A stretch of DNA of 57,383 nucleotides from a virus: IMG/VR virus record IMGVR_UViG_3300032299_000921, positions 1 to 57,383 of that record; one strand, written 5' to 3'. The notes beneath the pieces were generated by a model. That model was given only the letters and a program-made list of their open reading frames with translations. It did no database searches and was not told the origin of the DNA. Positions within the stretch are counted from its first letter, which is position 1. Each line of letters begins with the position of its first letter. Shown one piece after another: positions 1-57,383 of the stretch. Both the position numbers and the translations under genes were made by a program.

Positions 1-24
1 ATTTATTGGGTTATAATTATTGCA

Positions 25-123
25 ATGATTATTGAAATTGTTAATCGGTCTTCTGGGTTTGAAAATGCTATAATAATTGCACTTGCTTATATTATATACA
101 AAATAAACCGAGGTAACAAATGA
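25..123 (+). CDS. Possible small two-helix membrane protein (5' end uncertain)
   Basis: An open frame runs from the first base of the window to a TGA at 121-123, which overlaps the ATG of the methyltransferase gene in an ATGA junction. The first ATG is at 25 (32 aa), but the frame is open further upstream and would continue from the right end if the genome is circular, until a stop inside the tRNA-like gene. The product is hydrophobic, with isoleucine-rich segments before and after a short polar loop, so a small membrane protein is plausible. The coupled stop is the main support; this could also be chance. Confidence 0.35.
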   Translation: MIIEIVNRSSGFENAIIIALAYIIYKINRGNK

Positions 124-746
124 AAGTATTAGAATTATTCGCAGGTAGCCGATCCATCGGTAAGGTATGTGATGAGTTAGGACACGAGGTGTTCTCCTCT
201 GATTGGCAAGAATTTGACGGCATTGACTATGCTGTAGACATTAACAAGTTTGATGCTGATAAAGTTCCCTTTGTCCCGGATGTGATATGGGCATCTCCTC
301 CGTGTACTACATTCTCTGTTGCCTCTATAGGTAAGCATTGGGATAAGGATAGCCGAGACCCAAAGACTCACGATGCATACGTTGGTTTGCAAATCCTACA
401 AAAGACAATAGGTATCATCGAATGGTTTAAAGAAAAGAATCCCAATCTTATTTGGTACATCGAAAACCCTCGTGGTATGATGCGTAAGATGAAAATATGG
501 GATAGTATTCCACACGTTCGCCATACTGTTACGTATTGTTCTTACGGAGATATACGTATGAAACCTACAGATATCTGGACCAACAACTACGATTGGACTC
601 CTCGTGTTGCTTGTAAGAATGGAGATACTTGTCACGTATCAGCACCTCGTGGTAGTCGTACCGGAACTCAAGGACTCAAGGGTTCTTACTTACGATCACA
701 AATCCCCTACGCACTATGTAAGGAAATAGTAACATCATCAATATGA
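120..746 (+). CDS. Orphan C5-cytosine DNA methyltransferase-like protein
   Basis: The 208-aa product has the core of a DNA (cytosine-5) methyltransferase: motif I LELFAGSRSIG (residues 4-14, SAM binding), motif IV ASPPC with catalytic Cys62, and motif VI ENP around residue 115. It is about half the usual length of Dcm-type enzymes: the target-recognition region is short, and the C-terminal third carries a CKNGDTCH stretch that could bind metal. No restriction endonuclease lies beside it, so protection of phage DNA or marking of replicated DNA is more likely than a restriction system. It starts the block of overlapping small early genes (ATGA to the next gene). The family is fairly sure; target and activity are unknown. 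Confidence 0.8.
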   Translation: MKVLELFAGSRSIGKVCDELGHEVFSSDWQEFDGIDYAVDINKFDADKVPFVPDVIWASPPCTTFSVASIGKHWDKDSRDPKTHDAYVGLQILQKTIGIIEWFKEKNPNLIWYIENPRGMMRKMKIWDSIPHVRHTVTYCSYGDIRMKPTDIWTNNYDWTPRVACKNGDTCHVSAPRGSRTGTQGLKGSYLRSQIPYALCKEIVTSSI

Positions 747-1117
747 ATAGCATAGACATTATAAACAAACTGATTAATCAAGGTGTGATTTGTTTCAACC
801 CTTATACTATGTCCGTAAACTCTCATCGCTATAGTTATCCATTGAGTTATGGTAAACAATACGATATTCAAAACAACGACATCAAAGAGTTGATGACCAA
901 TCTTATCATCACCGCAGAAACAGATTGTCCTTATGAAATCTTTTCAAGGTACAAATACAATGCATTCTTGGATATATATGCCTTGGATACATTTGCCGAA
1001 GTAAGTTGGGAGTTATCCTTTCCCACACTTCAGCATCTTAGAATTATTAAAAAAGAATTAGGATTAGAAACACTTTATTATTACGACAACAAACAACAAA
1101 TAGCAAAAGAACTATGA
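743..1117 (+). CDS. Hypothetical early protein
   Basis: A 124-aa soluble protein that I do not recognise. The ATG overlaps the stop of the methyltransferase gene (ATGA), and its own stop overlaps the next start the same way, so it is translationally coupled in a tight early operon. It is rich in Tyr, Asn and Ile, with no signal peptide, membrane helix or metal-binding motif. Its position between a methyltransferase and a small accessory gene gives no clear functional hint. Confidence 0.7.
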   Translation: MNSIDIINKLINQGVICFNPYTMSVNSHRYSYPLSYGKQYDIQNNDIKELMTNLIITAETDCPYEIFSRYKYNAFLDIYALDTFAEVSWELSFPTLQHLRIIKKELGLETLYYYDNKQQIAKEL

Positions 1118-1455
1118 TTTACAATTATGATTTTTACAAAGAAGATGGCAGATGGTACATTGATTTCCCTCAATACATTGCCAATGGTGGACAGAAAGCA
1201 GACTTACTTATGGTCGCTGGAGCAGACAAGATGTTAGATGTATTATCTGACAATACTGAAAGAGTTACTTTAGACTTTTCAGCTCAACGTATGGAATCTG
1301 ATATTGTCCTGAAGAAATTTATCGGAGACCCTTGGGGTGCTACGTATACAACTAACTCCAAGAAAGTAAAATTGGTTTGGTTATGCAATGTAACCAAAGT
1401 AGTTATGGGTAAACATCCAGAGGTAATCTATGTCAAAAAATATAAGAAAGATTAA
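1114..1455 (+). CDS. Conserved hypothetical phage protein (DUF6717-like)
   Basis: The 113-aa product has the pattern WYIDFP near the N-terminus, followed by GGQKADLLMVAGAD around residues 25-40. I associate this with a small conserved family seen in phages and bacteria (resembles DUF6717); the function is unknown. Start and stop overlap neighbouring genes, and the last 26 nt overlap the next frame. There are no membrane or signal features. The assignment is from memory of the motif and is tentative; that it is a real gene is likely. Confidence 0.65.
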   Translation: MIYNYDFYKEDGRWYIDFPQYIANGGQKADLLMVAGADKMLDVLSDNTERVTLDFSAQRMESDIVLKKFIGDPWGATYTTNSKKVKLVWLCNVTKVVMGKHPEVIYVKKYKKD

Positions 1456-1708
1456 AGCACAAGTCGATCAAGACAAGTACAATTTCTTTGTCGGTCAGTT
1501 TGATTCTGAGACCGATGCGTTAAATTATTTAGAAGTTTCACTCGATAAAATAGCAAGAAAACATTATAAGCAAAAAGACAATATAAAAACCCTAGAATTA
1601 AATATGCTGATACCATTAATCGATGGTATGCACAAGTATCTTTTAAGAAACAATATCACAATCAGTCAATTAGTAAACAACTTAATTAATAAAGCAATCA
1701 AGAAATGA
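1430..1708 (+). CDS. Hypothetical early protein
   Basis: A 92-aa charged, largely helical product rich in Lys, Asp and Asn, not recognised. It begins inside the end of the preceding gene (26-nt overlap) and ends in an ATGA junction with the recombinase gene, which supports translation in this frame. Its size and placement directly ahead of a recombinase would allow a small DNA-binding accessory role, but no helix-turn-helix or ribbon-helix-helix pattern is clear. Confidence 0.6.
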   Translation: MSKNIRKIKAQVDQDKYNFFVGQFDSETDALNYLEVSLDKIARKHYKQKDNIKTLELNMLIPLIDGMHKYLLRNNITISQLVNNLINKAIKK

Positions 1709-2382
1709 AAACAGTAGGTTATGTCCGTGTATCAACTGATACACAAGCAGAGAAAGGTAAATCAATCGATAATCAAATCGAACGTATCAAGAATTATTGT
1801 AAAGACAAGAAACTTAATTTGGAAAAAATCTTCATAGATGAAGGTTATAGTGGAAAAAATACGAATCGTCCAGGCTTCCAAGATATGTTTGAGGCTATTC
1901 GTAATGGAAAATATCAGGCATTAGTAGTATGGCACTCTAATCGTTTTGCTCGTAATCTCCGGGATTATTTAAATTGTCTTGATGAACTAGAGAAGAGTAA
2001 GGTTAAGTTCTACTCTATCGAAGAGCCAAACATCAGCGGATCCTCTGGTAAGGCTATGCGTAATCTTATGGGTGTCTTTGCAGAATACCAATCTGATATC
2101 ACCGGAGAACATACTCGTTCAGTTAAGTCTACCCTTAAGAAGAATAAGAAAGTCTATTGTCCTTATCCTCCCCTTGGATTTAAGAATGAGGAAGGTCAGT
2201 TAGTTCGAGACCCAAACACTTACGAAATAGTAAGTCAGATATTTGTGTATCGTGAGCAAGGTATGTCGATGCACACCATTGCTAAAACTCTTAACTCGAA
2301 AGATATCAAGGGACACAAGGGTGGTAAGTTCTACGCAAGTACAATTCAGAAGGTGTTAAACAATCCAATATACTTGAACTGA
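1705..2382 (+). CDS. Short serine recombinase
   Basis: The N-terminal 140 residues are a resolvase/invertase catalytic domain: GYVRVST with nucleophile Ser10 and Arg8, the DEGYSGKNTNRPGF stretch, and HSNRFARN near residue 77 with further active-site arginines. A recombinase-type DNA-binding region follows (about 150-225, PPLGF and the end QKVLNNPIY). At 225 aa it stops where large serine integrases continue into zinc-ribbon and coiled-coil domains, so it is a truncated large-serine-recombinase type or a stand-alone inverter/resolvase. No flanking inverted repeats suggesting an invertible segment were noticed. It may resolve multimers or be a relic of a temperate ancestor. The family is sure; the reaction is not. 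Confidence 0.88.
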   Translation: MKTVGYVRVSTDTQAEKGKSIDNQIERIKNYCKDKKLNLEKIFIDEGYSGKNTNRPGFQDMFEAIRNGKYQALVVWHSNRFARNLRDYLNCLDELEKSKVKFYSIEEPNISGSSGKAMRNLMGVFAEYQSDITGEHTRSVKSTLKKNKKVYCPYPPLGFKNEEGQLVRDPNTYEIVSQIFVYREQGMSMHTIAKTLNSKDIKGHKGGKFYASTIQKVLNNPIYLN

Positions 2383-2383
2383 T

Positions 2384-2695
2384 ATGAGCAAAGAAATAGT
2401 TGATCTCTTCGAGTACATCTTGGATCAGATAGAACCAAGATGGAGAACCAATGATTCTGTAGTAGAAACCTTGGATAAAATCAAAGGGTCTCAGAGTAAA
2501 CGATTCACTCCTCCAACATTACAAGAAGTTACTAACGAGTTGCGTAATCAGAAGGTACGTAATCATCAGCAACAAGCAGATAAGTTTTGGAACTTCTATG
2601 AGGCTAAGAATTGGATGATTGGTAAAAATAAAATGAAGTCATGGAAGGCAGCAATCAAAACGTGGAATTTCGAAAAAGACAATTTGATATTGTAG
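2384..2695 (+). CDS. Putative replication-initiation/helicase-loader-like small protein
   Basis: The C-terminal half of this 103-aa protein, around residues 65-95, reads ADKFWNFYEAKNWMIGKNKM followed by a WKAAIKTW segment. This Phe/Tyr/Trp-rich pattern is common at the C-termini of phage replication-initiation and DnaD-like proteins. No separate N-terminal domain is recognisable, so this is only the tail module or a minimal version. It follows the recombinase by one base and overlaps a small membrane ORF. A role in recruiting the replicative helicase is inferred from the motif only. Confidence 0.6.
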   Translation: MSKEIVDLFEYILDQIEPRWRTNDSVVETLDKIKGSQSKRFTPPTLQEVTNELRNQKVRNHQQQADKFWNFYEAKNWMIGKNKMKSWKAAIKTWNFEKDNLIL

Positions 2696-2772
2696 GATTG
2701 CTATGTCTTCTGATTACAATTATAATGTGCATCTTAAGTATTTATTTTTATATTGACTTGTTAATAATATGA
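2641..2772 (+). CDS. Small single-pass membrane protein, possible holin
   Basis: This 43-aa ORF starts inside the preceding gene in another frame and ends with a TGA overlapping the ATG of the glucosaminidase gene (ATATGA). About 17 mostly polar residues are followed by one strongly hydrophobic stretch (GLLCLLITIIMCILSIYF) and a short tail. Without this ORF the 73-nt space before the lysin gene would be the only real gap in this otherwise overlapping gene block, which favours it being real. A small transmembrane protein directly coupled to a muralytic enzyme suggests a holin or lysis-timing partner, but this is inference from context. Confidence 0.5.
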   Translation: MEGSNQNVEFRKRQFDIVGLLCLLITIIMCILSIYFYIDLLII

Positions 2773-3269
2773 AACAATTTAAATTAAACGAACAACTTGA
2801 ACTTGTTCCAGTTCGGAACAACTACAAATGGATATCCTATTTAGCTATTGTAACTACCATTACGGTAATTACATTGTACTTACTCAAACCTGAAACAATT
2901 AAAATAATCTACAAGGTTGTACATCCTGATGTACAGAATCTTGTACAAGATATTGAATTGTCCGAAGAAGGTATTGTTAAATGTTTGCACGAGAACGGAT
3001 GCGTTTTACCCAACGTAGCGGTGGCACAAGCAAGATTGGAATCAAATCTTGGTAAGAGTAATGTAGGAAAGAACGCCAAGAATATGTTTGGTATTGTGCA
3101 TCACAAGTGTAAGTATGTAACAGGTAAGCATGGTGTGTATGCTACATACGATAAGTACGAAGACAATATCAAATGCTATATTCATATTCAAGATCATTAC
3201 TTGAAAAAAATAGATGGTGTTTATGCATCTGATTTAGATTATATTAGCAAGATTAAATCAATGCGTTAA
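2769..3269 (+). CDS. Membrane-anchored glucosaminidase-type peptidoglycan hydrolase
   Basis: The 166-aa protein has one hydrophobic helix at about residues 21-39 followed by a short linker and a domain resembling bacterial glucosaminidase (endo-beta-N-acetylglucosaminidase). The key segment is AVAQARLESNLGKS (84-97), with probable catalytic Glu91, then NMFGI and a YATYDKYEDNI region typical of the family. The helix lacks an obvious signal-peptidase site, so it could act as a signal anchor, as in SAR endolysins, placing the enzyme in the periplasm. It sits in the early arm, far from the late lysis cluster at 17 kb. Alternatives are a local wall-remodelling role or a second endolysin. Confidence 0.78.
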   Translation: MKQFKLNEQLELVPVRNNYKWISYLAIVTTITVITLYLLKPETIKIIYKVVHPDVQNLVQDIELSEEGIVKCLHENGCVLPNVAVAQARLESNLGKSNVGKNAKNMFGIVHHKCKYVTGKHGVYATYDKYEDNIKCYIHIQDHYLKKIDGVYASDLDYISKIKSMR

Positions 3270-3490
3270 TGTGTAAAAAGAAACATATGGCAGTTATAGA
3301 ATTAAGAGTAATCAAAGAAAGTATTTGTGAACACAACCCTAAAGCACAAAGTGTTTGTTATCCAGACACTATGGTAGACTTTAATGAATTTCAAGAAAAC
3401 ATTTTAAAACAACTAAATAATTATGACACTAAAAGAAGTACTAGCAATCACGAAGGCATTCGGATTTGCAAGAAAAACCGTAACAACTGA
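3269..3490 (+). CDS. Hypothetical small early protein
   Basis: A 73-aa frame whose ATG overlaps the TAA of the glucosaminidase gene (TAATG), which supports coupled translation. A second ATG at 3287 would give a 67-aa form. The product contains several Cys and a central acidic segment but no recognised domain. Its last 68 nt overlap the next ORF in another frame, more than most overlaps here; either both are translated or one of the two starts is misplaced. Confidence 0.45.
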   Translation: MCKKKHMAVIELRVIKESICEHNPKAQSVCYPDTMVDFNEFQENILKQLNNYDTKRSTSNHEGIRICKKNRNN

Positions 3491-3695
3491 GGCATCTGGA
3501 TGCGACCATGTGTACCACTACTTTGTTTTTAAAATTGGTGATATACAATTTATGTTATCTAACGATGACTCTGATAACGGAGAAGAATGGTATGGTACTA
3601 TATTCGATTATCAAGTTAAGTTCTATACATCGGATTCATTTGTAAGTCTATTATTAACAATCAAAAGAGGGGAGTGGGATGCAGATACAATATAA
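3423..3695 (+). CDS. Hypothetical early protein
   Basis: The 90-aa product has a mixed alpha/beta appearance with an acidic centre (SNDDSDNGEEW) and no recognised motif. It overlaps the upstream frame by 68 nt and the following gene by 17 nt. The downstream gene is preceded by a purine-rich GGGGAG in this gene's last codons. Coding seems likely from the regular composition; the function is unknown. Confidence 0.6.
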   Translation: MTLKEVLAITKAFGFARKTVTTEASGCDHVYHYFVFKIGDIQFMLSNDDSDNGEEWYGTIFDYQVKFYTSDSFVSLLLTIKRGEWDADTI

Positions 3696-4122
3696 AAATA
3701 GATACAACGATGTAATTACATTTACTCAATTGAATGAGAATGAGTATATGATGCAAGGTGGTACTTACTATAGATTTGGATTCAACTCTAATGAGGATTT
3801 AGAAAAAATAAGATATACCTTTGTTGATCCAAGTGGTGGGCCGTATATTTCAGAGGGTATGACAATGGGTTATGTTTATCAAGCTTGGATAGGTAAGATA
3901 GTCAGATACATAACACGAATTGAGGAGAATGGTGCTCTGCTGATTGTAACTTACCCTGAGCGAATTGTAAAAGCAATCGTCAACAACAAAAATGAATTTA
4001 GAGTATACTCACCAGAGGGTAATGTAATTACCACAGAAGAAAGTTTTAATGAGGCAGTTAAATGGATAGAAGATAAATATGGAGAAAACTTGCAAGAAAT
4101 GTTGTCAGACAAAACCAACTGA
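3679..4122 (+). CDS. Hypothetical early protein
   Basis: A 147-aa soluble protein rich in Tyr, Asn and Glu, with many alternating hydrophobic and polar residues that suggest beta structure. It is not recognised. The start lies 17 nt inside the previous gene, after a GGGGAGTGGG stretch that is among the few Shine-Dalgarno-like sites in this window. The 3' end overlaps the next small zinc-knuckle gene by 44 nt. No membrane segment or catalytic pattern is visible. Confidence 0.65.
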   Translation: MQIQYKNRYNDVITFTQLNENEYMMQGGTYYRFGFNSNEDLEKIRYTFVDPSGGPYISEGMTMGYVYQAWIGKIVRYITRIEENGALLIVTYPERIVKAIVNNKNEFRVYSPEGNVITTEESFNEAVKWIEDKYGENLQEMLSDKTN

Positions 4123-4300
4123 TGAATTTTACTACCACAGATTCAATGCTGATCAGCTCAATAAAAAATGTAAACAATGTGTTCGTGATGAAGCAAAAGA
4201 GTCTTATAATAAAAAGATGTTGAATCCATCGTTCAGAAAGAAAAGAGCAGCGAAGGAAAAGCAAAGAAGGTTGGTAGTCAATAAGTGGAATACATTATGA
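4079..4300 (+). CDS. Small zinc-knuckle protein
   Basis: The 73-aa product has two CxxC pairs (Cys5/Cys8 and Cys31/Cys34) in the arrangement common to short phage proteins related to HNH-endonuclease N-terminal zinc knuckles, followed by a very basic helical tail that could contact nucleic acid. It has no HNH catalytic His-Asn-His, so it is not itself a nuclease. A second protein of the same layout is encoded at 56076-56288, so the phage carries two. It is coupled to the primase-helicase by an ATGA overlap. Confidence 0.65.
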   Translation: MEKTCKKCCQTKPTDEFYYHRFNADQLNKKCKQCVRDEAKESYNKKMLNPSFRKKRAAKEKQRRLVVNKWNTL

Positions 4301-6039
4301 ATGCAGATAAATTAGTAAAACTAGGAATCGATCTCCGGGACAGATGGAGTGGAGAAGTTAAAACACTATGTCCTAAGTGTTCACATCAACGTAAGAAGAA
4401 GAGTGACCCATCTCTTGGTGTTAATATAGACACCGGAGTTTGGAAGTGTCACCATTGCGGTTGGAGTGGTTCGGTTAATCAGTATGTGAGACCCGAACCT
4501 AAGCAACCAATTCAAACTGAAGGCATCTATGAATACTTTGAGAAAAGAAAAATCTCCAAGGAGACTGTTGAATACTTTGGTATCGCAGAGTCAAGGGAAT
4601 GGATGCCTCAAGATCAGAAAGAACATCGTGTAATTTGTTTCAATTATTTTTTAGATGGAGAACTCATCAATATCAAATTCAAGACCGCTGACAAGAAGTT
4701 CAAGATGGTCAAGGACGCAAGAAAGATTCCATATAATATCGATGCAATCAAGGATAGTCATTATGCTATTATATGCGAAGGCGAAGAAGAAACTATGGTC
4801 TGGCATCAATCGGGTCTCAGAGCAGTTTCTGTTCCGAATGGTGCTAGTCGCAACAACAATAACCTTGATTGGTTGGATTCTACTTATGAACTATTTGACC
4901 AGAAGGTAATCTATCTTGCTACAGATAACGATGAGCCTGGAAGAAAACTAAAGGAAGACTTAGCTCGTAGGTTTACATCTGCTGATATTCGTATCATCGA
5001 ATTCCCTGAGAATGAGAAGGATGCTAACGATTGTCTAAAGAGATACGGCCAAGACTTTATCACTCGTCTGTTTGAGAATGCCAAGCCTTTACCTATTTCA
5101 GAAATCTCTTCTGCATTAGATCATCTCTCTACCATCCAATCGTATCACAAGGATGGATATCCGGTGGGATCGCTTGTAGGAATGTCTGAGACCGATGAGC
5201 ATATCTCTTGGAATCGTGGGGAGTTAGGTGTAGTCACAGGTATCCCTGGCTCAGGTAAGTCAACGTGGTTAGACTATATGTTTATACGCCTTGCCTATCT
5301 GAAGAATTGGAAGTTCGGTGTATTCTCTCCAGAGAACATAGCACCTTTGAAGATTACTCGTATGTCTGAGCAGTTATTGGGTAAACCATTAAGTGCGATG
5401 AACTCGGTTGAGATTGAGCATTCAGTACAAATAATCAGTAATCATTTTTGGTTCTACAATGTAGAAACCTTGGAGGACTATACCTTGGGTAACCTATTAA
5501 GATTGGGTGAGACCCTAATCAAACGCCACGGTATTGATTGTCTACTACTCGATCCTTTTAACTACATCGAAAATGACTCAACTGAGGATAGTTCAAATGA
5601 AAAGATTGGTATTTTATTACGAACTTTGAAGAAATTTGCTGTAAAAAATAATGTATTGGTCGTTTTGGTTGCCCATCCTAGAAAAATGGATAGAACATCC
5701 GCTGGGTATAATGTTCCTAGGCTTTACGATATTAGTGGATCTCATCATTTTTTTAATGTGCCTGATTGGGGTTTGGCAGTCCATCGTTCATTCCAAAATG
5801 GTCAGAAAGATCCGGTCGAGGTTCACATCCAAAAAATCAAGTGGCACTTCCGAGGAAAACTTGGGCGAGTAGATTACGAATTTGACCGAGCGAGTGGTCA
5901 GTATTCAGAGGACGATAAGTTTAGAAGTTTAATAACCATCAAGAATGACTTGGAAACTAATGAAAATGATTTGTTTAGCTCATCAGAAGCGTGGGGAAGA
6001 GGTAGTGGAATTCAACCTCAATCCGATTTATTTCTCTAA
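4297..6039 (+). CDS. DNA primase-helicase (T7 gp4 type)
   Basis: The protein combines an N-terminal zinc-binding domain (CPKC at 25-28 and CHHC at 51-54), a TOPRIM primase core (ICEGEEE near 158 and ATDNDEPG near 207) and a RecA-like hexameric helicase domain with Walker A GIPGSGKST near 315 and Walker B-like CLLLDP near 414, followed by H3/H4-type segments. This is the T7 gp4 architecture, which unwinds the fork and primes lagging-strand synthesis. I chose the ATG at 4297 because it forms ATGA with the preceding stop; an in-frame ATG at 4285 would add four residues. It works with the PolB gene just downstream. Confidence 0.93.
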   Translation: MNADKLVKLGIDLRDRWSGEVKTLCPKCSHQRKKKSDPSLGVNIDTGVWKCHHCGWSGSVNQYVRPEPKQPIQTEGIYEYFEKRKISKETVEYFGIAESREWMPQDQKEHRVICFNYFLDGELINIKFKTADKKFKMVKDARKIPYNIDAIKDSHYAIICEGEEETMVWHQSGLRAVSVPNGASRNNNNLDWLDSTYELFDQKVIYLATDNDEPGRKLKEDLARRFTSADIRIIEFPENEKDANDCLKRYGQDFITRLFENAKPLPISEISSALDHLSTIQSYHKDGYPVGSLVGMSETDEHISWNRGELGVVTGIPGSGKSTWLDYMFIRLAYLKNWKFGVFSPENIAPLKITRMSEQLLGKPLSAMNSVEIEHSVQIISNHFWFYNVETLEDYTLGNLLRLGETLIKRHGIDCLLLDPFNYIENDSTEDSSNEKIGILLRTLKKFAVKNNVLVVLVAHPRKMDRTSAGYNVPRLYDISGSHHFFNVPDWGLAVHRSFQNGQKDPVEVHIQKIKWHFRGKLGRVDYEFDRASGQYSEDDKFRSLITIKNDLETNENDLFSSSEAWGRGSGIQPQSDLFL

Positions 6040-6187
6040 GCTGAAAAACAAATACATTGTACATAATGAAAAAATTATACCTATTGTATCTAAAGGTTGG
6101 ATAGAAGTAGGTAATTATAACTATTTAGAATTAATTACAACCGAAGGTTTAAAATATGTTCCAGATTTAACATATACAGTAAAATGA
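5945..6187 (+). CDS. Hypothetical small protein between helicase and polymerase genes
   Basis: The frame ends in an ATGA junction with the polymerase gene, which supports translation. As an 80-aa ORF it would overlap the helicase gene by 95 nt; later starts such as GTG near 6005 would shorten it to about 60 aa and reduce the overlap. The C-terminal 60 residues look like a small beta-rich domain (EKIIPIVSKGWIEVGN). It is not recognised; it could be a replisome accessory factor from position only. Confidence 0.5.
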   Translation: MTWKLMKMICLAHQKRGEEVVEFNLNPIYFSKLKNKYIVHNEKIIPIVSKGWIEVGNYNYLELITTEGLKYVPDLTYTVK

Positions 6188-8118
6188 TTATAGTATACGA
6201 CATAGAAACATTTAGCAATTGCTTTACCTATACAGGTATGGATGTTGACACCAAAGAGATAGATATCTTTGTAATTGGTGATGAGAGTATTGGCTCAGAT
6301 TTGGATGCGTTCCAAATATATCTGAGAGATTTAAAAGATAAGAAAGTTGGAATGGTTGGCTTTAACAATGTCAACTTTGACTGGCCCATTGTCCGTGCAA
6401 TTATGGAAGATGAAATTCATACAGCACAACAGATTTATGCTTACGCACAAAACATTATTTCTCAAGAAAAGAGAATGTATGTACCACAAGAAATCGCCCA
6501 ATTAGATTTGTATCTACTGAATCACTACGATAACAAGAGTAGGAATACATCTCTAAAGGCATTGGAAGTTTCTTGTGGTTGGAAAAATGTAATGGATATG
6601 CCGTTTGATCACACCACTAAGATTGATAAAATTACTCTTGAAAAAGTAATTGAATACAACAAAAATGATGTTGAGTTTACTGCATACTTTTATGAGCTGT
6701 GCCACGATAAAGTTGAATTACGCAAGAGAATCGGCAAGAAATACAACCTTAAAGTGCTAAACAAGAGTGATGTGGTTATCGGTGAGTCTATCTTTTTGAA
6801 ATATTTATCAGAAGCAATGCGAATACCGGTAAGACAATTGACAGAAATCAGAGGTAAACGAGCGGATGTACCTTTGGAAAAAATAATTCTTCCGAACGTA
6901 AAGTTTGAGACATCCCATTTTAATAAGTTATTGACCTTGATGAAGGAAACAACTTCATCTTCTACATTTCTGAAAAAGTTTATCGAAGGGCTTAACACAG
7001 GAATAAGCAGTAATGATTTGATGGATAAGTTCCGGGACAATAACATCAGGGTCCAGAGAATCGCCCAGCAGAAGAAAAGTTTCAGTTTCTCTGTGAGATT
7101 TGGAGGGATGAGATTGGATTATGGTGTTGGTGGTATACACGGATGTGTAGCACCCGGAGTATATACTTCTAGTAAAACCTATAAAATTCTAGATATTGAT
7201 GTGAAGTCATACTATCCGAACCTATTCATTCAGAATCGTTTGCATCCTCGTCAGATGAAGCAAGATGTATTCGTCAAGGTATACTCTGACATTTTCCAAG
7301 AGAGGGTTAAAGCACAACAAGAAGGAGATAAGTTAACAAGTGATGCACTCAAGTTGGCTCTGAACGGAATGTTCGGTAAGACTGGCTCTGATGTGTCTTG
7401 CTTCTACGATCCGTTTGTTTTCTATGGTATTACCGTCAATGGGCAATTGTTCATCTCTATGCTTGTAGAACGATTGGTAAATGCTGGGGCAGAACTTCTC
7501 CAAGTGAATACTGATGGTGTTACTGTAAGTGTCCCACGCAAGAATGAACAACAGATTCTTGAAGTTTGTAAGAATTGGGAAGCTGAGACCAAATTGACAT
7601 TGGAATATGCAGATTATGCAAAAATGATTATCCGAGATGTAAACAACTATATTGCTGTTACGGAAGATGGTAAGGTAAAAGAAAAAGGTGTGTTTGAAAC
7701 TAAGAAAGATTGGCATAAGGATAACTCATTTATGGTTGTTCCTATCGCTGTAAGAAATTATTTTGTGAATGGTACACCACTTGAGGAAACATTGAACAAC
7801 CACGAGAACATCTTTGATTTCTGTGGGCGTTATCGAGCCACAAAAGGTTGGCATTCCGAGTTTGTTTACTTGGATGGGGATAAGCAAAAACGTTTACATT
7901 TTGGAAAAATATACAGATTCTTACCTGTTAATAAAGGAGGTACAAGTTGGAAAATAAACAAAGATGGAAGAGAGCATCAATTATTAGAGGGCTATCAAAC
8001 AATGCCGTACAACCAAGCAGATTTGTACGACAAGAAAAACTTGAACAAATCATTTTTCTTGAACGAATGCAGAAAACTGATCGAGACGATAGAACCATCG
8101 CAGAAAACGCTCTTTTAA
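6184..8118 (+). CDS. Family B DNA polymerase with 3'-5' exonuclease
   Basis: At 644 aa this is a compact PolB. Exonuclease motifs are visible: Exo I YDIETF (Asp6, Glu8), Exo II GFNNVNFD (59-66) and Exo III YNKND (158-162). Polymerase motifs follow: motif A DIDVKSYYPN near 338, motif B KLALNGMFGK near 390, and motif C VNTDGV near 441 in place of the usual YGDTDS. Motif C has Gly where many PolBs have Ser. The length resembles short phage PolBs, including protein-primed ones, but no terminal-protein gene is recognised and a primase is present, so RNA priming is more likely. The next gene starts within its 3' end. Confidence 0.93.
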   Translation: MIIVYDIETFSNCFTYTGMDVDTKEIDIFVIGDESIGSDLDAFQIYLRDLKDKKVGMVGFNNVNFDWPIVRAIMEDEIHTAQQIYAYAQNIISQEKRMYVPQEIAQLDLYLLNHYDNKSRNTSLKALEVSCGWKNVMDMPFDHTTKIDKITLEKVIEYNKNDVEFTAYFYELCHDKVELRKRIGKKYNLKVLNKSDVVIGESIFLKYLSEAMRIPVRQLTEIRGKRADVPLEKIILPNVKFETSHFNKLLTLMKETTSSSTFLKKFIEGLNTGISSNDLMDKFRDNNIRVQRIAQQKKSFSFSVRFGGMRLDYGVGGIHGCVAPGVYTSSKTYKILDIDVKSYYPNLFIQNRLHPRQMKQDVFVKVYSDIFQERVKAQQEGDKLTSDALKLALNGMFGKTGSDVSCFYDPFVFYGITVNGQLFISMLVERLVNAGAELLQVNTDGVTVSVPRKNEQQILEVCKNWEAETKLTLEYADYAKMIIRDVNNYIAVTEDGKVKEKGVFETKKDWHKDNSFMVVPIAVRNYFVNGTPLEETLNNHENIFDFCGRYRATKGWHSEFVYLDGDKQKRLHFGKIYRFLPVNKGGTSWKINKDGREHQLLEGYQTMPYNQADLYDKKNLNKSFFLNECRKLIETIEPSQKTLF

Positions 8119-8420
8119 ATATTGGAATACCTAGTTCAAATATTGACTTAAGAAGAGTACTTATAAGTCTAAGGGAAGATTTATTGATTAGGAGATTGAG
8201 GTTTGCAAATAACTTCACAATTAACGCAACTAACGTAATTGTACCTAGTCTTAAATCTCCCTTTGATTTATGGTATGAGAATGGTGATATTCTTTTGAAA
8301 ACATTTCATACTAAAAAGAAGTACAGAGTTCCTTGTGAATTTGAGTCCAATATGATTTCAGAAAAAACTATTGAAATTATATACAGATTGCTAGAACATT
8401 TAGAAATTAACCAACCCTAA
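8067..8420 (+). CDS. Hypothetical protein at the end of the rightward arm
   Basis: The frame from the ATG at 8067 encodes 117 aa and overlaps the polymerase gene by 52 nt. An alternative TTG at 7947, preceded by AAAGGAGG, would give 157 aa but overlap PolB by 172 nt; I prefer the ATG. The product is basic and helical, with an Arg/Leu-rich middle and no recognised domain. Its stop lies 14 nt inside the 3' end of the convergent terminase gene, leaving no room for a terminator between the two arms. Confidence 0.55.
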   Translation: MQKTDRDDRTIAENALLNIGIPSSNIDLRRVLISLREDLLIRRLRFANNFTINATNVIVPSLKSPFDLWYENGDILLKTFHTKKKYRVPCEFESNMISEKTIEIIYRLLEHLEINQP

Positions 8421-10221
8421 CTTTCTGCCAAACTCTTATGTATCTACCATTTACAAATTTTAAAACTGGTATTTCTTTTGACAAAATAGTTTGTGGTTTG
8501 TTCTTCTCTGACTTCTTTACAATGTTCTTGTGCATTATCTCACAAGCCACCATAGCATCTGCTAAGTCCGTATTCTCAATCAAGTAGTTCTTCAAGTCTG
8601 TTATGACATCAATAAACCAAATATCATCGCAGTAGGCATTAAGGTAATCAATTAAATAAGTATTGCCTCGCTCTGCGGTGATATCGTTTTTATAATATCC
8701 TATGGAGTCATCGTCCTTGAAAAATCCCTTACCCAAGAAGATTGGTTTCTTGGCCAACAGATGCAGTTTACCAGCGTCTTTATACTTTTGTTTTACAACA
8801 CCACCACGGTTAATCTCAATCATTGCAATTGCGTTGTTATAATACTCTTGCATAAGTATCATATTCTTTACAATTATATCTGGGTCTGAGTCCCTTTCTG
8901 CATAGTGGGCTACATATCGATTCGTGTCGATATCTTTAATTACAATTCCTTGTTTAGACCCATCCCCCATATTTTTAGAGTTAAAAGGAATAGGGTCAAT
9001 ACCTGCAATGTAGGTATGCCCATCTCTTGGTTCTTCCAAGAAAAACATCTGACTGGTTATGTCTGCTTTCTTTTTGATTGTTCCATCGTAGTCAAGATTT
9101 AAATACGAACGATCAATCGGAGGCCGAGTGCTTAGGATAATCCTTTCTTGGTTATCCAACTTGGTCATAATGTGTTTCGGAAATGCTCCGTGACCAGCAA
9201 CAGAAAACACCTCATTGATTTCCAATGGGTACTGCTTGATAAATGAATTGAGGTAAGACTTATCTTCTAGCTTATCTAGCGTCTCCCTTGTCTTCATAAT
9301 CCACTCAGTTGCAGCTTTCTCATCGCTGTGACCATTAGGGCAAAAGTTCAGAATTTTGCCAGTTTCTTTCCCATTTTTGTCTAATTCGGGTGCTTCCATA
9401 ATCCCTTGATTACCAGGGAGAAAGAGGGTGAGTATCTTTAATTCTTCGGCATTTTCCCACAAAGTTTTGGCTAATTTCTGGCCAATTGAAGTAGCCTCCC
9501 CGGCACTTCCTCCAATGACAATTGGAGCAACCTTTACGAAGCCCGACTTGGTACTTGCCTGAGCAGATTTGTAAACCTTATCTGCCTTGGGATGGAGCAT
9601 ACACTCGTCTATAAAAACGTGCATTGCACGATACGCCTCAAATGCTGTTGGAGTATCTACGGTCTCCTTAGTAATGATTTGAGAGTCCAAACCAGTAACA
9701 CGACCTGTCTTTGTATCTCTTCGCCCAAGGTGTAAATAACCTTCTTGTCTAGTTGATACAATACCAGGCCGAGCGTAATCATCAAATTCATCATATACTA
9801 CACGAAGTTTATCTTTAAATAATGCTTCAAGACGTTTCTTGTCTGCCGATGTAATCAAGGATGTTGATCCTGGATTGGTCATTGCAATCCACATCGGAAT
9901 AATTCCCCCAAATATAAACGACAAACCTACCTCACGCCTCTTTGTTATAAACAAATCGTGATTGGTTCGTCTTGCTTCTAGGTATCCGTTATAGATTAAA
10001 TCATCTATATCTCGCCAAAACGGTCTTTTTTTGAAACCTCTGGCGTCTTTTACGAACCCTTGGGTCAGAGCGTAGTAGTGAGGCCCAACCAAACCAAAAC
10101 GACCCTCTACCCAATACTCTTTCTCCTTTCCCCACCAAAGTTCTTTCTCCTTTTGGGTTGCGTTCGGGTTTAGACCATGTTTCGAAAACCATTTTTCGTA
10201 TTCAAATTTGGATGCCTTCAT
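8407..10221 (-). CDS. terL: Terminase large subunit
   Basis: The 604-aa protein has the two-domain terminase layout. The ATPase part has a Walker A-like segment TKRREVGLSF (93-102), lacking the classical GKT but like those of phage terminases with basic P-loops, and Walker B HVFIDE near 200. The nuclease part has Asp in AGIDPI near 406, Glu in MIEINRGG near 468 and Asp in TDLADAM near 553, as expected for an RNase H-fold headful or site-specific cutter. It is the last gene of the leftward arm, unusually far from portal (42 kb along the transcript direction), and starts in an ATGA overlap with a candidate small subunit. Confidence 0.92.
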   Translation of the reverse strand: MKASKFEYEKWFSKHGLNPNATQKEKELWWGKEKEYWVEGRFGLVGPHYYALTQGFVKDARGFKKRPFWRDIDDLIYNGYLEARRTNHDLFITKRREVGLSFIFGGIIPMWIAMTNPGSTSLITSADKKRLEALFKDKLRVVYDEFDDYARPGIVSTRQEGYLHLGRRDTKTGRVTGLDSQIITKETVDTPTAFEAYRAMHVFIDECMLHPKADKVYKSAQASTKSGFVKVAPIVIGGSAGEATSIGQKLAKTLWENAEELKILTLFLPGNQGIMEAPELDKNGKETGKILNFCPNGHSDEKAATEWIMKTRETLDKLEDKSYLNSFIKQYPLEINEVFSVAGHGAFPKHIMTKLDNQERIILSTRPPIDRSYLNLDYDGTIKKKADITSQMFFLEEPRDGHTYIAGIDPIPFNSKNMGDGSKQGIVIKDIDTNRYVAHYAERDSDPDIIVKNMILMQEYYNNAIAMIEINRGGVVKQKYKDAGKLHLLAKKPIFLGKGFFKDDDSIGYYKNDITAERGNTYLIDYLNAYCDDIWFIDVITDLKNYLIENTDLADAMVACEIMHKNIVKKSEKNKPQTILSKEIPVLKFVNGRYIRVWQKVRVG

Positions 10222-10565
10222 TTCCTTTGTGATACACGATCCAAGAATCCACCTTCGTCCTCTATGTTATCATCTTCGGGGTAGGCTTCTAGTTTCGCTA
10301 ATTTCAAACTCTTATTAATTTTATCTCCTGCTTGGAGTAATTGAAATAGACCCTTCTGATATGGGTCATCGAGGTCGAGCATTTCATCCCGGACCTTCTG
10401 CATCAATTGTTTAGATGCTGAGACTAGAGTAGCATAAAAGTCTTTCGCAGGATCAAAACCTTGAACCTGGAGTTTCTCGATGGCTTCGGCCTCAGAAATA
10501 TTATTTGCTTTTAGGTACTCCGAGAGTTTCTCTAAGCTCGTTAATTTTTCGCTTTTGGTCTTCAA
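10218..10565 (-). CDS. Candidate small terminase subunit
   Basis: A 115-aa acidic, mostly helical protein whose stop overlaps the TerL start (ATGA). Placement immediately before TerL, the size, and a predicted helical core (EKLSEYLKANNISEAEAIEK near the N-terminus) fit a small terminase subunit, but no DNA-binding helix-turn-helix is obvious. The 5' end overlaps the preceding small frame by 65 nt, so the true start may be internal. The function is inferred from neighbourhood. Confidence 0.6.
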   Translation of the reverse strand: MKTKSEKLTSLEKLSEYLKANNISEAEAIEKLQVQGFDPAKDFYATLVSASKQLMQKVRDEMLDLDDPYQKGLFQLLQAGDKINKSLKLAKLEAYPEDDNIEDEGGFLDRVSQRK

Positions 10566-10689
10566 TTTCTTTTTGTGTTTTGTTTGCTTCGATTGGGTTT
10601 CCTACTGCTGAGTAATACTCACACCAAGAAATTAATTTCTGAAGTTCGATAACTTCTTGTTCAATTATTTGTTTATTGCTTTTAGCCAT
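10501..10689 (-). CDS. Small coiled-coil protein upstream of the terminase genes
   Basis: This 62-aa frame is almost entirely helical and highly charged (Glu, Lys, Gln), with heptad-like spacing suggesting a short coiled coil. It overlaps the upstream gene by 25 nt and the candidate small-terminase frame by 65 nt. It is not recognised; it may be the N-terminal partner in a split or two-part small terminase, which is speculation. Confidence 0.5.
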   Translation of the reverse strand: MAKSNKQIIEQEVIELQKLISWCEYYSAVGNPIEANKTQKEIEDQKRKINELRETLGVPKSK

Positions 10690-11036
10690 AATTCTAAATC
10701 AAAATTTGATAAATCACCTTCTGTGATTGGTTCTCCCAAAGATAAGTAAAATCTGCAAATATTCCCTAGAGTAAATAACTGCTCTCTAGTGGCAGTATTC
10801 TTAAACTTATGGTCATCATCAAGCCCTCCAATAAGAGCCAAATGTATTTCATTTCCGGGACAATAATCTAGAACGTAAAGATTTCCATTTGGACAAATGC
10901 AATGGGTAAAAAGAGGAGTTCTTTCAAGCCCACCAACATGATACTTCTCAGAGGTAAATTTTACCTTACCTTTTTCGTGCGAGTGAACATCACCAACTCT
11001 TAAATTTTTCTTGCTATATGTCCAATAGAGTTTCAT
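10665..11036 (-). CDS. Hypothetical protein
   Basis: The 123-aa product is His- and Cys-containing (HSHEKG near residue 18, HCICPNG near 45, DYCPGNE near 57), which could support metal binding, but I do not recognise the family. It overlaps its upstream neighbour by 4 nt and its downstream one by 25 nt, consistent with co-translation. There is no signal peptide or membrane helix. Confidence 0.6.
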   Translation of the reverse strand: MKLYWTYSKKNLRVGDVHSHEKGKVKFTSEKYHVGGLERTPLFTHCICPNGNLYVLDYCPGNEIHLALIGGLDDDHKFKNTATREQLFTLGNICRFYLSLGEPITEGDLSNFDLELWLKAINK

Positions 11037-11254
11037 TCTCTTTGGTATGATATGATTAATTTATTCAAATAGAATTCTGCTTTCTTCAGATCTTCTATTC
11101 CATTCTTGTGTTCAAATCTCCACAAGTATTTTTGAATGTTTCCTTTGAGGTATCCTACAAATTGCTCTTTGGTCATAGATGCCTCAATTGCTTCTAGACA
11201 TTCTACACTTCCTTGATTGTAATGCTTTGGTTTGTTTACTACGTCAAAACTCAT
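11033..11254 (-). CDS. DUF3310-like small protein
   Basis: The 73-aa protein has the hallmarks of the DUF3310 phage family: NKPKHYNQG near the N-terminus, GNIQKYLWRFEHKNG in the middle and EDLKKAEFYLNKL at the end. These proteins are often annotated as phage nucleotide-kinase-like, but the biochemical role is not established. ATGA overlaps join it to the genes on both sides. Confidence 0.82.
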   Translation of the reverse strand: MSFDVVNKPKHYNQGSVECLEAIEASMTKEQFVGYLKGNIQKYLWRFEHKNGIEDLKKAEFYLNKLIISYQRE

Positions 11255-11694
11255 TTTTTAAATTCATTAGGTGGCACAAATATACATAATTCTTTGGGTA
11301 CTCGATAGAAATTATCAAATCCTTTACGATCTTGAGTGAAAATTCTAACCTTTTCCTTATAATTTTCGTTGAATATAATATTCGATTTGCAAAAGATTGC
11401 AGCATTAGTTTCCTTGCAGATAATCACATACCAAAAGGGAGTTTCTTTCCATTTCTCCTTACGTTGTAGGAATGAGACCGATTCAAAAGGGAAGTCTTCA
11501 CGAGTAGTCCATTGTCTCCTAGACTTCATTTCTACCTCCCAATAGTATTTAATACCATTGCGTTCCGAAAAGAAATCAATACCATAGATGTCACAATTCT
11601 CCGAAATATTGTGACCAACAGAACGCAAAAATGCCATAAGTAATTCCTTACCTACGGCATCATTATCATCAAACGATTTTTGATTGAATTTCAA
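11251..11694 (-). CDS. Possible PD-(D/E)XK nuclease-fold protein
   Basis: The 147-aa protein contains IYGIDFFSERNG followed by YYWEVEMK (around residues 36-58), the D...ExK spacing typical of restriction-endonuclease-fold enzymes, with preceding helices. No recognition domain is evident and no cognate methyltransferase is adjacent (the orphan one lies about 11 kb away). It could be a Holliday-junction or repair-type nuclease, or a catalytically altered relative. The motif is short, so the assignment is moderate. Confidence 0.5.
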   Translation of the reverse strand: MKFNQKSFDDNDAVGKELLMAFLRSVGHNISENCDIYGIDFFSERNGIKYYWEVEMKSRRQWTTREDFPFESVSFLQRKEKWKETPFWYVIICKETNAAIFCKSNIIFNENYKEKVRIFTQDRKGFDNFYRVPKELCIFVPPNEFKK

Positions 11695-12125
11695 TTTCTA
11701 AACCTATAGACGAGAATCATTCCTATAAGGCAAGACACTACTAGATACCACCAATTAAAATGTTCTTTGGTAATGACTGGACCTGGAACTTTTACTTCAA
11801 AAGGTATTGTATCTCTGAGTTGTATTGTATCTGGTTTTACTCGTAAAAAAATACGATCTCCTTTTTTATACACAACAACTTTTTTTGTTTCGTAAGTGGT
11901 ATCGTGTTTGAAAATAAATGAATCCCTATACTCAGGAACTGGAACTTTTATCTGCTTGATAATCGTATCTCTTATGACTACGGTATCTGTGCTGCAAAGT
12001 TCTACACCATAGTGATTAACTAAACAAGCGTGTCTTCTTTGTGGGCTTCTGCAAGAAACTGCAAGAACAAGTATTAATACATAGAAGAACAAAAGTGTTA
12101 ATGCTGTTTTTTTTGTTTTATTCAT
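11691..12125 (-). CDS. Probable unimolecular spanin (lipoprotein with C-terminal membrane helix)
   Basis: The 144-aa product starts with a positively charged signal peptide and a lipobox LAVSC with Cys25 as the likely lipidated residue, so it should reach the outer membrane. The middle is predominantly beta-strand-like, with alternating Val/Ile/Thr and several prolines, and the last 20 residues form a transmembrane helix (WWYLVVSCLIGMILVYRF) ending in Arg. This N-lipid plus C-terminal-helix layout is that of unimolecular spanins such as T1 gp11, which fuse inner and outer membranes at lysis. A TATATTTG element ends 4 nt before the ATG, and a terminator separates it from the RNR gene. Confidence 0.68.
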   Translation of the reverse strand: MNKTKKTALTLLFFYVLILVLAVSCRSPQRRHACLVNHYGVELCSTDTVVIRDTIIKQIKVPVPEYRDSFIFKHDTTYETKKVVVYKKGDRIFLRVKPDTIQLRDTIPFEVKVPGPVITKEHFNWWYLVVSCLIGMILVYRFRN

Positions 12126-12129
12126 AGTG

Positions 12130-12150
12130 CAAATATAAGGTTAAACCTTG
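12130..12150 (-). promoter_or_regulatory. Promoter with operator-like inverted repeat before the spanin gene
   Basis: On the minus strand TATATTTG (12130-12137) ends 4 nt before the ATG. Directly upstream and partly overlapping lies AAGGTT-T-AACCTT, a perfect inverted repeat that could be an operator. No second copy of this palindrome was found by eye. Confidence 0.45.
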
Positions 12151-12169
12151 CAATATTGTTACAAAAAAA

Positions 12170-12194
12170 TTGAGGCCACAAAATGCGACCTCAA
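12170..12194 (-). terminator. Intrinsic terminator after the RNR gene
   Basis: Leftward, TTGAGGTCGCA pairs with TGTGGCCTCAA (11 bp with two G-U pairs, loop TTT) and is followed by a run of seven T. It closes the mazG-RNR unit and separates it from the spanin promoter. Confidence 0.8.
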
Positions 12195-12234
12195 CTTTAC
12201 CTAAACAAATCAGAATGGAAAATGAAAAAACAAC

Positions 12235-12283
12235 GTAACAAATATATGTTAAATTTGTTACAATTTTTCGGATTTTTTCCGAA
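12235..12283. other. Two further hairpins between RNR stop and terminator
   Basis: GTAACAAAT (12235-12243) pairs with ATTTGTTAC (12253-12261), and TTCGGA (12267-12272) pairs with TCCGAA (12278-12283). A leftward TATATTTG lies within the first hairpin (12240-12247). Together with the terminator this makes three hairpins within 115 nt after the RNR gene; they may stabilise the mRNA end or mark a small RNA. Confidence 0.5.
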
Positions 12284-12288
12284 TCGCC

Positions 12289-14145
12289 TTATGAAATCTC
12301 GCAAGCTCCACCAGCACACGCTGCTTCACCTGCCAAGTTTGTGTTGTCGTTGGTTTCGACAATATTTGCGACATTGATTCCCTTTAAAGACTTTGATAAT
12401 TCTAAGTACTTAGCCTCATCGATTTCCTCAAAAGGAGTCTGCTGATAAGATCCTAAATCTTGTGGCATAAAGGAGAGACCATTGTAGTGATTCTGATTTT
12501 CCCACAACCATTCGCCCACCATTCCCCAATCGTTTGGTTTCATAGTAACGGTAGCAGATACGTTGTGTGTATTCTCACCATAGATGTGACCAGGCTTAAT
12601 CCATTTCTCGTGGAGTAACTTTACCCTGTCTAAGAATTCAATTGCTGATTCTGAGCCCCTTGTCAAAGCACCTTTAGGAGCAGCAATAGGAACAGAAACA
12701 TAGGCTTCTCTTGAATCAGAAACGCTATCTTCTAATAAGTCTAGATGATTGATATATAGATAAGTGTACAACGCTTCACTCTTACCTACACGCATTCTAC
12801 GAATGTAGTACTCAGAGTGCCAAGGATGTACTCCAGAAGAGCATCCAAGAACAATCGATGCAGTTCCCGATGGCTTAATCGTTGTGATTCTCGCTGACTC
12901 ATTAATTCCGATGGTATTTGCTACGAATTTATTCGTGCGAACGGCCGCCTCTGCTGCTTCTGACAAATCAAGGTTAAGAACAACTCCGGACGCTATTCCG
13001 GTCATACTAACACCCAACAAAGCCTCACGTTCAGTTACTTCTTTCCATTCGGGTCTCAGATAATGGAAATCTGTATAAGATGCTTGTAGTGTTCCAATGA
13101 ATGCGGCACTCTCTGCTCTCTGTTCTAAATCAAATTGATCAACTATGTCTGACGCATTGATTTCTACTAGATTACAGAATTGGAATGAGTTCAAACTGAT
13201 TTCTGCACAAGGATTTGTTCCGAGTTCTAGGTCGTTTGTAAACAAGAATCCAGGCTCTCCGGCATTGCTAAGTTCTACTTTCTTCCAAAGATCCAAGAAC
13301 ATACCTTTGGATACAGCACCATTGCGTAAAATCTTTACAGAGTTATTTGCTCTACCTCGCTGTGGGTTTGTTTCATACCATTTTCCAGATTTGCAAGTAA
13401 GCATATCCTCGTCATCGTAATCGAACAAAGCAATCATTGCTGATCTGCGAATACCTCCAGCCAAAACTGCATTTGCAATGTGACATAGAATATCGTGGCA
13501 CTCCAATGATGATAGTTGTTCTCCGTCTTTCTTACGTTCAAGGATTGCTTCTAGGTGTGCCAGACAAAGTTTCAATGGCTCAGGACCTGGAGCAACACCA
13601 CCACTTGTGATTAGTCTCTCTCCTTTTGCACGGATAGAACGGAAATCAAAGTTGGGTTTCCAAGAACTGAGACCGAAGTAAGACTTCATCAATACCTTTA
13701 CAGCATCGGCCCATCCCTCGATATTATCGGGAATTAAGAACCTCCTTTGTTTCGTAGGTTTAGATATTGCAGGAAGTTTGTTAATGTGGTTACGGCTGAC
13801 GCTATAACCAACTCCAGTTCCTGAAAGCAAGAGGAACATAGTCTCATTAAAGGCCCTATAATCATCAATGTGAAGATAACTACAGTTAAAAAGACGAGCA
13901 TTATTAACTTCAATGGGCTTACCACTAAATTGCAGAGACCGCATTGAAGGGAGAACTTTCTTTTCAAATACCAATTCATAATTTGTTCTGATTAATGTTT
14001 CTAAATTTGGAAACTTACGAATGTGCATCTCCATGTTGCGAGTCACTAATTCTTCCCAAGTTTCTCTTCTAAATTTACTATCGATGTATTTAGCATATTT
14101 ACTCCATACAACGATGTCCGATAGAATTTCGTGATTTACTTCCAT
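12289..14145 (-). CDS. nrdJ: Adenosylcobalamin-dependent (class II) ribonucleotide reductase
   Basis: The 618-aa enzyme reduces ribonucleotides using cobalamin. Supporting segments include GTGVGYSVSRNHI near 110, the Cys-containing ECHDILCHIANAV near 215, NPCAEISL near 312 (radical/substrate site), KPSGTASIVLGCSSG near 428, and a C-terminal redox pair CAGGACEIS (Cys610 and Cys615). The pattern fits monomeric triphosphate reductases of the Lactobacillus leichmannii type, somewhat shorter than the 739-aa prototype. It lies 2 nt downstream of the MazG gene, and the pair ends at strong hairpins. Lack of a small-subunit gene agrees with class II. Activity would depend on host B12 supply. Confidence 0.9.
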   Translation of the reverse strand: MEVNHEILSDIVVWSKYAKYIDSKFRRETWEELVTRNMEMHIRKFPNLETLIRTNYELVFEKKVLPSMRSLQFSGKPIEVNNARLFNCSYLHIDDYRAFNETMFLLLSGTGVGYSVSRNHINKLPAISKPTKQRRFLIPDNIEGWADAVKVLMKSYFGLSSWKPNFDFRSIRAKGERLITSGGVAPGPEPLKLCLAHLEAILERKKDGEQLSSLECHDILCHIANAVLAGGIRRSAMIALFDYDDEDMLTCKSGKWYETNPQRGRANNSVKILRNGAVSKGMFLDLWKKVELSNAGEPGFLFTNDLELGTNPCAEISLNSFQFCNLVEINASDIVDQFDLEQRAESAAFIGTLQASYTDFHYLRPEWKEVTEREALLGVSMTGIASGVVLNLDLSEAAEAAVRTNKFVANTIGINESARITTIKPSGTASIVLGCSSGVHPWHSEYYIRRMRVGKSEALYTYLYINHLDLLEDSVSDSREAYVSVPIAAPKGALTRGSESAIEFLDRVKLLHEKWIKPGHIYGENTHNVSATVTMKPNDWGMVGEWLWENQNHYNGLSFMPQDLGSYQQTPFEEIDEAKYLELSKSLKGINVANIVETNDNTNLAGEAACAGGACEIS

Positions 14146-14147
14146 AA

Positions 14148-14546
14148 TTAAAATTTCTTTCCGTGTTTGTAGCCACGCAATGAATTGTACTTCATTTTCA
14201 ACTCTATGTGCTTCTCAAGGTCAATACCCAAACCTCCGCACAAATCAAATAGACGAATAGCAACGTCTGCTACTTCGTCTTCAAAAGAAGATTTTACAGC
14301 CTCTTCAAATTTGTGCTTCCATTCTAACGTATGAAGTAAAAATTCTTCATCACTAGAATCCAATTCTAAATCTCTGCGTAATTCATTTGCTGCAATTGAA
14401 TCGCAACGATAATCTTTGCGTAAAGCTTCTTGTGCTTCTGCTAATTCAGATACAATTAACATCAACATTTCTGACACATTTCTCTCTGTGTCCCAAAAGC
14501 CTTTTTCTTTGGCTGTTCCGTGTGCTTGTGCTATTAAATTTTTCAT
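14148..14546 (-). CDS. MazG-like nucleotide pyrophosphohydrolase
   Basis: The 132-aa protein carries the MazG-type helical signature: EKGFW near 14, LIVSELAEAQEALR (30-43) and the metal-binding FEDEVADVAIRLFDL near 91-105. Such enzymes hydrolyse nucleoside triphosphates and are common in phages, where roles in nucleotide-pool cleaning or alarmone control have been proposed. It precedes the ribonucleotide reductase by 2 nt, a natural nucleotide-metabolism pair. TATATTTG lies 8 nt before the ATG, with a TTG 21 nt further upstream, so this is a likely promoter. Confidence 0.85.
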   Translation of the reverse strand: MKNLIAQAHGTAKEKGFWDTERNVSEMLMLIVSELAEAQEALRKDYRCDSIAANELRRDLELDSSDEEFLLHTLEWKHKFEEAVKSSFEDEVADVAIRLFDLCGGLGIDLEKHIELKMKYNSLRGYKHGKKF

Positions 14547-14554
14547 AAGGGCTA

Positions 14555-14586
14555 CAAATATAATCTGAGCCCCAATGAAAAAGCAA
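14555..14586 (-). promoter_or_regulatory. Promoter for the mazG-RNR unit
   Basis: On the minus strand TTG and TATATTTG (14555-14562) are 21 nt apart, and the ATG follows 8 nt after the -7 element. A copy of the dispersed GAGNCCC motif (14567-14573) lies in the spacer. Confidence 0.55.
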
Positions 14587-14587
14587 A

Positions 14588-14890
14588 TTAATTTTTCTTT
14601 TTCTTTGACCGATTTATCGGTATAGATATCCCACCCTTTATTTCGTAATTAGAAAATTTTCCATACTCATCTTTACCTCTAAAACCAGAAGCGGAAACAG
14701 AACCTCTTTTGCCAATTTTCATAGAAACTCCACCGCCAACTTCTGATTGTTTAATACCTCCAGAACCAAATGCATAAGAGTCAAATTTAGGTTGTTTGTA
14801 ACCGCTAGCTACATTTTTGTACACCGATGGATTGATTGGAGGGTTTGCACGCTCTTTCATGTATTCCATCATTGATTTTTTCTTAGACAT
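14588..14890 (-). CDS. Small basic Gly/Ser-rich protein
   Basis: The 100-aa product has a Lys-rich start and end and a Gly/Ser-rich middle (around residues 40-85) with strand-like repeats; it is not recognised. It is the last of a block of very basic small proteins between the lysis cluster and the nucleotide-metabolism genes, separated from its upstream neighbour by 2 nt. A virion or DNA-associated role is possible from composition only. Confidence 0.65.
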   Translation of the reverse strand: MSKKKSMMEYMKERANPPINPSVYKNVASGYKQPKFDSYAFGSGGIKQSEVGGGVSMKIGKRGSVSASGFRGKDEYGKFSNYEIKGGISIPINRSKKKKN

Positions 14891-14892
14891 AA

Positions 14893-15168
14893 TTATTTTT
14901 TAGTTGATTTTCCGTTTCTGCCGTTACGAGCACGATTTGCAGAACTCTTTTCAAGCACCATACTGCCTGACTTTGTGTGACTTAGGTCAACGCCATTAGA
15001 ATGACGCTTACCATAAATTTTTCTTTGACGTGCTTCACGATTTAACTCAACACGTTTGGCAACCTGATTGGGTCGGTTGTTATATTCTTTCTGAGTAGTA
15101 TAGTCTCTACCCGTAGCTTTGTTTGAACTAGCTCTTTTATTCTTACCAACGATCTTATTCTTTGCCAT
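14893..15168 (-). CDS. Small very basic conserved phage protein
   Basis: I take the ATG at 15168 (91 aa), one base after the stop of the upstream gene; a longer in-frame start at 15189 would overlap that gene. The product is rich in Lys, Arg and Asn, with RDYTTQKEYNNRPNQ in the N-terminal half and a central RVELNREARQRKIYG segment, a layout I associate with small conserved phage proteins of unknown function. The high positive charge suggests nucleic-acid contact. Confidence 0.65.
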   Translation of the reverse strand: MAKNKIVGKNKRASSNKATGRDYTTQKEYNNRPNQVAKRVELNREARQRKIYGKRHSNGVDLSHTKSGSMVLEKSSANRARNGRNGKSTKK

Positions 15169-15169
15169 A

Positions 15170-15547
15170 TTACTTACGAAATTTAGCAACTTTTTTTGCT
15201 ATCGACTTTGGTTGAGCCACAAACTGCTTTCCGGCAGCATTACCTTTTGCCTTTGCTCTATTTGTCGCTGCTTTCTCACCGCTAGACAAACTACTCCACG
15301 CCTTATCTGGTAAGTACCTTTTCTTACCTTCGGATTTAGATCCATCTGAGGTTCTCCATTTCTGATCCCCCCACTTCTTTAATTTGTTGTCTGATGATTT
15401 TGCACCAGAGTAGCCACCACCCTTCTCCTTGTAGATTTTTGTAGCCAATTGCATGGCACGAGCGGAATGCTTTCCACCCATCTTGGCCTTGGCTTGTGAC
15501 TTGGCTTTCTCCCAAAGAGAAGGATTGGTTTTCTTGGCTACGCTCAT
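15170..15547 (-). CDS. DUF5872-like basic protein
   Basis: The 125-aa protein contains the recognisable run of motifs KMGGKHSARAMQLA, IYKEKGGGYSG, KKWGDQKWRTSDG, RYLPDKAWSSLS and GKQFVAQP, in order. I associate these with DUF5872/DUF6321-type proteins found in many phages and giant viruses; the function is not known. It is strongly basic. Its start overlaps the stop of the 41-aa gene upstream (TAATG). Confidence 0.78.
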   Translation of the reverse strand: MSVAKKTNPSLWEKAKSQAKAKMGGKHSARAMQLATKIYKEKGGGYSGAKSSDNKLKKWGDQKWRTSDGSKSEGKKRYLPDKAWSSLSSGEKAATNRAKAKGNAAGKQFVAQPKSIAKKVAKFRK

Positions 15548-15672
15548 TACTTCTTCTTGGCTGTTTTCTTAGCCATCATTTTCTTAGCCATCATAGCTTT
15601 AGCCATTGGCTTTTCCATCATCTTACCAGCCTTAGGCATCGCCTTACCGCTAGCTTTTTTTCCGTACATCAT
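15547..15672 (-). CDS. 41-aa Lys/Met-rich protein, short paralogue of its upstream neighbour
   Basis: The ORF is 41 codons with almost only Lys, Met, Ala and Gly. Its first 17 residues (MMYGKKASGKAMPKAGK) match the start of the gene at 15685-15990 (MLYGKKTSGKMMSKAGK), and the DNA upstream, including TATATTTG 3 nt before the ATG, is duplicated too. It ends in TAATG with the next gene. The duplicated start plus coupled stop make it likely real despite its size. The extreme basicity suggests DNA or RNA binding. Confidence 0.65.
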   Translation of the reverse strand: MMYGKKASGKAMPKAGKMMEKPMAKAMMAKKMMAKKTAKKK

Positions 15673-15675
15673 ATA

Positions 15676-15683
15676 CAAATATA
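15676..15683 (-). promoter_or_regulatory. -7 element TATATTTG of the 41-aa gene
   Basis: TATATTTG ends 3 nt before the ATG at 15672. The same sequence with surrounding AATAATTA is repeated at 15994-16001 before the paralogous gene. Transcription from it would give a leaderless mRNA. Confidence 0.5.
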
Positions 15684-15684
15684 A

Positions 15685-15990
15685 TTATTTTGACTTTCTT
15701 TCTCTTGCCAGTCTTTTGCTTTCTCTAAGCATAGCTGTAGCACCGGTAACCATTGATCCGACTGTTACTGCTGCTGCTCTCTTGTTTCTCCTTAAGGCCT
15801 TATCTTCTGCTGCTATTTTTTTAGCTTTAGCATCAGCCATTGACTTGCTAGCATTTTTCATCTTAGCATTAACCTCTTTTTGGTTTGGCTTTGCAATAGG
15901 CGTTTTCTTCAAGCTAGCACCATTAATTGGGTCATCTTTTTTTCCAGCCTTAGACATCATCTTACCGCTGGTTTTTTTTCCGTATAACAT
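15685..15990 (-). CDS. Basic protein, long paralogue of the 41-aa gene
   Basis: I choose the ATG at 15990 (101 aa) because it aligns with the paralogous start downstream and sits 3 nt after a TATATTTG element; an in-frame TTG at 15996 lies inside that element. After the shared N-terminal 17 residues it has a Lys/Ala-rich helical body and an Arg-rich tail (around 60-101). It is not recognised. It probably binds nucleic acid or is packaged, judging by charge. Confidence 0.65.
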   Translation of the reverse strand: MLYGKKTSGKMMSKAGKKDDPINGASLKKTPIAKPNQKEVNAKMKNASKSMADAKAKKIAAEDKALRRNKRAAAVTVGSMVTGATAMLRESKRLARERKSK

Positions 15991-15993
15991 ATT

Positions 15994-16001
15994 CAAATAT
16001 A
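15994..16001 (-). promoter_or_regulatory. -7 element TATATTTG of the long basic paralogue
   Basis: TATATTTG ends 3 nt before the ATG at 15990 and belongs to a duplicated promoter-plus-start unit shared with 15676-15683. Confidence 0.5.
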
Positions 16002-16008
16002 ATTATTT

Positions 16009-16482
16009 TTAAAATTTACCCCCTAGAGTTTTATTTTCCCCTGCTTTACATGAACCACTACCGCCTCTAGGTGAGCAGTTTGGTTTTTTCGTCATTGCTG
16101 TTTTCACTTTTCTTCCGGTTGCCTTTATATTTCTTTTTACAGCAGCACCAGTATTTTTACCAGAGGCATTTTTACTTAGATACTTTATATCTTTTTTAGG
16201 TGTTCCGGGACGAACTGTTGTTTCAACAGAATCTCTAAGTTCTTGCTTAGTTTTAATCTGACCGCTTTGGTACATATTACCAAATTCTTTTCTCTTTGCG
16301 TTCATTTCTTTACTCAAAGCACCGCCCTCTGCACCTCTTCTCTGTGCATCTCTGTAATTATAATTTCTCTCGGTAGCAAATCTATTTTGCTTGGGACTGC
16401 TAGGATTAAAACCTGGAGCACGAAAAGCAGCACCCGGAGGGTCTCCAGGGCCTTTTTTCTTTGTTACTTTTTTGATTGCCAT
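16009..16482 (-). CDS. Basic Asn/Arg-rich protein
   Basis: The ATG at 16482 (157 aa, MAIKKVTKKKGPGDPPG) is preferred over an upstream in-frame start because it follows a TATATTTA promoter-like element, as with its neighbours. The product is rich in Lys, Arg, Gly and Asn, with a GNMYQSGQIKTKQELRDSVE segment near the middle and a Cys-containing C-terminus. It is not recognised; a late gene of the basic-protein block. Confidence 0.62.
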   Translation of the reverse strand: MAIKKVTKKKGPGDPPGAAFRAPGFNPSSPKQNRFATERNYNYRDAQRRGAEGGALSKEMNAKRKEFGNMYQSGQIKTKQELRDSVETTVRPGTPKKDIKYLSKNASGKNTGAAVKRNIKATGRKVKTAMTKKPNCSPRGGSGSCKAGENKTLGGKF

Positions 16483-16498
16483 TATAATGTAAATATAA

Positions 16499-16645
16499 TT
16501 ATTTTTTCTTTCTTTTAGAAGCACTTATAGCAATAGCAAGAATCTGCTTCTTACTACGAGGAGTTCTTCCACCTGGTTTAGCGTACTCTTTGTTCTTTTT
16601 AGTGAGTTCGCTAATGTTCTTGGATATATTTTTTCCTAGTGGCAT
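16499..16645 (-). CDS. 48-aa basic protein
   Basis: A complete 48-codon frame beginning MPLGKNISKNISELTKKNK and containing PGGRTPRSKKQILAIAI before a Lys/Arg tail. The central segment resembles very short conserved phage proteins. The stop overlaps the AT-rich promoter region of the next gene, and the start lies one base after the stop of the upstream gene, so it fills the gap exactly. Confidence 0.65.
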   Translation of the reverse strand: MPLGKNISKNISELTKKNKEYAKPGGRTPRSKKQILAIAISASKRKKK

Positions 16646-16646
16646 A

Positions 16647-16955
16647 TTAACTTCCTTTCTTCCATTTTTTACTTGGAGATGCAGTCTTGCTTGGAGCCCA
16701 TTTAGTTTTTGAGGCCCAATACGCAGCAGACATCTTGCCTTTTGCTATATTCTTTGCGTGACGAGACTCAAACGCTTCTCTCTGTCCTACCGTCTGGTTG
16801 GTCTTTACATTCTGCTGCCCAAAACGTATCGTCTTAATTTTTTCACCTTCCTTAGCCACTACAATGTGACTCTTCTTGGGATGTCCGGGGGTTGCCTTGG
16901 GTTTGTTAAAACCTGAGACCCCAGCTCTTTCTAATCTAGGATCCTTTTTTGCCAT
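16647..16955 (-). CDS. Conserved basic phage protein
   Basis: The preferred ATG at 16955 gives 102 aa starting MAKKDPRLERAGVSGFNKPK and overlaps the holin-like gene by 20 nt; an ATG at 16970 would add five residues. The N-terminus followed by HPKKSHIVVAKEGEKIKTIR and a C-terminal ARHAKN-like/KGKMSAAYWASK stretch is a pattern I recognise from many phage genomes, always as a small protein of unknown function. It is strongly basic. Confidence 0.75.
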   Translation of the reverse strand: MAKKDPRLERAGVSGFNKPKATPGHPKKSHIVVAKEGEKIKTIRFGQQNVKTNQTVGQREAFESRHAKNIAKGKMSAAYWASKTKWAPSKTASPSKKWKKGS

Positions 16956-17139
16956 TGGTGTATTTATCAATTACTGTATACCCTAATGAAAAAATGGTTA
17001 TGAACTCCACCGCTTCCACGAGTTGCGGAGTGTTATAATAAACCAAGCTACCAAAAAGAACCAAAGCCCCAACGATACCAACAAACCTTTTACTGCTAAA
17101 CTCACCTTTATCACCTTTAAAAATTTCACTTATTCTCAT
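16936..17139 (-). CDS. Two-helix holin-like membrane protein
   Basis: The 67-aa protein has an N-terminal charged segment with GEFSSKRF, then two hydrophobic helices (about 19-35 and 44-58) joined by a short polar turn, and a basic tail. This is the usual layout of small holin-type proteins found in Bacteroidetes phages. It is coupled to an upstream membrane gene by a 14-nt overlap and lies in a three-gene membrane cluster. Timing of lysis by pore formation is inferred. Confidence 0.62.
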   Translation of the reverse strand: MRISEIFKGDKGEFSSKRFVGIVGALVLFGSLVYYNTPQLVEAVEFITIFSLGYTVIDKYTNGKKGS

Positions 17140-17320
17140 AAAAATACTTTTGAATCATTAAACTGTCGTTGAGTTTGTGTATTTCCTCAAGAACAACAGA
17201 GGCACTATCCGCAAGTTCCTCACTATGTTGAATTTCTTTTTCAACATCATCTTCAATTGTTGGTTCAATCGTAAGGGCCATAATTAAAATTAAAACGCCC
17301 AGTGACAAAAGATATTTCAT
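17126..17320 (-). CDS. Small secreted or anchored helical protein of the lysis cluster
   Basis: The 64-aa product has an N-terminal hydrophobic signal-like helix (residues 3-17) followed by an acidic helical segment with heptad-like spacing. No lipobox is visible, so it may stay anchored in the inner membrane with its body in the periplasm. It overlaps both flanking membrane-protein genes. It could be a spanin component or antiholin; neither is proven. Confidence 0.55.
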   Translation of the reverse strand: MKYLLSLGVLILIMALTIEPTIEDDVEKEIQHSEELADSASVVLEEIHKLNDSLMIQKYFYENK

Positions 17321-17586
17321 ATTTTACCTAGGTTTTTATAAATTGATATTTCGGTAATCAACGCAGAACAAAGAGAGTCTTGTGTTTTTAACATTTTAGA
17401 CATTCTCTCTAGTTTCACCTCGCACAACTCTAATCGCTTTTCACAACGATCATTAATGGCTTTACTTTGACGTTCTGCTCTAATGTATAGCACGCTCACA
17501 ACAATCAGCATCAAAAACGTTATTGCTTTTGTTGGATCTGATTTAAATTGTTCAAAGTCTATAGGTAGTTTCATGTTTTTAACCAT
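17317..17586 (-). CDS. Inner-membrane coiled-coil protein, i-spanin-like
   Basis: The 89-aa protein has a short cytoplasmic stretch, one transmembrane helix around residues 22-40, and a long helical periplasmic part with Cys residues and heptad-like Leu/Ile spacing, the layout of Rz-type i-spanins. The ATG at 17586 overlaps the previous stop; an internal ATG at 17574 is equally possible. A separate lipoprotein partner is not seen here, although a probable unimolecular spanin lies at 11691-12125, so the role could instead be antiholin-like. Confidence 0.52.
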   Translation of the reverse strand: MVKNMKLPIDFEQFKSDPTKAITFLMLIVVSVLYIRAERQSKAINDRCEKRLELCEVKLERMSKMLKTQDSLCSALITEISIYKNLGKI

Positions 17587-18514
17587 AAAAAGAAGTTTTG
17601 TAATTAGATATTGTATTTAAATGAGATCCCAAATAGGATCTATAAAAAATTAATTCTTGTACTTTGATTTCCGAATAGGAATTTGATTTTGCAATACTTA
17701 TAGGGCTTTGAAAATTTAAGTCTAAAGTTGTTCCTGATGAAGCAATTGTTCCTCCATTTACACTTAAATAAACATTAAAATTATTGTATCCACAAAAAGA
17801 TAATATTTGAGTATTTGGAGTAATTGATCTAGTAACTTCAAAACCACTATCGTCTTGGTCATAACCATCAAATTGAATAACGTTAGGGGTAAACGAAGGT
17901 AGAGTTGTTCTTAAACCAAGTGTAGTATTTGTTCCATCGCTCCATACAGCATCATTATTAATAGTACTACCCGCAGTTGTTATTACTACAGGATTAAATA
18001 TGGCAATACTTGTAAAAGAACTAGTTTGAACAACAGCATTTGATACTGATAGAAAATCATCAATTCCATCAAACGAAATGGCAGGTTTTGAATTTTGAGT
18101 AATAAGTGTTCCAGCACTAACTATTTTTGGCTGACTTCCAGGGGTCGTTTGAGTATAGTTTCTAGAATTTCCACTTTGATCATACCAAGTTCTAATAAAT
18201 GCATCTCCTGATCCAGCAAATGTAAGTAAACTCGCAGTATCAATCACATTATTAACAAAACCAATATTTGTAGTGGTATTATCCGATGATCTTCTTACTT
18301 CAATACAATTACCAGCATATGTGCTTTTTGTTTTATTTAATGAATAAGCACCACTAGAATCAGCATTACTAGCCGTTTTTAATAAATCAACCAATCCAGT
18401 AAAAGCCGGAGGAGGGGCAGCATTGGTCCAAATTTCAGTACTTCCTAAGTAAACTTTTTGAACTTGAGTTGAGCCCAACTTTACGCTATTTACAGTAGTT
18501 GATCCTAATTTCAT
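17579..18514 (-). CDS. Tail adhesin with arabinofuranosidase/LamG-like domain
   Basis: The 311-aa protein opens with a repeated motif ([16 protein letters not shown], then VYLGSTEIW), known from phage fibre N-termini. It continues with the pattern [40 protein letters not shown] and [10 protein letters not shown] seen in arabinofuranosidase-B-like and concanavalin-like tail proteins. No catalytic residues can be assigned, so binding host surface glycans is more likely than hydrolysis. It ends the receptor-binding cluster and is coupled to its neighbours by ATGA-type overlaps. Confidence 0.75.
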
Positions 18515-19140
18515 ATAACAAAATATAAAGTATTAGAATCTTTTGTCAAAGCTTCATATTCAGCCTGACTCAACGCAACAAGATTGAAAATGTTTTTATT
18601 TGAACCAGCTGGATAGGTTGTATTATATTTTTGTATTTTAGTATCTATTTGTGTTTGAATTGGGTTGTTTACTCCGTTCAAATATTGAAACTCCACATCA
18701 CTTACCGTGCCGTTAGCCAATTTCGCAGCGTCAATCCCTGTGCCTAATTTAGCATTACTTACAACACCGTTGTCAATAGTCCAAGTTGCTCCGCTACCTG
18801 ATACGGTTATATCTCCTTTGTCACCATCAGATATGCCTCCACCTCCGCTATATTGAGGTATATTAAGAGTATTATTAACTAACGTTGCAGCACCGCTTGA
18901 TCCAGTTGTGGTTAATGTTAGGCTACCTTGTTTCTGAGTTAATGCATTTTGTGTAGCTGTTGATATTGGTTTATCAGCATCACTCGTGTTATTTACGTTA
19001 TTTAAAGACATTGCTGTCTTTAAACCAGAAGGGGTTATTTTTTTAGTAACCGTCTCACTTACATCTTCTATTATAATTAAATCATTAGTAGAATCGGTTG
19101 CGACCATTGCTGGTAAATTTATTATAAGTGAATCTGGCAT
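18511..19140 (-). CDS. Tail fibre-type protein
   Basis: The 209-aa product includes [15 protein letters not shown] (about 45-60), the classic phage tail-fibre repeat, a collagen-like [13 protein letters not shown] stretch, and a C-terminal [11 protein letters not shown] segment followed by NTLYFVI, common at the ends of virion fibre or baseplate proteins. It probably forms trimers. TAAATTTG lies 5 nt before the ATG. It belongs to the adhesin cluster. Confidence 0.78.
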
Positions 19141-19145
19141 ATTTT

Positions 19146-19153
19146 CAAATTTA
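19146..19153 (-). promoter_or_regulatory. -7 element TAAATTTG of the tail fibre gene
   Basis: TAAATTTG ends 5 nt before the ATG at 19140, in a 52-nt gap between genes. Confidence 0.45.
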
Positions 19154-19192
19154 CTAATATTTTTTTGTTTTTACAAGTCAGAGAATATTGGC

Positions 19193-19417
19193 TTACGACT
19201 CGTTTTCCTCTTCTTCCGATGGTGGAAATGGGGTGAATTCGCCTCTTTCAAGTTCATTTAACTTTGGCCAAATTTCCCTAAATGGTTCATATTCCAAGAT
19301 ACTCAAATCTGCAAAGTGTTTGCCTGATCCGTCCACAGCAAATTCTAAACAAAAAATTCCCTTTTTGTATCCGTTGAGGTCTTGAAATTGTTGTTCGTTT
19401 GGTATTAGTACAGTCAT
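19193..19417 (-). CDS. Small acidic protein in the tail fibre cluster
   Basis: The 74-aa protein has a mixed N-terminal half and an acidic C-terminus (EEEENES). It sits between two adhesin genes, one base after the upstream stop. Small proteins at such positions are often fibre-assembly chaperones, but nothing in the sequence proves it. It is not recognised. Confidence 0.55.
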   Translation of the reverse strand: MTVLIPNEQQFQDLNGYKKGIFCLEFAVDGSGKHFADLSILEYEPFREIWPKLNELERGEFTPFPPSEEEENES

Positions 19418-19418
19418 A

Positions 19419-20222
19419 TTATTTGTTTGTCATGTATGAATCTAAAGAATTGAATAAAGTTGAATGATTTGCTTCAATATTTGCACCAAACCCAAAGATA
19501 GGAGCAACAAGTCCAGTAGAGCCATATGTAAGTAAAGATCTATATAATGTTACAGGGTTTGTTGTATTTGGGGCGGCACTTAGTATACTTTGTGTAGATC
19601 GAACTGATAAGTTGTCGTAATACTTTTGAGAATTTGAAGCTAGACTATAACTTGTTTTCAATCCTGTACCTCTAAAATCAATCGTTACACTTGTATTTGC
19701 GTTTGTCATCATACGCTGATTGTTGTTGTTGGCATTTAAAATTCTAAGAGTAGTTGGATTACCAGAATTACCAAGAATAGTTGCTCCTAGTACTGCGGTA
19801 CTAACCCAAACAAAAGCCGTTGCGTTTGTTGTTCTTAATTTTTGAGGGGCTGCGTTTGTAAATACAAAACCTGTATTCATAAAAGCTTGACCAGAAGCAT
19901 TGGCCGTCCAACCGATGTTAGAGGTAAACGAAGGTGGAGGTGAACCAGTAGGAATTAAATTATTTACTCCGGGATTAATCCAATTTATTGTCGAAAATTC
20001 CTGACTACCATTAGTTGCCGTAACGTAAAGTGTATCCAATTGAGAGAATATTCCAGAGTTGACAAAAGATGTCATCAATGTATTTTGTACAGACCTTTGT
20101 GCTAATGTTGGTAATCCCCAACCTTGAGTTGTTGCATAGTCTAAAACCGCTTGGTATTGGGCTACGTAAGCACTAGTGGCTGCTGTTATACTTTGTATTA
20201 TTCCGTGTGTTGCTAATATCAT
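19419..20222 (-). CDS. Putative receptor-binding protein with lectin-like beta fold
   Basis: The 267-aa protein has an N-terminal helical segment (about 1-55) followed by a strand-rich, Asn/Thr-rich region with TAFVWVSTAVLG and RSLLTYGSTG typical of concanavalin A-like domains of phage adhesins. Ala/Ser/Thr/Asn dominate. Clustering with fibres and other lectin-like proteins supports host recognition. The family is not certain. Confidence 0.62.
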   Translation of the reverse strand: MILATHGIIQSITAATSAYVAQYQAVLDYATTQGWGLPTLAQRSVQNTLMTSFVNSGIFSQLDTLYVTATNGSQEFSTINWINPGVNNLIPTGSPPPSFTSNIGWTANASGQAFMNTGFVFTNAAPQKLRTTNATAFVWVSTAVLGATILGNSGNPTTLRILNANNNNQRMMTNANTSVTIDFRGTGLKTSYSLASNSQKYYDNLSVRSTQSILSAAPNTTNPVTLYRSLLTYGSTGLVAPIFGFGANIEANHSTLFNSLDSYMTNK

Positions 20223-20243
20223 GCTACTATATCTCCAAATAGA

Positions 20244-20966
20244 TTACGAAACCAAGTCGCCAAAACAATACCATTCATTTTGCGCTATCTTTATTAAAGT
20301 AGCACCGCTGTATCGTGTGTTTAATTTTCTTTTATTTCCGTTACTGCGAACATCAACTCCAGTAGTTGGTGTTATTATAGTCTGCCCACTTCCGTATTGA
20401 GCTACTAGGATCTGAGTCCCAATCGGAAATGCAACAGATGAGTTTAAAGGTATAACAATTTCATTTTGGTTAGAATTATTCATTTCGACTAACTTATCAG
20501 CATCACTCAAAACGAGAGGATAAGTTGTTCCCGTCTGACGATTGGTTGTAATTAATTTAGTTGTCTTGGTGTCAACTTGCGTTTGAACCGCACTTGTAAC
20601 TCCGCTTACATAACCTAATTCAGTAGATGTAACTGAAGAAACCGCAACCTTACCGCTTCCATCAGAAACTAACGCCCTTGAGGCTGTTAAATTTTCGGTG
20701 TCAATGGTTGTTGCTGCTCCTGTTATGGTTGCTTGTTTAGCGTCTAAAGCACTCTGTAAATCGGTTTGGCTTGATAATGTTCCTGTTATTGATCCCCAAG
20801 TTGCAGCACTCGACCCTCCCCCTAAATCAATATTTCCAAGATCACTAATAATTCTTCTGATTCTTACTTCCTCGTCCTTGTATTTTTTGTCACGAGTTCT
20901 TTGAAACAACCTTAATAAATCATTTGCCTGTTTTGTTAATTCTTGTATGGTAATTTCAAATGCCAT
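20244..20966 (-). CDS. Tail fibre protein
   Basis: The 240-aa protein begins with a charged helical segment (1-50), then GSITGTLSSQTDLQSALDAK, a common fibre repeat, and a strand-rich distal part with QNEIVIPLNSSVAFPIGTQI. That distal module resembles the one in the 350-aa fibre upstream (residues about 235-300), so modules have been shared. Its start overlaps the stop of the L,D-transpeptidase-like gene. Confidence 0.75.
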   Translation of the reverse strand: MAFEITIQELTKQANDLLRLFQRTRDKKYKDEEVRIRRIISDLGNIDLGGGSSAATWGSITGTLSSQTDLQSALDAKQATITGAATTIDTENLTASRALVSDGSGKVAVSSVTSTELGYVSGVTSAVQTQVDTKTTKLITTNRQTGTTYPLVLSDADKLVEMNNSNQNEIVIPLNSSVAFPIGTQILVAQYGSGQTIITPTTGVDVRSNGNKRKLNTRYSGATLIKIAQNEWYCFGDLVS

Positions 20967-21553
20967 TAAATTATATCTTTACTTTCGATAAGAGTATAGG
21001 TAAAAGAGTTTCCGTGAATCTTTGCCGCTTGCTTACAGATTTTCATAAATACATCGAAATCCATAACACGCTTAAACACTTGGCATCCGTGAGACCAATG
21101 ATCAACCCAAGTAGAATCACGACCTGCCTTATGTATATTTATACCATCAGCATATGAATCTGTAATTTTATTCTCGTCATACTCTAAATCTTTATCCGCA
21201 TCACGATAAAGTTTAATGTGTCCCTTTTGACGAAGTGCTTCGTATTTACCTTGATGTAGTCCAATCGTGTGAGACCCAGAGTATTGCCCTGGAACCACAC
21301 GAGCAGTTCCTGTTCCTTTATTACCCAAAAGCATTGGTGCTTTACCTGGATCAGTCGTAGCGGACCAACAGAAAAATTTCCATACACCATTTTCTTTATA
21401 GGAAATAGTCAACCAATCGTCAAACATATTGGTTACTTTCTTTCCAGGCGTACTATTACGAATACCAATGATATTTACGTTATACTCTCCGTTCTCGAAG
21501 TATCTATAACCTTTGGCTTCTACAGCCTTTTCAATTTGCTCTCTTGTAAACAT
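20966..21553 (-). CDS. L,D-transpeptidase (YkuD)-like peptidoglycan enzyme, putative endolysin
   Basis: From the ATG at 21553 the protein is 195 aa; a longer frame to 21619 adds an implausible hydrophobic leader overlapping the upstream gene. The catalytic signature is visible near 140-157: INIHKAG followed by WSHGCQVF, giving His-x12-Ser-His-Gly-Cys with nucleophile Cys157. That is close to the H-x14-17-[ST]HGC pattern of L,D-transpeptidases. Preceding segments such as GQYSGSHTIGLHQGKY fit the same fold. In a phage this would be a peptidoglycan-acting lysin, or perhaps a virion enzyme given its place among fibre genes. Activity is inferred from the motif. Confidence 0.72.
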   Translation of the reverse strand: MFTREQIEKAVEAKGYRYFENGEYNVNIIGIRNSTPGKKVTNMFDDWLTISYKENGVWKFFCWSATTDPGKAPMLLGNKGTGTARVVPGQYSGSHTIGLHQGKYEALRQKGHIKLYRDADKDLEYDENKITDSYADGINIHKAGRDSTWVDHWSHGCQVFKRVMDFDVFMKICKQAAKIHGNSFTYTLIESKDII

Positions 21554-21564
21554 TATAATAAATT

Positions 21565-22617
21565 TTAAGTAGAACTTGATAAACCACCAGCTAACATATA
21601 AACATTTGATCCAACACAATACAACTCTAAAGCCTTTCCTCTTGCGTTGGATGCTGTAAACGCTGGATTTAGGAAAACAGTAGCAGGACTAACTGAGAAT
21701 GGATTGAATGTTGTATTTGTGATTGAGTTACTACTACTATCATATGAATAATTTAAAGTAACACCAGAGGGGACTTCGATTGTAAAAGAATTGTTAGTGG
21801 TAGTATTTATAAAAATCATAAGAGTTTGCCCCGGTAAAAAGGAATTACTGCTGCTAGGTAATTGAATATTTACCGTACCGCTACTATTTGCAATAACTAA
21901 AAAAGTATCGACATCGCTACTTGTTAAGGCACGATTTCCACTTGATGTTATTGTGTTTACTGTTTTGGTTTTTGTAGCAATTTCCGATGGTAGTCTATTA
22001 ACATTAAGTGTTCCACTAGTTATATTGCTTGCATTTGTGGTATCTACGTTTGGAACATTACTTAATCCTATGTTGTTTTTGTTTGGGGCACTAAAAACTA
22101 GAAACCCGTCAATGTCTTGTGTAAGGTAATATCCAATAGACGAATTTGGTAAGGTGTTTTGTTTTGTACCGGCCAAAGTATCCACATAATTTTTTACAGC
22201 CCCTTCGCTTGGGTACTCGTCATTAGATGATCCGTTTATTGTTGTTACCTTATTTGATAAATTTTCTTTTGCTGCTAGCTGTGTTACCAAATCGATAATG
22301 TTTTCTATTCTGATGTTGGTTATGTTTTCTCCGCTGAACGCTGGGTACTTACCTTGAGAATCTAAAACCAATATTCCGTTTGCTGCATTTGTGACATTTC
22401 CCAACAAAGTAACAAGGTTAGACAATCGAGCATCACTAAGAGTACCTTCAGTCAAGGCAGACGCATCTAGTCCCTCAATGTCCCCCTGTAAACTAGAAAA
22501 TTTTATTTTAAAGGTTTTATTTGTTGTAACGTCATACACAATAAAAAAATCGTCTGGAGAAATCGTTTCCTTCTCTTCAAACTCACTTATTCTTTTTGGT
22601 TTAAAAAGTAGTCTCAT
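21565..22617 (-). CDS. Tail fibre protein, paralogue of its upstream neighbour
   Basis: The 350-aa fibre shares its first ~220 residues in outline with the 495-aa protein encoded upstream, including SALTEGTLSDARLS, YPSEGAVKNYVDTL and NITSGTLN. Its C-terminal third is a strand-rich Ser/Thr/Asn domain ending ALELYCVGSNVYMLAGG, typical of fibre tips. A tandem duplication followed by divergence of the tip is the simplest reading. It should contribute to host range. Confidence 0.78.
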   Translation of the reverse strand: MRLLFKPKRISEFEEKETISPDDFFIVYDVTTNKTFKIKFSSLQGDIEGLDASALTEGTLSDARLSNLVTLLGNVTNAANGILVLDSQGKYPAFSGENITNIRIENIIDLVTQLAAKENLSNKVTTINGSSNDEYPSEGAVKNYVDTLAGTKQNTLPNSSIGYYLTQDIDGFLVFSAPNKNNIGLSNVPNVDTTNASNITSGTLNVNRLPSEIATKTKTVNTITSSGNRALTSSDVDTFLVIANSSGTVNIQLPSSSNSFLPGQTLMIFINTTTNNSFTIEVPSGVTLNYSYDSSSNSITNTTFNPFSVSPATVFLNPAFTASNARGKALELYCVGSNVYMLAGGLSSST

Positions 22618-22619
22618 AA

Positions 22620-24107
22620 TTAAACTGCTGCGTTATTAATGTTTCCGTGTAATACATAAGTTGTCAATGAACTTGTTGCCTCAATGCAACTAACTTTATA
22701 TGTTCTGTGTCTTCTACCATTGTTCGTTGCTTGAATTCCGTTAGGATAATTTCCTGGAAAAGTAAAGGTAGAACTTGCCCCTACTGCAATTGTTTTATCT
22801 TCATGTGATAAAATCAAATTAACATTGGCCCCGGTAGTAAGAGAAACAATTCCGTTTGGACCTTGAACCGATGTGTGTATATAAAAAGTATCACCAGGTC
22901 TAGGTAATAATGAACTCGATCCGTTTGCATTATGTTCCAATTCAAATTGTACCGTATTCTCGGTGACGGTCGGGTTAGTATATGATGATGTTGTATAACT
23001 AAGATAAAACGAAGTGTAACCTTCCAAAGTCATCGGAGTACCAGATAAATAATTAAAATCTAAAAATTGATTATACGCTCCTGTTGTCGTGGGAACAATT
23101 TTTACAGGCGTTTGACCAAGAGGAACAATTGTATACAGCTCAAAAGTGTCTTTGTCTATTACGGTGACTTTATATGCTACACCATTGCTCATACCTGTTA
23201 TTGTTGTAAAGGAAGGAACACTAGCAGAAGCACTTCCACCAGCATGATATTTACAAGTATCATTGTTGGTAATACCGTGATCTATTGAAATAAATCTTTG
23301 GTTTGTTGTATCTACAGAAAAATATATAATTTTTTTAATTTGACTCTGACCCTTTAGTGTAATTTTATTAAAATTTGAACCATAATTTCCAAAAGCAGAA
23401 TTAAATCGATAATAAAAATATAAATCATCCAAAAAAAGTGTATTCTTTATCCTTCTTGGGGTTTCTGGAGAAATTCTTCCTCCGTTAAGTGTTCCACTAG
23501 TTATATTACTTGGATTTGTGGTATCTGTGTTTTGAACGTTTCCAAGTCCCCAAAAAGATTTAGTATTTTCTATCCATCCTTGTCCACCAGAAACACGACC
23601 AAAGATATAAAATTTTCCATCGGTTGGGTATAGTGGTAAATTTGGCTCTTTGTTAGCAAAGACATTGTCTACATATGTTTTTACAGCTCCCTCACTAGGA
23701 TAAGAAATATCGGAATTATCATTTATTACGGTTACTTTATTTGAAATATTTTCTTCTAGGTTAATATTTGTTGACAAATTAGTAACATTTGCTATATTAA
23801 TATTCTCTATTTTTTCTCCATTTATTGCTGGGTATTTACTACTTGCAGTAAGTAAAACAGGAGAGTTTGAACTATTTACCCCCCTTCCTAATTTTGTAAC
23901 ATTGGAAGATAGCCTATTGTTGTCCAGTGTTCCAGTGATAATACTAGAAGCATCGTTTGGTTGTAAAGAGGAACTATAAGTCGACAATTTTATTTTTTTG
24001 TTTTCGCCTTGTTGTTCTTCAGAAAAATCAACAATAGTAAGTAAGTCTTCCTGTATAGGAGTGGAGTATTCCTCTAAGTTTTTTATATTTTTTCTTTTTT
24101 TACTCAT
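22620..24107 (-). CDS. Large tail fibre protein
   Basis: The 495-aa protein has a Lys-rich start, then fibre repeats matching its paralogue downstream (ASSIITGTLDNNRLS, YPSEGAVKTYVDN and NITSGTLNGG), an inserted FCCH-like module around 270-335 (SIDHGITNNDTCKY through DTFELYT), and a strand-rich tip. It overlaps the upstream gene by ATGA. The extra module distinguishes it from the paralogue. Host recognition is inferred. Confidence 0.75.
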   Translation of the reverse strand: MSKKRKNIKNLEEYSTPIQEDLLTIVDFSEEQQGENKKIKLSTYSSSLQPNDASSIITGTLDNNRLSSNVTKLGRGVNSSNSPVLLTASSKYPAINGEKIENINIANVTNLSTNINLEENISNKVTVINDNSDISYPSEGAVKTYVDNVFANKEPNLPLYPTDGKFYIFGRVSGGQGWIENTKSFWGLGNVQNTDTTNPSNITSGTLNGGRISPETPRRIKNTLFLDDLYFYYRFNSAFGNYGSNFNKITLKGQSQIKKIIYFSVDTTNQRFISIDHGITNNDTCKYHAGGSASASVPSFTTITGMSNGVAYKVTVIDKDTFELYTIVPLGQTPVKIVPTTTGAYNQFLDFNYLSGTPMTLEGYTSFYLSYTTSSYTNPTVTENTVQFELEHNANGSSSLLPRPGDTFYIHTSVQGPNGIVSLTTGANVNLILSHEDKTIAVGASSTFTFPGNYPNGIQATNNGRRHRTYKVSCIEATSSLTTYVLHGNINNAAV

Positions 24108-24490
24108 AAAACAATAAACATTCCGTTTTGTTGGAGTATGAAGGCAGAGTTTTCGTCTATTAAGAATTCGGCATCATAAGCATAAATCAAAGAAATACCA
24201 AGATCGGTCAACATAAATTCTTCTATTTCTTCTTGTGTTATTGTCTGTGTTTCACAATTTCTAGAAAATCTATTGGCAATGCTTATTACCTTGTCTATAT
24301 TGCTATCTTCGTACTGATCTATATTTTCTAAACACCAAAGAATAAAAAGACCACGCTTTTGTTTTTCTTCATAAGAACTACAAGGCTGATCATATTTTTT
24401 AGCTGCTTGAACCTTAGTGTCAAGATCAACAATCGCCTTTCTTACAGCAAGATAAGTACCTAGATATTTATATAAGTCAGTATAAACCAT
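24104..24490 (-). CDS. Hypothetical protein in the tail region
   Basis: The ATG at 24490 overlaps the preceding stop (TAATG), giving 128 aa. The product is mostly helical and acidic, with YTDLYKYLGTYLAVRK at the start, and is not recognised. Its place between the FCCH-repeat protein and the first fibre suggests a small adaptor, but nothing proves it. Confidence 0.62.
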   Translation of the reverse strand: MVYTDLYKYLGTYLAVRKAIVDLDTKVQAAKKYDQPCSSYEEKQKRGLFILWCLENIDQYEDSNIDKVISIANRFSRNCETQTITQEEIEEFMLTDLGISLIYAYDAEFLIDENSAFILQQNGMFIVL

Positions 24491-25839
24491 TAGCAATTAC
24501 ACCCTTTGATTGTTGGATAACAAGTTGTGAAATATTGATCGATATCTACATAGAGTTCGTTAGCCAAGACATATTCTCCACACTCGAATGCTTGAATTAT
24601 TCTGTCATATTGTAACTTAACTTCTTCGTATGTATTTCCATCTAAATCACCAAATACCAATTGAGCCATTCTATAGTTCAAATCGTTTAAACGCAACGCC
24701 CACTTTATGACAACATAGGTTACTCCTGATATTGTATAAGTAAAGGTATACTTCCAAACACCGTCTTCTAATTTTATTGTGGGGAAAATAGATGAAATGT
24801 CTGAAACTATATCATAAGCCCTATCTGAACTTGTTGCAAATGTTGTAGCAAAAATAGAGTTCGGATAGGCCAAATCAGAATAGGCAATGTTTGTTGGAGA
24901 CAAAATGCTCAATCGTATTTCTGTTATCTCGTTTCTATTCTGCTCAATTGGGGAAATACCATACGTTCCGGTAACTTCAAATTCATACTCTTGAATTTCA
25001 AATGGACTAATTGTTATCACCTCAGACTCACCAAAATTATCACTATTAACTAATGGGGTTATAGCCCCTCCTCCTTGTGTTAATGAAATCTGAAAAGTGT
25101 TTGGTGTACGATTTATTACGTAAACAATATTGTTAGAATTTAGTATAAACCCTGGATAAAACATAATCGGACCGTTAGTATTTGTAATTGATAACTTGGC
25201 CCCGTTTCTATATCCGTGATCAGTTTTTGTTATTGTTGTTGTTGTACAAGTTCCATTTGATCCACCTCCTCCTACAACAATTGTTTGTTGAGGATTTAAC
25301 AAGTCATAAACAGTGCCCACAGAATTCGCTATTTGAAATGTATTTGTGGTTATTGCTGCAACGTAAACGTCTGTATCTTGTGTTAAAGATGCAGTTATAT
25401 CTCTCCCGTCTTTGGCAAAGTATTTTAGTTTTTGTCCATTTACAAATCCGTGATTGGGTATTGTGATTACATCAGTTGTATTGTTTAAAGATAGTAAAAA
25501 CTTTTTGAGGTTTAAATCTATTATTGATGTTCCTGAAGAAGTTGAAGATAACTTAAATGAATTAGCATCCACTCTCACTATATAAACTTCTTGATTATCT
25601 ACTAGATTTGAACTAGGAGATTGACCATTCACCAAATCAAATTTTACCTTTTGTCCATTAAAGAAGCCGTGATCGGTTAAAGTAAAAGTATCAGTCTCTG
25701 AATTATAAGAAGCTATCGTTTTTGTTATGTTCGGAAACCACCCGGTAGGATTTGTAATCGCATTGTAATCGCCAGTCACCTCTGAAACTATTATTGCAGA
25801 TTTCTGGTTTATTACTTCTACTTTTATTTCTAGTGCCAT
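24490..25839 (-). CDS. Virion protein with three FCCH-like beta repeats
   Basis: The 449-aa protein contains three tandem modules (about 41-100, 112-172 and 196-254), each with a TDHGFFNGQKVKF-like start and a VYIVRVDANSFKLS-like end. This pattern matches the small E1_FCCH-type barrel found in phage tail proteins. The C-terminal part from about 290 has helical segments and ends in a Cys-rich CYPTIKGCNC. It is the first gene after the giant ORF and probably links the tail or tail tip to the fibres. TAAATTTG lies 4 nt before the ATG. Confidence 0.7.
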   Translation of the reverse strand: MALEIKVEVINQKSAIIVSEVTGDYNAITNPTGWFPNITKTIASYNSETDTFTLTDHGFFNGQKVKFDLVNGQSPSSNLVDNQEVYIVRVDANSFKLSSTSSGTSIIDLNLKKFLLSLNNTTDVITIPNHGFVNGQKLKYFAKDGRDITASLTQDTDVYVAAITTNTFQIANSVGTVYDLLNPQQTIVVGGGGSNGTCTTTTITKTDHGYRNGAKLSITNTNGPIMFYPGFILNSNNIVYVINRTPNTFQISLTQGGGAITPLVNSDNFGESEVITISPFEIQEYEFEVTGTYGISPIEQNRNEITEIRLSILSPTNIAYSDLAYPNSIFATTFATSSDRAYDIVSDISSIFPTIKLEDGVWKYTFTYTISGVTYVVIKWALRLNDLNYRMAQLVFGDLDGNTYEEVKLQYDRIIQAFECGEYVLANELYVDIDQYFTTCYPTIKGCNC

Positions 25840-25843
25840 AACT

Positions 25844-25851
25844 CAAATTTA
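25844..25851 (-). promoter_or_regulatory. -7 element TAAATTTG of the FCCH-repeat protein
   Basis: TAAATTTG ends 4 nt before the ATG at 25839, right after the giant gene's stop. This would let tail adhesins be transcribed independently of the 11.7-kb giant gene. Confidence 0.5.
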
Positions 25852-25856
25852 CAAAA

Positions 25857-28800
25857 TTATTTCTTTGAATCAAAATAGGACCTATTAGGCTTTTCCTTAT
25901 AACTCGGAGTCCATCTTGGTTGAAGTTCAGACTCAAGAACGTTCTTCAAATCTGTAACAGGAGAAACTTGATTAAGAATAACCATATCGTTTTCAGTAAG
26001 AAGATTACGATCTTTCATTGTTCTAATAATTGCAGCTGCTCTATTCGCAAGAAAATCCTTTTTGTAATCTGATTCTGCTTTTGCAAACCTCTCGTTCATT
26101 TTTTGGAAATATTCTTCGATGTATCCATTTTCCTCTTCGTTAGTTGTAGCATTACGAACTAACGCTTTTACATCTTCTACCTTTTGTCCAGCACCACCTT
26201 CTTTTACTTCATCCATAGCACCCATCATATATTCACCTAAGATTCTTAATTCGTCTCTGTAGATGTCATTTGGCAGCTTGAATGGTTTGTCAAAGTTTGC
26301 GTTAGTTAAAACATTATCTTCGCTCTCTGTAAGTATAAAACTGTTTTTTCTTGGTCTGTTAAACATCTTCCAATACATATTTGCATCACCACCATTATCA
26401 CCATAAACTTGAACTAAATAAGCATTGTCAATCAAGAAACTTCTTACTTTTTGATGTTTGATTCTTTCATCAGCAGCCATAGAAGTTTCTAAACCTGTTC
26501 CTATTCTAAGAGAGGGGAAGTTTATTGCAGATTCTAAATAAGCAACAAAAGTTCCGGGCTCAGAAATTGTTTTTCTATAGGCTAAGTTTTCTCCAAATAA
26601 TCCTATTTCAGATTTGTAGAATTCACTTTGTGCGAGACCCAAACCTAAGACACCATTTCTGCTTAAATTCATATGTGCTTCTAAGAAAGTTCCACCAATG
26701 TTTATATTTTCTCTAGAAGGTTCTATTTCAGAAGCAAATTGAGAACTTTCCGCAAGACCAGAACTTCTTGGTTTACCAAGCAAAGATGGAGAAGTAAATG
26801 CAAAAGTACTCGCTAACATATTAGGTAAAATCTTTTGGGTATTTTGTTCTTTTTCGTCTGGATTTAAATTTCTCAAGAATAATTCTACTGTTTTAACAGA
26901 TGGAGTCTGTCTAAACACAGAACCTGTAACACCACTTAAAATAGTACCCATATCAAAGAATTCTTTAAATCCTTCTGTCTTATCGTTTTCAGCACTTCTT
27001 AATCTTTTTTGTTTAGCATAAGTAGCTGCCATATAACCTAAACCATAGCCAGTAAAAGTACCAAAGTTGGTTATATTCAAATAGTAATCTGTAGTTACTT
27101 CTTTGTCATATTTATCAAGGATTTTATCATCTTTAATTTTATAACCTTCAGGTAAATCTTTTGGATTAATATTTCTATTGATATTAAAACCGCCTCTTTT
27201 TCTGAAAAATTCTTCCGCAGTTAAATTTGGATTTGAGTACTTTGCACTCAGATAATCAATAACATAACTAATATTTACATCGTTGTCTTTGATTCCTAAT
27301 TGCTTAAATAATTTTTTCTTTTCTGGATCGTCTCCAGAAGAAAGTATTGCACCACTACCTGCAATTGCTCCTACAACAGTTAAAAAGGCAACACTTCTTG
27401 GTATATCAGCAGCAGCAGTAACCAATCTTCTTCTCTGCTCGAACAAATTAGCCAAATCTTTTTGGAATTGAATTTTTTGATTTGTATTCATTTTCTTTTT
27501 GGCTTTTCTGATTTGCTCTTTTGTAGTCGGAGAATCCAATTCTACTTCTTGAGTTGTCTCAAGTGCTTTAGAAGTAGTTGTAACTGCTTGACTACCAGCA
27601 GAAGGTAATGCTTTCTGAGATGGTAACAATAGATTTTGTTGATCTGTTGGGGTTACTGCTTGTTCGGTCTCAGGAACTTCTTTACCAATGTTATATTTCT
27701 TATAGAAGTCATTCTTTGCTTTGTTGTGCATGAATGCCATATAAGCAGTATTTAAAGTTGCTCCAATAGGATTACTTCTAAGCAAAATCTGCATTAAGAT
27801 GTTCGATGGAACTTTTGCGAAAATAAACATTGTCCATTGAGCAACATTTAAAGCTTGAACAGTAGCATTTGCCGAGCCCCATAGAATTTGTTGTAAGCCT
27901 TTATCCTCTGCCTTTGCCTCCAATGACTTCATATAGGTACTAATCATTGCCTTACGAATTGCTTTTCTTGGAGTACCGAGAAATTTATCGGCAAACAAGT
28001 TATCAGCAAAGAACACAGAACGTTGACCTTCTTTTTCAAAAGGATTGTTTCTTTCGTCTCTGAATATAGCCTCCATAAGTATGGCCATATTTCTTAGTTC
28101 TGCTTCTTGGTTTTCGAAAGCACCTTTGTTTTTCAAGTCTCTAACCAATGTTTCTGGAAGATTTTCATTCTCCATTTTAGAAGCAATAGTTAAGTAATCC
28201 AATAAGGCTTTTTTAGCAACGATATTACCGCCAAATTTGTCTAAACCAAACGCCATTAAACGACCAGTCAACTCACTCTCTTGCATCAAAGAGCGGAAGA
28301 ATGCTCCCATTATTGTATATGCTTTATTGTCGGCTAGAATCAACTTACCAGTCTTCTTGTGCTCGATAAGCATTGCTTGCATTGTATCTGCAAAATCTAA
28401 ATCTGTAAACTCAGCATTTTTATCTTTAAATGACTGAACCATCTTACCGATTAACTTACCTAAGTTAATAGCATCTTGTACAGAATTCACCCTTGCCATA
28501 TTCTCAAAGAATTTGGTTTGAGCAGTTCCGGGTATTTGTCCATAAAAAAATGCATCCATCGTTTGATTAATGGATTTAGATTTACTTTCCAAAAATGCTA
28601 ACTTTCTGTTTCTATATTCTTCTTTAGTTCTTGGGAATGCTCTGAGACCAATTTTACTTGGAATACCTCTGTCAACAAGTCTCTTAACTAGACCGCTATT
28701 TACGCCATATTTTGCAAGTAGGTTCTCGATATTAGAAACCGCACTTAATACAACAGTACCTGTTCCTAATAAAGCCAAAGCAGAACGATTTGCTATCACA

Positions 28801-31800
28801 TCACTCGTAAATCTGAATTGTAATCTTGGATCTGTTGTAATCATTGCAAAATCAAATTCAGCTTGCTCCAATGCAGATTCAGCATCTTTTAATTTACCAA
28901 TTGTTTCATCCGAAAAGTCATTTATCGCATCTCTCTTTGCCTTTTCAAATGCTGCTCTAGCATCATCCAATGCTTTAGCTCTAGCCTTAATCTCTGCTTC
29001 AAACGCTGGACTTACTTTGATATTGAAATCTTTAAGCATATCCACAAGAACATTTCCTTTGTTCTTATTCAACTCTCTTAAGATTCTAAGTATTCTACCA
29101 GCAGCAGTTCCTATCTCAGCAAGTGCTTGTATATTTTGATTTCCTACTGCTTCAATCTGAGTCCCAAGCTCTCCTGCAATAGCATCTGTAACATCATCGC
29201 CTTGTTTTAATCTGTCCACCAAAGCTTGAATTGCTGCCATCACCGGACTACCTTTTTCTACAGATAAATGCTTATTGATGTAATTCAAAATAGCAGTAGC
29301 ATTCATTACACCCAATTGCTCAGACATATCCCTCAATTGAGAGAACGTCATTGGGATTTTAGAAGCCCTAGCATCATCACTTAAACTTTGTTTGATTTCT
29401 TCATCGAAGTCTTCATCCAACATTAAGTTCTCAATGGTTTTTCTGTAGTTAGTACCGAAAATAGCATCAAGATTATGCTGAGGAATACCATACTCAAACA
29501 AAGCAGAATAAATTTCAAGATCGTTAAATTTAACCTCAGTTCCCACTGGCTCATATGGTGTAGCCAAGTTAGGGTCTACAACAGATTGACTTTCGCCCTC
29601 AGGTAACAATTGTCCGTCTACAGTTATAAATCTAACTCCCTTTCTCAAAAGAGTAACCAAATCCATCAAACTATTCTCAAGAATATATTTATCGATGAAG
29701 TTAATAATACCATCTTTTCTAGTGTTCCAAGAATCAGAGTAACCTTGCCAAGCCTCTTTTGCTTTTTCGCTGACATACATATCGTAAACACTTTGGAACT
29801 CAGCATTGTATTTACTACTACGCAAAGCCTCAAAAGAATACTTACCAAATAGTCTTCCGAAAATCTGCTCATTATTCAAACCTTGACCAAGCAATGCTTC
29901 ATAATCAGCATCAATTTCTCTACTTTGTTTACCTAAAGTTTCCGCTCTAGATTTTCTGACTTTATAAGTGCTTTCTATAGATGAAATATCGTCCTTCTGT
30001 ACCTCGTGATACATAGGCATTATTGCATCTAAAGAAGGGGATACTTCTTTAAGTTTTGGTAAAAATATTGTTGTTTCTCTAGAATCCGAAGTAATATGAT
30101 AAGGAGCTAATTTTTTTCTAGCAAAAATATTATATAGATTTTTTCTCTGTTCTTTAGCATCATAAATAGGAGTAAAGCTAACACTAGTTATATCTTCATT
30201 TTGATATAAACTAAAGGCTTTATTAATTATCTGTGTAAATAAATATTGTATAGATGGCCCCCAAGAAATCATATCACTATAACTACCTGCATCTTTTTCT
30301 TTGAAACTCATATTCACATCTCCATTTAAAAAATTAGTAGTTACTTCCATTTTTATAATTCTTCCATCTGGATGAACCATGTCAAATTCACCTTTTCTAT
30401 TTTTTGACATAAAATTAGTTCCAAAAGAAAAACGATTTGTATCTTCTATAAAATTATCTAAAGCATTATCTTTATTTGTTAAAAATTCACTATAAGTAGA
30501 TTTATAATTTCCATTTTTAAACGATTGAGGATCAAATGAGTTTCTTACTATATTTTGCTCTTCTTTATTGTTTATATTTTGAATAACAAAAACTTTTTTA
30601 TCTGTTGTTTCTTCAATCGTTTGTTTAAAATCTGACAACCTCAATACTTCTGAAAACATATTCATTAAATTATCAGGAATATTTTCGTCAGATAAATAAT
30701 CATTTAAAACTTGTATTTTACTAAAATTATGAATAAAATTAAAAGTTTTATATTTATTAGTTATAGTTTCAAAAAAATCAATAATATAATCTGAGCTGTC
30801 CATTATTGATTTTTCTTTAGGTGTAAAAATTTGAACAATATCAGTTGTAAAAAATCTTTGTGGGTTAACTAGAAGTGTTTTTGTATATGAATCATTTTTT
30901 TCAATTAAATCTTTCTTGATGTTTGTAACCATAAACGGATTTACATTTTTATTTTCCGCTATTTCAATCGCTCTAGTGTTGTTCAGTATAATTTGTCTAT
31001 CTAAACTGATAGCAAATTTTAATAACTTTCTAAAATTTAAAACCAAAGGATTTCCTCTTTCTAAATCTTTTTGAAAAGAACTATCAAAAAGTTTACTTAA
31101 ATTATTTAAATAATTTATATCAAAATCTTTTGGTGCTTCACTATAAATATAATCAGAAAAAGAAAGTTTGAATGAAGTGTATTTTTCACTACTAATAACC
31201 TCTTCCTCCATTAGATTATTATAGTCACTTGGGGTAAATTTAAAAACAGATTTTAAATAGTTATCATTGTTTAATATTTCTGAAACTTGTGAAATTTCAT
31301 CAAGTGGTAGATTTGTAAGATCTCCAGCAGGAGTAAAATAAATATTTTCTTTAAAAGCAGTAAGTGCATCAAATTTACTCTCAAAATAACTCAATGAATT
31401 TTTTAAAGACTCTTTAATTGAGGATTCTGGTTTAAAATCTTTATCTCTCAAAAATTGATTTCTAGGGTCAGCAAATTGTTTAGCTAGATATTGAAGAGGA
31501 GTCATCATTTGGTCCTTCAAATCTTGACTTGGTAAAATTATTTTTTGTGCTTCTATTTTATTGAAAGAAAATGTTTCTTTTATTATTTTAACAATTTCAT
31601 TCCATATTTTTTCTAATGCTTTATAAACTCCTGTTTTTAAATCATATTCTTCAGTAGCAATTTTACCAAAGTGGTCTAATAAAACTTTTTCTAGCATTTT
31701 ATTAAATTCAATACTATTAATATTAAACTCATTTGGGAAAGCATTACCAGCTGGATTATATGATTCTTTTAATATATTTTCAATTGTATATGCTGCACTA

Positions 31801-34800
31801 AATGCTTGTAATGCTTCTGGTGTTAAATCCGTATGGGTTCTCTCTAAATATTCAATTGCTTCTGCTTTTATTTCTCTTTGGAAATCTTTATAAAATTCTG
31901 AATTCTTATCTCTTAATAAATCTTTAATTAATTCAGAATAAAGAACAATATTATCTTGTTTAATGATTTCTAAAAATGCTCCAGAATATGCATATATTGG
32001 TGTATTTACTGTAGCATTTGCGGTATTAATCATAAATTTACCACTTTCGGTCCTCTTCCAAATATTATTATCAGCTCGATCGTGATAAAACTCATAAGGA
32101 ATACCCAATCGTTTTGAGAATTGGTCTGCAAGACTTTCCATAACTTGCATATTCTCAGCAACACTTTTTCTAATAACAGGAGTCATTTCTCTATCCAAGA
32201 GCATTGCTCTTCTCTGTTCTGCTGTTAAAGCTTTTGGATCTTCATTACTAGCAGGTAATCTTGTTCCAGGCTGAATACCTTGAGATGCCATTTGAGCGAT
32301 ACTAATTTTAGTGTCTCCAAATTGTAATGCAGTAAAAAAGTTTTCATTTACTGAATAGCCTGCTGGCAATAAGAAATGATCATACCCAGGAACTTTAGCA
32401 TTGAACTGAGGATGAGTCAATCCTTTACTTTGAATCTTCATAAAGTCAGCAGAAGGATCTAATGTAAATCCTCCATAGACAATTCCCCAAGGTGCTTTAA
32501 TCTCACTACCATCTTTTTCCAATTGGTCTCCGACAAAATAAGGTTCTCCATACGCATTATGGAATCCTATTTGGCTTATGCCATTTTCTAAAAATATCTT
32601 TTTAATGATAGGAGTTCTCTTATCAGTTCTCAAATTTTCTGTCGTTGGTAATATGCTATCAATAATTCCTTGACGAGCTGGAAAACTAAAAGAACTACCT
32701 GTTAAAGTTTTAACAAACGCATCTATTGATTTATTGTTTGTGAAGTCAACAGAACGTAAAACATTTGCAAAGTTTTTATCAAATTCTGCCTGAAGCAAAG
32801 GAAGCAAAGGTTGCATTCTTTGCTGTCTTAGCATTTTATTAGCTGCTTTTACTTCTTGTGGATCTGTTTCTTTAGATTTTGTTTCTGTCTCTATGTCTTT
32901 AATTGCTTTAAGTAATTTTGAGTCTTTACTGAATGTTTTTAGAACTGGAGTTCTATCAATTAATGCATTGTATATAGAGTTTTGTATCTCTTCTGATTGT
33001 TTTGGTGTCTGAACGATGTTGCTCAGAGCCCCAAAGGTATACTGCTGTGCATAGAAATTACCTAGTGCAGCCTTTGGTGCAGAAAGAGAAATTAAAACCA
33101 ATACAGGCTTACCATCACGACAAGCAGCAGCATTAGTCATTGTAGATCTAACAGTTCCTAAATTTACAGAGGCAAAACCAATACCTGCATCAGTATTTGC
33201 TTTAGCAGCCATATAACCATAGCCGCCCATTACAAACTCTCCGGTGTCATCTTTAACGAAGAAACCTGTATTGTCAGACATAATCAGCAACACAGCACCT
33301 TCATGGTCTTTAATTGCTTGTTCTAGAGTTTTTACTGGTAAATCAATTGCTAGTTTACTTGTTCCGGGTCTTTCAGTAAACTGACCTAAAACAGAATTCA
33401 AGTTCTCACTAGACTTTCTCATTCCAACTACAGTTCCTGTCTCAATATTACCTTCTGCCAATGCTTCTGCATCAAGCCCTTTAGGAATCATAAAACCACT
33501 TCTTAATTTAACGAAATTTTTCTCATCTATTCCTTTACCTTGTTTACTCTGAGACGCAAGGTAATTTAAGAAATTTATAGCAGCTGATTCTTTTTTGTAG
33601 TTAGCAAAAATGTCTATACCTGTAACATTTTTTACAATCCTAGAAAGAGCAGCTAATACTTTTGTAACAAAACTTACTTCTAATGGAGAATTAGCCCTGC
33701 TCAAAAGTGCAGCCAATTGTACTACAAATTCTTCTGCTGTTTCAGCATTTTCATAAGTACGATTTGCAAAGAAGTTTCGGAGCGATGGACCAAATTGTTG
33801 AAAAGCAATTTTCTCAATAGCAAATTGCATATCATCAATAATTTGCTGATTTTTCTCCCAACGTACAAATTTACCTTGTTCATTATAAACTTTTTTACCG
33901 AATGCTTTTAAAAGTGCAGCGTGAGCTATTTCGTGAGCAACAACATATTCATTTAAATTACCAGTTGTCTTTGGTAAATTGATATGAATTTCTACATCTT
34001 CTTTTTCGATAATCGCACCGTTATCATTTGAAATCTCATTTGTTTTTACTTCTTCATATCTATCTGTAGCTCTAGTATAACTTTCTGCTGATGTATGAAA
34101 TATTATTTTTCCTTCAGGAAACATAGATTTAAATGTTTCATATTGAGTTTTAATATCTCCTAATACTTGAGCTATAATTGGATTGTTTTTATTTGCTTCT
34201 AAAAATGCATCTAATGTTTCAACGTCACTAGCTTCAATTGAAGTTTTATTCTCCATTCCTGTAGGAAAGCTAAATGCTATCGGTTCTGCTTTTGCTTGTT
34301 GGTTTACAGGATTATTTGCATTTCTTTCAGTCTGATAACCAAGCAAAGTTTCATTTGAAACATCTACGCCAATATTAAATTTATTTACTAAATTTTCCAA
34401 TTCAGTTTTATACTCATTATCTATTTCTTGGTCGGTAAGAGTGCTTTTCTTATTCTTACTTCTTTTTACTTTCTCATCAATAAGTTTTTGATTGTACTGC
34501 TTTCTCAAATCTTCTTTAGAACGCATAAAGTCTTGCATTTTTCCAAAGAAAGAAGACGCATTTCCTATAAATTCATTTAGTTTAGTGTCTTTAGTATCTA
34601 AATTAAATGCACCTTCATAAATACCTCTAAATAGACTTGTGGCTAATTTAGGATTTTTCTGTAGTAGTTTATTCATTGATTCACTATCAGTTGCATAAAC
34701 AACACGACCAGTTTCAATGTTTTTTACCACAGCCAAATCTACCTCTTTATTTGCATCTTGTAAATCAGAAATTTTAGTATCAAGTTCTTTAATTTGTCCA

Positions 34801-37538
34801 TCAATCAAATCTTTTTTCTCTTGAGTCTGAGCCTTTTCTTTTTGATCCAATAACTCTTGTTTTTCTAACATCTTATCAGCAGCAGCAATGCTTCTCTCAT
34901 CAGATATTCCTTTTGATTGATTTACTTCATTAAATTCATTTAATCTTTCAATAGTAGTTTTAAATTTACCAAATTGTTCATTGGTCAATTTACCTTGTAG
35001 TCTCAGTAAAGATCCGAGACCCAAAGCACCATTCATACCCAAATTCTTATTTGCATCTAATACTATTGATGCCAAACCTTTTTGTTCTAATTCAGCAAGA
35101 AAACCATTTTTAATATTTTCTCTTCTAATCTGATTAAAACCACCAAGAGTTGTAAATCCACCAGTCATCATTCCAGAACCTACTGCAACATCAGCAAATG
35201 TTCTAAAATTATAGTGGTCAATAAGAGGTTTAGAATATATTTTTCCTGGATTAAAAAATTCAAAAACTGTCTTTTGTGTTAAGTAATCTTGATTTGTTTC
35301 TTGTAAGAAATATTCACTAGCTATGTCTAATGCTGTTTTTATTAAGCCTACCCTTCCTAAACTTCTAAGTCCAGTAATAGGAGTCTTATTAAACATGATA
35401 TCCATATCGAATTGATAAGTAGCCGCTAGAGCAACTTGATTAAAGAATTGTTTTCTAGAAGCTGCTTCTGCCTTAATAACAGAGCCTGTTTCTCTATAAA
35501 TCGTTTCGTACATTTCATGTACTTGCATTCCAGTATCCGTAGCCATACCAACAGCAGCACCAAGTTTAGTGTTTTTAAAACCTACGGCAACAGCAGGAAG
35601 CATCGTTGGTAGTTGTTTGGCCATAACTAAAACAGCATCTTTTCCAAACTCTTTTAAACCATCAATTGTACTAATTCTTTCTAAAAATTCTTCTGGAGTT
35701 TCATCACCACCTAAAATATTTGTTTTTAGAATGCTAGGATTTAAAAAATCTGTTTCCATTTCTTCAGCCAAATCACCTAAATCTCTCAAGTAAGTTGAAA
35801 ATCTACTAGCACCAAAACCTAACATTTCTGCTACAGGAGATAGACCACCAAGCATATTCAAAGATGATTTTTCTAATATACTCACCATCCAGTCACCATA
35901 ACCTATTTTTCCTTTTGCTAAATTTTCTTCTTGAGTTTTAGCATCAGAGTAATTACTTACTCCTTTATCATATGCCCTTTTAACTGCTTCAGCAGAAAAA
36001 TTATCTTGAAGTAAAGCTTTTTGTTCTTCGTTTATCTTATTTTGATATTTTGTATTTAAAAAATCAAGTTTTGTATCAAAAGTTATTTTAGCTTCTTTTT
36101 TTAATTTTTGTACTTCTTCATTTTTACTAGCAATAAACTCTTCTAAATTTTTAAAATTCGCTTTAAAATCATCAATTTGTTTTTGATTTTTAAACTCATA
36201 TCTATTTGTGTTAAGATTGTAAAAGTCAGAATAAGTAGTTAAAAATTGTTCATTCATTTGTTCAATTTCTTGCACAAAAGGTTGAACTTTAATCATTAAA
36301 TCATCAGTAATTTCATCAGAAATAACTTCTGCTTCTTTTTTTGCTAATTCTCTATTTTCAGAAATTATACTAAAACTTTTATCTTTTGCTTCTTTAGTAA
36401 TTAACTCCTGAGTAACTCCAAAAGTTTTTACAAATTCTTTATCTATTTCTTTTTTTATACCAACTGATTCTATTCCTTTTTTTACTTCTTCTATAAGTAC
36501 TTTTTTAAATATTGTACCAATTTTGGTATCATATACTTCTTGCCAAGGTTTTAATTGCTCTTCTACTTCTGGTGTACTATTTACATTTCTGCGTAAATTT
36601 TCCCATGCAACAGAAGCAAAACCTTCTATTTCGTCCATATTCGGAACTCTATTATAAACAACATCTTGTTCACCTAGAGCTTTTACAAAAGTTTCATTTG
36701 GTTTTGATAATTTTTCTACTAAATTTTCATTATAAACAGAATAACTAAATTCCCTACCTTCACTATCTGTATCATATATTGTCTGTGATAAATTAGGAGA
36801 AATTGCATTTTCTTCAGTTGTTTGGAGATCAGAAGTTTCAATCCGAGAACCTCTTAAATTTCTTTTAAACAACGGAATTAAAGCTTGCTCATAAGCATAC
36901 AATTTCTCGTTTGATTCTGATATTGTTTTCTCCATTGGAGTTTCTTCAGGATTCAAATAAGTAGGGTCTTGAGTAGCCATATAATTCACCCATTTACCTA
37001 TTCCAAGTTCCGAAATTCCCATTGTTGCTCCACCCAATACAGTACGAGTAACAGTCGAAGGAGTTTCAAGACTCATTTTTCTTTCATACTCCTTATTGAA
37101 GTCTGAAATAGTTCTTGAAATAGTTTGAACAGGATCTTCTAAAACTTCTGTAAAAGTAGTTTTTCTATTTCTACCTGTTTTCCAAAAAATAGAACTTTTT
37201 GGTCCAGGTCCACTTGGTGAGAACTCTTGCTCTATTTGTTCTTGAGCCTCTTGTTCTTTTCTAACGTTATTTTGAATTTCTAAATCTAACGGGTCACCGC
37301 TACTCGAAACCGAACTCAATTCTGAAAAAGAATCTTCTTTTTTTTTTAATGGTTCAGCCGGATTAATAACCGTTGGTTGAGGTACTTCCTCTGAAAAATT
37401 ATATACTTCTTTTAACTGCTCAATGACAGAATCATCGTCACCAACGTATTCTGTAAATTGCTTCATATCTGAAAAATCACTCTTAAAGTTTTCGTCAGAG
37501 TTATAAAATTGGTCGTATAGTTTTTGAAATTTTTCCAT
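25857..37538 (-). CDS. Giant multidomain internal virion protein with zinc-metallopeptidase motif
   Basis: An uninterrupted 3893-aa frame, a fifth of the window. The N-terminal ~110 residues are acidic and low in complexity; long helical regions with hydrophobic stretches lie near 560-700, 2930-2950, 3240-3270 and 3385-3405. VVAHEIAHAAL places an HExxH zinc-peptidase motif at residues 1202-1206. A Gly/Ala-rich domain around 1410-1500 and an HPDGRIIKMEV/PSLDAIMPMY region near 2380-2510 look like separate modules. No RNA polymerase DxDxD motif was seen. The architecture resembles the polyvalent proteins of phages and conjugative elements, probably packaged and injected at infection. It follows two smaller cargo-type genes and precedes the adhesin cluster. 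Confidence 0.82.
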   Translation of the reverse strand: MEKFQKLYDQFYNSDENFKSDFSDMKQFTEYVGDDDSVIEQLKEVYNFSEEVPQPTVINPAEPLKKKEDSFSELSSVSSSGDPLDLEIQNNVRKEQEAQEQIEQEFSPSGPGPKSSIFWKTGRNRKTTFTEVLEDPVQTISRTISDFNKEYERKMSLETPSTVTRTVLGGATMGISELGIGKWVNYMATQDPTYLNPEETPMEKTISESNEKLYAYEQALIPLFKRNLRGSRIETSDLQTTEENAISPNLSQTIYDTDSEGREFSYSVYNENLVEKLSKPNETFVKALGEQDVVYNRVPNMDEIEGFASVAWENLRRNVNSTPEVEEQLKPWQEVYDTKIGTIFKKVLIEEVKKGIESVGIKKEIDKEFVKTFGVTQELITKEAKDKSFSIISENRELAKKEAEVISDEITDDLMIKVQPFVQEIEQMNEQFLTTYSDFYNLNTNRYEFKNQKQIDDFKANFKNLEEFIASKNEEVQKLKKEAKITFDTKLDFLNTKYQNKINEEQKALLQDNFSAEAVKRAYDKGVSNYSDAKTQEENLAKGKIGYGDWMVSILEKSSLNMLGGLSPVAEMLGFGASRFSTYLRDLGDLAEEMETDFLNPSILKTNILGGDETPEEFLERISTIDGLKEFGKDAVLVMAKQLPTMLPAVAVGFKNTKLGAAVGMATDTGMQVHEMYETIYRETGSVIKAEAASRKQFFNQVALAATYQFDMDIMFNKTPITGLRSLGRVGLIKTALDIASEYFLQETNQDYLTQKTVFEFFNPGKIYSKPLIDHYNFRTFADVAVGSGMMTGGFTTLGGFNQIRRENIKNGFLAELEQKGLASIVLDANKNLGMNGALGLGSLLRLQGKLTNEQFGKFKTTIERLNEFNEVNQSKGISDERSIAAADKMLEKQELLDQKEKAQTQEKKDLIDGQIKELDTKISDLQDANKEVDLAVVKNIETGRVVYATDSESMNKLLQKNPKLATSLFRGIYEGAFNLDTKDTKLNEFIGNASSFFGKMQDFMRSKEDLRKQYNQKLIDEKVKRSKNKKSTLTDQEIDNEYKTELENLVNKFNIGVDVSNETLLGYQTERNANNPVNQQAKAEPIAFSFPTGMENKTSIEASDVETLDAFLEANKNNPIIAQVLGDIKTQYETFKSMFPEGKIIFHTSAESYTRATDRYEEVKTNEISNDNGAIIEKEDVEIHINLPKTTGNLNEYVVAHEIAHAALLKAFGKKVYNEQGKFVRWEKNQQIIDDMQFAIEKIAFQQFGPSLRNFFANRTYENAETAEEFVVQLAALLSRANSPLEVSFVTKVLAALSRIVKNVTGIDIFANYKKESAAINFLNYLASQSKQGKGIDEKNFVKLRSGFMIPKGLDAEALAEGNIETGTVVGMRKSSENLNSVLGQFTERPGTSKLAIDLPVKTLEQAIKDHEGAVLLIMSDNTGFFVKDDTGEFVMGGYGYMAAKANTDAGIGFASVNLGTVRSTMTNAAACRDGKPVLVLISLSAPKAALGNFYAQQYTFGALSNIVQTPKQSEEIQNSIYNALIDRTPVLKTFSKDSKLLKAIKDIETETKSKETDPQEVKAANKMLRQQRMQPLLPLLQAEFDKNFANVLRSVDFTNNKSIDAFVKTLTGSSFSFPARQGIIDSILPTTENLRTDKRTPIIKKIFLENGISQIGFHNAYGEPYFVGDQLEKDGSEIKAPWGIVYGGFTLDPSADFMKIQSKGLTHPQFNAKVPGYDHFLLPAGYSVNENFFTALQFGDTKISIAQMASQGIQPGTRLPASNEDPKALTAEQRRAMLLDREMTPVIRKSVAENMQVMESLADQFSKRLGIPYEFYHDRADNNIWKRTESGKFMINTANATVNTPIYAYSGAFLEIIKQDNIVLYSELIKDLLRDKNSEFYKDFQREIKAEAIEYLERTHTDLTPEALQAFSAAYTIENILKESYNPAGNAFPNEFNINSIEFNKMLEKVLLDHFGKIATEEYDLKTGVYKALEKIWNEIVKIIKETFSFNKIEAQKIILPSQDLKDQMMTPLQYLAKQFADPRNQFLRDKDFKPESSIKESLKNSLSYFESKFDALTAFKENIYFTPAGDLTNLPLDEISQVSEILNNDNYLKSVFKFTPSDYNNLMEEEVISSEKYTSFKLSFSDYIYSEAPKDFDINYLNNLSKLFDSSFQKDLERGNPLVLNFRKLLKFAISLDRQIILNNTRAIEIAENKNVNPFMVTNIKKDLIEKNDSYTKTLLVNPQRFFTTDIVQIFTPKEKSIMDSSDYIIDFFETITNKYKTFNFIHNFSKIQVLNDYLSDENIPDNLMNMFSEVLRLSDFKQTIEETTDKKVFVIQNINNKEEQNIVRNSFDPQSFKNGNYKSTYSEFLTNKDNALDNFIEDTNRFSFGTNFMSKNRKGEFDMVHPDGRIIKMEVTTNFLNGDVNMSFKEKDAGSYSDMISWGPSIQYLFTQIINKAFSLYQNEDITSVSFTPIYDAKEQRKNLYNIFARKKLAPYHITSDSRETTIFLPKLKEVSPSLDAIMPMYHEVQKDDISSIESTYKVRKSRAETLGKQSREIDADYEALLGQGLNNEQIFGRLFGKYSFEALRSSKYNAEFQSVYDMYVSEKAKEAWQGYSDSWNTRKDGIINFIDKYILENSLMDLVTLLRKGVRFITVDGQLLPEGESQSVVDPNLATPYEPVGTEVKFNDLEIYSALFEYGIPQHNLDAIFGTNYRKTIENLMLDEDFDEEIKQSLSDDARASKIPMTFSQLRDMSEQLGVMNATAILNYINKHLSVEKGSPVMAAIQALVDRLKQGDDVTDAIAGELGTQIEAVGNQNIQALAEIGTAAGRILRILRELNKNKGNVLVDMLKDFNIKVSPAFEAEIKARAKALDDARAAFEKAKRDAINDFSDETIGKLKDAESALEQAEFDFAMITTDPRLQFRFTSDVIANRSALALLGTGTVVLSAVSNIENLLAKYGVNSGLVKRLVDRGIPSKIGLRAFPRTKEEYRNRKLAFLESKSKSINQTMDAFFYGQIPGTAQTKFFENMARVNSVQDAINLGKLIGKMVQSFKDKNAEFTDLDFADTMQAMLIEHKKTGKLILADNKAYTIMGAFFRSLMQESELTGRLMAFGLDKFGGNIVAKKALLDYLTIASKMENENLPETLVRDLKNKGAFENQEAELRNMAILMEAIFRDERNNPFEKEGQRSVFFADNLFADKFLGTPRKAIRKAMISTYMKSLEAKAEDKGLQQILWGSANATVQALNVAQWTMFIFAKVPSNILMQILLRSNPIGATLNTAYMAFMHNKAKNDFYKKYNIGKEVPETEQAVTPTDQQNLLLPSQKALPSAGSQAVTTTSKALETTQEVELDSPTTKEQIRKAKKKMNTNQKIQFQKDLANLFEQRRRLVTAAADIPRSVAFLTVVGAIAGSGAILSSGDDPEKKKLFKQLGIKDNDVNISYVIDYLSAKYSNPNLTAEEFFRKRGGFNINRNINPKDLPEGYKIKDDKILDKYDKEVTTDYYLNITNFGTFTGYGLGYMAATYAKQKRLRSAENDKTEGFKEFFDMGTILSGVTGSVFRQTPSVKTVELFLRNLNPDEKEQNTQKILPNMLASTFAFTSPSLLGKPRSSGLAESSQFASEIEPSRENINIGGTFLEAHMNLSRNGVLGLGLAQSEFYKSEIGLFGENLAYRKTISEPGTFVAYLESAINFPSLRIGTGLETSMAADERIKHQKVRSFLIDNAYLVQVYGDNGGDANMYWKMFNRPRKNSFILTESEDNVLTNANFDKPFKLPNDIYRDELRILGEYMMGAMDEVKEGGAGQKVEDVKALVRNATTNEEENGYIEEYFQKMNERFAKAESDYKKDFLANRAAAIIRTMKDRNLLTENDMVILNQVSPVTDLKNVLESELQPRWTPSYKEKPNRSYFDSKK

Positions 37539-37544
37539 TAGTCT

Positions 37545-39023
37545 TTATTTATCAAATTTAAATGTCTGTACAAATTCAATGTATTCATCATCAGTAAGTC
37601 TGTTTTCTGCTACATCTTTCATTTTTTGATATAACAGAGGATTTTTAATAGTACCAGCTTTTACTTTTTTATGATATTCGTTTACTTTAATCTGAAATTG
37701 TTTTTGTTTTTGTAATGCATTTCTCTGAGTCGCAACCGCATCTTTTCCTCCAACATTGAACTGTAAGTTTGGTTCACTAGATGCTGGTATATTTACGTCA
37801 CCACCATTGAACTCATAGTACACTTTAAAACCGACTGCGTTCTGTATATCGTTATAATCGATAATAACATTATCTTCACCATTAACAATCTTATATGGTC
37901 TAATAGAAATGGTAGATAATTCAGCTTCGGATACTTTACCTCCACTATAAGGTTTTCCTTGTCTATTTACAGCCCCTTTATAATTATTTATTGGGAATTT
38001 TTGGCTTCCTTGTGGTTTTATATTACCAAGCGATGGAGCGTATTTTACAACGTTTTTACCACCTTCTGCTACTGTAACTTTAGGAAGTGCAAGGTTTGGT
38101 GTAAAATTAAATGTTGAATCTTCTAAAGCTCCAGTACTTACATTAATATATGTATTTTTATTTTCTTTAAGTTTTCTTTCTCTAAATTTACTTCCATCTT
38201 CCAACAAAGAAGTTTTAACCATTGTTCTTTCTTCTGGAGTCATAGAACGAACATCTTGTACTGGTAAATCTCTGTTGTCAACATATTGCTCCAAATAATC
38301 ATAATTGTTCATAAAACTCGCATCGATTACTTGTTCAATTGAATTTGGACGAACTTTATAAAGGTCTTGAATTTTATCAGCATCTTTTTCAAGAAGCGGA
38401 ACAAGTGTAAGTTTATCACTAACTTGCATTTCTTTTATTTCTCCAACAGTACCATCAAATACTTTTTGAGTATCAATTCTTTCTTTTGCTGCTGGAAGAT
38501 TTAATTGTAATGTTGCAGGATTAAAATATTCAGGAGTAGGATCTTCCTCTTGAAATTTTAAAAATTGCTGTTCGTTATTAGCTTTAGTATATTGATCAAC
38601 TAATTGTTGTGCTCTTTTGGGCCTCCACAAATTTGTTTTGCGAGATTCTTCTTCTAATATATCGTAATTGACAGATCTAGCAACATACTCACCCTTTACT
38701 TTTTCTAAATAATCATTGGTAAGCATTTGTCCTTTGATAGAACGCTGTGGATCATTTGAAGCATAAAGTTCCTGAAGACCCATAGTTGTTTCACCAAAAC
38801 TTTTTTGTGCGTCTTGAACTAATAACTTATTAAGTTTAGTAGGCCTGGTTACACCAGCCATCATTTGTTTCAATTCTGCTTTATCAGCAGCGTCTTGCTT
38901 TGCTTTTTGCTTTCCCAACTGAGTAGCCATAGAACCTATGCTATTAGCCAGCTGCTGAGTCATATCAGTCACCCCTCTTTTGGTAGCAACTTCTAAAAAT
39001 GTTACTGGTCCTGTTTTAGCCAT
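37545..39023 (-). CDS. Putative internal (ejected) virion protein
   Basis: The 492-aa protein has a helical, Gln/Lys-rich N-terminal half (SIGSMATQLGKQKAKQD near 27-43) and a more mixed C-terminal half rich in Asn and Val. It is not recognised by motif, but it lies between a short Ala/Gln-rich protein and the giant protein, an arrangement like the small, medium and giant internal proteins of podoviruses. An ejection or cargo role is inferred from order and composition. It is coupled to the upstream gene by TAATG. Confidence 0.62.
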   Translation of the reverse strand: MAKTGPVTFLEVATKRGVTDMTQQLANSIGSMATQLGKQKAKQDAADKAELKQMMAGVTRPTKLNKLLVQDAQKSFGETTMGLQELYASNDPQRSIKGQMLTNDYLEKVKGEYVARSVNYDILEEESRKTNLWRPKRAQQLVDQYTKANNEQQFLKFQEEDPTPEYFNPATLQLNLPAAKERIDTQKVFDGTVGEIKEMQVSDKLTLVPLLEKDADKIQDLYKVRPNSIEQVIDASFMNNYDYLEQYVDNRDLPVQDVRSMTPEERTMVKTSLLEDGSKFRERKLKENKNTYINVSTGALEDSTFNFTPNLALPKVTVAEGGKNVVKYAPSLGNIKPQGSQKFPINNYKGAVNRQGKPYSGGKVSEAELSTISIRPYKIVNGEDNVIIDYNDIQNAVGFKVYYEFNGGDVNIPASSEPNLQFNVGGKDAVATQRNALQKQKQFQIKVNEYHKKVKAGTIKNPLLYQKMKDVAENRLTDDEYIEFVQTFKFDK

Positions 39024-39604
39024 TATTGTGGTCTATTCTTCAGATAATTTAAATAGTCAATGTCCATTGCTCCTTTAGCTACGCCACTTGCTGCACCTGT
39101 AACATTTTTAAATGCATCTTGACTTAGACCTGCTATTTGTTGTTGTGTCATATCCTCTTGTTGCATTTGTCTTTGAATCTGAGCCCTTTGCGTAGAAGAA
39201 ATTTCTCTATTGATACCCATTAATTGCAATTGGGCTCTTTCTCTTGCTTGTGCGTCCATACCTGCTAAGGTCTGAGCCCCTCTAATAGCATTAAATGACA
39301 TTATTCTACCCAATGCAGAACTTGTTTGCCCTCCACTTAATTCAGCTGCTGCTCTAAGGTTTCTAGCAGAATCAGAAGCAAATTGACTTTTATATAAATT
39401 TCTTGTCTCAGGAGCTAATCCTTGACTCATTTGTCTTTCGGCTAATGCTTTATTTTGTTGTATAGGCTCAAGACTATTTCTATAATCAGCTTTTTCTTGT
39501 GCATCAAATCTTTTAGCAAGTCTTCTTGAGTTAATACCTTGATATAAACCCATAGTTGCTTGAAGACCGCCAGAAATAAGTAACATAGTTGTTGGATCCA
39601 ACAT
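39023..39604 (-). CDS. Small Ala/Gln-rich internal virion protein
   Basis: I use the ATG at 39604 (193 aa), 6 nt after a TATATTTG element; an upstream TTG lies within that element. A short hydrophobic segment (MLLISGGLQATMGLYQG, about 7-23) is followed by long Gln/Ala/Arg-rich helices (QRAQIQRQMQQEDMTQQQ near 140). This resembles the small ejection proteins of T7- and P22-like phages that help DNA cross the envelope. It begins the cargo gene series. Confidence 0.65.
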   Translation of the reverse strand: MLDPTTMLLISGGLQATMGLYQGINSRRLAKRFDAQEKADYRNSLEPIQQNKALAERQMSQGLAPETRNLYKSQFASDSARNLRAAAELSGGQTSSALGRIMSFNAIRGAQTLAGMDAQARERAQLQLMGINREISSTQRAQIQRQMQQEDMTQQQIAGLSQDAFKNVTGAASGVAKGAMDIDYLNYLKNRPQ

Positions 39605-39610
39605 AATATA

Positions 39611-39618
39611 CAAATATA
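39611..39618 (-). promoter_or_regulatory. -7 element TATATTTG of the cargo gene series
   Basis: TATATTTG ends 6 nt before the ATG at 39604, in the same AATAATTATATTTG context as before the basic-protein genes. Confidence 0.5.
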
Positions 39619-39626
39619 ATTATTTA

Positions 39627-42600
39627 TTATTGGTTATACAAACGAGGAGATGCTCTAAACTTAACAATTGCATTTATAAGTTTTTGATTTCCAACTCCCC
39701 CTGTACCAATATTCAATATTATTCTTCCTCCTGTACTATTTAAAATATAACTACCATCGGAAGCAAGTAGAAAACCTGTGGTTGCTGTTCCTGCTGCTAG
39801 AAATATTTTCATTTTAAGCCATCGTCCAAATAGTCTCGATGTGTCATTACTATTCACACCGGTTCCTGTAGAGTCGTTCTTTATTGTACTATAAAATAAA
39901 TCCTCCCTTAGTTCAAAATCTGAATTATCTAAAAAGCTAATATGATTCTTTGTGTTAAAGTATACCGGTTTATTTGATGATCCAAAAGGAATCAATTCTG
40001 AGTTTACTTGAATGGCTTCAAATATCTTTGGAAGATTTGGGTCATAATTCATTACAAACTCAATATAAGGTTCGTAATCACCAATAACACCGTAAAAGGA
40101 ATAGTTAAGACCACTATCGTGTAAATAAATAGTGTTTTCAAAACCTGTGTCTGGGTCTGGCGAGAAAAAGGTGTTGTTATAAGGCAGATAGATATTAGGT
40201 GTATAGCTATGAAAAGATGTAAAGCCATTTTTAATTTCGTCATATACAATTGTGAATGATTTTTCTGAGACCCCATCGTTATATTTAAATGTAAATATCG
40301 CCTCACCATACTTATCATTCCAAACACCATGAACACCTCTTCCACTCAAAGGATAGAATTCATTAGAAACAAACTTTCCATTATTCAAAAAGAAAGTAGC
40401 TAATCCTCTATCGCTTAGTACGCTAATACCATCTCCGGCCAACCTAACTAATTTTTGTAATCTGTCGTTATACCAATAGACAACATCTTTTCCGTTTGGA
40501 TTCTTACCTCTAACTACAGACTCTTTTTTGGATGTTCCTATAGATGTTAATTCAACACCAGGAGCACCCAATATAGAACCGCTTCCGACAACAATATCTG
40601 TACCTTCTTGTGCACCAACTAGTGACGCATCACGGAAGTATTGACGCTGAACACTTCTTTCTTGAAAAGTATAAAATGCATTATTTATAACTTCATGATG
40701 TGATATCTCACCTCTTGTGAAATCTAGGTCGGCAAAATCTAAAGGTTTAAATAGTCTGTAATTATCTTTTAGAGACCCTGTTGTTTTTTTTGCTGACCAA
40801 GTTATCCTAATTGGAGAAGACCCATCGAAATCATTATTTTCATCAAAAGAATTTACATCATTGGCTTGATATACCGCTGAGTATGACTCATCGTAATTAT
40901 TTTGATTTGATACTTCCGGCCATTGTTCTAACCAATAAAATAATCCTGCCTTCCATTCTCCGCTTGATACAGTTGCAGAAGTGCCTATCTGAGTCTTGTC
41001 TGTTTTTTGTGGAAAAACATAACCAGGACCACTAAAAGTCAAATCGTGTTCTAAAGCAGTAAAAAGTTGACTATTTCTTTCGTTTTGTGAATAGAAAGAC
41101 AAACCATATCCCAAAGTACTTTTAGCACTATCCCATTTTTGAAATAATGTTCTCAAATGAGTTCTTTGAATAAAAACATCACCTCCGAAAATACTTATTG
41201 CATTAATTTTACCATTGTCTGTAGAATTAACTAATTGTAAATTACCAATGGACTGATAAGTAGTCAATTCTTTATTTTTTGGATATTTTAGATTACCTCC
41301 AAGATCCCTAAAAATTTGACCATAATAAAGACCTCTATCGTTAGAAGACATAGAAGCATGAGGGGCAGAAATTGCTGAGTTCAATTCAAAGAAATGAGAA
41401 GAAAAAAGTCTTGGGGCAAAAATACTCAATGGTCCACCAACACCGTCATAACTAGTGTTGAATGTTTTTGTTGTTATTGTTTTTCCTTGAAAATTTACCT
41501 CTGATCCATATTCTACAAATTTAGAATCCTTGATTGTATAATTTGTATATTGTAAATCATATACCATAGGATCAACAAAAAATCCACCTAAACTAAAGTA
41601 TTTATTAGTGTCTCCGGCAGTTAACCCAGTGTTAATAGCATTAGATACTCCAGAAAAATATTTTGTATCTAGATTCGAATAGCAACCTAATATTTTTATT
41701 GAGTCTGATTCTTTATACTCATATTGTTTTCCAAAATATAAATCCGAAGAAATAAAATTAATAACAGATCTATTAGATGTTATTACAGTAAAAGGAGGAA
41801 CACTTAATGTCCAACTTGTTTGATATGAAACTTCGTTTGTTGAGTATAATGGAATATAATACGTTTTTGAACCATCGACAAAATAACCAGTAGCACCAAA
41901 TAAACCAGTTGCCAAAACTTCTGGTATTCTTTCTGCTCTAACAAATTTAAAAGCTTTTATTAATTTTTTTATTGGTACGTCTCCGACTCCATCTCCATTT
42001 GTGTCAACTAAATATTCTAAATCAATATTAAAAAACTTAGGGTAAAATACTTTTACTTTGTTTTCAGTACTATTAATACCCTCTGCAAAATTATTATCTA
42101 TTTTTTGTTTGGTAACTGTTACAGCTGTTCCCGATGTGGTAATATCAATTGGTGTTGTCGGGTTTTGTTCTGCTGCTACTTGAAAAGTATTTGTTGTTAC
42201 GTTTATAGCACGATAAATAACATTAAAGAATAAAGGAAATGGGGGAGTTGTTCCTGAAAACCTTATCTTTTGTCCTTCAAAAAACTTATGATTATTTACA
42301 GTTATTGTGTTTGTTCCTGTATTTACAGATGTCACAGCTCCTCCAAAAGTTCTTCTTCTGTTGTCCGATACGTTTACATTCGTACTTGAACCATCAAATC
42401 TAATATCGTCTACCCAATAAGCATTGCTCCATCTTCCTGTGTTTTTCCATTGAACTTGTATACCAAAACGATAAGTATCGTTAATCATATAACCAGTGTA
42501 GTCTCTCACATTTTCTGGAACAGCATATTCCCCATAATTTATATTTGGGTCAGAATTATTGTCATCTAATAAATATCCTGTACCATTTATAAATGTTTCT

Positions 42601-44111
42601 TCAATAGAATGTTCTATTTGCGTAGACCATCCATTAAGATTGTAATCAATTTGCTCTTTTAAATTACTCAACACCATTCTATTATCGTGCTGAATAATAT
42701 TTTTTACACTTACATATTTACTAGTTATTGCTAATAATTCTTCATTTGAAAGTTGTATTAAATCTTGACCTATTTCCGTGTGTTCAACTTCTAATTCTGT
42801 TTCATTTCCAGAAAGAGTAAAACGCTGAACTATATTTGCGGTAAATGAAGTTCCCTTATATTCAATGACTACAAGTTCAAAATATTTATAAATACCAGGA
42901 GTAAAATTCTTAATTGTTAATGAAATAGCCTTATTTGTTGTTGTTTCTATTTCATCTCCAAATATCTCATAGGCTTTGTCTTTTTTTCCTAAATAAATAG
43001 GAAACGGATTTGTGATTTCAACAAAGTCTTGATAAACAAAATCCTCTGTCAAAAATCTACCAGTATATCTCTTTGTTCCTGCCTTTAATTTACCCTTACC
43101 TTCAATTATATTGATATTCTCAAAATATGCAGTTTCATTTGCTAAGAAAAATAAAGTTTCGAAATCTACATTTGCTAAATCATATCTACCTTCTGTTACA
43201 TTCAATGCACCATTAATTGTTTTTCTATTACTGTACTTTAAGTAAACGACTCTTGGTGGATTTAAATTATCTGTCCAGTAGATGTTGATCTGAGGCCCAA
43301 CCCTTTCAATTTGCATTTCTGCTTTTCTCTGGGGATTAAACCTTAGTTTTTTAGATCTTAATAATTTAGTATATGAGTAACCTGTCGAATTTGGATAGAT
43401 TACACCAATCTCAGAAATAATAGATGTACCATCTGAGTTCAAATCATCTCCTGCTAAGAGAACAAACATCTCATCATCTAACTGAGCAGATCCTATAAAT
43501 GTAAACTTACCTACTTGTGTATGATATTCAGAAATCTGAGAAAACTTGGCATACACTCCTTGTGAGTTTGTAATCAAAAAGAAAAACTCATTTGTAAGAG
43601 CAGTTGTTACATCAAAGTATCCTGCTACATTGGTACCAGAGATTGTCTTTGTTACCGTTGTTGCAGAGTATGAAAATAAGCCACCCAACCAAGCATTTAA
43701 GATATTGTCTAAATCAGCCTTGATTACAGTTACCGCAGAAGCTAGATTTGTAGAAGAGTAGTTTACAAAAGGACCAGTTGTCTTTGTATGCAACACCCCT
43801 GTTGAATCCTCTATGTAAATATTTGCATCGTGCGAAGAGACTGAACCATTGTAAATATCCTCAACGTCAACAAAAACTCTGTAAGTCTGAGTTTCAGGAG
43901 CATAAGTAAAAGCTATACCAGCAACGCCATTTATTGTATTTACCAAGTTGGCATTTCCTTTGACCGGAACAACACCACCAAAGTCTCCTCCGTTTGAATC
44001 AACGGCCCTATGGCGAATGTTTGTTGCGTCTATGTAATTACCTTTTCCAATATAAGATACTTCTGTATCCTTATCCATTACACCACTAGGGGTTACTCTT
44101 ACTTGAGCCAT
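39627..44111 (-). CDS. Large tail stabilisation/muzzle-like protein
   Basis: The 1494-aa protein opens with a short basic part and YIDATNIRHRAVDSNGG (about 27-43), the pattern at the start of the long tail proteins called stabilisation or muzzle protein in crAss-like and related podoviruses. The body is beta-rich, with an inserted FCCH-like module near 600-670 (NNHKFFEGQKIRF through NTFQVAA). The C-terminus (NDSTGTGVNSNDTSRLFGRW, then KFRASP) also fits that group. It directly follows three ring-like connector genes, as expected for the tail barrel that closes the DNA channel. A crAss-type assignment is from memory of architecture. Confidence 0.72.
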   Translation of the reverse strand: MAQVRVTPSGVMDKDTEVSYIGKGNYIDATNIRHRAVDSNGGDFGGVVPVKGNANLVNTINGVAGIAFTYAPETQTYRVFVDVEDIYNGSVSSHDANIYIEDSTGVLHTKTTGPFVNYSSTNLASAVTVIKADLDNILNAWLGGLFSYSATTVTKTISGTNVAGYFDVTTALTNEFFFLITNSQGVYAKFSQISEYHTQVGKFTFIGSAQLDDEMFVLLAGDDLNSDGTSIISEIGVIYPNSTGYSYTKLLRSKKLRFNPQRKAEMQIERVGPQINIYWTDNLNPPRVVYLKYSNRKTINGALNVTEGRYDLANVDFETLFFLANETAYFENINIIEGKGKLKAGTKRYTGRFLTEDFVYQDFVEITNPFPIYLGKKDKAYEIFGDEIETTTNKAISLTIKNFTPGIYKYFELVVIEYKGTSFTANIVQRFTLSGNETELEVEHTEIGQDLIQLSNEELLAITSKYVSVKNIIQHDNRMVLSNLKEQIDYNLNGWSTQIEHSIEETFINGTGYLLDDNNSDPNINYGEYAVPENVRDYTGYMINDTYRFGIQVQWKNTGRWSNAYWVDDIRFDGSSTNVNVSDNRRRTFGGAVTSVNTGTNTITVNNHKFFEGQKIRFSGTTPPFPLFFNVIYRAINVTTNTFQVAAEQNPTTPIDITTSGTAVTVTKQKIDNNFAEGINSTENKVKVFYPKFFNIDLEYLVDTNGDGVGDVPIKKLIKAFKFVRAERIPEVLATGLFGATGYFVDGSKTYYIPLYSTNEVSYQTSWTLSVPPFTVITSNRSVINFISSDLYFGKQYEYKESDSIKILGCYSNLDTKYFSGVSNAINTGLTAGDTNKYFSLGGFFVDPMVYDLQYTNYTIKDSKFVEYGSEVNFQGKTITTKTFNTSYDGVGGPLSIFAPRLFSSHFFELNSAISAPHASMSSNDRGLYYGQIFRDLGGNLKYPKNKELTTYQSIGNLQLVNSTDNGKINAISIFGGDVFIQRTHLRTLFQKWDSAKSTLGYGLSFYSQNERNSQLFTALEHDLTFSGPGYVFPQKTDKTQIGTSATVSSGEWKAGLFYWLEQWPEVSNQNNYDESYSAVYQANDVNSFDENNDFDGSSPIRITWSAKKTTGSLKDNYRLFKPLDFADLDFTRGEISHHEVINNAFYTFQERSVQRQYFRDASLVGAQEGTDIVVGSGSILGAPGVELTSIGTSKKESVVRGKNPNGKDVVYWYNDRLQKLVRLAGDGISVLSDRGLATFFLNNGKFVSNEFYPLSGRGVHGVWNDKYGEAIFTFKYNDGVSEKSFTIVYDEIKNGFTSFHSYTPNIYLPYNNTFFSPDPDTGFENTIYLHDSGLNYSFYGVIGDYEPYIEFVMNYDPNLPKIFEAIQVNSELIPFGSSNKPVYFNTKNHISFLDNSDFELREDLFYSTIKNDSTGTGVNSNDTSRLFGRWLKMKIFLAAGTATTGFLLASDGSYILNSTGGRIILNIGTGGVGNQKLINAIVKFRASPRLYNQ

Positions 44112-44608
44112 TAAATATTAGCGAGTTTTTGAGTTTGATATTCTCGTTGGTAGTTCTGCATAACTGCAACGCCAAAGTCTTTGATGTATCTACGAGTGTA
44201 CTTCCATCCGATATAGGCTACTAACATACGTTCCCAATCATCAGGCAGAATTATATTGTCATCGCTGTCTGTTCTGAGACCCAAATATCTTATTTCTATT
44301 TTTGTACCATCTGCAATACCCTCAGAAGAATTAAATATAAGTGTATCCCCTTGAATGGTGTAATCAATATCTGGACAATAAACTTGTTCTGTACCACACA
44401 AACTAATAGACTTTATTTTAGACCATCCATCAGGCATAGTCCCTTTACTATCAAAAATCTCAATGACTTTTGATTTGTCTGTTAATTTTCTCATTGTCTT
44501 ATGAGAACGTATTGCTTGATTAACAAGAACCTCAAACCACAAAGCATTTGCTTCATAACTAGAGTTTAACTCTTCACAAGCAGCTGATATTACATCATCT
44601 ATTTTCAT
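44111..44608 (-). CDS. Head-tail connector ring protein (third of three)
   Basis: The 165-aa protein has an N-terminal helical bundle (SAACEELNSSYEANALWFEV), a short beta insertion and a C-terminal helix (WERMLVAYIGWKYTRRY), the general plan of podoviral adaptor and tail-tubular proteins. It overlaps the muzzle-like gene and its upstream neighbour by one base each. It should form a ring between portal and muzzle. Confidence 0.68.
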   Translation of the reverse strand: MKIDDVISAACEELNSSYEANALWFEVLVNQAIRSHKTMRKLTDKSKVIEIFDSKGTMPDGWSKIKSISLCGTEQVYCPDIDYTIQGDTLIFNSSEGIADGTKIEIRYLGLRTDSDDNIILPDDWERMLVAYIGWKYTRRYIKDFGVAVMQNYQREYQTQKLANI

Positions 44609-45246
44609 TATCTAGGTATCTCTGTTTGATTACTTAAAGCAGGTTCAACAGGGCGTTGAGTTTTTCTCAATAAATCATTTGAGACAAGCTCTACTATCTC
44701 TCGTTTTAGATTTGCATCTACCGGATAGTGATCGATTGTTTTATCAAAATTAGGTATGGTTGTAGGGTTGTTAAACATTGCTCTAACAGTTACATATTGC
44801 AACTTGTTGTTGTTGTAAAAATACAATAACATATTGTTTTGCTCTATGTGTTTAAAATCCCACATAATCTCTTTCTTCTTAGCGAAGATAGAATGCCTAG
44901 TTAAAGTACTATAACCCTTTCTAATTCTAGGAAATGGTTTGAATCCATTGACATGACCAACATATACAAAGCCATCATTGTGCCCATCTACAGAAATAAC
45001 ATTGGGACATTCAAAAGTCACAAAGTCACAATCCTTTTCAAAACCTTGAAAAGAAATATCCAATGTCTGAACCCAAGAATCATTTATAAACTTACCCACC
45101 TTTATCATATACTGACCGATGAGAGTAGCTCTTGCGTTATGTATTTTTGACTCTAGGTATTGATCATCAAAACGACTATCGTTATAACCCATTCCGCTGT
45201 TTAAGTCATTGCGGATTTCTTCTACTATTTCTTTTAATAGGATCAT
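44608..45246 (-). CDS. Head-tail connector ring protein (second of three)
   Basis: The 212-aa protein begins with helices (LKEIVEEIRNDLNSGMG), has SKIHNARATLIGQYMIKVGK near 33-52 and a strand-rich centre, then a C-terminal helix with a disordered Pro-rich end. The layout fits ring proteins stacked below the portal in crAss-like podoviruses. It is coupled by an ATGA overlap to the upstream ring gene. Its function is from position and fold impression. Confidence 0.66.
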   Translation of the reverse strand: MILLKEIVEEIRNDLNSGMGYNDSRFDDQYLESKIHNARATLIGQYMIKVGKFINDSWVQTLDISFQGFEKDCDFVTFECPNVISVDGHNDGFVYVGHVNGFKPFPRIRKGYSTLTRHSIFAKKKEIMWDFKHIEQNNMLLYFYNNNKLQYVTVRAMFNNPTTIPNFDKTIDHYPVDANLKREIVELVSNDLLRKTQRPVEPALSNQTEIPR

Positions 45247-46034
45247 GGATTTTCAATTATATCTTGTTGAGCCATTTGACGAGTTGCCATATCTTTCGTC
45301 TGAGTCCCAAAATTAAGCACGCACTCGTCCATAAGACGATAAAGGAATTTACTAGAATAGTAATCCTCAAGAGTCGTAACTGTGTTTGCAACATCAATAG
45401 TTAATGGAGCAGTTCTTATGTAATCTACATCAATAGATGCTAAGTTTGCTGAAGGGGAAATTTTAAAAGACTTAGGAGTAGAAGTCCCATCAGTTTGGGG
45501 CTCAAACCTAGGTGTAACTATATCAGCTTTGTGAAACGGACTACCCTTTCTATCTGATTGCATTTGCTTTGCTTCTCTAGAAACAACACGAAAATAAGTA
45601 CCTGTGGCCAAACCTCCGGTACTTAAAGTAAACGTATCTCCTTTGACTTTTGTAACTGTATAACTTGTCGAACTGAACTTAACAGTATCTCCTTTACGAA
45701 GTGTGTGATTTGCAGATGTATACGTACTTCCAGAAACAGCAGTTACTGCAAATGGAACTTCATAGTTTGTAACCATATACATTATATGCATATAGTTAGG
45801 AAGTAATGTATTTATTTTAACTACACCTGCAACAGGAATTACATTCTGACCTTTTACTAAAAAAGGCATCATTTCATCAGCATCAACTTCTAATGATTCT
45901 CTACGCCAATACTTATCTACGAGACGTTGCATTGTCTCTTTAATCAAGGAATTAGCCTTGGTATTATCTAAATAAGCAGAGTAAGCCTTATCTATTTTTT
46001 GTTGCAGATATGACCAAAATTGTGCACCAGTCAT
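45243..46034 (-). CDS. Head-tail connector ring protein (first of three) with FCCH-like insert
   Basis: The 263-aa protein has N-terminal helices (FWSYLQQKIDKAYSAY and LIKETMQRLVDKYW), a beta region containing a short FCCH-like module around 105-150 (SANHTLRKGDTVKF to DTFTLST), and a C-terminal helical part. The order helical domain, insert, helix fits an adaptor ring whose insert projects from the tail. TATCTTTG lies 4 nt before the ATG, after a strong terminator, so a new transcript starts here. Confidence 0.66.
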   Translation of the reverse strand: MTGAQFWSYLQQKIDKAYSAYLDNTKANSLIKETMQRLVDKYWRRESLEVDADEMMPFLVKGQNVIPVAGVVKINTLLPNYMHIMYMVTNYEVPFAVTAVSGSTYTSANHTLRKGDTVKFSSTSYTVTKVKGDTFTLSTGGLATGTYFRVVSREAKQMQSDRKGSPFHKADIVTPRFEPQTDGTSTPKSFKISPSANLASIDVDYIRTAPLTIDVANTVTTLEDYYSSKFLYRLMDECVLNFGTQTKDMATRQMAQQDIIENP

Positions 46035-46038
46035 TAAT

Positions 46039-46046
46039 CAAAGATA
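46039..46046 (-). promoter_or_regulatory. -7 element TATCTTTG of the first ring gene
   Basis: TATCTTTG ends 4 nt before the ATG at 46034 and follows a strong terminator, marking a new transcription unit. Confidence 0.5.
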
Positions 46047-46070
46047 CAAAATTTCAAAGAAAATAAAAAA

Positions 46071-46088
46071 TGGGGGTCGAGACCCCCA
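46071..46088 (-). terminator. Intrinsic terminator before the ring genes
   Basis: TGGGGGTC and GACCCCCA form an 8-bp perfect stem with a 2-nt formal loop, followed leftward by TTTTTTATTTT. It ends the single-gene unit at 46097-46939. One copy of GAGACCC overlaps it. Confidence 0.85.
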
Positions 46089-46096
46089 CTCTTAAA

Positions 46097-46939
46097 CTAT
46101 TTTCTAGTAATTCTTTTCTTTTCAGTTGCTGAATTTACCGGAAGAAGGTTTAATATTTCTTCTGGTATTTCTAATTCTTTATCTAGATTACTAACAATTA
46201 TTTGTTCTTTTTCTCTTTTATCTACCTCAGGTTTGATGTAATTTTCAAAAAGATCATTGTCAGACAATAACATCGCATAAACAGAATCAATAGAAGCACC
46301 TAAGTTTCTACCTCCTACTTTATAGACAGATTGTTCTTTAGCAATAACACCATACGATACTGCTTTATTTGCATAAATAGCAGCCTCTTTTTCATTCTGT
46401 TTGATGTTAATGAAATTTCTAACTTCGTCTCTTTTAGCAATAGCGATACCTCCCAAAGTCATACCAACAAGATTTAAATACAATTCTTTTTCAGACATAT
46501 CTCTTGGATCTCCACCTAACGCAAAACACAAGTTGAATCTTTCTAAAAGATTCATATTCGAAATAATCGAAACGGTTTCTAGTTTTGACATTAGGGCTTC
46601 ATAATCACTTGAAACTTTTTCTTCTTTAATCTCAAAAATAAATTGTTCAGAAATAAAATTTCTATTGCTAAATCCTTCTGTTCTAACCAAAGGATGTTTT
46701 TTCCAAAAATCAATTACTGCTTTTTGAGCAAAGTCTTCAACATCCAAAGTGATAATCAATGGATAACCATTTTGAAACGTGTGTTGAAAAACTCTATCTG
46801 TTTCATCGATAGAAGTCAATACTTTCTTTCCAGAATGATTTAAGAAATACTCTTTATCGGAATCTCTATCTCTGTAAGATCCGACAATTGTTACGTTTCC
46901 TTTTGTACTCAAAGGAATAATTTGTGCTTTGATAATCAT
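46097..46939 (-). CDS. Hypothetical structural-region protein
   Basis: The 280-aa product is not recognised. It has a strand-rich N-terminal half (IIKAQIIPLSTKGNVTIVGS) and a helical, charged C-terminal half (DEVRNFINIKQNEKEAAIY). It is flanked by terminators on both sides and has its own TATATTTG 12 nt before the ATG, so it is probably transcribed as a single-gene unit. Its place between capsid-type and ring genes suggests a head or head-completion role. Confidence 0.6.
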   Translation of the reverse strand: MIIKAQIIPLSTKGNVTIVGSYRDRDSDKEYFLNHSGKKVLTSIDETDRVFQHTFQNGYPLIITLDVEDFAQKAVIDFWKKHPLVRTEGFSNRNFISEQFIFEIKEEKVSSDYEALMSKLETVSIISNMNLLERFNLCFALGGDPRDMSEKELYLNLVGMTLGGIAIAKRDEVRNFINIKQNEKEAAIYANKAVSYGVIAKEQSVYKVGGRNLGASIDSVYAMLLSDNDLFENYIKPEVDKREKEQIIVSNLDKELEIPEEILNLLPVNSATEKKRITRK

Positions 46940-46951
46940 AATATTTTTTTA

Positions 46952-46959
46952 CAAATATA
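46952..46959 (-). promoter_or_regulatory. -7 element TATATTTG of the gene at 46097-46939
   Basis: TATATTTG lies 12 nt before the ATG at 46939, between two terminators, so this gene has its own promoter and end. Confidence 0.5.
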
Positions 46960-46983
46960 AATTATTTTATTCGTTAAATAAAA

Positions 46984-47014
46984 AAAATAGGGAGATTTTA
47001 ACCCTCCCTATTTT
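46984..47014 (-). terminator. Intrinsic terminator after the capsid/auxiliary capsid genes
   Basis: AAAATAGGGAG pairs with CTCCCTATTTT (11 bp, 9-nt loop), followed by T-rich sequence in the leftward direction. It separates the abundant head proteins from downstream genes. Confidence 0.85.
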
Positions 47015-47030
47015 TAAGTTTAGTTATTTA

Positions 47031-47801
47031 TTATTTAACTAATAAACTAGAAAGTGCAGTAATAAGTGCTGCCCAGTTATTTGTTCCACTAGTGAAGTTA
47101 AAATATATTGTATATTTTTCTTCTGCACCAGAACCTAATACGCTTTCACCTTGATTTTTTACTTCAAAAGTCATAACGCTATAAACTTGCCCACTAACAG
47201 GTTTTCCTGTTTCTGTAGTAAATAAGTTAGTTGCTAATAAATCAGCTCCTTTAGCACCGTATTCTGGAGAACCAGCAGTACCAACAGCAGCAGATAAGTT
47301 TGGTCCACCAGCAGCATTAAAGATTGGATGAGTAGCTTTTGCAGTAATAGTCAATACCTCACTACCAGCAGCACCAGTTGAAGAGGCAGCTACACGATTA
47401 GTCCAATAAGGGTGCTTGTTAATTGCAGAAATAAATGCGTTAACAATTGTCTCACGAGAACCACCAGAAGCAGGGGTTGTGTGTGTAAACACACTCTGTA
47501 CTTCGTTTGGTAAGTTATTGCTAAACTCTTGTCCTTTTTCTGCACTCAATACAACACGATAATCAGTTGAGTTAACAACAGTAGGAGTAATGTTAACAAT
47601 ACGAAGTACTTCAGCAGCATATTGTTTAAAACTACCATTTTTAATTGCGTGCAACTGAAAAGGAAAGTTTCTCAATGCAGAAGGAAGACCAGCTAATGCT
47701 TGTGTTCCACCTATTGAAATGTAACCACCTTTATTTACAGCAGTACCATCGTTTGCACTAGGGTTAGCTGCTAAACAGAAATATTTTTGATTCATTGACA
47801 T
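47031..47801 (-). CDS. Putative auxiliary capsid or head-associated protein
   Basis: The 256-aa protein is beta-rich with Ala/Gly/Thr/Ser composition and a central VNAFISAINKHPYW segment; it lies 11 nt after the capsid gene and is followed by a strong terminator. Composition and location fit a head decoration or auxiliary capsid protein made in large amounts with the capsid. No family is recognised. Confidence 0.6.
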   Translation of the reverse strand: MSMNQKYFCLAANPSANDGTAVNKGGYISIGGTQALAGLPSALRNFPFQLHAIKNGSFKQYAAEVLRIVNITPTVVNSTDYRVVLSAEKGQEFSNNLPNEVQSVFTHTTPASGGSRETIVNAFISAINKHPYWTNRVAASSTGAAGSEVLTITAKATHPIFNAAGGPNLSAAVGTAGSPEYGAKGADLLATNLFTTETGKPVSGQVYSVMTFEVKNQGESVLGSGAEEKYTIYFNFTSGTNNWAALITALSSLLVK

Positions 47802-47812
47802 AGTAATAAATA

Positions 47813-49159
47813 TTAATTAGCGAATTCAATCAAACCACAACGGTCTGCAAGAACATACAAACCACAATCTGACAAGATGTGGAAGTCAACTCCATCAACG
47901 TCTGAAGTACCCAAAGATACTGACTGACCACCACTCAAAGCAGCTTTAATAGTTGAAGGATCGCTAGACTCAAGACCAATCATACCAGGAACGTAGTTAG
48001 CGATTAACTCATCTTGATTGAAGTGATACTTCTGAAGAGTAGCGATAGTTCCAGAACCATCAGCAGCAGGAGTAGGAGTTAAATCCACAAAGTAAATAGA
48101 GTTACTCATTTTAGGTTTACCATTGATGGTAGAAAGTTCACCACGGAACATTTCGTCATCCAATAAAGCCCAACGAACGAATTCAATCTCAATACCAGCG
48201 TAAGCATACTTCATCACGTTCAAACCACTTACTGAAGTTCCACCTAAAGTGTTGGCAGTACCAGCAAATTTGATGTAGTCACCCAAGATAGTTTGCAAAC
48301 GAGCTAAAGCAGCAGAACCCATCAAAGCGACAAGTTTACGTCCACCTTCAGCAGATACACGAACCATTTGCTCCAAGAAGTCATTGAACACAGTCTGAGT
48401 TAACTCAGAAGTCAAAGACAAGTAAGAACCGCCATTGTTGATGATTGACCAACGCAAACCACCAGTAGTATAATACTCACCCATAGGACCTTGCTTGATA
48501 GCACGCTCAGAAAAAGCATATTTGTACTCCAACTGTTTAGCGAAAGCCTTCAAAGTCAAATCATCATATGATCTCCACCAAAAATCGCCATTCCACTTTA
48601 CGAAAGAAGAAATACGATCTCTACGAGATTGGTGTGAACTTTCACGAGTTACCGCAGTCAAAGCATAATCGGTATCAGGAGTGTAGTTCAAAGTGCTCTT
48701 ACCACTAGAAGAACGGTTAGCAGAAGCATCAAAGAAACGCTTTGCTTGAGTATTAGCTAAGAAGTGAGTACCAGCAGTTAAAGATGATGTGCTATGAGGA
48801 GCAAGAATTAAACTATTTCCTGTTGTATCAACATTAACCACAATACCTTGAACTAAATTACCATCAGCAACGATGTCACCAATACGGAATTTACTAGCAT
48901 CTAATACAGCTACACTTAATCCACCATTACCAGAAGCAGTTCCATTTACTACAATTTTAGAATAAACACCCAAGTTACCTAAAGAGCTGATTTCTACTTT
49001 ACTTTGAGGAGTAGAGATAGAAGGAGCTAATTTAGAAGTCAACTGGGTCAATACGTTATACCCGTAATCTTGGGCATAAACCATCGCCATTTTATTAGGC
49101 AATGAAAGTCCTTTAAGCAAAAGTGATTGACTTAAAGGCAGATTTGAGATAGTTGCCAT
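47813..49159 (-). CDS. Major capsid protein
   Basis: The 448-aa protein follows the scaffold gene and has the size and composition of an HK97-fold capsid protein: an N-terminal hydrophobic helix (LSQSLLLKGLSLP), a long Gly/Ser-rich loop around 60-150, a spine-type helical region (LTLKAFAKQLEYKYAF near 200), and A-domain segments such as MKYAYAGIEIEFVRW. Codons here look more GC-rich than in the surroundings, as often seen in highly expressed virion genes. Gene order portal-scaffold-capsid supports the call strongly; the fold itself is inferred. Confidence 0.85.
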   Translation of the reverse strand: MATISNLPLSQSLLLKGLSLPNKMAMVYAQDYGYNVLTQLTSKLAPSISTPQSKVEISSLGNLGVYSKIVVNGTASGNGGLSVAVLDASKFRIGDIVADGNLVQGIVVNVDTTGNSLILAPHSTSSLTAGTHFLANTQAKRFFDASANRSSSGKSTLNYTPDTDYALTAVTRESSHQSRRDRISSFVKWNGDFWWRSYDDLTLKAFAKQLEYKYAFSERAIKQGPMGEYYTTGGLRWSIINNGGSYLSLTSELTQTVFNDFLEQMVRVSAEGGRKLVALMGSAALARLQTILGDYIKFAGTANTLGGTSVSGLNVMKYAYAGIEIEFVRWALLDDEMFRGELSTINGKPKMSNSIYFVDLTPTPAADGSGTIATLQKYHFNQDELIANYVPGMIGLESSDPSTIKAALSGGQSVSLGTSDVDGVDFHILSDCGLYVLADRCGLIEFAN

Positions 49160-49185
49160 TTATTTTTTATTTTTTTGTTTTCCCT

Positions 49186-50136
49186 TTAACCTGGGAATAA
49201 GGTTGAAAAGGCTTCTTGAACAGCCTCAAGACCAGAACTAACAATCTTTCCAGAATTAGAATAATTTTTTGAAGGATTAGTTACTTCTTTTATAACTTGT
49301 TCCTTACCTTCATTCTTAGCTTTTGTAATGTTAGCCTTTACTAAATCCGCTCCATAGTTTAACCATAGAGCGACACTATACATTTTCTCAACATCAATAG
49401 AACCATCTTTTCTTGTCATTGTGAAATCTTTCTCTAAATAGCTTTTTAAATTTTTCGACATTTCGTCTGTAATTTTTAAACCAAATAGTTCTTTTTCAGC
49501 AAGATTCGTAGAGAATTCTTCTAAATCTGTATGATACTTATCGACAATGGCTTTTGCTTTTAAGTCTGATTCATTATTAGATTGAGTAAGTTGTTTCAAC
49601 TTATCTTCATTCTTTTTTTGAAACTTTTCTTTAAAGTTTTCAACCAATTGTTTCTTTTGGAATAGAGATGAATTCTTGTAATCGTAAAGAGCTTGTTCAG
49701 TTTCTTCCTCTGTCAAATTCATAAAATTCTTCAGACCTTCTTCTACAATTTTTTCATCTCCCCAAGATGAAGTATCTTCAACTTGGTATTCTTTGATGAA
49801 ATCAGCCAAAGTTTTTCCGCTTTTTTTGTATTCCATCAAAAGCTTCATTTCTTCGTCTAATTCAATTTCCGGAGCTTTAGTTTCAGTTTGAGTTTGATTC
49901 TCAACTTTCTCTTCAGACTCATTTTTCTTTTCCCACCAAGGAGTTTCGTCTTGCTCCGTATTATTTGTTTGCGTTACTGAATCAGTAATCTGATCATTAA
50001 CTGCATTTGTTTTTTCAGAGGTTTCAACAGAAGTTTCTTCTGTCTTACCCTCTGGAGTATTTTGATTTTGGTTAGTTGTAACAGTTTGATTTCTCAATTC
50101 TTCTGCTATCTCTCCAAACAATTGTTCGTTACTCAT
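49186..50136 (-). CDS. Scaffolding protein
   Basis: The 316-aa protein is acidic and helical, with a low-complexity Glu/Thr/Asn/Gln-rich N-terminal 95 residues, a central coiled-coil-prone region (KEKFQKKNEDKLKQL near 168), and a C-terminal tail ending AVQEAFSTLFPG. This composition, between portal and major capsid genes, is typical of scaffolds that shape the procapsid. No protease domain is seen. TAATTTTG lies 7 nt before the ATG. Confidence 0.78.
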   Translation of the reverse strand: MSNEQLFGEIAEELRNQTVTTNQNQNTPEGKTEETSVETSEKTNAVNDQITDSVTQTNNTEQDETPWWEKKNESEEKVENQTQTETKAPEIELDEEMKLLMEYKKSGKTLADFIKEYQVEDTSSWGDEKIVEEGLKNFMNLTEEETEQALYDYKNSSLFQKKQLVENFKEKFQKKNEDKLKQLTQSNNESDLKAKAIVDKYHTDLEEFSTNLAEKELFGLKITDEMSKNLKSYLEKDFTMTRKDGSIDVEKMYSVALWLNYGADLVKANITKAKNEGKEQVIKEVTNPSKNYSNSGKIVSSGLEAVQEAFSTLFPG

Positions 50137-50143
50137 ATGTATA

Positions 50144-50151
50144 CAAAATTA
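50144..50151 (-). promoter_or_regulatory. -7 element TAATTTTG of the scaffold gene
   Basis: TAATTTTG ends 7 nt before the ATG at 50136 and fits TAnnTTTG. It would allow scaffold and capsid to be made at higher levels than portal. Confidence 0.45.
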
Positions 50152-50177
50152 TATTATTATTTCTAAAAATCAAAATT

Positions 50178-52346
50178 TTATATTTGTTGACCTAATTGCT
50201 GCTGCTGTTGTTGTTGCTGTTGCTGTTGTTGCTGTTCTAATTGACGATCTTGACGGAAATTAGCATTCTCTTCACGCATTGCTGCTTGTTCTGCTTGAGC
50301 TGCCATTTGTTGTTGCTGTTGCATCATTGCCATCATTTGTTGTTGCTGTCTAACTTTTTCAGCCTCACGCATCTTTCTTCCGATGCTGTATTGCAACTCG
50401 TTCAAAGCCTCAGTATATGTTTTAGATTGCTCTACTTTAATATAATCAATAAAGTCAATCATTTGATTTTGCATTGCTGCTTGGGCTTGCATTAACAAAC
50501 GTTCACGAGCTTGCTCATCAATAAAGTCTTTAATCTTAATGTATACTCCTAGTTCTTCAAAACCAAAGTCTTTTGTTAATTTGACATAGTTCATTCCGTG
50601 AGTCCCAACCACACCCATAGTTGTCTCTTCATCAGAATCGATAAGACTTAACTTAAACTGATTAAGAGCGTGTGCTAATTGTTTCTCAATGAAACGAATA
50701 AATCCTTGATACAAATAAGCAGTTCCCAAGTTGGATTGTGCAATAGTACCAGCTTGTGTTTTAGCACCTACGTAACCACCTTGTTGACCAAGAGCAATCT
50801 TTGGAATATTTACAATCTCTTCCATCAAACGCTCTTCTTCTCTTCTTAGTGCAACAAGTTGCTGCACATTTGCATCGAGTGTCATATCAACTACTTCAAC
50901 CAAACGAGCATCTTGCCCGGCAACAAAATCTTCTCCGGTAGCAGAGCCATCTGTGATGTGGATACCCATTCTTTCAAAATCGCTGATAACATCTTGTGCT
51001 GTTGAACTACCGAGTTTTTGTCGGTTAATCAAGAATACTTTTCCTTTTGCACGAGTCATCATCTTAGTAATTTCGTTTGTAATGAAATCAATACGATCTT
51101 GATGCTGATGCAAACGAGAAACAACGGAGCGATTTTCACCCAATACCATGTTAGGCATAAATACCTTGATTGGCATTTCTACATCTCCAGGATTATCGAG
51201 TTTACGAACTATGTTGTTTTCTTCTCCGTAATCTACTACATAACGATTACCGATTAGAATTGCTTTATTGACAGTCTTTGTCCAAAAAGAACCTTTTTTA
51301 TTCTTACGCATTTTAGCGTAATGCACGTTACCAAATTTATCTTGATTCTTTTCATACTTCAAATCTTTCATACCTACCCAATAGCCAGTTACTACTGCAA
51401 TCATTGGAACAGAATTGTAAGTAAAAGCCCAAGTAGTTGCATATGGGTGAGTAGTCAAGTCTAACAACTGATACAAGTTGTTACTATTAATTTTTTTGAT
51501 TTCCTCAATTTCTTCAGTAGTCAAGAAATCTTTATATCGTTCGATGATGTCAGTAGTTGGCATATAGTCAACAACACCAACGAATCGGGACTCAGATAAG
51601 AAATCGTCATCTTTACTCCTATCAACAATTAAGTTATGAGGAAGAATAACATCAAAATATTGCTTTCCGTTTTCTATACGATTGTGAATACCAACATAAC
51701 CTCCAAGTAAGGTATAAAGAAACGCTTGTTTGTATTTATCTTGAAAACTATTTCTATTTAAAATGTCTTCTACAATTCGAGTAGCAATTATATCTCCTTG
51801 TTCTTTGTAATCGTATTCCATAAAACGATACAAGTCCTCTGGAGTTTCAATTTGTTGAGGTACATCAGAAAGAGGTTCAAATTGCATTCCTGTCAATTCA
51901 GCAACCTCTTCAAAAAATTCTCTGAATTGTAAACGAACTAATGCAAGTTCCAAAAGTTGTTGTTTTCTTTCAACTGCTGGTTTTGAAATAATTTTTGTAG
52001 TAGGCTCAAGATTCTCCAGTATGTTAATAGCATTACCAACCATGTAATCAATCAATGATGTGATTTTTTGACCATTGATCCATACACTAGGTAAATCACA
52101 ATTGTTCTGATCTTGAGTAGTGTAGTAATAATCTTTGTTGTATTGTCTCCCTAGATAGTAACTAAACATTCTTACTATTTCGTCAACTGGATTTTCTATA
52201 TCCTCCACTCTTTTGATTCTATTGGTCCTGTCATTTCTTTTATTGAAATGGGACATAATGAATTGGACGTTTTCTTTGAACCAATCCTTATTTTTCTCCT
52301 CATTGGATAAAAATTGATTAGGTTGGTTTCTAATTGTATATGCCAT
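50178..52346 (-). CDS. Portal protein
   Basis: The 722-aa protein is the first gene of the virion module. It has an N-terminal helical/acidic clip-type region, segments such as GQKITSLIDYMVGNAINI (near 90) and IVDRSKDDDFLSESRFVG (near 237), and a long helical crown ending in a Met/Gln-rich tail with about 13 consecutive Gln. Size and position fit podovirus portals, through which DNA enters and leaves. TAAATTTG lies 6 nt before the ATG, just after an intrinsic terminator, so it has its own promoter. Confidence 0.85.
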   Translation of the reverse strand: MAYTIRNQPNQFLSNEEKNKDWFKENVQFIMSHFNKRNDRTNRIKRVEDIENPVDEIVRMFSYYLGRQYNKDYYYTTQDQNNCDLPSVWINGQKITSLIDYMVGNAINILENLEPTTKIISKPAVERKQQLLELALVRLQFREFFEEVAELTGMQFEPLSDVPQQIETPEDLYRFMEYDYKEQGDIIATRIVEDILNRNSFQDKYKQAFLYTLLGGYVGIHNRIENGKQYFDVILPHNLIVDRSKDDDFLSESRFVGVVDYMPTTDIIERYKDFLTTEEIEEIKKINSNNLYQLLDLTTHPYATTWAFTYNSVPMIAVVTGYWVGMKDLKYEKNQDKFGNVHYAKMRKNKKGSFWTKTVNKAILIGNRYVVDYGEENNIVRKLDNPGDVEMPIKVFMPNMVLGENRSVVSRLHQHQDRIDFITNEITKMMTRAKGKVFLINRQKLGSSTAQDVISDFERMGIHITDGSATGEDFVAGQDARLVEVVDMTLDANVQQLVALRREEERLMEEIVNIPKIALGQQGGYVGAKTQAGTIAQSNLGTAYLYQGFIRFIEKQLAHALNQFKLSLIDSDEETTMGVVGTHGMNYVKLTKDFGFEELGVYIKIKDFIDEQARERLLMQAQAAMQNQMIDFIDYIKVEQSKTYTEALNELQYSIGRKMREAEKVRQQQQMMAMMQQQQQMAAQAEQAAMREENANFRQDRQLEQQQQQQQQQQQQQLGQQI
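50190..50240. repeat. CAG/CAA trinucleotide repeat in portal
   Basis: A run of CAG and CAA codons encodes about 13 consecutive Gln near the portal C-terminus. Mixed codons limit slippage, but the run is the longest single-residue tract noticed in the window. Confidence 0.8.
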
Positions 52347-52352
52347 TGATTA

Positions 52353-52360
52353 CAAATTTA
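52353..52360 (-). promoter_or_regulatory. -7 element TAAATTTG of portal
   Basis: TAAATTTG on the minus strand ends 6 nt before the portal ATG. It fits the Bacteroidetes TAnnTTTG consensus and immediately follows the terminator. A clear -33 TTG at the right spacing is not seen in the T-rich stretch upstream. Confidence 0.5.
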
Positions 52361-52381
52361 TGCAAAAAGAATAAAAAAAAG

Positions 52382-52418
52382 AAATGCCCTTTTTTTAAAG
52401 AGCATAGTTAGGGCATTT
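52382..52418 (-). terminator. Intrinsic terminator between the candidate ncRNA and portal
   Basis: AAATGCCCT pairs with AGGGCATTT in a perfect 9-bp stem with a 19-nt loop. In the leftward direction it is followed by CTTTTTTTTATTC. It ends about 35 nt before the portal ATG, so leftward transcripts from 52.6 kb should stop before portal. Confidence 0.75.
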
Positions 52419-52491
52419 AGATAATTACTCTTAGTACTAGTTACTCCGAGAACAACAATGCATCTGCTTACGGAACCAGAAATAAACCATA

Positions 52492-52509
52492 CCCCCCTTT
52501 CCCCCCTTT
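52492..52509. repeat. Tandem C6T3 repeat (G-rich on minus strand)
   Basis: CCCCCCTTT occurs twice in direct succession and is followed by CC. On the minus strand this reads as two AAAGGGGGG units, a run of G-tracts unusual in this AT-rich genome that could form a G-quadruplex in RNA or DNA. A further GGGGG lies at about 52605-52609. Confidence 0.8.
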
Positions 52510-52634
52510 CCAAAAAAGCCATTTTGACTTTTAAGAAAATTGGTTAAGGTCGGGCTGGTTGATTCCGCAAGTCTCACCTGCTTTACTCACCAGACGGTTT
52601 CTAACATACCCCCATTACAAAGTCCACCGTATTG

Positions 52635-52666
52635 CAAATATAATATCAAAAAAAATTATTCTGCAA
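52635..52666 (-). promoter_or_regulatory. Promoter for the candidate ncRNA
   Basis: On the minus strand TTG (52664-52666) and TATATTTG (52635-52642) are separated by 21 nt, within the spacing of Bacteroidetes promoters. The -33 part lies in the last codons of the region just after RusA's stop. Confidence 0.6.
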
Positions 52667-53048
52667 GTAAATAATGCGAAGGAATCAAAGTTTTTATGTG
52701 AAACTCAATAAACTCAGCACCTTTCTCGACTAAATTTTTTTCTACAATGAGTCTGTAAATGTACTTATCGTTGAACTTGTATTTCTTTTGAAGTACGTCA
52801 ACGAATGGTTTTACCACATTGTCTATGTCTGATTGCATATTGCTGAGACCCACAATTAAAGTGAGTTCTATTGGTTTCTTATCCCAATTGATTTCTGTTG
52901 GAGGAAGAGTGTACAATAATTCTAATTCGTAAGCTTGATATTTTTTACTTTTGAATCTTTTACCTTGCCAAGCTTCATTTACAGATAAAGGTTTAATATT
53001 AACCTTATTGGAAAAGAGAACGATATTCTTTCCAGATTTGTTCGCCAT
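52656..53048 (-). CDS. RusA-family Holliday junction resolvase
   Basis: The 130-aa protein has the RusA pattern: an N-terminal SVNEAWQGKRF (22-32) and the metal-binding core DIDNVVKPFVDVL with Asp74, Asp76, Lys80 and Asp84, plus a later Asp94. It would cut branched DNA during recombination or before packaging. It overlaps the upstream regulator gene by 44 nt. It is the last gene before the non-coding interval leading to portal. Confidence 0.85.
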   Translation of the reverse strand: MANKSGKNIVLFSNKVNIKPLSVNEAWQGKRFKSKKYQAYELELLYTLPPTEINWDKKPIELTLIVGLSNMQSDIDNVVKPFVDVLQKKYKFNDKYIYRLIVEKNLVEKGAEFIEFHIKTLIPSHYLLAE

Positions 53049-53406
53049 AGAGTTCTATATCATCAAATAATAACAAATTGACTGGTACTCCATAGTACTC
53101 AGACACAAGAATCGCATCTTTTATAGAAAAGTATTCTGAATTGCTTTTTATAAAAGCATCGTAAGAATTAGATGGAGTTACACCCATAAATTCTTTTATG
53201 TTTCCGGAACTTGGAAAAGACTTGAACTTTATAGAAAGGAAAACAATATTTTTCATAAATCTTTGTGAGATAGTCTGAAATGTTTTTTCAGACTTCTCTT
53301 GAAAATATTCTCCTCGAACTTTTCTTATTTGTTCAAGTTCTACAACCTTGTGTAAACCTTTTTTCTTAATCTCGATTATTTTTTTATCGAGTTGATCTAA
53401 AGTCAT
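53005..53406 (-). CDS. Putative helix-turn-helix regulator
   Basis: The 133-aa protein has a basic helical N-terminal half and a C-terminal part (SYDAFIKSNSEYFSIKDAIL then SEYYGVPVNLLLFDDIE, about 78-120) resembling the second half of XRE/Cro-type helix-turn-helix domains. It is coupled to the first gene of the leftward arm by an ATGA-type overlap. Control of the early-late switch at the adjacent divergent region is plausible but inferred. Confidence 0.5.
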   Translation of the reverse strand: MTLDQLDKKIIEIKKKGLHKVVELEQIRKVRGEYFQEKSEKTFQTISQRFMKNIVFLSIKFKSFPSSGNIKEFMGVTPSNSYDAFIKSNSEYFSIKDAILVSEYYGVPVNLLLFDDIELYGEQIWKEYRSLFQ

Positions 53407-53648
53407 TCGGTTTTAATTTTCAATTCAAATTCTTCTAGGTATCTTTTGTTTTCCTCAATACATTTAACAACCTCTTTCATAACAATAATTAGTTTTTGTT
53501 GATCTACTAAACTTTTGCCATTTAAGATATTGTAAACATCGTGTTTTTCAACTCCTAGTTTTTCTGTACGCTCAACAATACGAGCCATATCCCCTCTCTT
53601 GAGTTGGCTTTTCATCTCAAGAACTTTTGCTTTTAATTGATTATTCAT
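53403..53648 (-). CDS. Small putative DNA-binding regulator
   Basis: Taking the ATG at 53648 (81 aa), residues about 18-50 (RGDMARIVERTEKLGVEKHD, then VYNILNGKS) match the helix-turn-helix of small Bacteroidetes/phage regulators, followed by a helical tail. It is the first leftward gene and faces the SSB operon across a 77-nt divergent region, the usual place for a switch regulator. An ATG at 53660 would add four residues. Confidence 0.6.
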   Translation of the reverse strand: MNNQLKAKVLEMKSQLKRGDMARIVERTEKLGVEKHDVYNILNGKSLVDQQKLIIVMKEVVKCIEENKRYLEEFELKIKTE

Positions 53649-53675
53649 AATTCGATACAATTTTACAAAAAATTC

Positions 53676-53705
53676 TTGAAATTACAAAATATTCTATTAT
53701 CTTCG
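53676..53705 (+). promoter_or_regulatory. Early rightward promoter
   Basis: TTG at 53676-53678 and TATCTTCG at 53698-53705 are separated by 19 nt, matching the Bacteroidetes TTG-N19-TAnnTTTG promoter with one mismatch. The ATG of the SSB-like gene follows 20 nt later. It lies in the only divergent region of the window. Confidence 0.65.
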
Positions 53706-53725
53706 CAGTACTCAATAGAAAAATT

Positions 53726-54343
53726 ATGGGATTAAACAAAGGATTAGGTACTCGTGAGTATCTTACAATTAGAGAAGGCAAAATTGCCAAGTATTTAGGT
53801 GACAAGAAGTATGAACTTTACGACTCAGTAGAAGGTTACATCGTAGGAATGAGTACTCGTGACACTCAGTATGGACCAGTGTTATGTATTGATTTGAAAG
53901 ACGATGTAGTTTACCAACTACAAATTAGAATCAAAGGAGAAGATCAGCCTGGTCAGTTGGCCAAGCAAACATCTTACTTCATTGCATTTGCACATTGTTC
54001 TCCAAACATCGATCCATCAAAGAAAGTGGAATTCGTTCCGTCTTTGAAAGAAATTGATGGTAAGAAGCGTTCTGCTTTATTTATCAATCAAGGTGGTGAA
54101 ACTTTGAAGTGGGCTTTCAAAAAAGGTGAAGGTATGCCTGAGCCCGAAGAAGTATTTAACAAAAAGGGTGAACTAGTTTCAATTGATTGGAGCGAAGTTG
54201 AAGCATTCCGTATGGATAAAGTAAACGAGTTCCACGCTAGAATTAAAGAAGTTGCTCACGTTAACAATTTGATTGCTGAACCAGACGTGCTTGAAGAAAA
54301 ACAAGCAGAGGTTGAACAAGAAGATGATGATTTACCATTCTAA
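53726..54343 (+). CDS. Putative single-stranded DNA-binding protein
   Basis: The 205-aa protein ends in the acidic tail QEDDDLPF, like the C-terminal tip by which SSBs recruit partners. The N-terminal ~110 residues are strand-rich (YGPVLCIDLKDDVVYQLQIR) and compatible with an OB-fold. It heads the early operon, followed by a recombination exonuclease, which fits. It is longer than E. coli SSB and not clearly homologous to it, so this is a phage-type SSB by analogy. Confidence 0.72.
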   Translation: MGLNKGLGTREYLTIREGKIAKYLGDKKYELYDSVEGYIVGMSTRDTQYGPVLCIDLKDDVVYQLQIRIKGEDQPGQLAKQTSYFIAFAHCSPNIDPSKKVEFVPSLKEIDGKKRSALFINQGGETLKWAFKKGEGMPEPEEVFNKKGELVSIDWSEVEAFRMDKVNEFHARIKEVAHVNNLIAEPDVLEEKQAEVEQEDDDLPF

Positions 54344-54609
54344 TGCCAAGAGGAGTAAGTAATTCAAACTTGGCTGCAAAAATCGGTAAGAAAGTTGAAC
54401 CTGTCCATATGAAACACTATGGGCAGGAACAACTGTCTATTATCAGGCAGTCAAGCCTCAAAGCTGCGGTGCAGTTTGTAGAGTCAATTATACCACGTTT
54501 AGATGGTAATTTCACAGTAGAAGAGTTTAAGAATTTCACATTAGAAACCGCTGAAACTTTTGAAAAGTGGGTAACAAGAGATGAAACTAGAGATAATTCA
54601 AATCAGTAA
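54343..54609 (+). CDS. Hypothetical early protein
   Basis: An 88-aa helical protein not recognised by motif, overlapping the SSB-like gene by one base (TAATG) and the exonuclease gene by 29 nt. It has a basic start and a middle with HYGQEQLSIIRQSSLKAAVQ. Co-transcription with SSB and exonuclease suggests an accessory role in replication or recombination. Confidence 0.65.
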   Translation: MPRGVSNSNLAAKIGKKVEPVHMKHYGQEQLSIIRQSSLKAAVQFVESIIPRLDGNFTVEEFKNFTLETAETFEKWVTRDETRDNSNQ

Positions 54610-55561
54610 GGAAAAGCAATACCAAGAGTGGTTAAACTTTAGAGATAACGGTTTGGGTGCTTCTGAGATTGGAACACTTATGGGTGTGAACTCTTGGAAA
54701 TCTCCGGCTGAGTTATACTACCAAAAGATTGGTATCATTCCACAGAAGCAAGTTGAGAATATGCCTATGTTTATGGGTACTATTCTTGAGCAGACGGTGG
54801 CCGATATCTTTGAGTATTGGGAGACCGATGAGCCCACAATGATTAAAAACTTTCGTGAGGATAAAAAAGTTCGTCATTTGTATGAGCCTAGTGGTTACAT
54901 TGTCAACCCAAGTTTCCCTCAGTTATTCTTTTCTCCAGACCGATTGGTTATCAGCAAAGACATTCGTGTTCGTAATAGCACAATCAATCTAGAGAACGTA
55001 GATGCAATTGCTGAGATTAAAACTATCAGCGGTTGGAGTAGTAAGCAATGGGATGGCGGTATTCCTCCGTCTTATTACTTGCAGCTTCAAACTTATATGA
55101 TGGGCCTCGGAGTTGAAAAGGGTTACCTGGTTGTCCTAGAGGACGGAAGAAACTTCAAGGTTCACGAGTTCGATGCGGATGAGGAGATTATGAGTTCTAT
55201 TATCAACATCACCGAGGACTTTTGGGAAAGAGTTAAGTTAGGTCGTGAGGCCGTTGCCAATGGTACAGACTACGATCAGTTTGCTCCACCGCCAGATGGG
55301 ACAGAAGCATATTCTGAATATTTGTCTGAGCGTTTTGCCAATCCCGAAGATAAGACTATCGCAAGTAGTCCAGAGATTGATCATCACATCACTCGTTATT
55401 TAGAACTCAACTCTGAAATCGCAGCAATGGAAGATGGTAAGAGAGAGCACGCCAATATGATTAAAACTCATATGGGTAATTACTCGATGATAAATAGTGA
55501 AGTGGCTAAGGTAACTTGGAGACCCAATAAGAATGGTTCGAGAGTTTTCAGAATAAATTAA
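54581..55561 (+). CDS. YqaJ-like viral recombinase/exonuclease
   Basis: The 326-aa protein shows the YqaJ/lambda-exonuclease-type nuclease pattern: FRDNGLGASEIGTLMG near the N-terminus, GTILEQTVAD near 64 (Glu), the metal-site SPDRLVI near 126 and AEIKT near 152, and YYLQLQTYMMGL near 172. It would degrade one strand of a DNA end for recombination with the SSB-type protein. No separate annealing protein was recognised. The start lies 29 nt inside the preceding gene. Confidence 0.85.
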   Translation: MKLEIIQISKEKQYQEWLNFRDNGLGASEIGTLMGVNSWKSPAELYYQKIGIIPQKQVENMPMFMGTILEQTVADIFEYWETDEPTMIKNFREDKKVRHLYEPSGYIVNPSFPQLFFSPDRLVISKDIRVRNSTINLENVDAIAEIKTISGWSSKQWDGGIPPSYYLQLQTYMMGLGVEKGYLVVLEDGRNFKVHEFDADEEIMSSIINITEDFWERVKLGREAVANGTDYDQFAPPPDGTEAYSEYLSERFANPEDKTIASSPEIDHHITRYLELNSEIAAMEDGKREHANMIKTHMGNYSMINSEVAKVTWRPNKNGSRVFRIN

Positions 55562-55851
55562 TGAAAGGAGATATCCAATGGTACAAAGATATGTGGTCAA
55601 CACGGCAGAATCACCAATGCGAGGAGTGTGGGTTGCGACTACTACACTTCAGTCCGATGTTTGTATCGCATATCATTACCAAAGGAGCGTATCCGAGTTT
55701 GAGGAGACATCCCGAAAATTGGATGCTATATTGTATGCAATGTCATCAGAAATGGGAATTTGGGAAGAGGAAGGAGATGAAGACATATTCGAGAGCAATG
55801 GAGATTGCTGAAAAATTAAAAAGAGAGTATCATGAGTCAAAAAATAGATAA
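55561..55851 (+). CDS. HNH-type nuclease
   Basis: The 96-aa protein has the HNH/zinc-finger arrangement: Cys20-x2-Cys23, SHII with His37, Asn53, and Cys58-x2-Cys61-His62, plus a basic helical tail. Compact HNH proteins of this kind occur in phage recombination or homing roles. It follows the exonuclease directly (TAATG), so a DNA repair or recombination function is more likely than a mobile element. No intron is seen. Confidence 0.75.
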   Translation: MKGDIQWYKDMWSTRQNHQCEECGLRLLHFSPMFVSHIITKGAYPSLRRHPENWMLYCMQCHQKWEFGKRKEMKTYSRAMEIAEKLKREYHESKNR

Positions 55852-56152
55852 AAAACAATATCTCCGGTATATGAAGACTTTCGTATGGGCTAGTAAAAAG
55901 ACTATGGACGAATTGCTTCAGATAAGCAGAAAGGGAGTAATGCAAAACTATCCTGTGGATGCAACTACTGTAGAGGATGCTATTAATTTTGTTGAGACTG
56001 GGGACGGCCTCAGAACAACCAATATCTCTATGACTGACGTATGCGCCATAATGGAGGTAATGAATCACAAAGAAAATGAAGGAGTGCAAAACGTGCAAGA
56101 AGATAACGGACAAGTACTACAAGCACAAGTGGAACAAGGACGGCCTCAGTAA
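55832..56152 (+). CDS. Hypothetical early protein
   Basis: A 106-aa frame overlapping the HNH gene by 20 nt and the zinc-knuckle gene by 77 nt. The first ~75 residues look like a helical domain; the last 25 are Gln/Glu/Val-rich and low in complexity, and coincide with the overlap. It is not recognised. The long overlap leaves some doubt about the C-terminal part. Confidence 0.52.
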   Translation: MSQKIDKKQYLRYMKTFVWASKKTMDELLQISRKGVMQNYPVDATTVEDAINFVETGDGLRTTNISMTDVCAIMEVMNHKENEGVQNVQEDNGQVLQAQVEQGRPQ

Positions 56153-56288
56153 AAAGTGTATAGAGTGTACTCTAAAGGAACAGAAGAAATATTACTTGGA
56201 ATTCAAGTGCACTCCAGAAGCTAGAGCAAGACAAAAAAAACAAAATGACAAATACAGACAACTTAAACAAACTACGCAAAAGGCTTAA
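56076..56288 (+). CDS. Small zinc-knuckle protein, paralogous in layout to 4079-4300
   Basis: The 70-aa protein has CxxC pairs at Cys4/Cys7 and Cys28/Cys31 and a basic Lys/Gln-rich tail, the same design as the protein encoded at 4079-4300. No nuclease residues are present. It may bind nucleic acid or act as an adaptor. It starts within the previous gene and its own 3' end overlaps the next gene by 44 nt. Confidence 0.6.
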   Translation: MKECKTCKKITDKYYKHKWNKDGLSKKCIECTLKEQKKYYLEFKCTPEARARQKKQNDKYRQLKQTTQKA

Positions 56289-56475
56289 GAAGATAGGGAT
56301 TGAAATTGAACTAACAGCCAATTTACCTTGGATATACTTGTATAGTGTAAATGGCAAATGGGTTGAAAAGGAGGATTGGACAGCTAATCACGGATTTACT
56401 ATAGCTTATTACAATTGGAGTGTAGAGTTGACTGATCTGTCAGAAATCTTTAGAATTATCAGAAAATACAAATAA
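56245..56475 (+). CDS. Conserved small phage protein
   Basis: The 76-aa protein has the pattern KKIGIEIELTANLPWIYLYS, VNGKWVEKEDW and NHGFTIAYYNW, which I recognise as a small conserved protein of Bacteroidetes phages without known function. It is beta-rich, with a basic end (FRIIRKYK). The consistent family pattern makes the frame believable despite the upstream overlap. Confidence 0.72.
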   Translation: MTNTDNLNKLRKRLKKIGIEIELTANLPWIYLYSVNGKWVEKEDWTANHGFTIAYYNWSVELTDLSEIFRIIRKYK

Positions 56476-56488
56476 TATATACACTAAT

Positions 56489-56779
56489 ATGTCAGAATTT
56501 AAACTACTTGGGCCTCGGATTCTTTTGTCCCTACCCCAAATTAACAAGCCAACTCTCCAATTAACAGATGAGTTAGAAAGACAATGGATGGAAAAGGAAA
56601 TGCAGAAGTTTAATAAACTAGAAGTATTCGCCATTGGTACAGAAGTAACCGGAGTTGAAGTAGGGGACAGCGTAACTGTCAACCCATTATTCATCCGCAA
56701 TGCAGAGAGAGTAAGCATAGAAGGCGAAGAGAAAGTTGTAATTCGCTATCCCGATATCACCATCGTTTGGAAAAAATAA
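56489..56779 (+). CDS. GroES (Cpn10)-like co-chaperonin candidate
   Basis: The 96-aa protein has co-chaperonin length and pattern: LLGPRILLSLP near the start (compare PLGDRVLV-type openings), VFAIGTEVTGVEVGDSVTVN in the centre (compare VVAVG...VKVGD in GroES), and a strand-forming end with EEKVVIRYPDI. A mobile-loop-like stretch lies around residues 17-35. Phage co-chaperonins such as T4 gp31 adapt host GroEL for capsid folding. Similarity is by pattern only. Confidence 0.6.
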   Translation: MSEFKLLGPRILLSLPQINKPTLQLTDELERQWMEKEMQKFNKLEVFAIGTEVTGVEVGDSVTVNPLFIRNAERVSIEGEEKVVIRYPDITIVWKK

Positions 56780-56812
56780 TTTTATTTTATTTCTAATTGT
56801 AAATTGTTTTAC

Positions 56813-56820
56813 TATATTTG
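56813..56820 (+). promoter_or_regulatory. -7 element TATATTTG
   Basis: TATATTTG lies 24 nt before the ATG at 56845. TTG trinucleotides occur upstream in an AT-rich stretch, but none at the ideal 19-nt spacing. This is one of few rightward intergenic gaps, so a local promoter is reasonable. Confidence 0.5.
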
Positions 56821-56844
56821 TCAGACATTTTAACCAATTAAACA

Positions 56845-57126
56845 ATGAATCACGAAGAAGCAATTCAAGAAGGTCCAAGATTGACCCCAATGCCTGAAAG
56901 GGAAGAACAAATGACTGAGGTAGCAAAAGAGTACAGACCATCCAAACAAGAAGCACTCCGAGAGTATGAAATCAATATTAGATTTTTAAGCAGAGGATGT
57001 ATTGTTAGAGTGGGCTGTAAAGAAATTGCTTTTGAGGATTTTTCAAGAGCAATGGCTGAAATTAATGAGTATGTAGCAAGAGATACATACGAGGTACAAA
57101 AGAAATGGCGTAAATTGCTAGATTAA
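56845..57126 (+). CDS. Hypothetical early protein
   Basis: The 93-aa protein has an acidic, Pro-containing N-terminal 35 residues and a C-terminal part that looks like a small alpha/beta domain (NIRFLSRGCIVRVGCKEIAF). It is not recognised. It has its own TATATTTG-type promoter and is followed by the structured RNA-like region and the tRNA-like gene. Confidence 0.65.
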   Translation: MNHEEAIQEGPRLTPMPEREEQMTEVAKEYRPSKQEALREYEINIRFLSRGCIVRVGCKEIAFEDFSRAMAEINEYVARDTYEVQKKWRKLLD

Positions 57127-57257
57127 GATATTAGCCTCTAGGCCAGGGGATCGAAAAACAGGAGGGCATACCATAAGAACTGCTCACTCGTCCTCCGAAT
57201 CGTTGGTCGGCATAGTTAACGGGTTCTATGGTTGCTTAATGCAAAAAACCCGAACAT
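57127..57257 (+). other. Non-coding region with several hairpins upstream of the tRNA-like gene
   Basis: No ORF is convincing here. Short complementary pairs follow one another: GCCT/AGGC near 57137, GGAGG/CCTCC (about 57161-57198), CCGA/TCGG (about 57196-57211), and CGGGTT/AACCCG around a TTGC/GCAA inner stem (about 57220-57252), which competes with CATAG/CTATG. GC content is above that of the surroundings. It could be part of a larger RNA with the tRNA-like gene or a separate RNA; pairings are by eye. Confidence 0.4.
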
Positions 57258-57381
57258 AGTCAGGTGGCGGAATGGTAGACGCACGATTTGTTGTTTAACG
57301 ATGTGGCTCAATGTCCAAATGGATGAGAGAAAATAAACAGAAAAATATACCACACTACAGGTTCGAATCCTGTCCTGACTA
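57258..57381 (+). tRNA. tRNA-like gene without a normal anticodon arm
   Basis: AGTCAGG (57258-57264) pairs perfectly with CCTGACT (57374-57380). A Leu-type D arm follows (GCG, loop GAATGGTAGA, CGC), and the T arm is perfect (ACAGG, loop TTCGAAT, CCTGT). Between them lie 74 nt instead of roughly 35-40. No 5-bp stem with a 7-nt loop and U33 can be drawn. Instead TTTGTTGTTTA (57287-57297) pairs with TAAACAGAAAA (57334-57344) with one mismatch and one G-U, enclosing a small CTCA/TGAG hairpin. It could be an intron-containing or degenerate tRNA-Leu, or an anticodon-less tRNA mimic. The encoded 3' end is ACA at the window edge. Confidence 0.6.
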
Positions 57382-57383
57382 CA

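Follow-up and report, generated by a model that had tools for sequence, protein, structure and literature searches.

Based on the comparative evidence given below, we conclude that the minus-strand interval between the RusA-like endonuclease gene and the portal gene is very probably an independent gene encoding a structured noncoding RNA, here called type A, of which a transcript is predicted. The window, i.e., the whole stretch of DNA analysed, is a virus record of 57,383 bp with a Bacteroidota-like promoter signature, and the host of this phage is probably a member of the Bacteroidota. The predicted RNA is approximately 255 nt long in the window, with a conserved core of about 180 nt, and its fold is kept in dozens of uncultured related phages. 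We assign it to a gene of its own because of a conserved promoter, covarying stems, a terminator in the window's group, the lack of an open reading frame and a single copy per genome. A preliminary description of the window had suggested a phage small RNA, regulatory, used in packaging or serving as an attenuated leader; an independently transcribed structured RNA is well supported by promoter, stems, missing ORF and copy number, while the attenuated leader and, beyond its position, the packaging analogy were not supported.

Promoter, terminator and relatives of the predicted RNA gene

About 255 bases without a plausible gene follow a Bacteroidota-type promoter (Table 1). The sigma-A consensus of this phylum comprises a −33 TTG and a −7 TAnnTTTG, and the −7 box of Flavobacterium johnsoniae spans positions −12 to −5 (PMC6847099). 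With this spacing, the RNA is predicted to begin exactly where the 5′ hairpin P1 begins, and the portal mRNA two bases ahead of the portal start codon (ATG at 52346). The pattern TTG-N21-TATATTTG was matched twice in the window with 1.9 matches expected, which is not significant; since about two matches are expected by chance, the observation in one genome alone is weak. However, in all 28 non-redundant type A relatives a TTG precedes a TAnnNTTG box by 19–21 bases, and the first hairpin follows within a few bases of the box, i.e., each has a −33 TTG and a −7 box at the spacing of a sigma-A unit. The promoter proposed earlier at 52666-52635 was thus borne out by the relatives. The 9-bp hairpin with a U-tract described with it was found as well; such a terminator is present in the window's group and absent or unclear in some relatives. 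Beyond it, the portal gene does have a promoter box of its own, as had been claimed, and this box is conserved in relatives. In the window as in the relatives it is located very near the ATG (52346-52360, minus strand), so that a leaderless or nearly leaderless portal mRNA is predicted. Most Flavobacterium mRNAs carry leaders.

Table 1. Features of the RNA locus in the window, and other structured RNAs in further contigs (L numbers).
Feature	Position	Strand	Details
RusA-like endonuclease gene	52656-53048		Flanks the RNA interval
Bacteroidota-type promoter	52635..52666	−	TTG-N21-TATATTTG; TTG 52666-52664, TATATTTG 52642-52635
Type A noncoding RNA gene (predicted)	52375..52630	−	~255 nt; predicted start 52630
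P1 hairpin	52594..52630	−	ACGGU (52630-52626) with ACCGU (52598-52594)
P1 loop	52605..52613	−	GGGGGUAUG; AUGGGGGUA invariant in 28 relatives
Unit 1	52575..52593	−	CUGGUGAGUAAAGCAGGUG; first direct-repeat copy
Strand S	52555..52571	−	CUUGCGGAAUCAACCAG; can pair with unit 1 (P2) or unit 2 (P3)
Inner hairpin	52485..52545	−	P4 AACCA/UGGUU, P5 UUUUC/GGAAA, variable tip
Invariant purine stretch	52488..52510	−	GAAAGGGGGGAAAGGGGGGUAUG; predicted bulge; invariant in 28/28
Unit 2	52461..52479	−	CUGGUUCCGUAAGCAGAUG; second direct-repeat copy, 3′ strand of P3
Variable AT-rich tail	52406..52460	−
Intrinsic terminator	52375..52405	−	9-pair hairpin 52405-52384 and U-tract
Separate portal promoter box	52353..52360	−	TAAATTTG; predicted start 52348
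Portal gene	50178-52346	−	PHROG 6547; ATG at 52346
Type B RNA	L131:5618-5987; L156:5657-5996; L159:5600-5949		Portal slot
Type B RNA	L157, about 5600-5960	−	Transcribed away from portal
Type B RNA	L225:1950-2380		Antisense to structural genes; contractile-tailed phage contig
Type C RNA	L132:5040-5571; L124:794-1223; also L120, L152, L181		~300–400 nt; CGGUUCUUACAG..AAGAUGACGAGU..GUAAGGCA
Further structured intervals before portal	L165:4070-4440, L166, L175; L167:5350-5900		Differ from the other types

The exact stretch GGAAAGGGGGGAAAGGGGGG occurs in 53 IMG/VR contigs, nearly all of them with the same gene neighbourhood. Relatives were also gathered by their portal protein, which avoids selection by the motif. 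Every portal-gathered relative with a RusA–portal gap of the same size carried GGAAAGGGGGGAAAGGGGGG with at most two mismatches, located at its first and last bases, and the GAAAGGGGGGAAAGGGGGGUAUG stretch was found in every portal-anchored relative with an interval of type A length. The comparative set consists of 28 non-redundant type A sequences; portals of the type A relatives are approximately 66–76% identical, yet the G-tracts are invariant. Since all type A genomes have the gene order in common, the constant position is weak as evidence. The pattern TNATGGGGGTATGTTA by itself retrieved many unrelated contigs, and matches in L010, L029 and L250 were rejected as similar G-tracts occurring by chance in other sequence. 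A scan of GTDB yielded only two contigs, both from one MAG. L181 and L182 (MAG WB4_6_108, RFPL01, labelled Sphingomonadaceae) are two different phages of the window clade with Bacteroidota-type promoters, which makes the Sphingomonadaceae binning or label doubtful.

No reading frame is shared among the 28 relatives. Frames and stops differ between them, and a conserved small peptide was therefore rejected; stems are conserved rather than a frame, the reverse of what the preliminary description had named as evidence against an RNA. The folding z-score is −3.8 in the window and averages −2.9 on the sense versus −1.5 on the antisense strand of the 28 relatives. With a covariance model of type A, four long type A records (57–69 kb) each gave a single copy, and eight records with other RNAs gave none.

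Two observations concern other parts of the window. At 57258-57381 (plus strand), an Rfam tRNA match is stretched over 124 bases, and ARAGORN finds no tRNA in the window; this is possibly an interrupted, decayed or long-insert tRNA at the end of the record. The 225-aa serine recombinase encoded at 1705-2382 (plus strand) has a resolvase domain and only the start of a recombinase domain and looks like a shortened integrase.

Covarying stems, duplicated segments and alternative pairing

Compensatory changes in P1 were detected by RNAalifold (C-G/G-C, A-U/G-C and U-A/C-G). In the inner hairpin, P5 was found by the same program and P4 was read by eye from the alignment, where L134 has UUAGG/CCUAA. 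The invariant stretch of this second hairpin domain follows the pattern G6-A3-G6-UAUG, and GGGGGUA is present both in the P1 loop and in the bulge of the main hairpin. Judged by the alignment, the G-tract bulge appears as invariant as a functional site can be. Two occurrences of GGGGGTATG are found in the window, both within the RNA interval, with 0.11 expected.

Helices were assessed by comparing how well each strand pairs with the partner from the same phage and with those of other phages, using 5000 permutations; kinship among the phages makes this procedure conservative. Own partners were clearly favoured in P1 (−12.6 vs. −9.1 kcal/mol) and P3 (−16.3 vs. −10.7 kcal/mol), none of the 5000 permutations being as good in either case. 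Support for P2, which is energetically weaker, is modest (−10.75 vs. −9.63 kcal/mol; 8/5000), and when unit 1 was paired with unit 2 as a control, the own partner was not preferred. P3 pairs CUUGCGGAAUCA with UGGUUCCGUAAG in the window, CUUGUGGAGCU with GGCUCCACAAG in L013, and CUUGUA with UACAAG in L110. The complementary segments that the preliminary description had noticed are real and covary, as judged by this pairing comparison and by RNAalifold.

Units 1 and 2, which come after the first and the second GGGGGUA, respectively, flank the main hairpin and form a short direct repeat with an A/G-rich core, AGNAARU, that is constant in part. The repeat is matched inside each phage and divergent across phages, e.g., GUAGCGACACGAGGUAUUAAA/GUAGCUCUACAAGGUAUUAAA in L110 and AAGGUGACGGAGUAAUAUA/AAGGUUCAAGAGUAAUAUA in L134. 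The two copies agree on average in 7.06 of 8 positions within a phage, compared to a maximum of 6.49 over 5000 permutations (0/5000). This agreement is partly explained by strand S, which can pair with either unit. The last bases of the repeat, from NAARU onward, are left unaccounted for by S and call for another partner. Complements of the direct repeat were not enriched elsewhere in the same phage (loci of about 10–14 kb, and the window), and an RNA target in the same phage reached via such a complement was rejected on this basis. In comparison with the nearly identical contig L001, the window has no differences from the promoter to unit 2 and five within twenty bases just past it (52438-52457), which places the 3′ border of the core there. 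About 13 further differences from L001, otherwise 99% identical, are found at 50064-50115, near the start of the post-portal gene (49186-50136). Taken together, the RNA is probably built twofold, with two mutually exclusive pairings of strand S.

Other RNA types in the RusA–portal slot

Relatives without type A carry other, mutually exclusive structured RNAs between RusA and portal (Table 1). Rfam searches with these types at gathering and permissive thresholds gave chance-level hits only. Type B is about 350 nt long. It contains a hairpin with the loop GGCACUAAGGAMUGAG, to which an AKUCC further downstream can pair, and is devoid of the G6A3G6 stretch. By eye, its 3′ end has the same repeat-hairpin-repeat layout as type A. 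Searching type B automatically for its best direct repeat gave noisy output, and we therefore quote repeats read from the sequences: GAGCAAGU/AAGCAAAU in L156, GAGAAAGU/AAGAAAAU in L154 and GAACAAGU/AAACAAAU in L159. In L225, type B is located between the genes for a head-tail adaptor (connector) and the tail sheath, with its own TTG-N20-TATATTTG. Type A is always upstream of the portal gene and on its strand, as expected of a cis-acting leader; type B is not, in L157 and L225. Since type B is reversed in L157 and antisense in L225, whose virion is unrelated, the readings as a portal leader and as a packaging RNA tied to portal both fail to fit. Between a type B RNA and portal in L162 (5195-6000), a reversed ORF is inserted that encodes an HNH-like motif (HHITYKN..CSRCHR).

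By pattern, type C is limited to seven IMG/VR contigs of the clade and one MAG contig; a small ORF follows it in several cases. Type D, a short, pseudoknot- or terminator-like element of about 115 nt, is located upstream of B or C in several contigs, types C and D occurring across L111, L120, L124, L131, L132, L152 and L181. Among the further intervals, the hairpin CUCGAAAGAG is present twice in the L165 group, and L167 has a long hairpin with some 18 pairs. An ORF separates the RNA from portal in L161 and L170.

Possible roles of the RNA

We prefer a trans-acting RNA with duplicated binding motifs. During transcription, P2 would fold first, with the upstream repeat copy, which is made earlier and pairs more weakly; strand S would then switch to the stronger P3 with the downstream copy. 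The RNA could act in trans as a platform that offers GGGGGUA twice and the AGNAARU-type repeat twice to one partner. Such a partner would coevolve with the phage; the simplest candidates would be a phage protein that forms dimers or a nucleic acid of complementary sequence. Sponge RNAs of the CsrB/RsmZ type contain several copies of one motif, GGA, in loops and linkers. The RNA described here resembles them in having several copies of one motif in such places, but its motif is not GGA, and its copies vary between phages and match within each. The two-site platform is put forward tentatively; for the explanation as a whole, combining stand-alone gene, twofold build, switch and trans platform, we see an even chance.

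The main rival, which we regard as rather unlikely, takes the G-rich transcript as a replication primer forming a lasting R-loop at the phage origin, in the style of ColE1 RNA II or mitochondrial CSBII. The loop GGGGGUA would pair with the template C-tract at 52510-52488, the pairing of S would decide on the hybrid, and RNase H would create the end from which the phage DNA polymerase is primed. G-rich R-loop primers have been described for ColE1 and mitochondria, where the G-rich stretch is essential to forming the hybrid (PMC6317783). In the window, two G-tracts share GGGGGUA, an upstream and a downstream segment compete for strand S, and an AT-rich variable tail lies downstream; primase-helicase and DNA polymerase genes are present in the same genome. 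The cumulative GC skew has its minimum at 53–54 kb, adjoining the RNA, but is confounded by gene orientation. In ColE1 RNA II, the segment in the middle has alternative pairing partners on its upstream and downstream sides (alpha/beta/gamma). The type A RNA resembles it in the G-rich stretch and in the alternative pairing of a middle strand, for which the support from P2 is modest. In contrast, there is no sequence relation to these systems and no match to the RNA in PLSDB, and a terminator follows the core in the window's group. Further, the missing G6A3G6 stretch in type B argues against a general primer role, as does the location of type B among structural genes in L225.

A somewhat smaller probability is given to a decoy directed at the host or its defence. 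Exposed tracts would bind a host component, such as the 3′ end of 16S rRNA or a defence nuclease, and the locus would diversify by exchange of RNAs, which is consistent with mutually exclusive types at one locus. The tandem copies of GAAAGGGGG are complementary to CCUCCUUUC at the 16S rRNA 3′ end with one G-U. However, the G-U position is never the A needed for a perfect match, type B is without the tandem stretch, and the strict invariance of type A across diverged phages resembles a core function.

A packaging RNA bound to the portal vertex, as suggested earlier by analogy with the phi29 pRNA, is very unlikely. Like pRNA, this would be a phage-encoded structured RNA, and the portal gene adjoins it throughout the window clade, so that position is what the analogy has in its favour. 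On the other hand, the phage has a conventional terminase large subunit (604 aa, PHROG 6681) rather than a packaging ATPase of the phi29 type, and RNA types are swapped beside conserved portals. An RNA of related layout, type B, occurs in the unrelated virion context of L225. No complementary loop pair for an RNA ring was seen by eye in the type A alignment, and Rfam gave no gathering-level match in the window, nor did scanning the interval at permissive thresholds return anything that resembles pRNA. Equally improbable is a DNA element (packaging cut site, origin or recombination site) with hairpins acting as DNA. Proteins can bind DNA at long G-tracts and direct repeats, but the conserved promoter is placed exactly at the first base of P1, the covarying stems include G-U pairs, and the sense strand folds more strongly. 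Contig ends are not clustered here (one within 200 bp vs. 1.9 expected) and thus give no sign of a packaging cut at the element. Least of all do we favour an attenuated or regulatory leader of the portal operon: in the window the RNA immediately precedes portal in the same orientation, and a clear terminator is not present in every relative, but the conserved separate promoter would leave the portal mRNA a two-base leader, type B is reversed or placed elsewhere, and an ORF intervenes in L161 and L170.

Databases were searched for described relatives of the RNA. The Rfam search proposed in the preliminary description gave no family match: the window interval produced chance-level hits only, at gathering and permissive thresholds, and none at a curated threshold. 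INPHARED contained no match, either by tblastn of portal or by blastn of types A and B, and no report of the type A RNA was found in the literature searched. GOLLD, ROOL and OLE are likewise conserved structured noncoding RNAs without known relatives, the former two phage-associated (PMC12286853), but they are much larger, and the RNA did not match their Rfam models. Thus, no described RNA family matches, although the kind itself, a structured noncoding RNA of phages, is familiar; unusual are its twofold construction and a locus at which phages swap RNA genes that are unrelated or half-related.

It is conceivable, though we would not expect it, that one dedicated RNA slot between the recombination and virion modules holds exchangeable families which share a duplicated coevolving segment and a transcription-timed strand switch. 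Such families would form a new core class of phage RNA, possibly a G-tract R-loop replication primer. To our knowledge, core RNAs of tailed phages are few. Missing from the annotated collections searched but recurrent in dozens of uncultured phages, the type A RNA provides a concrete, testable target.
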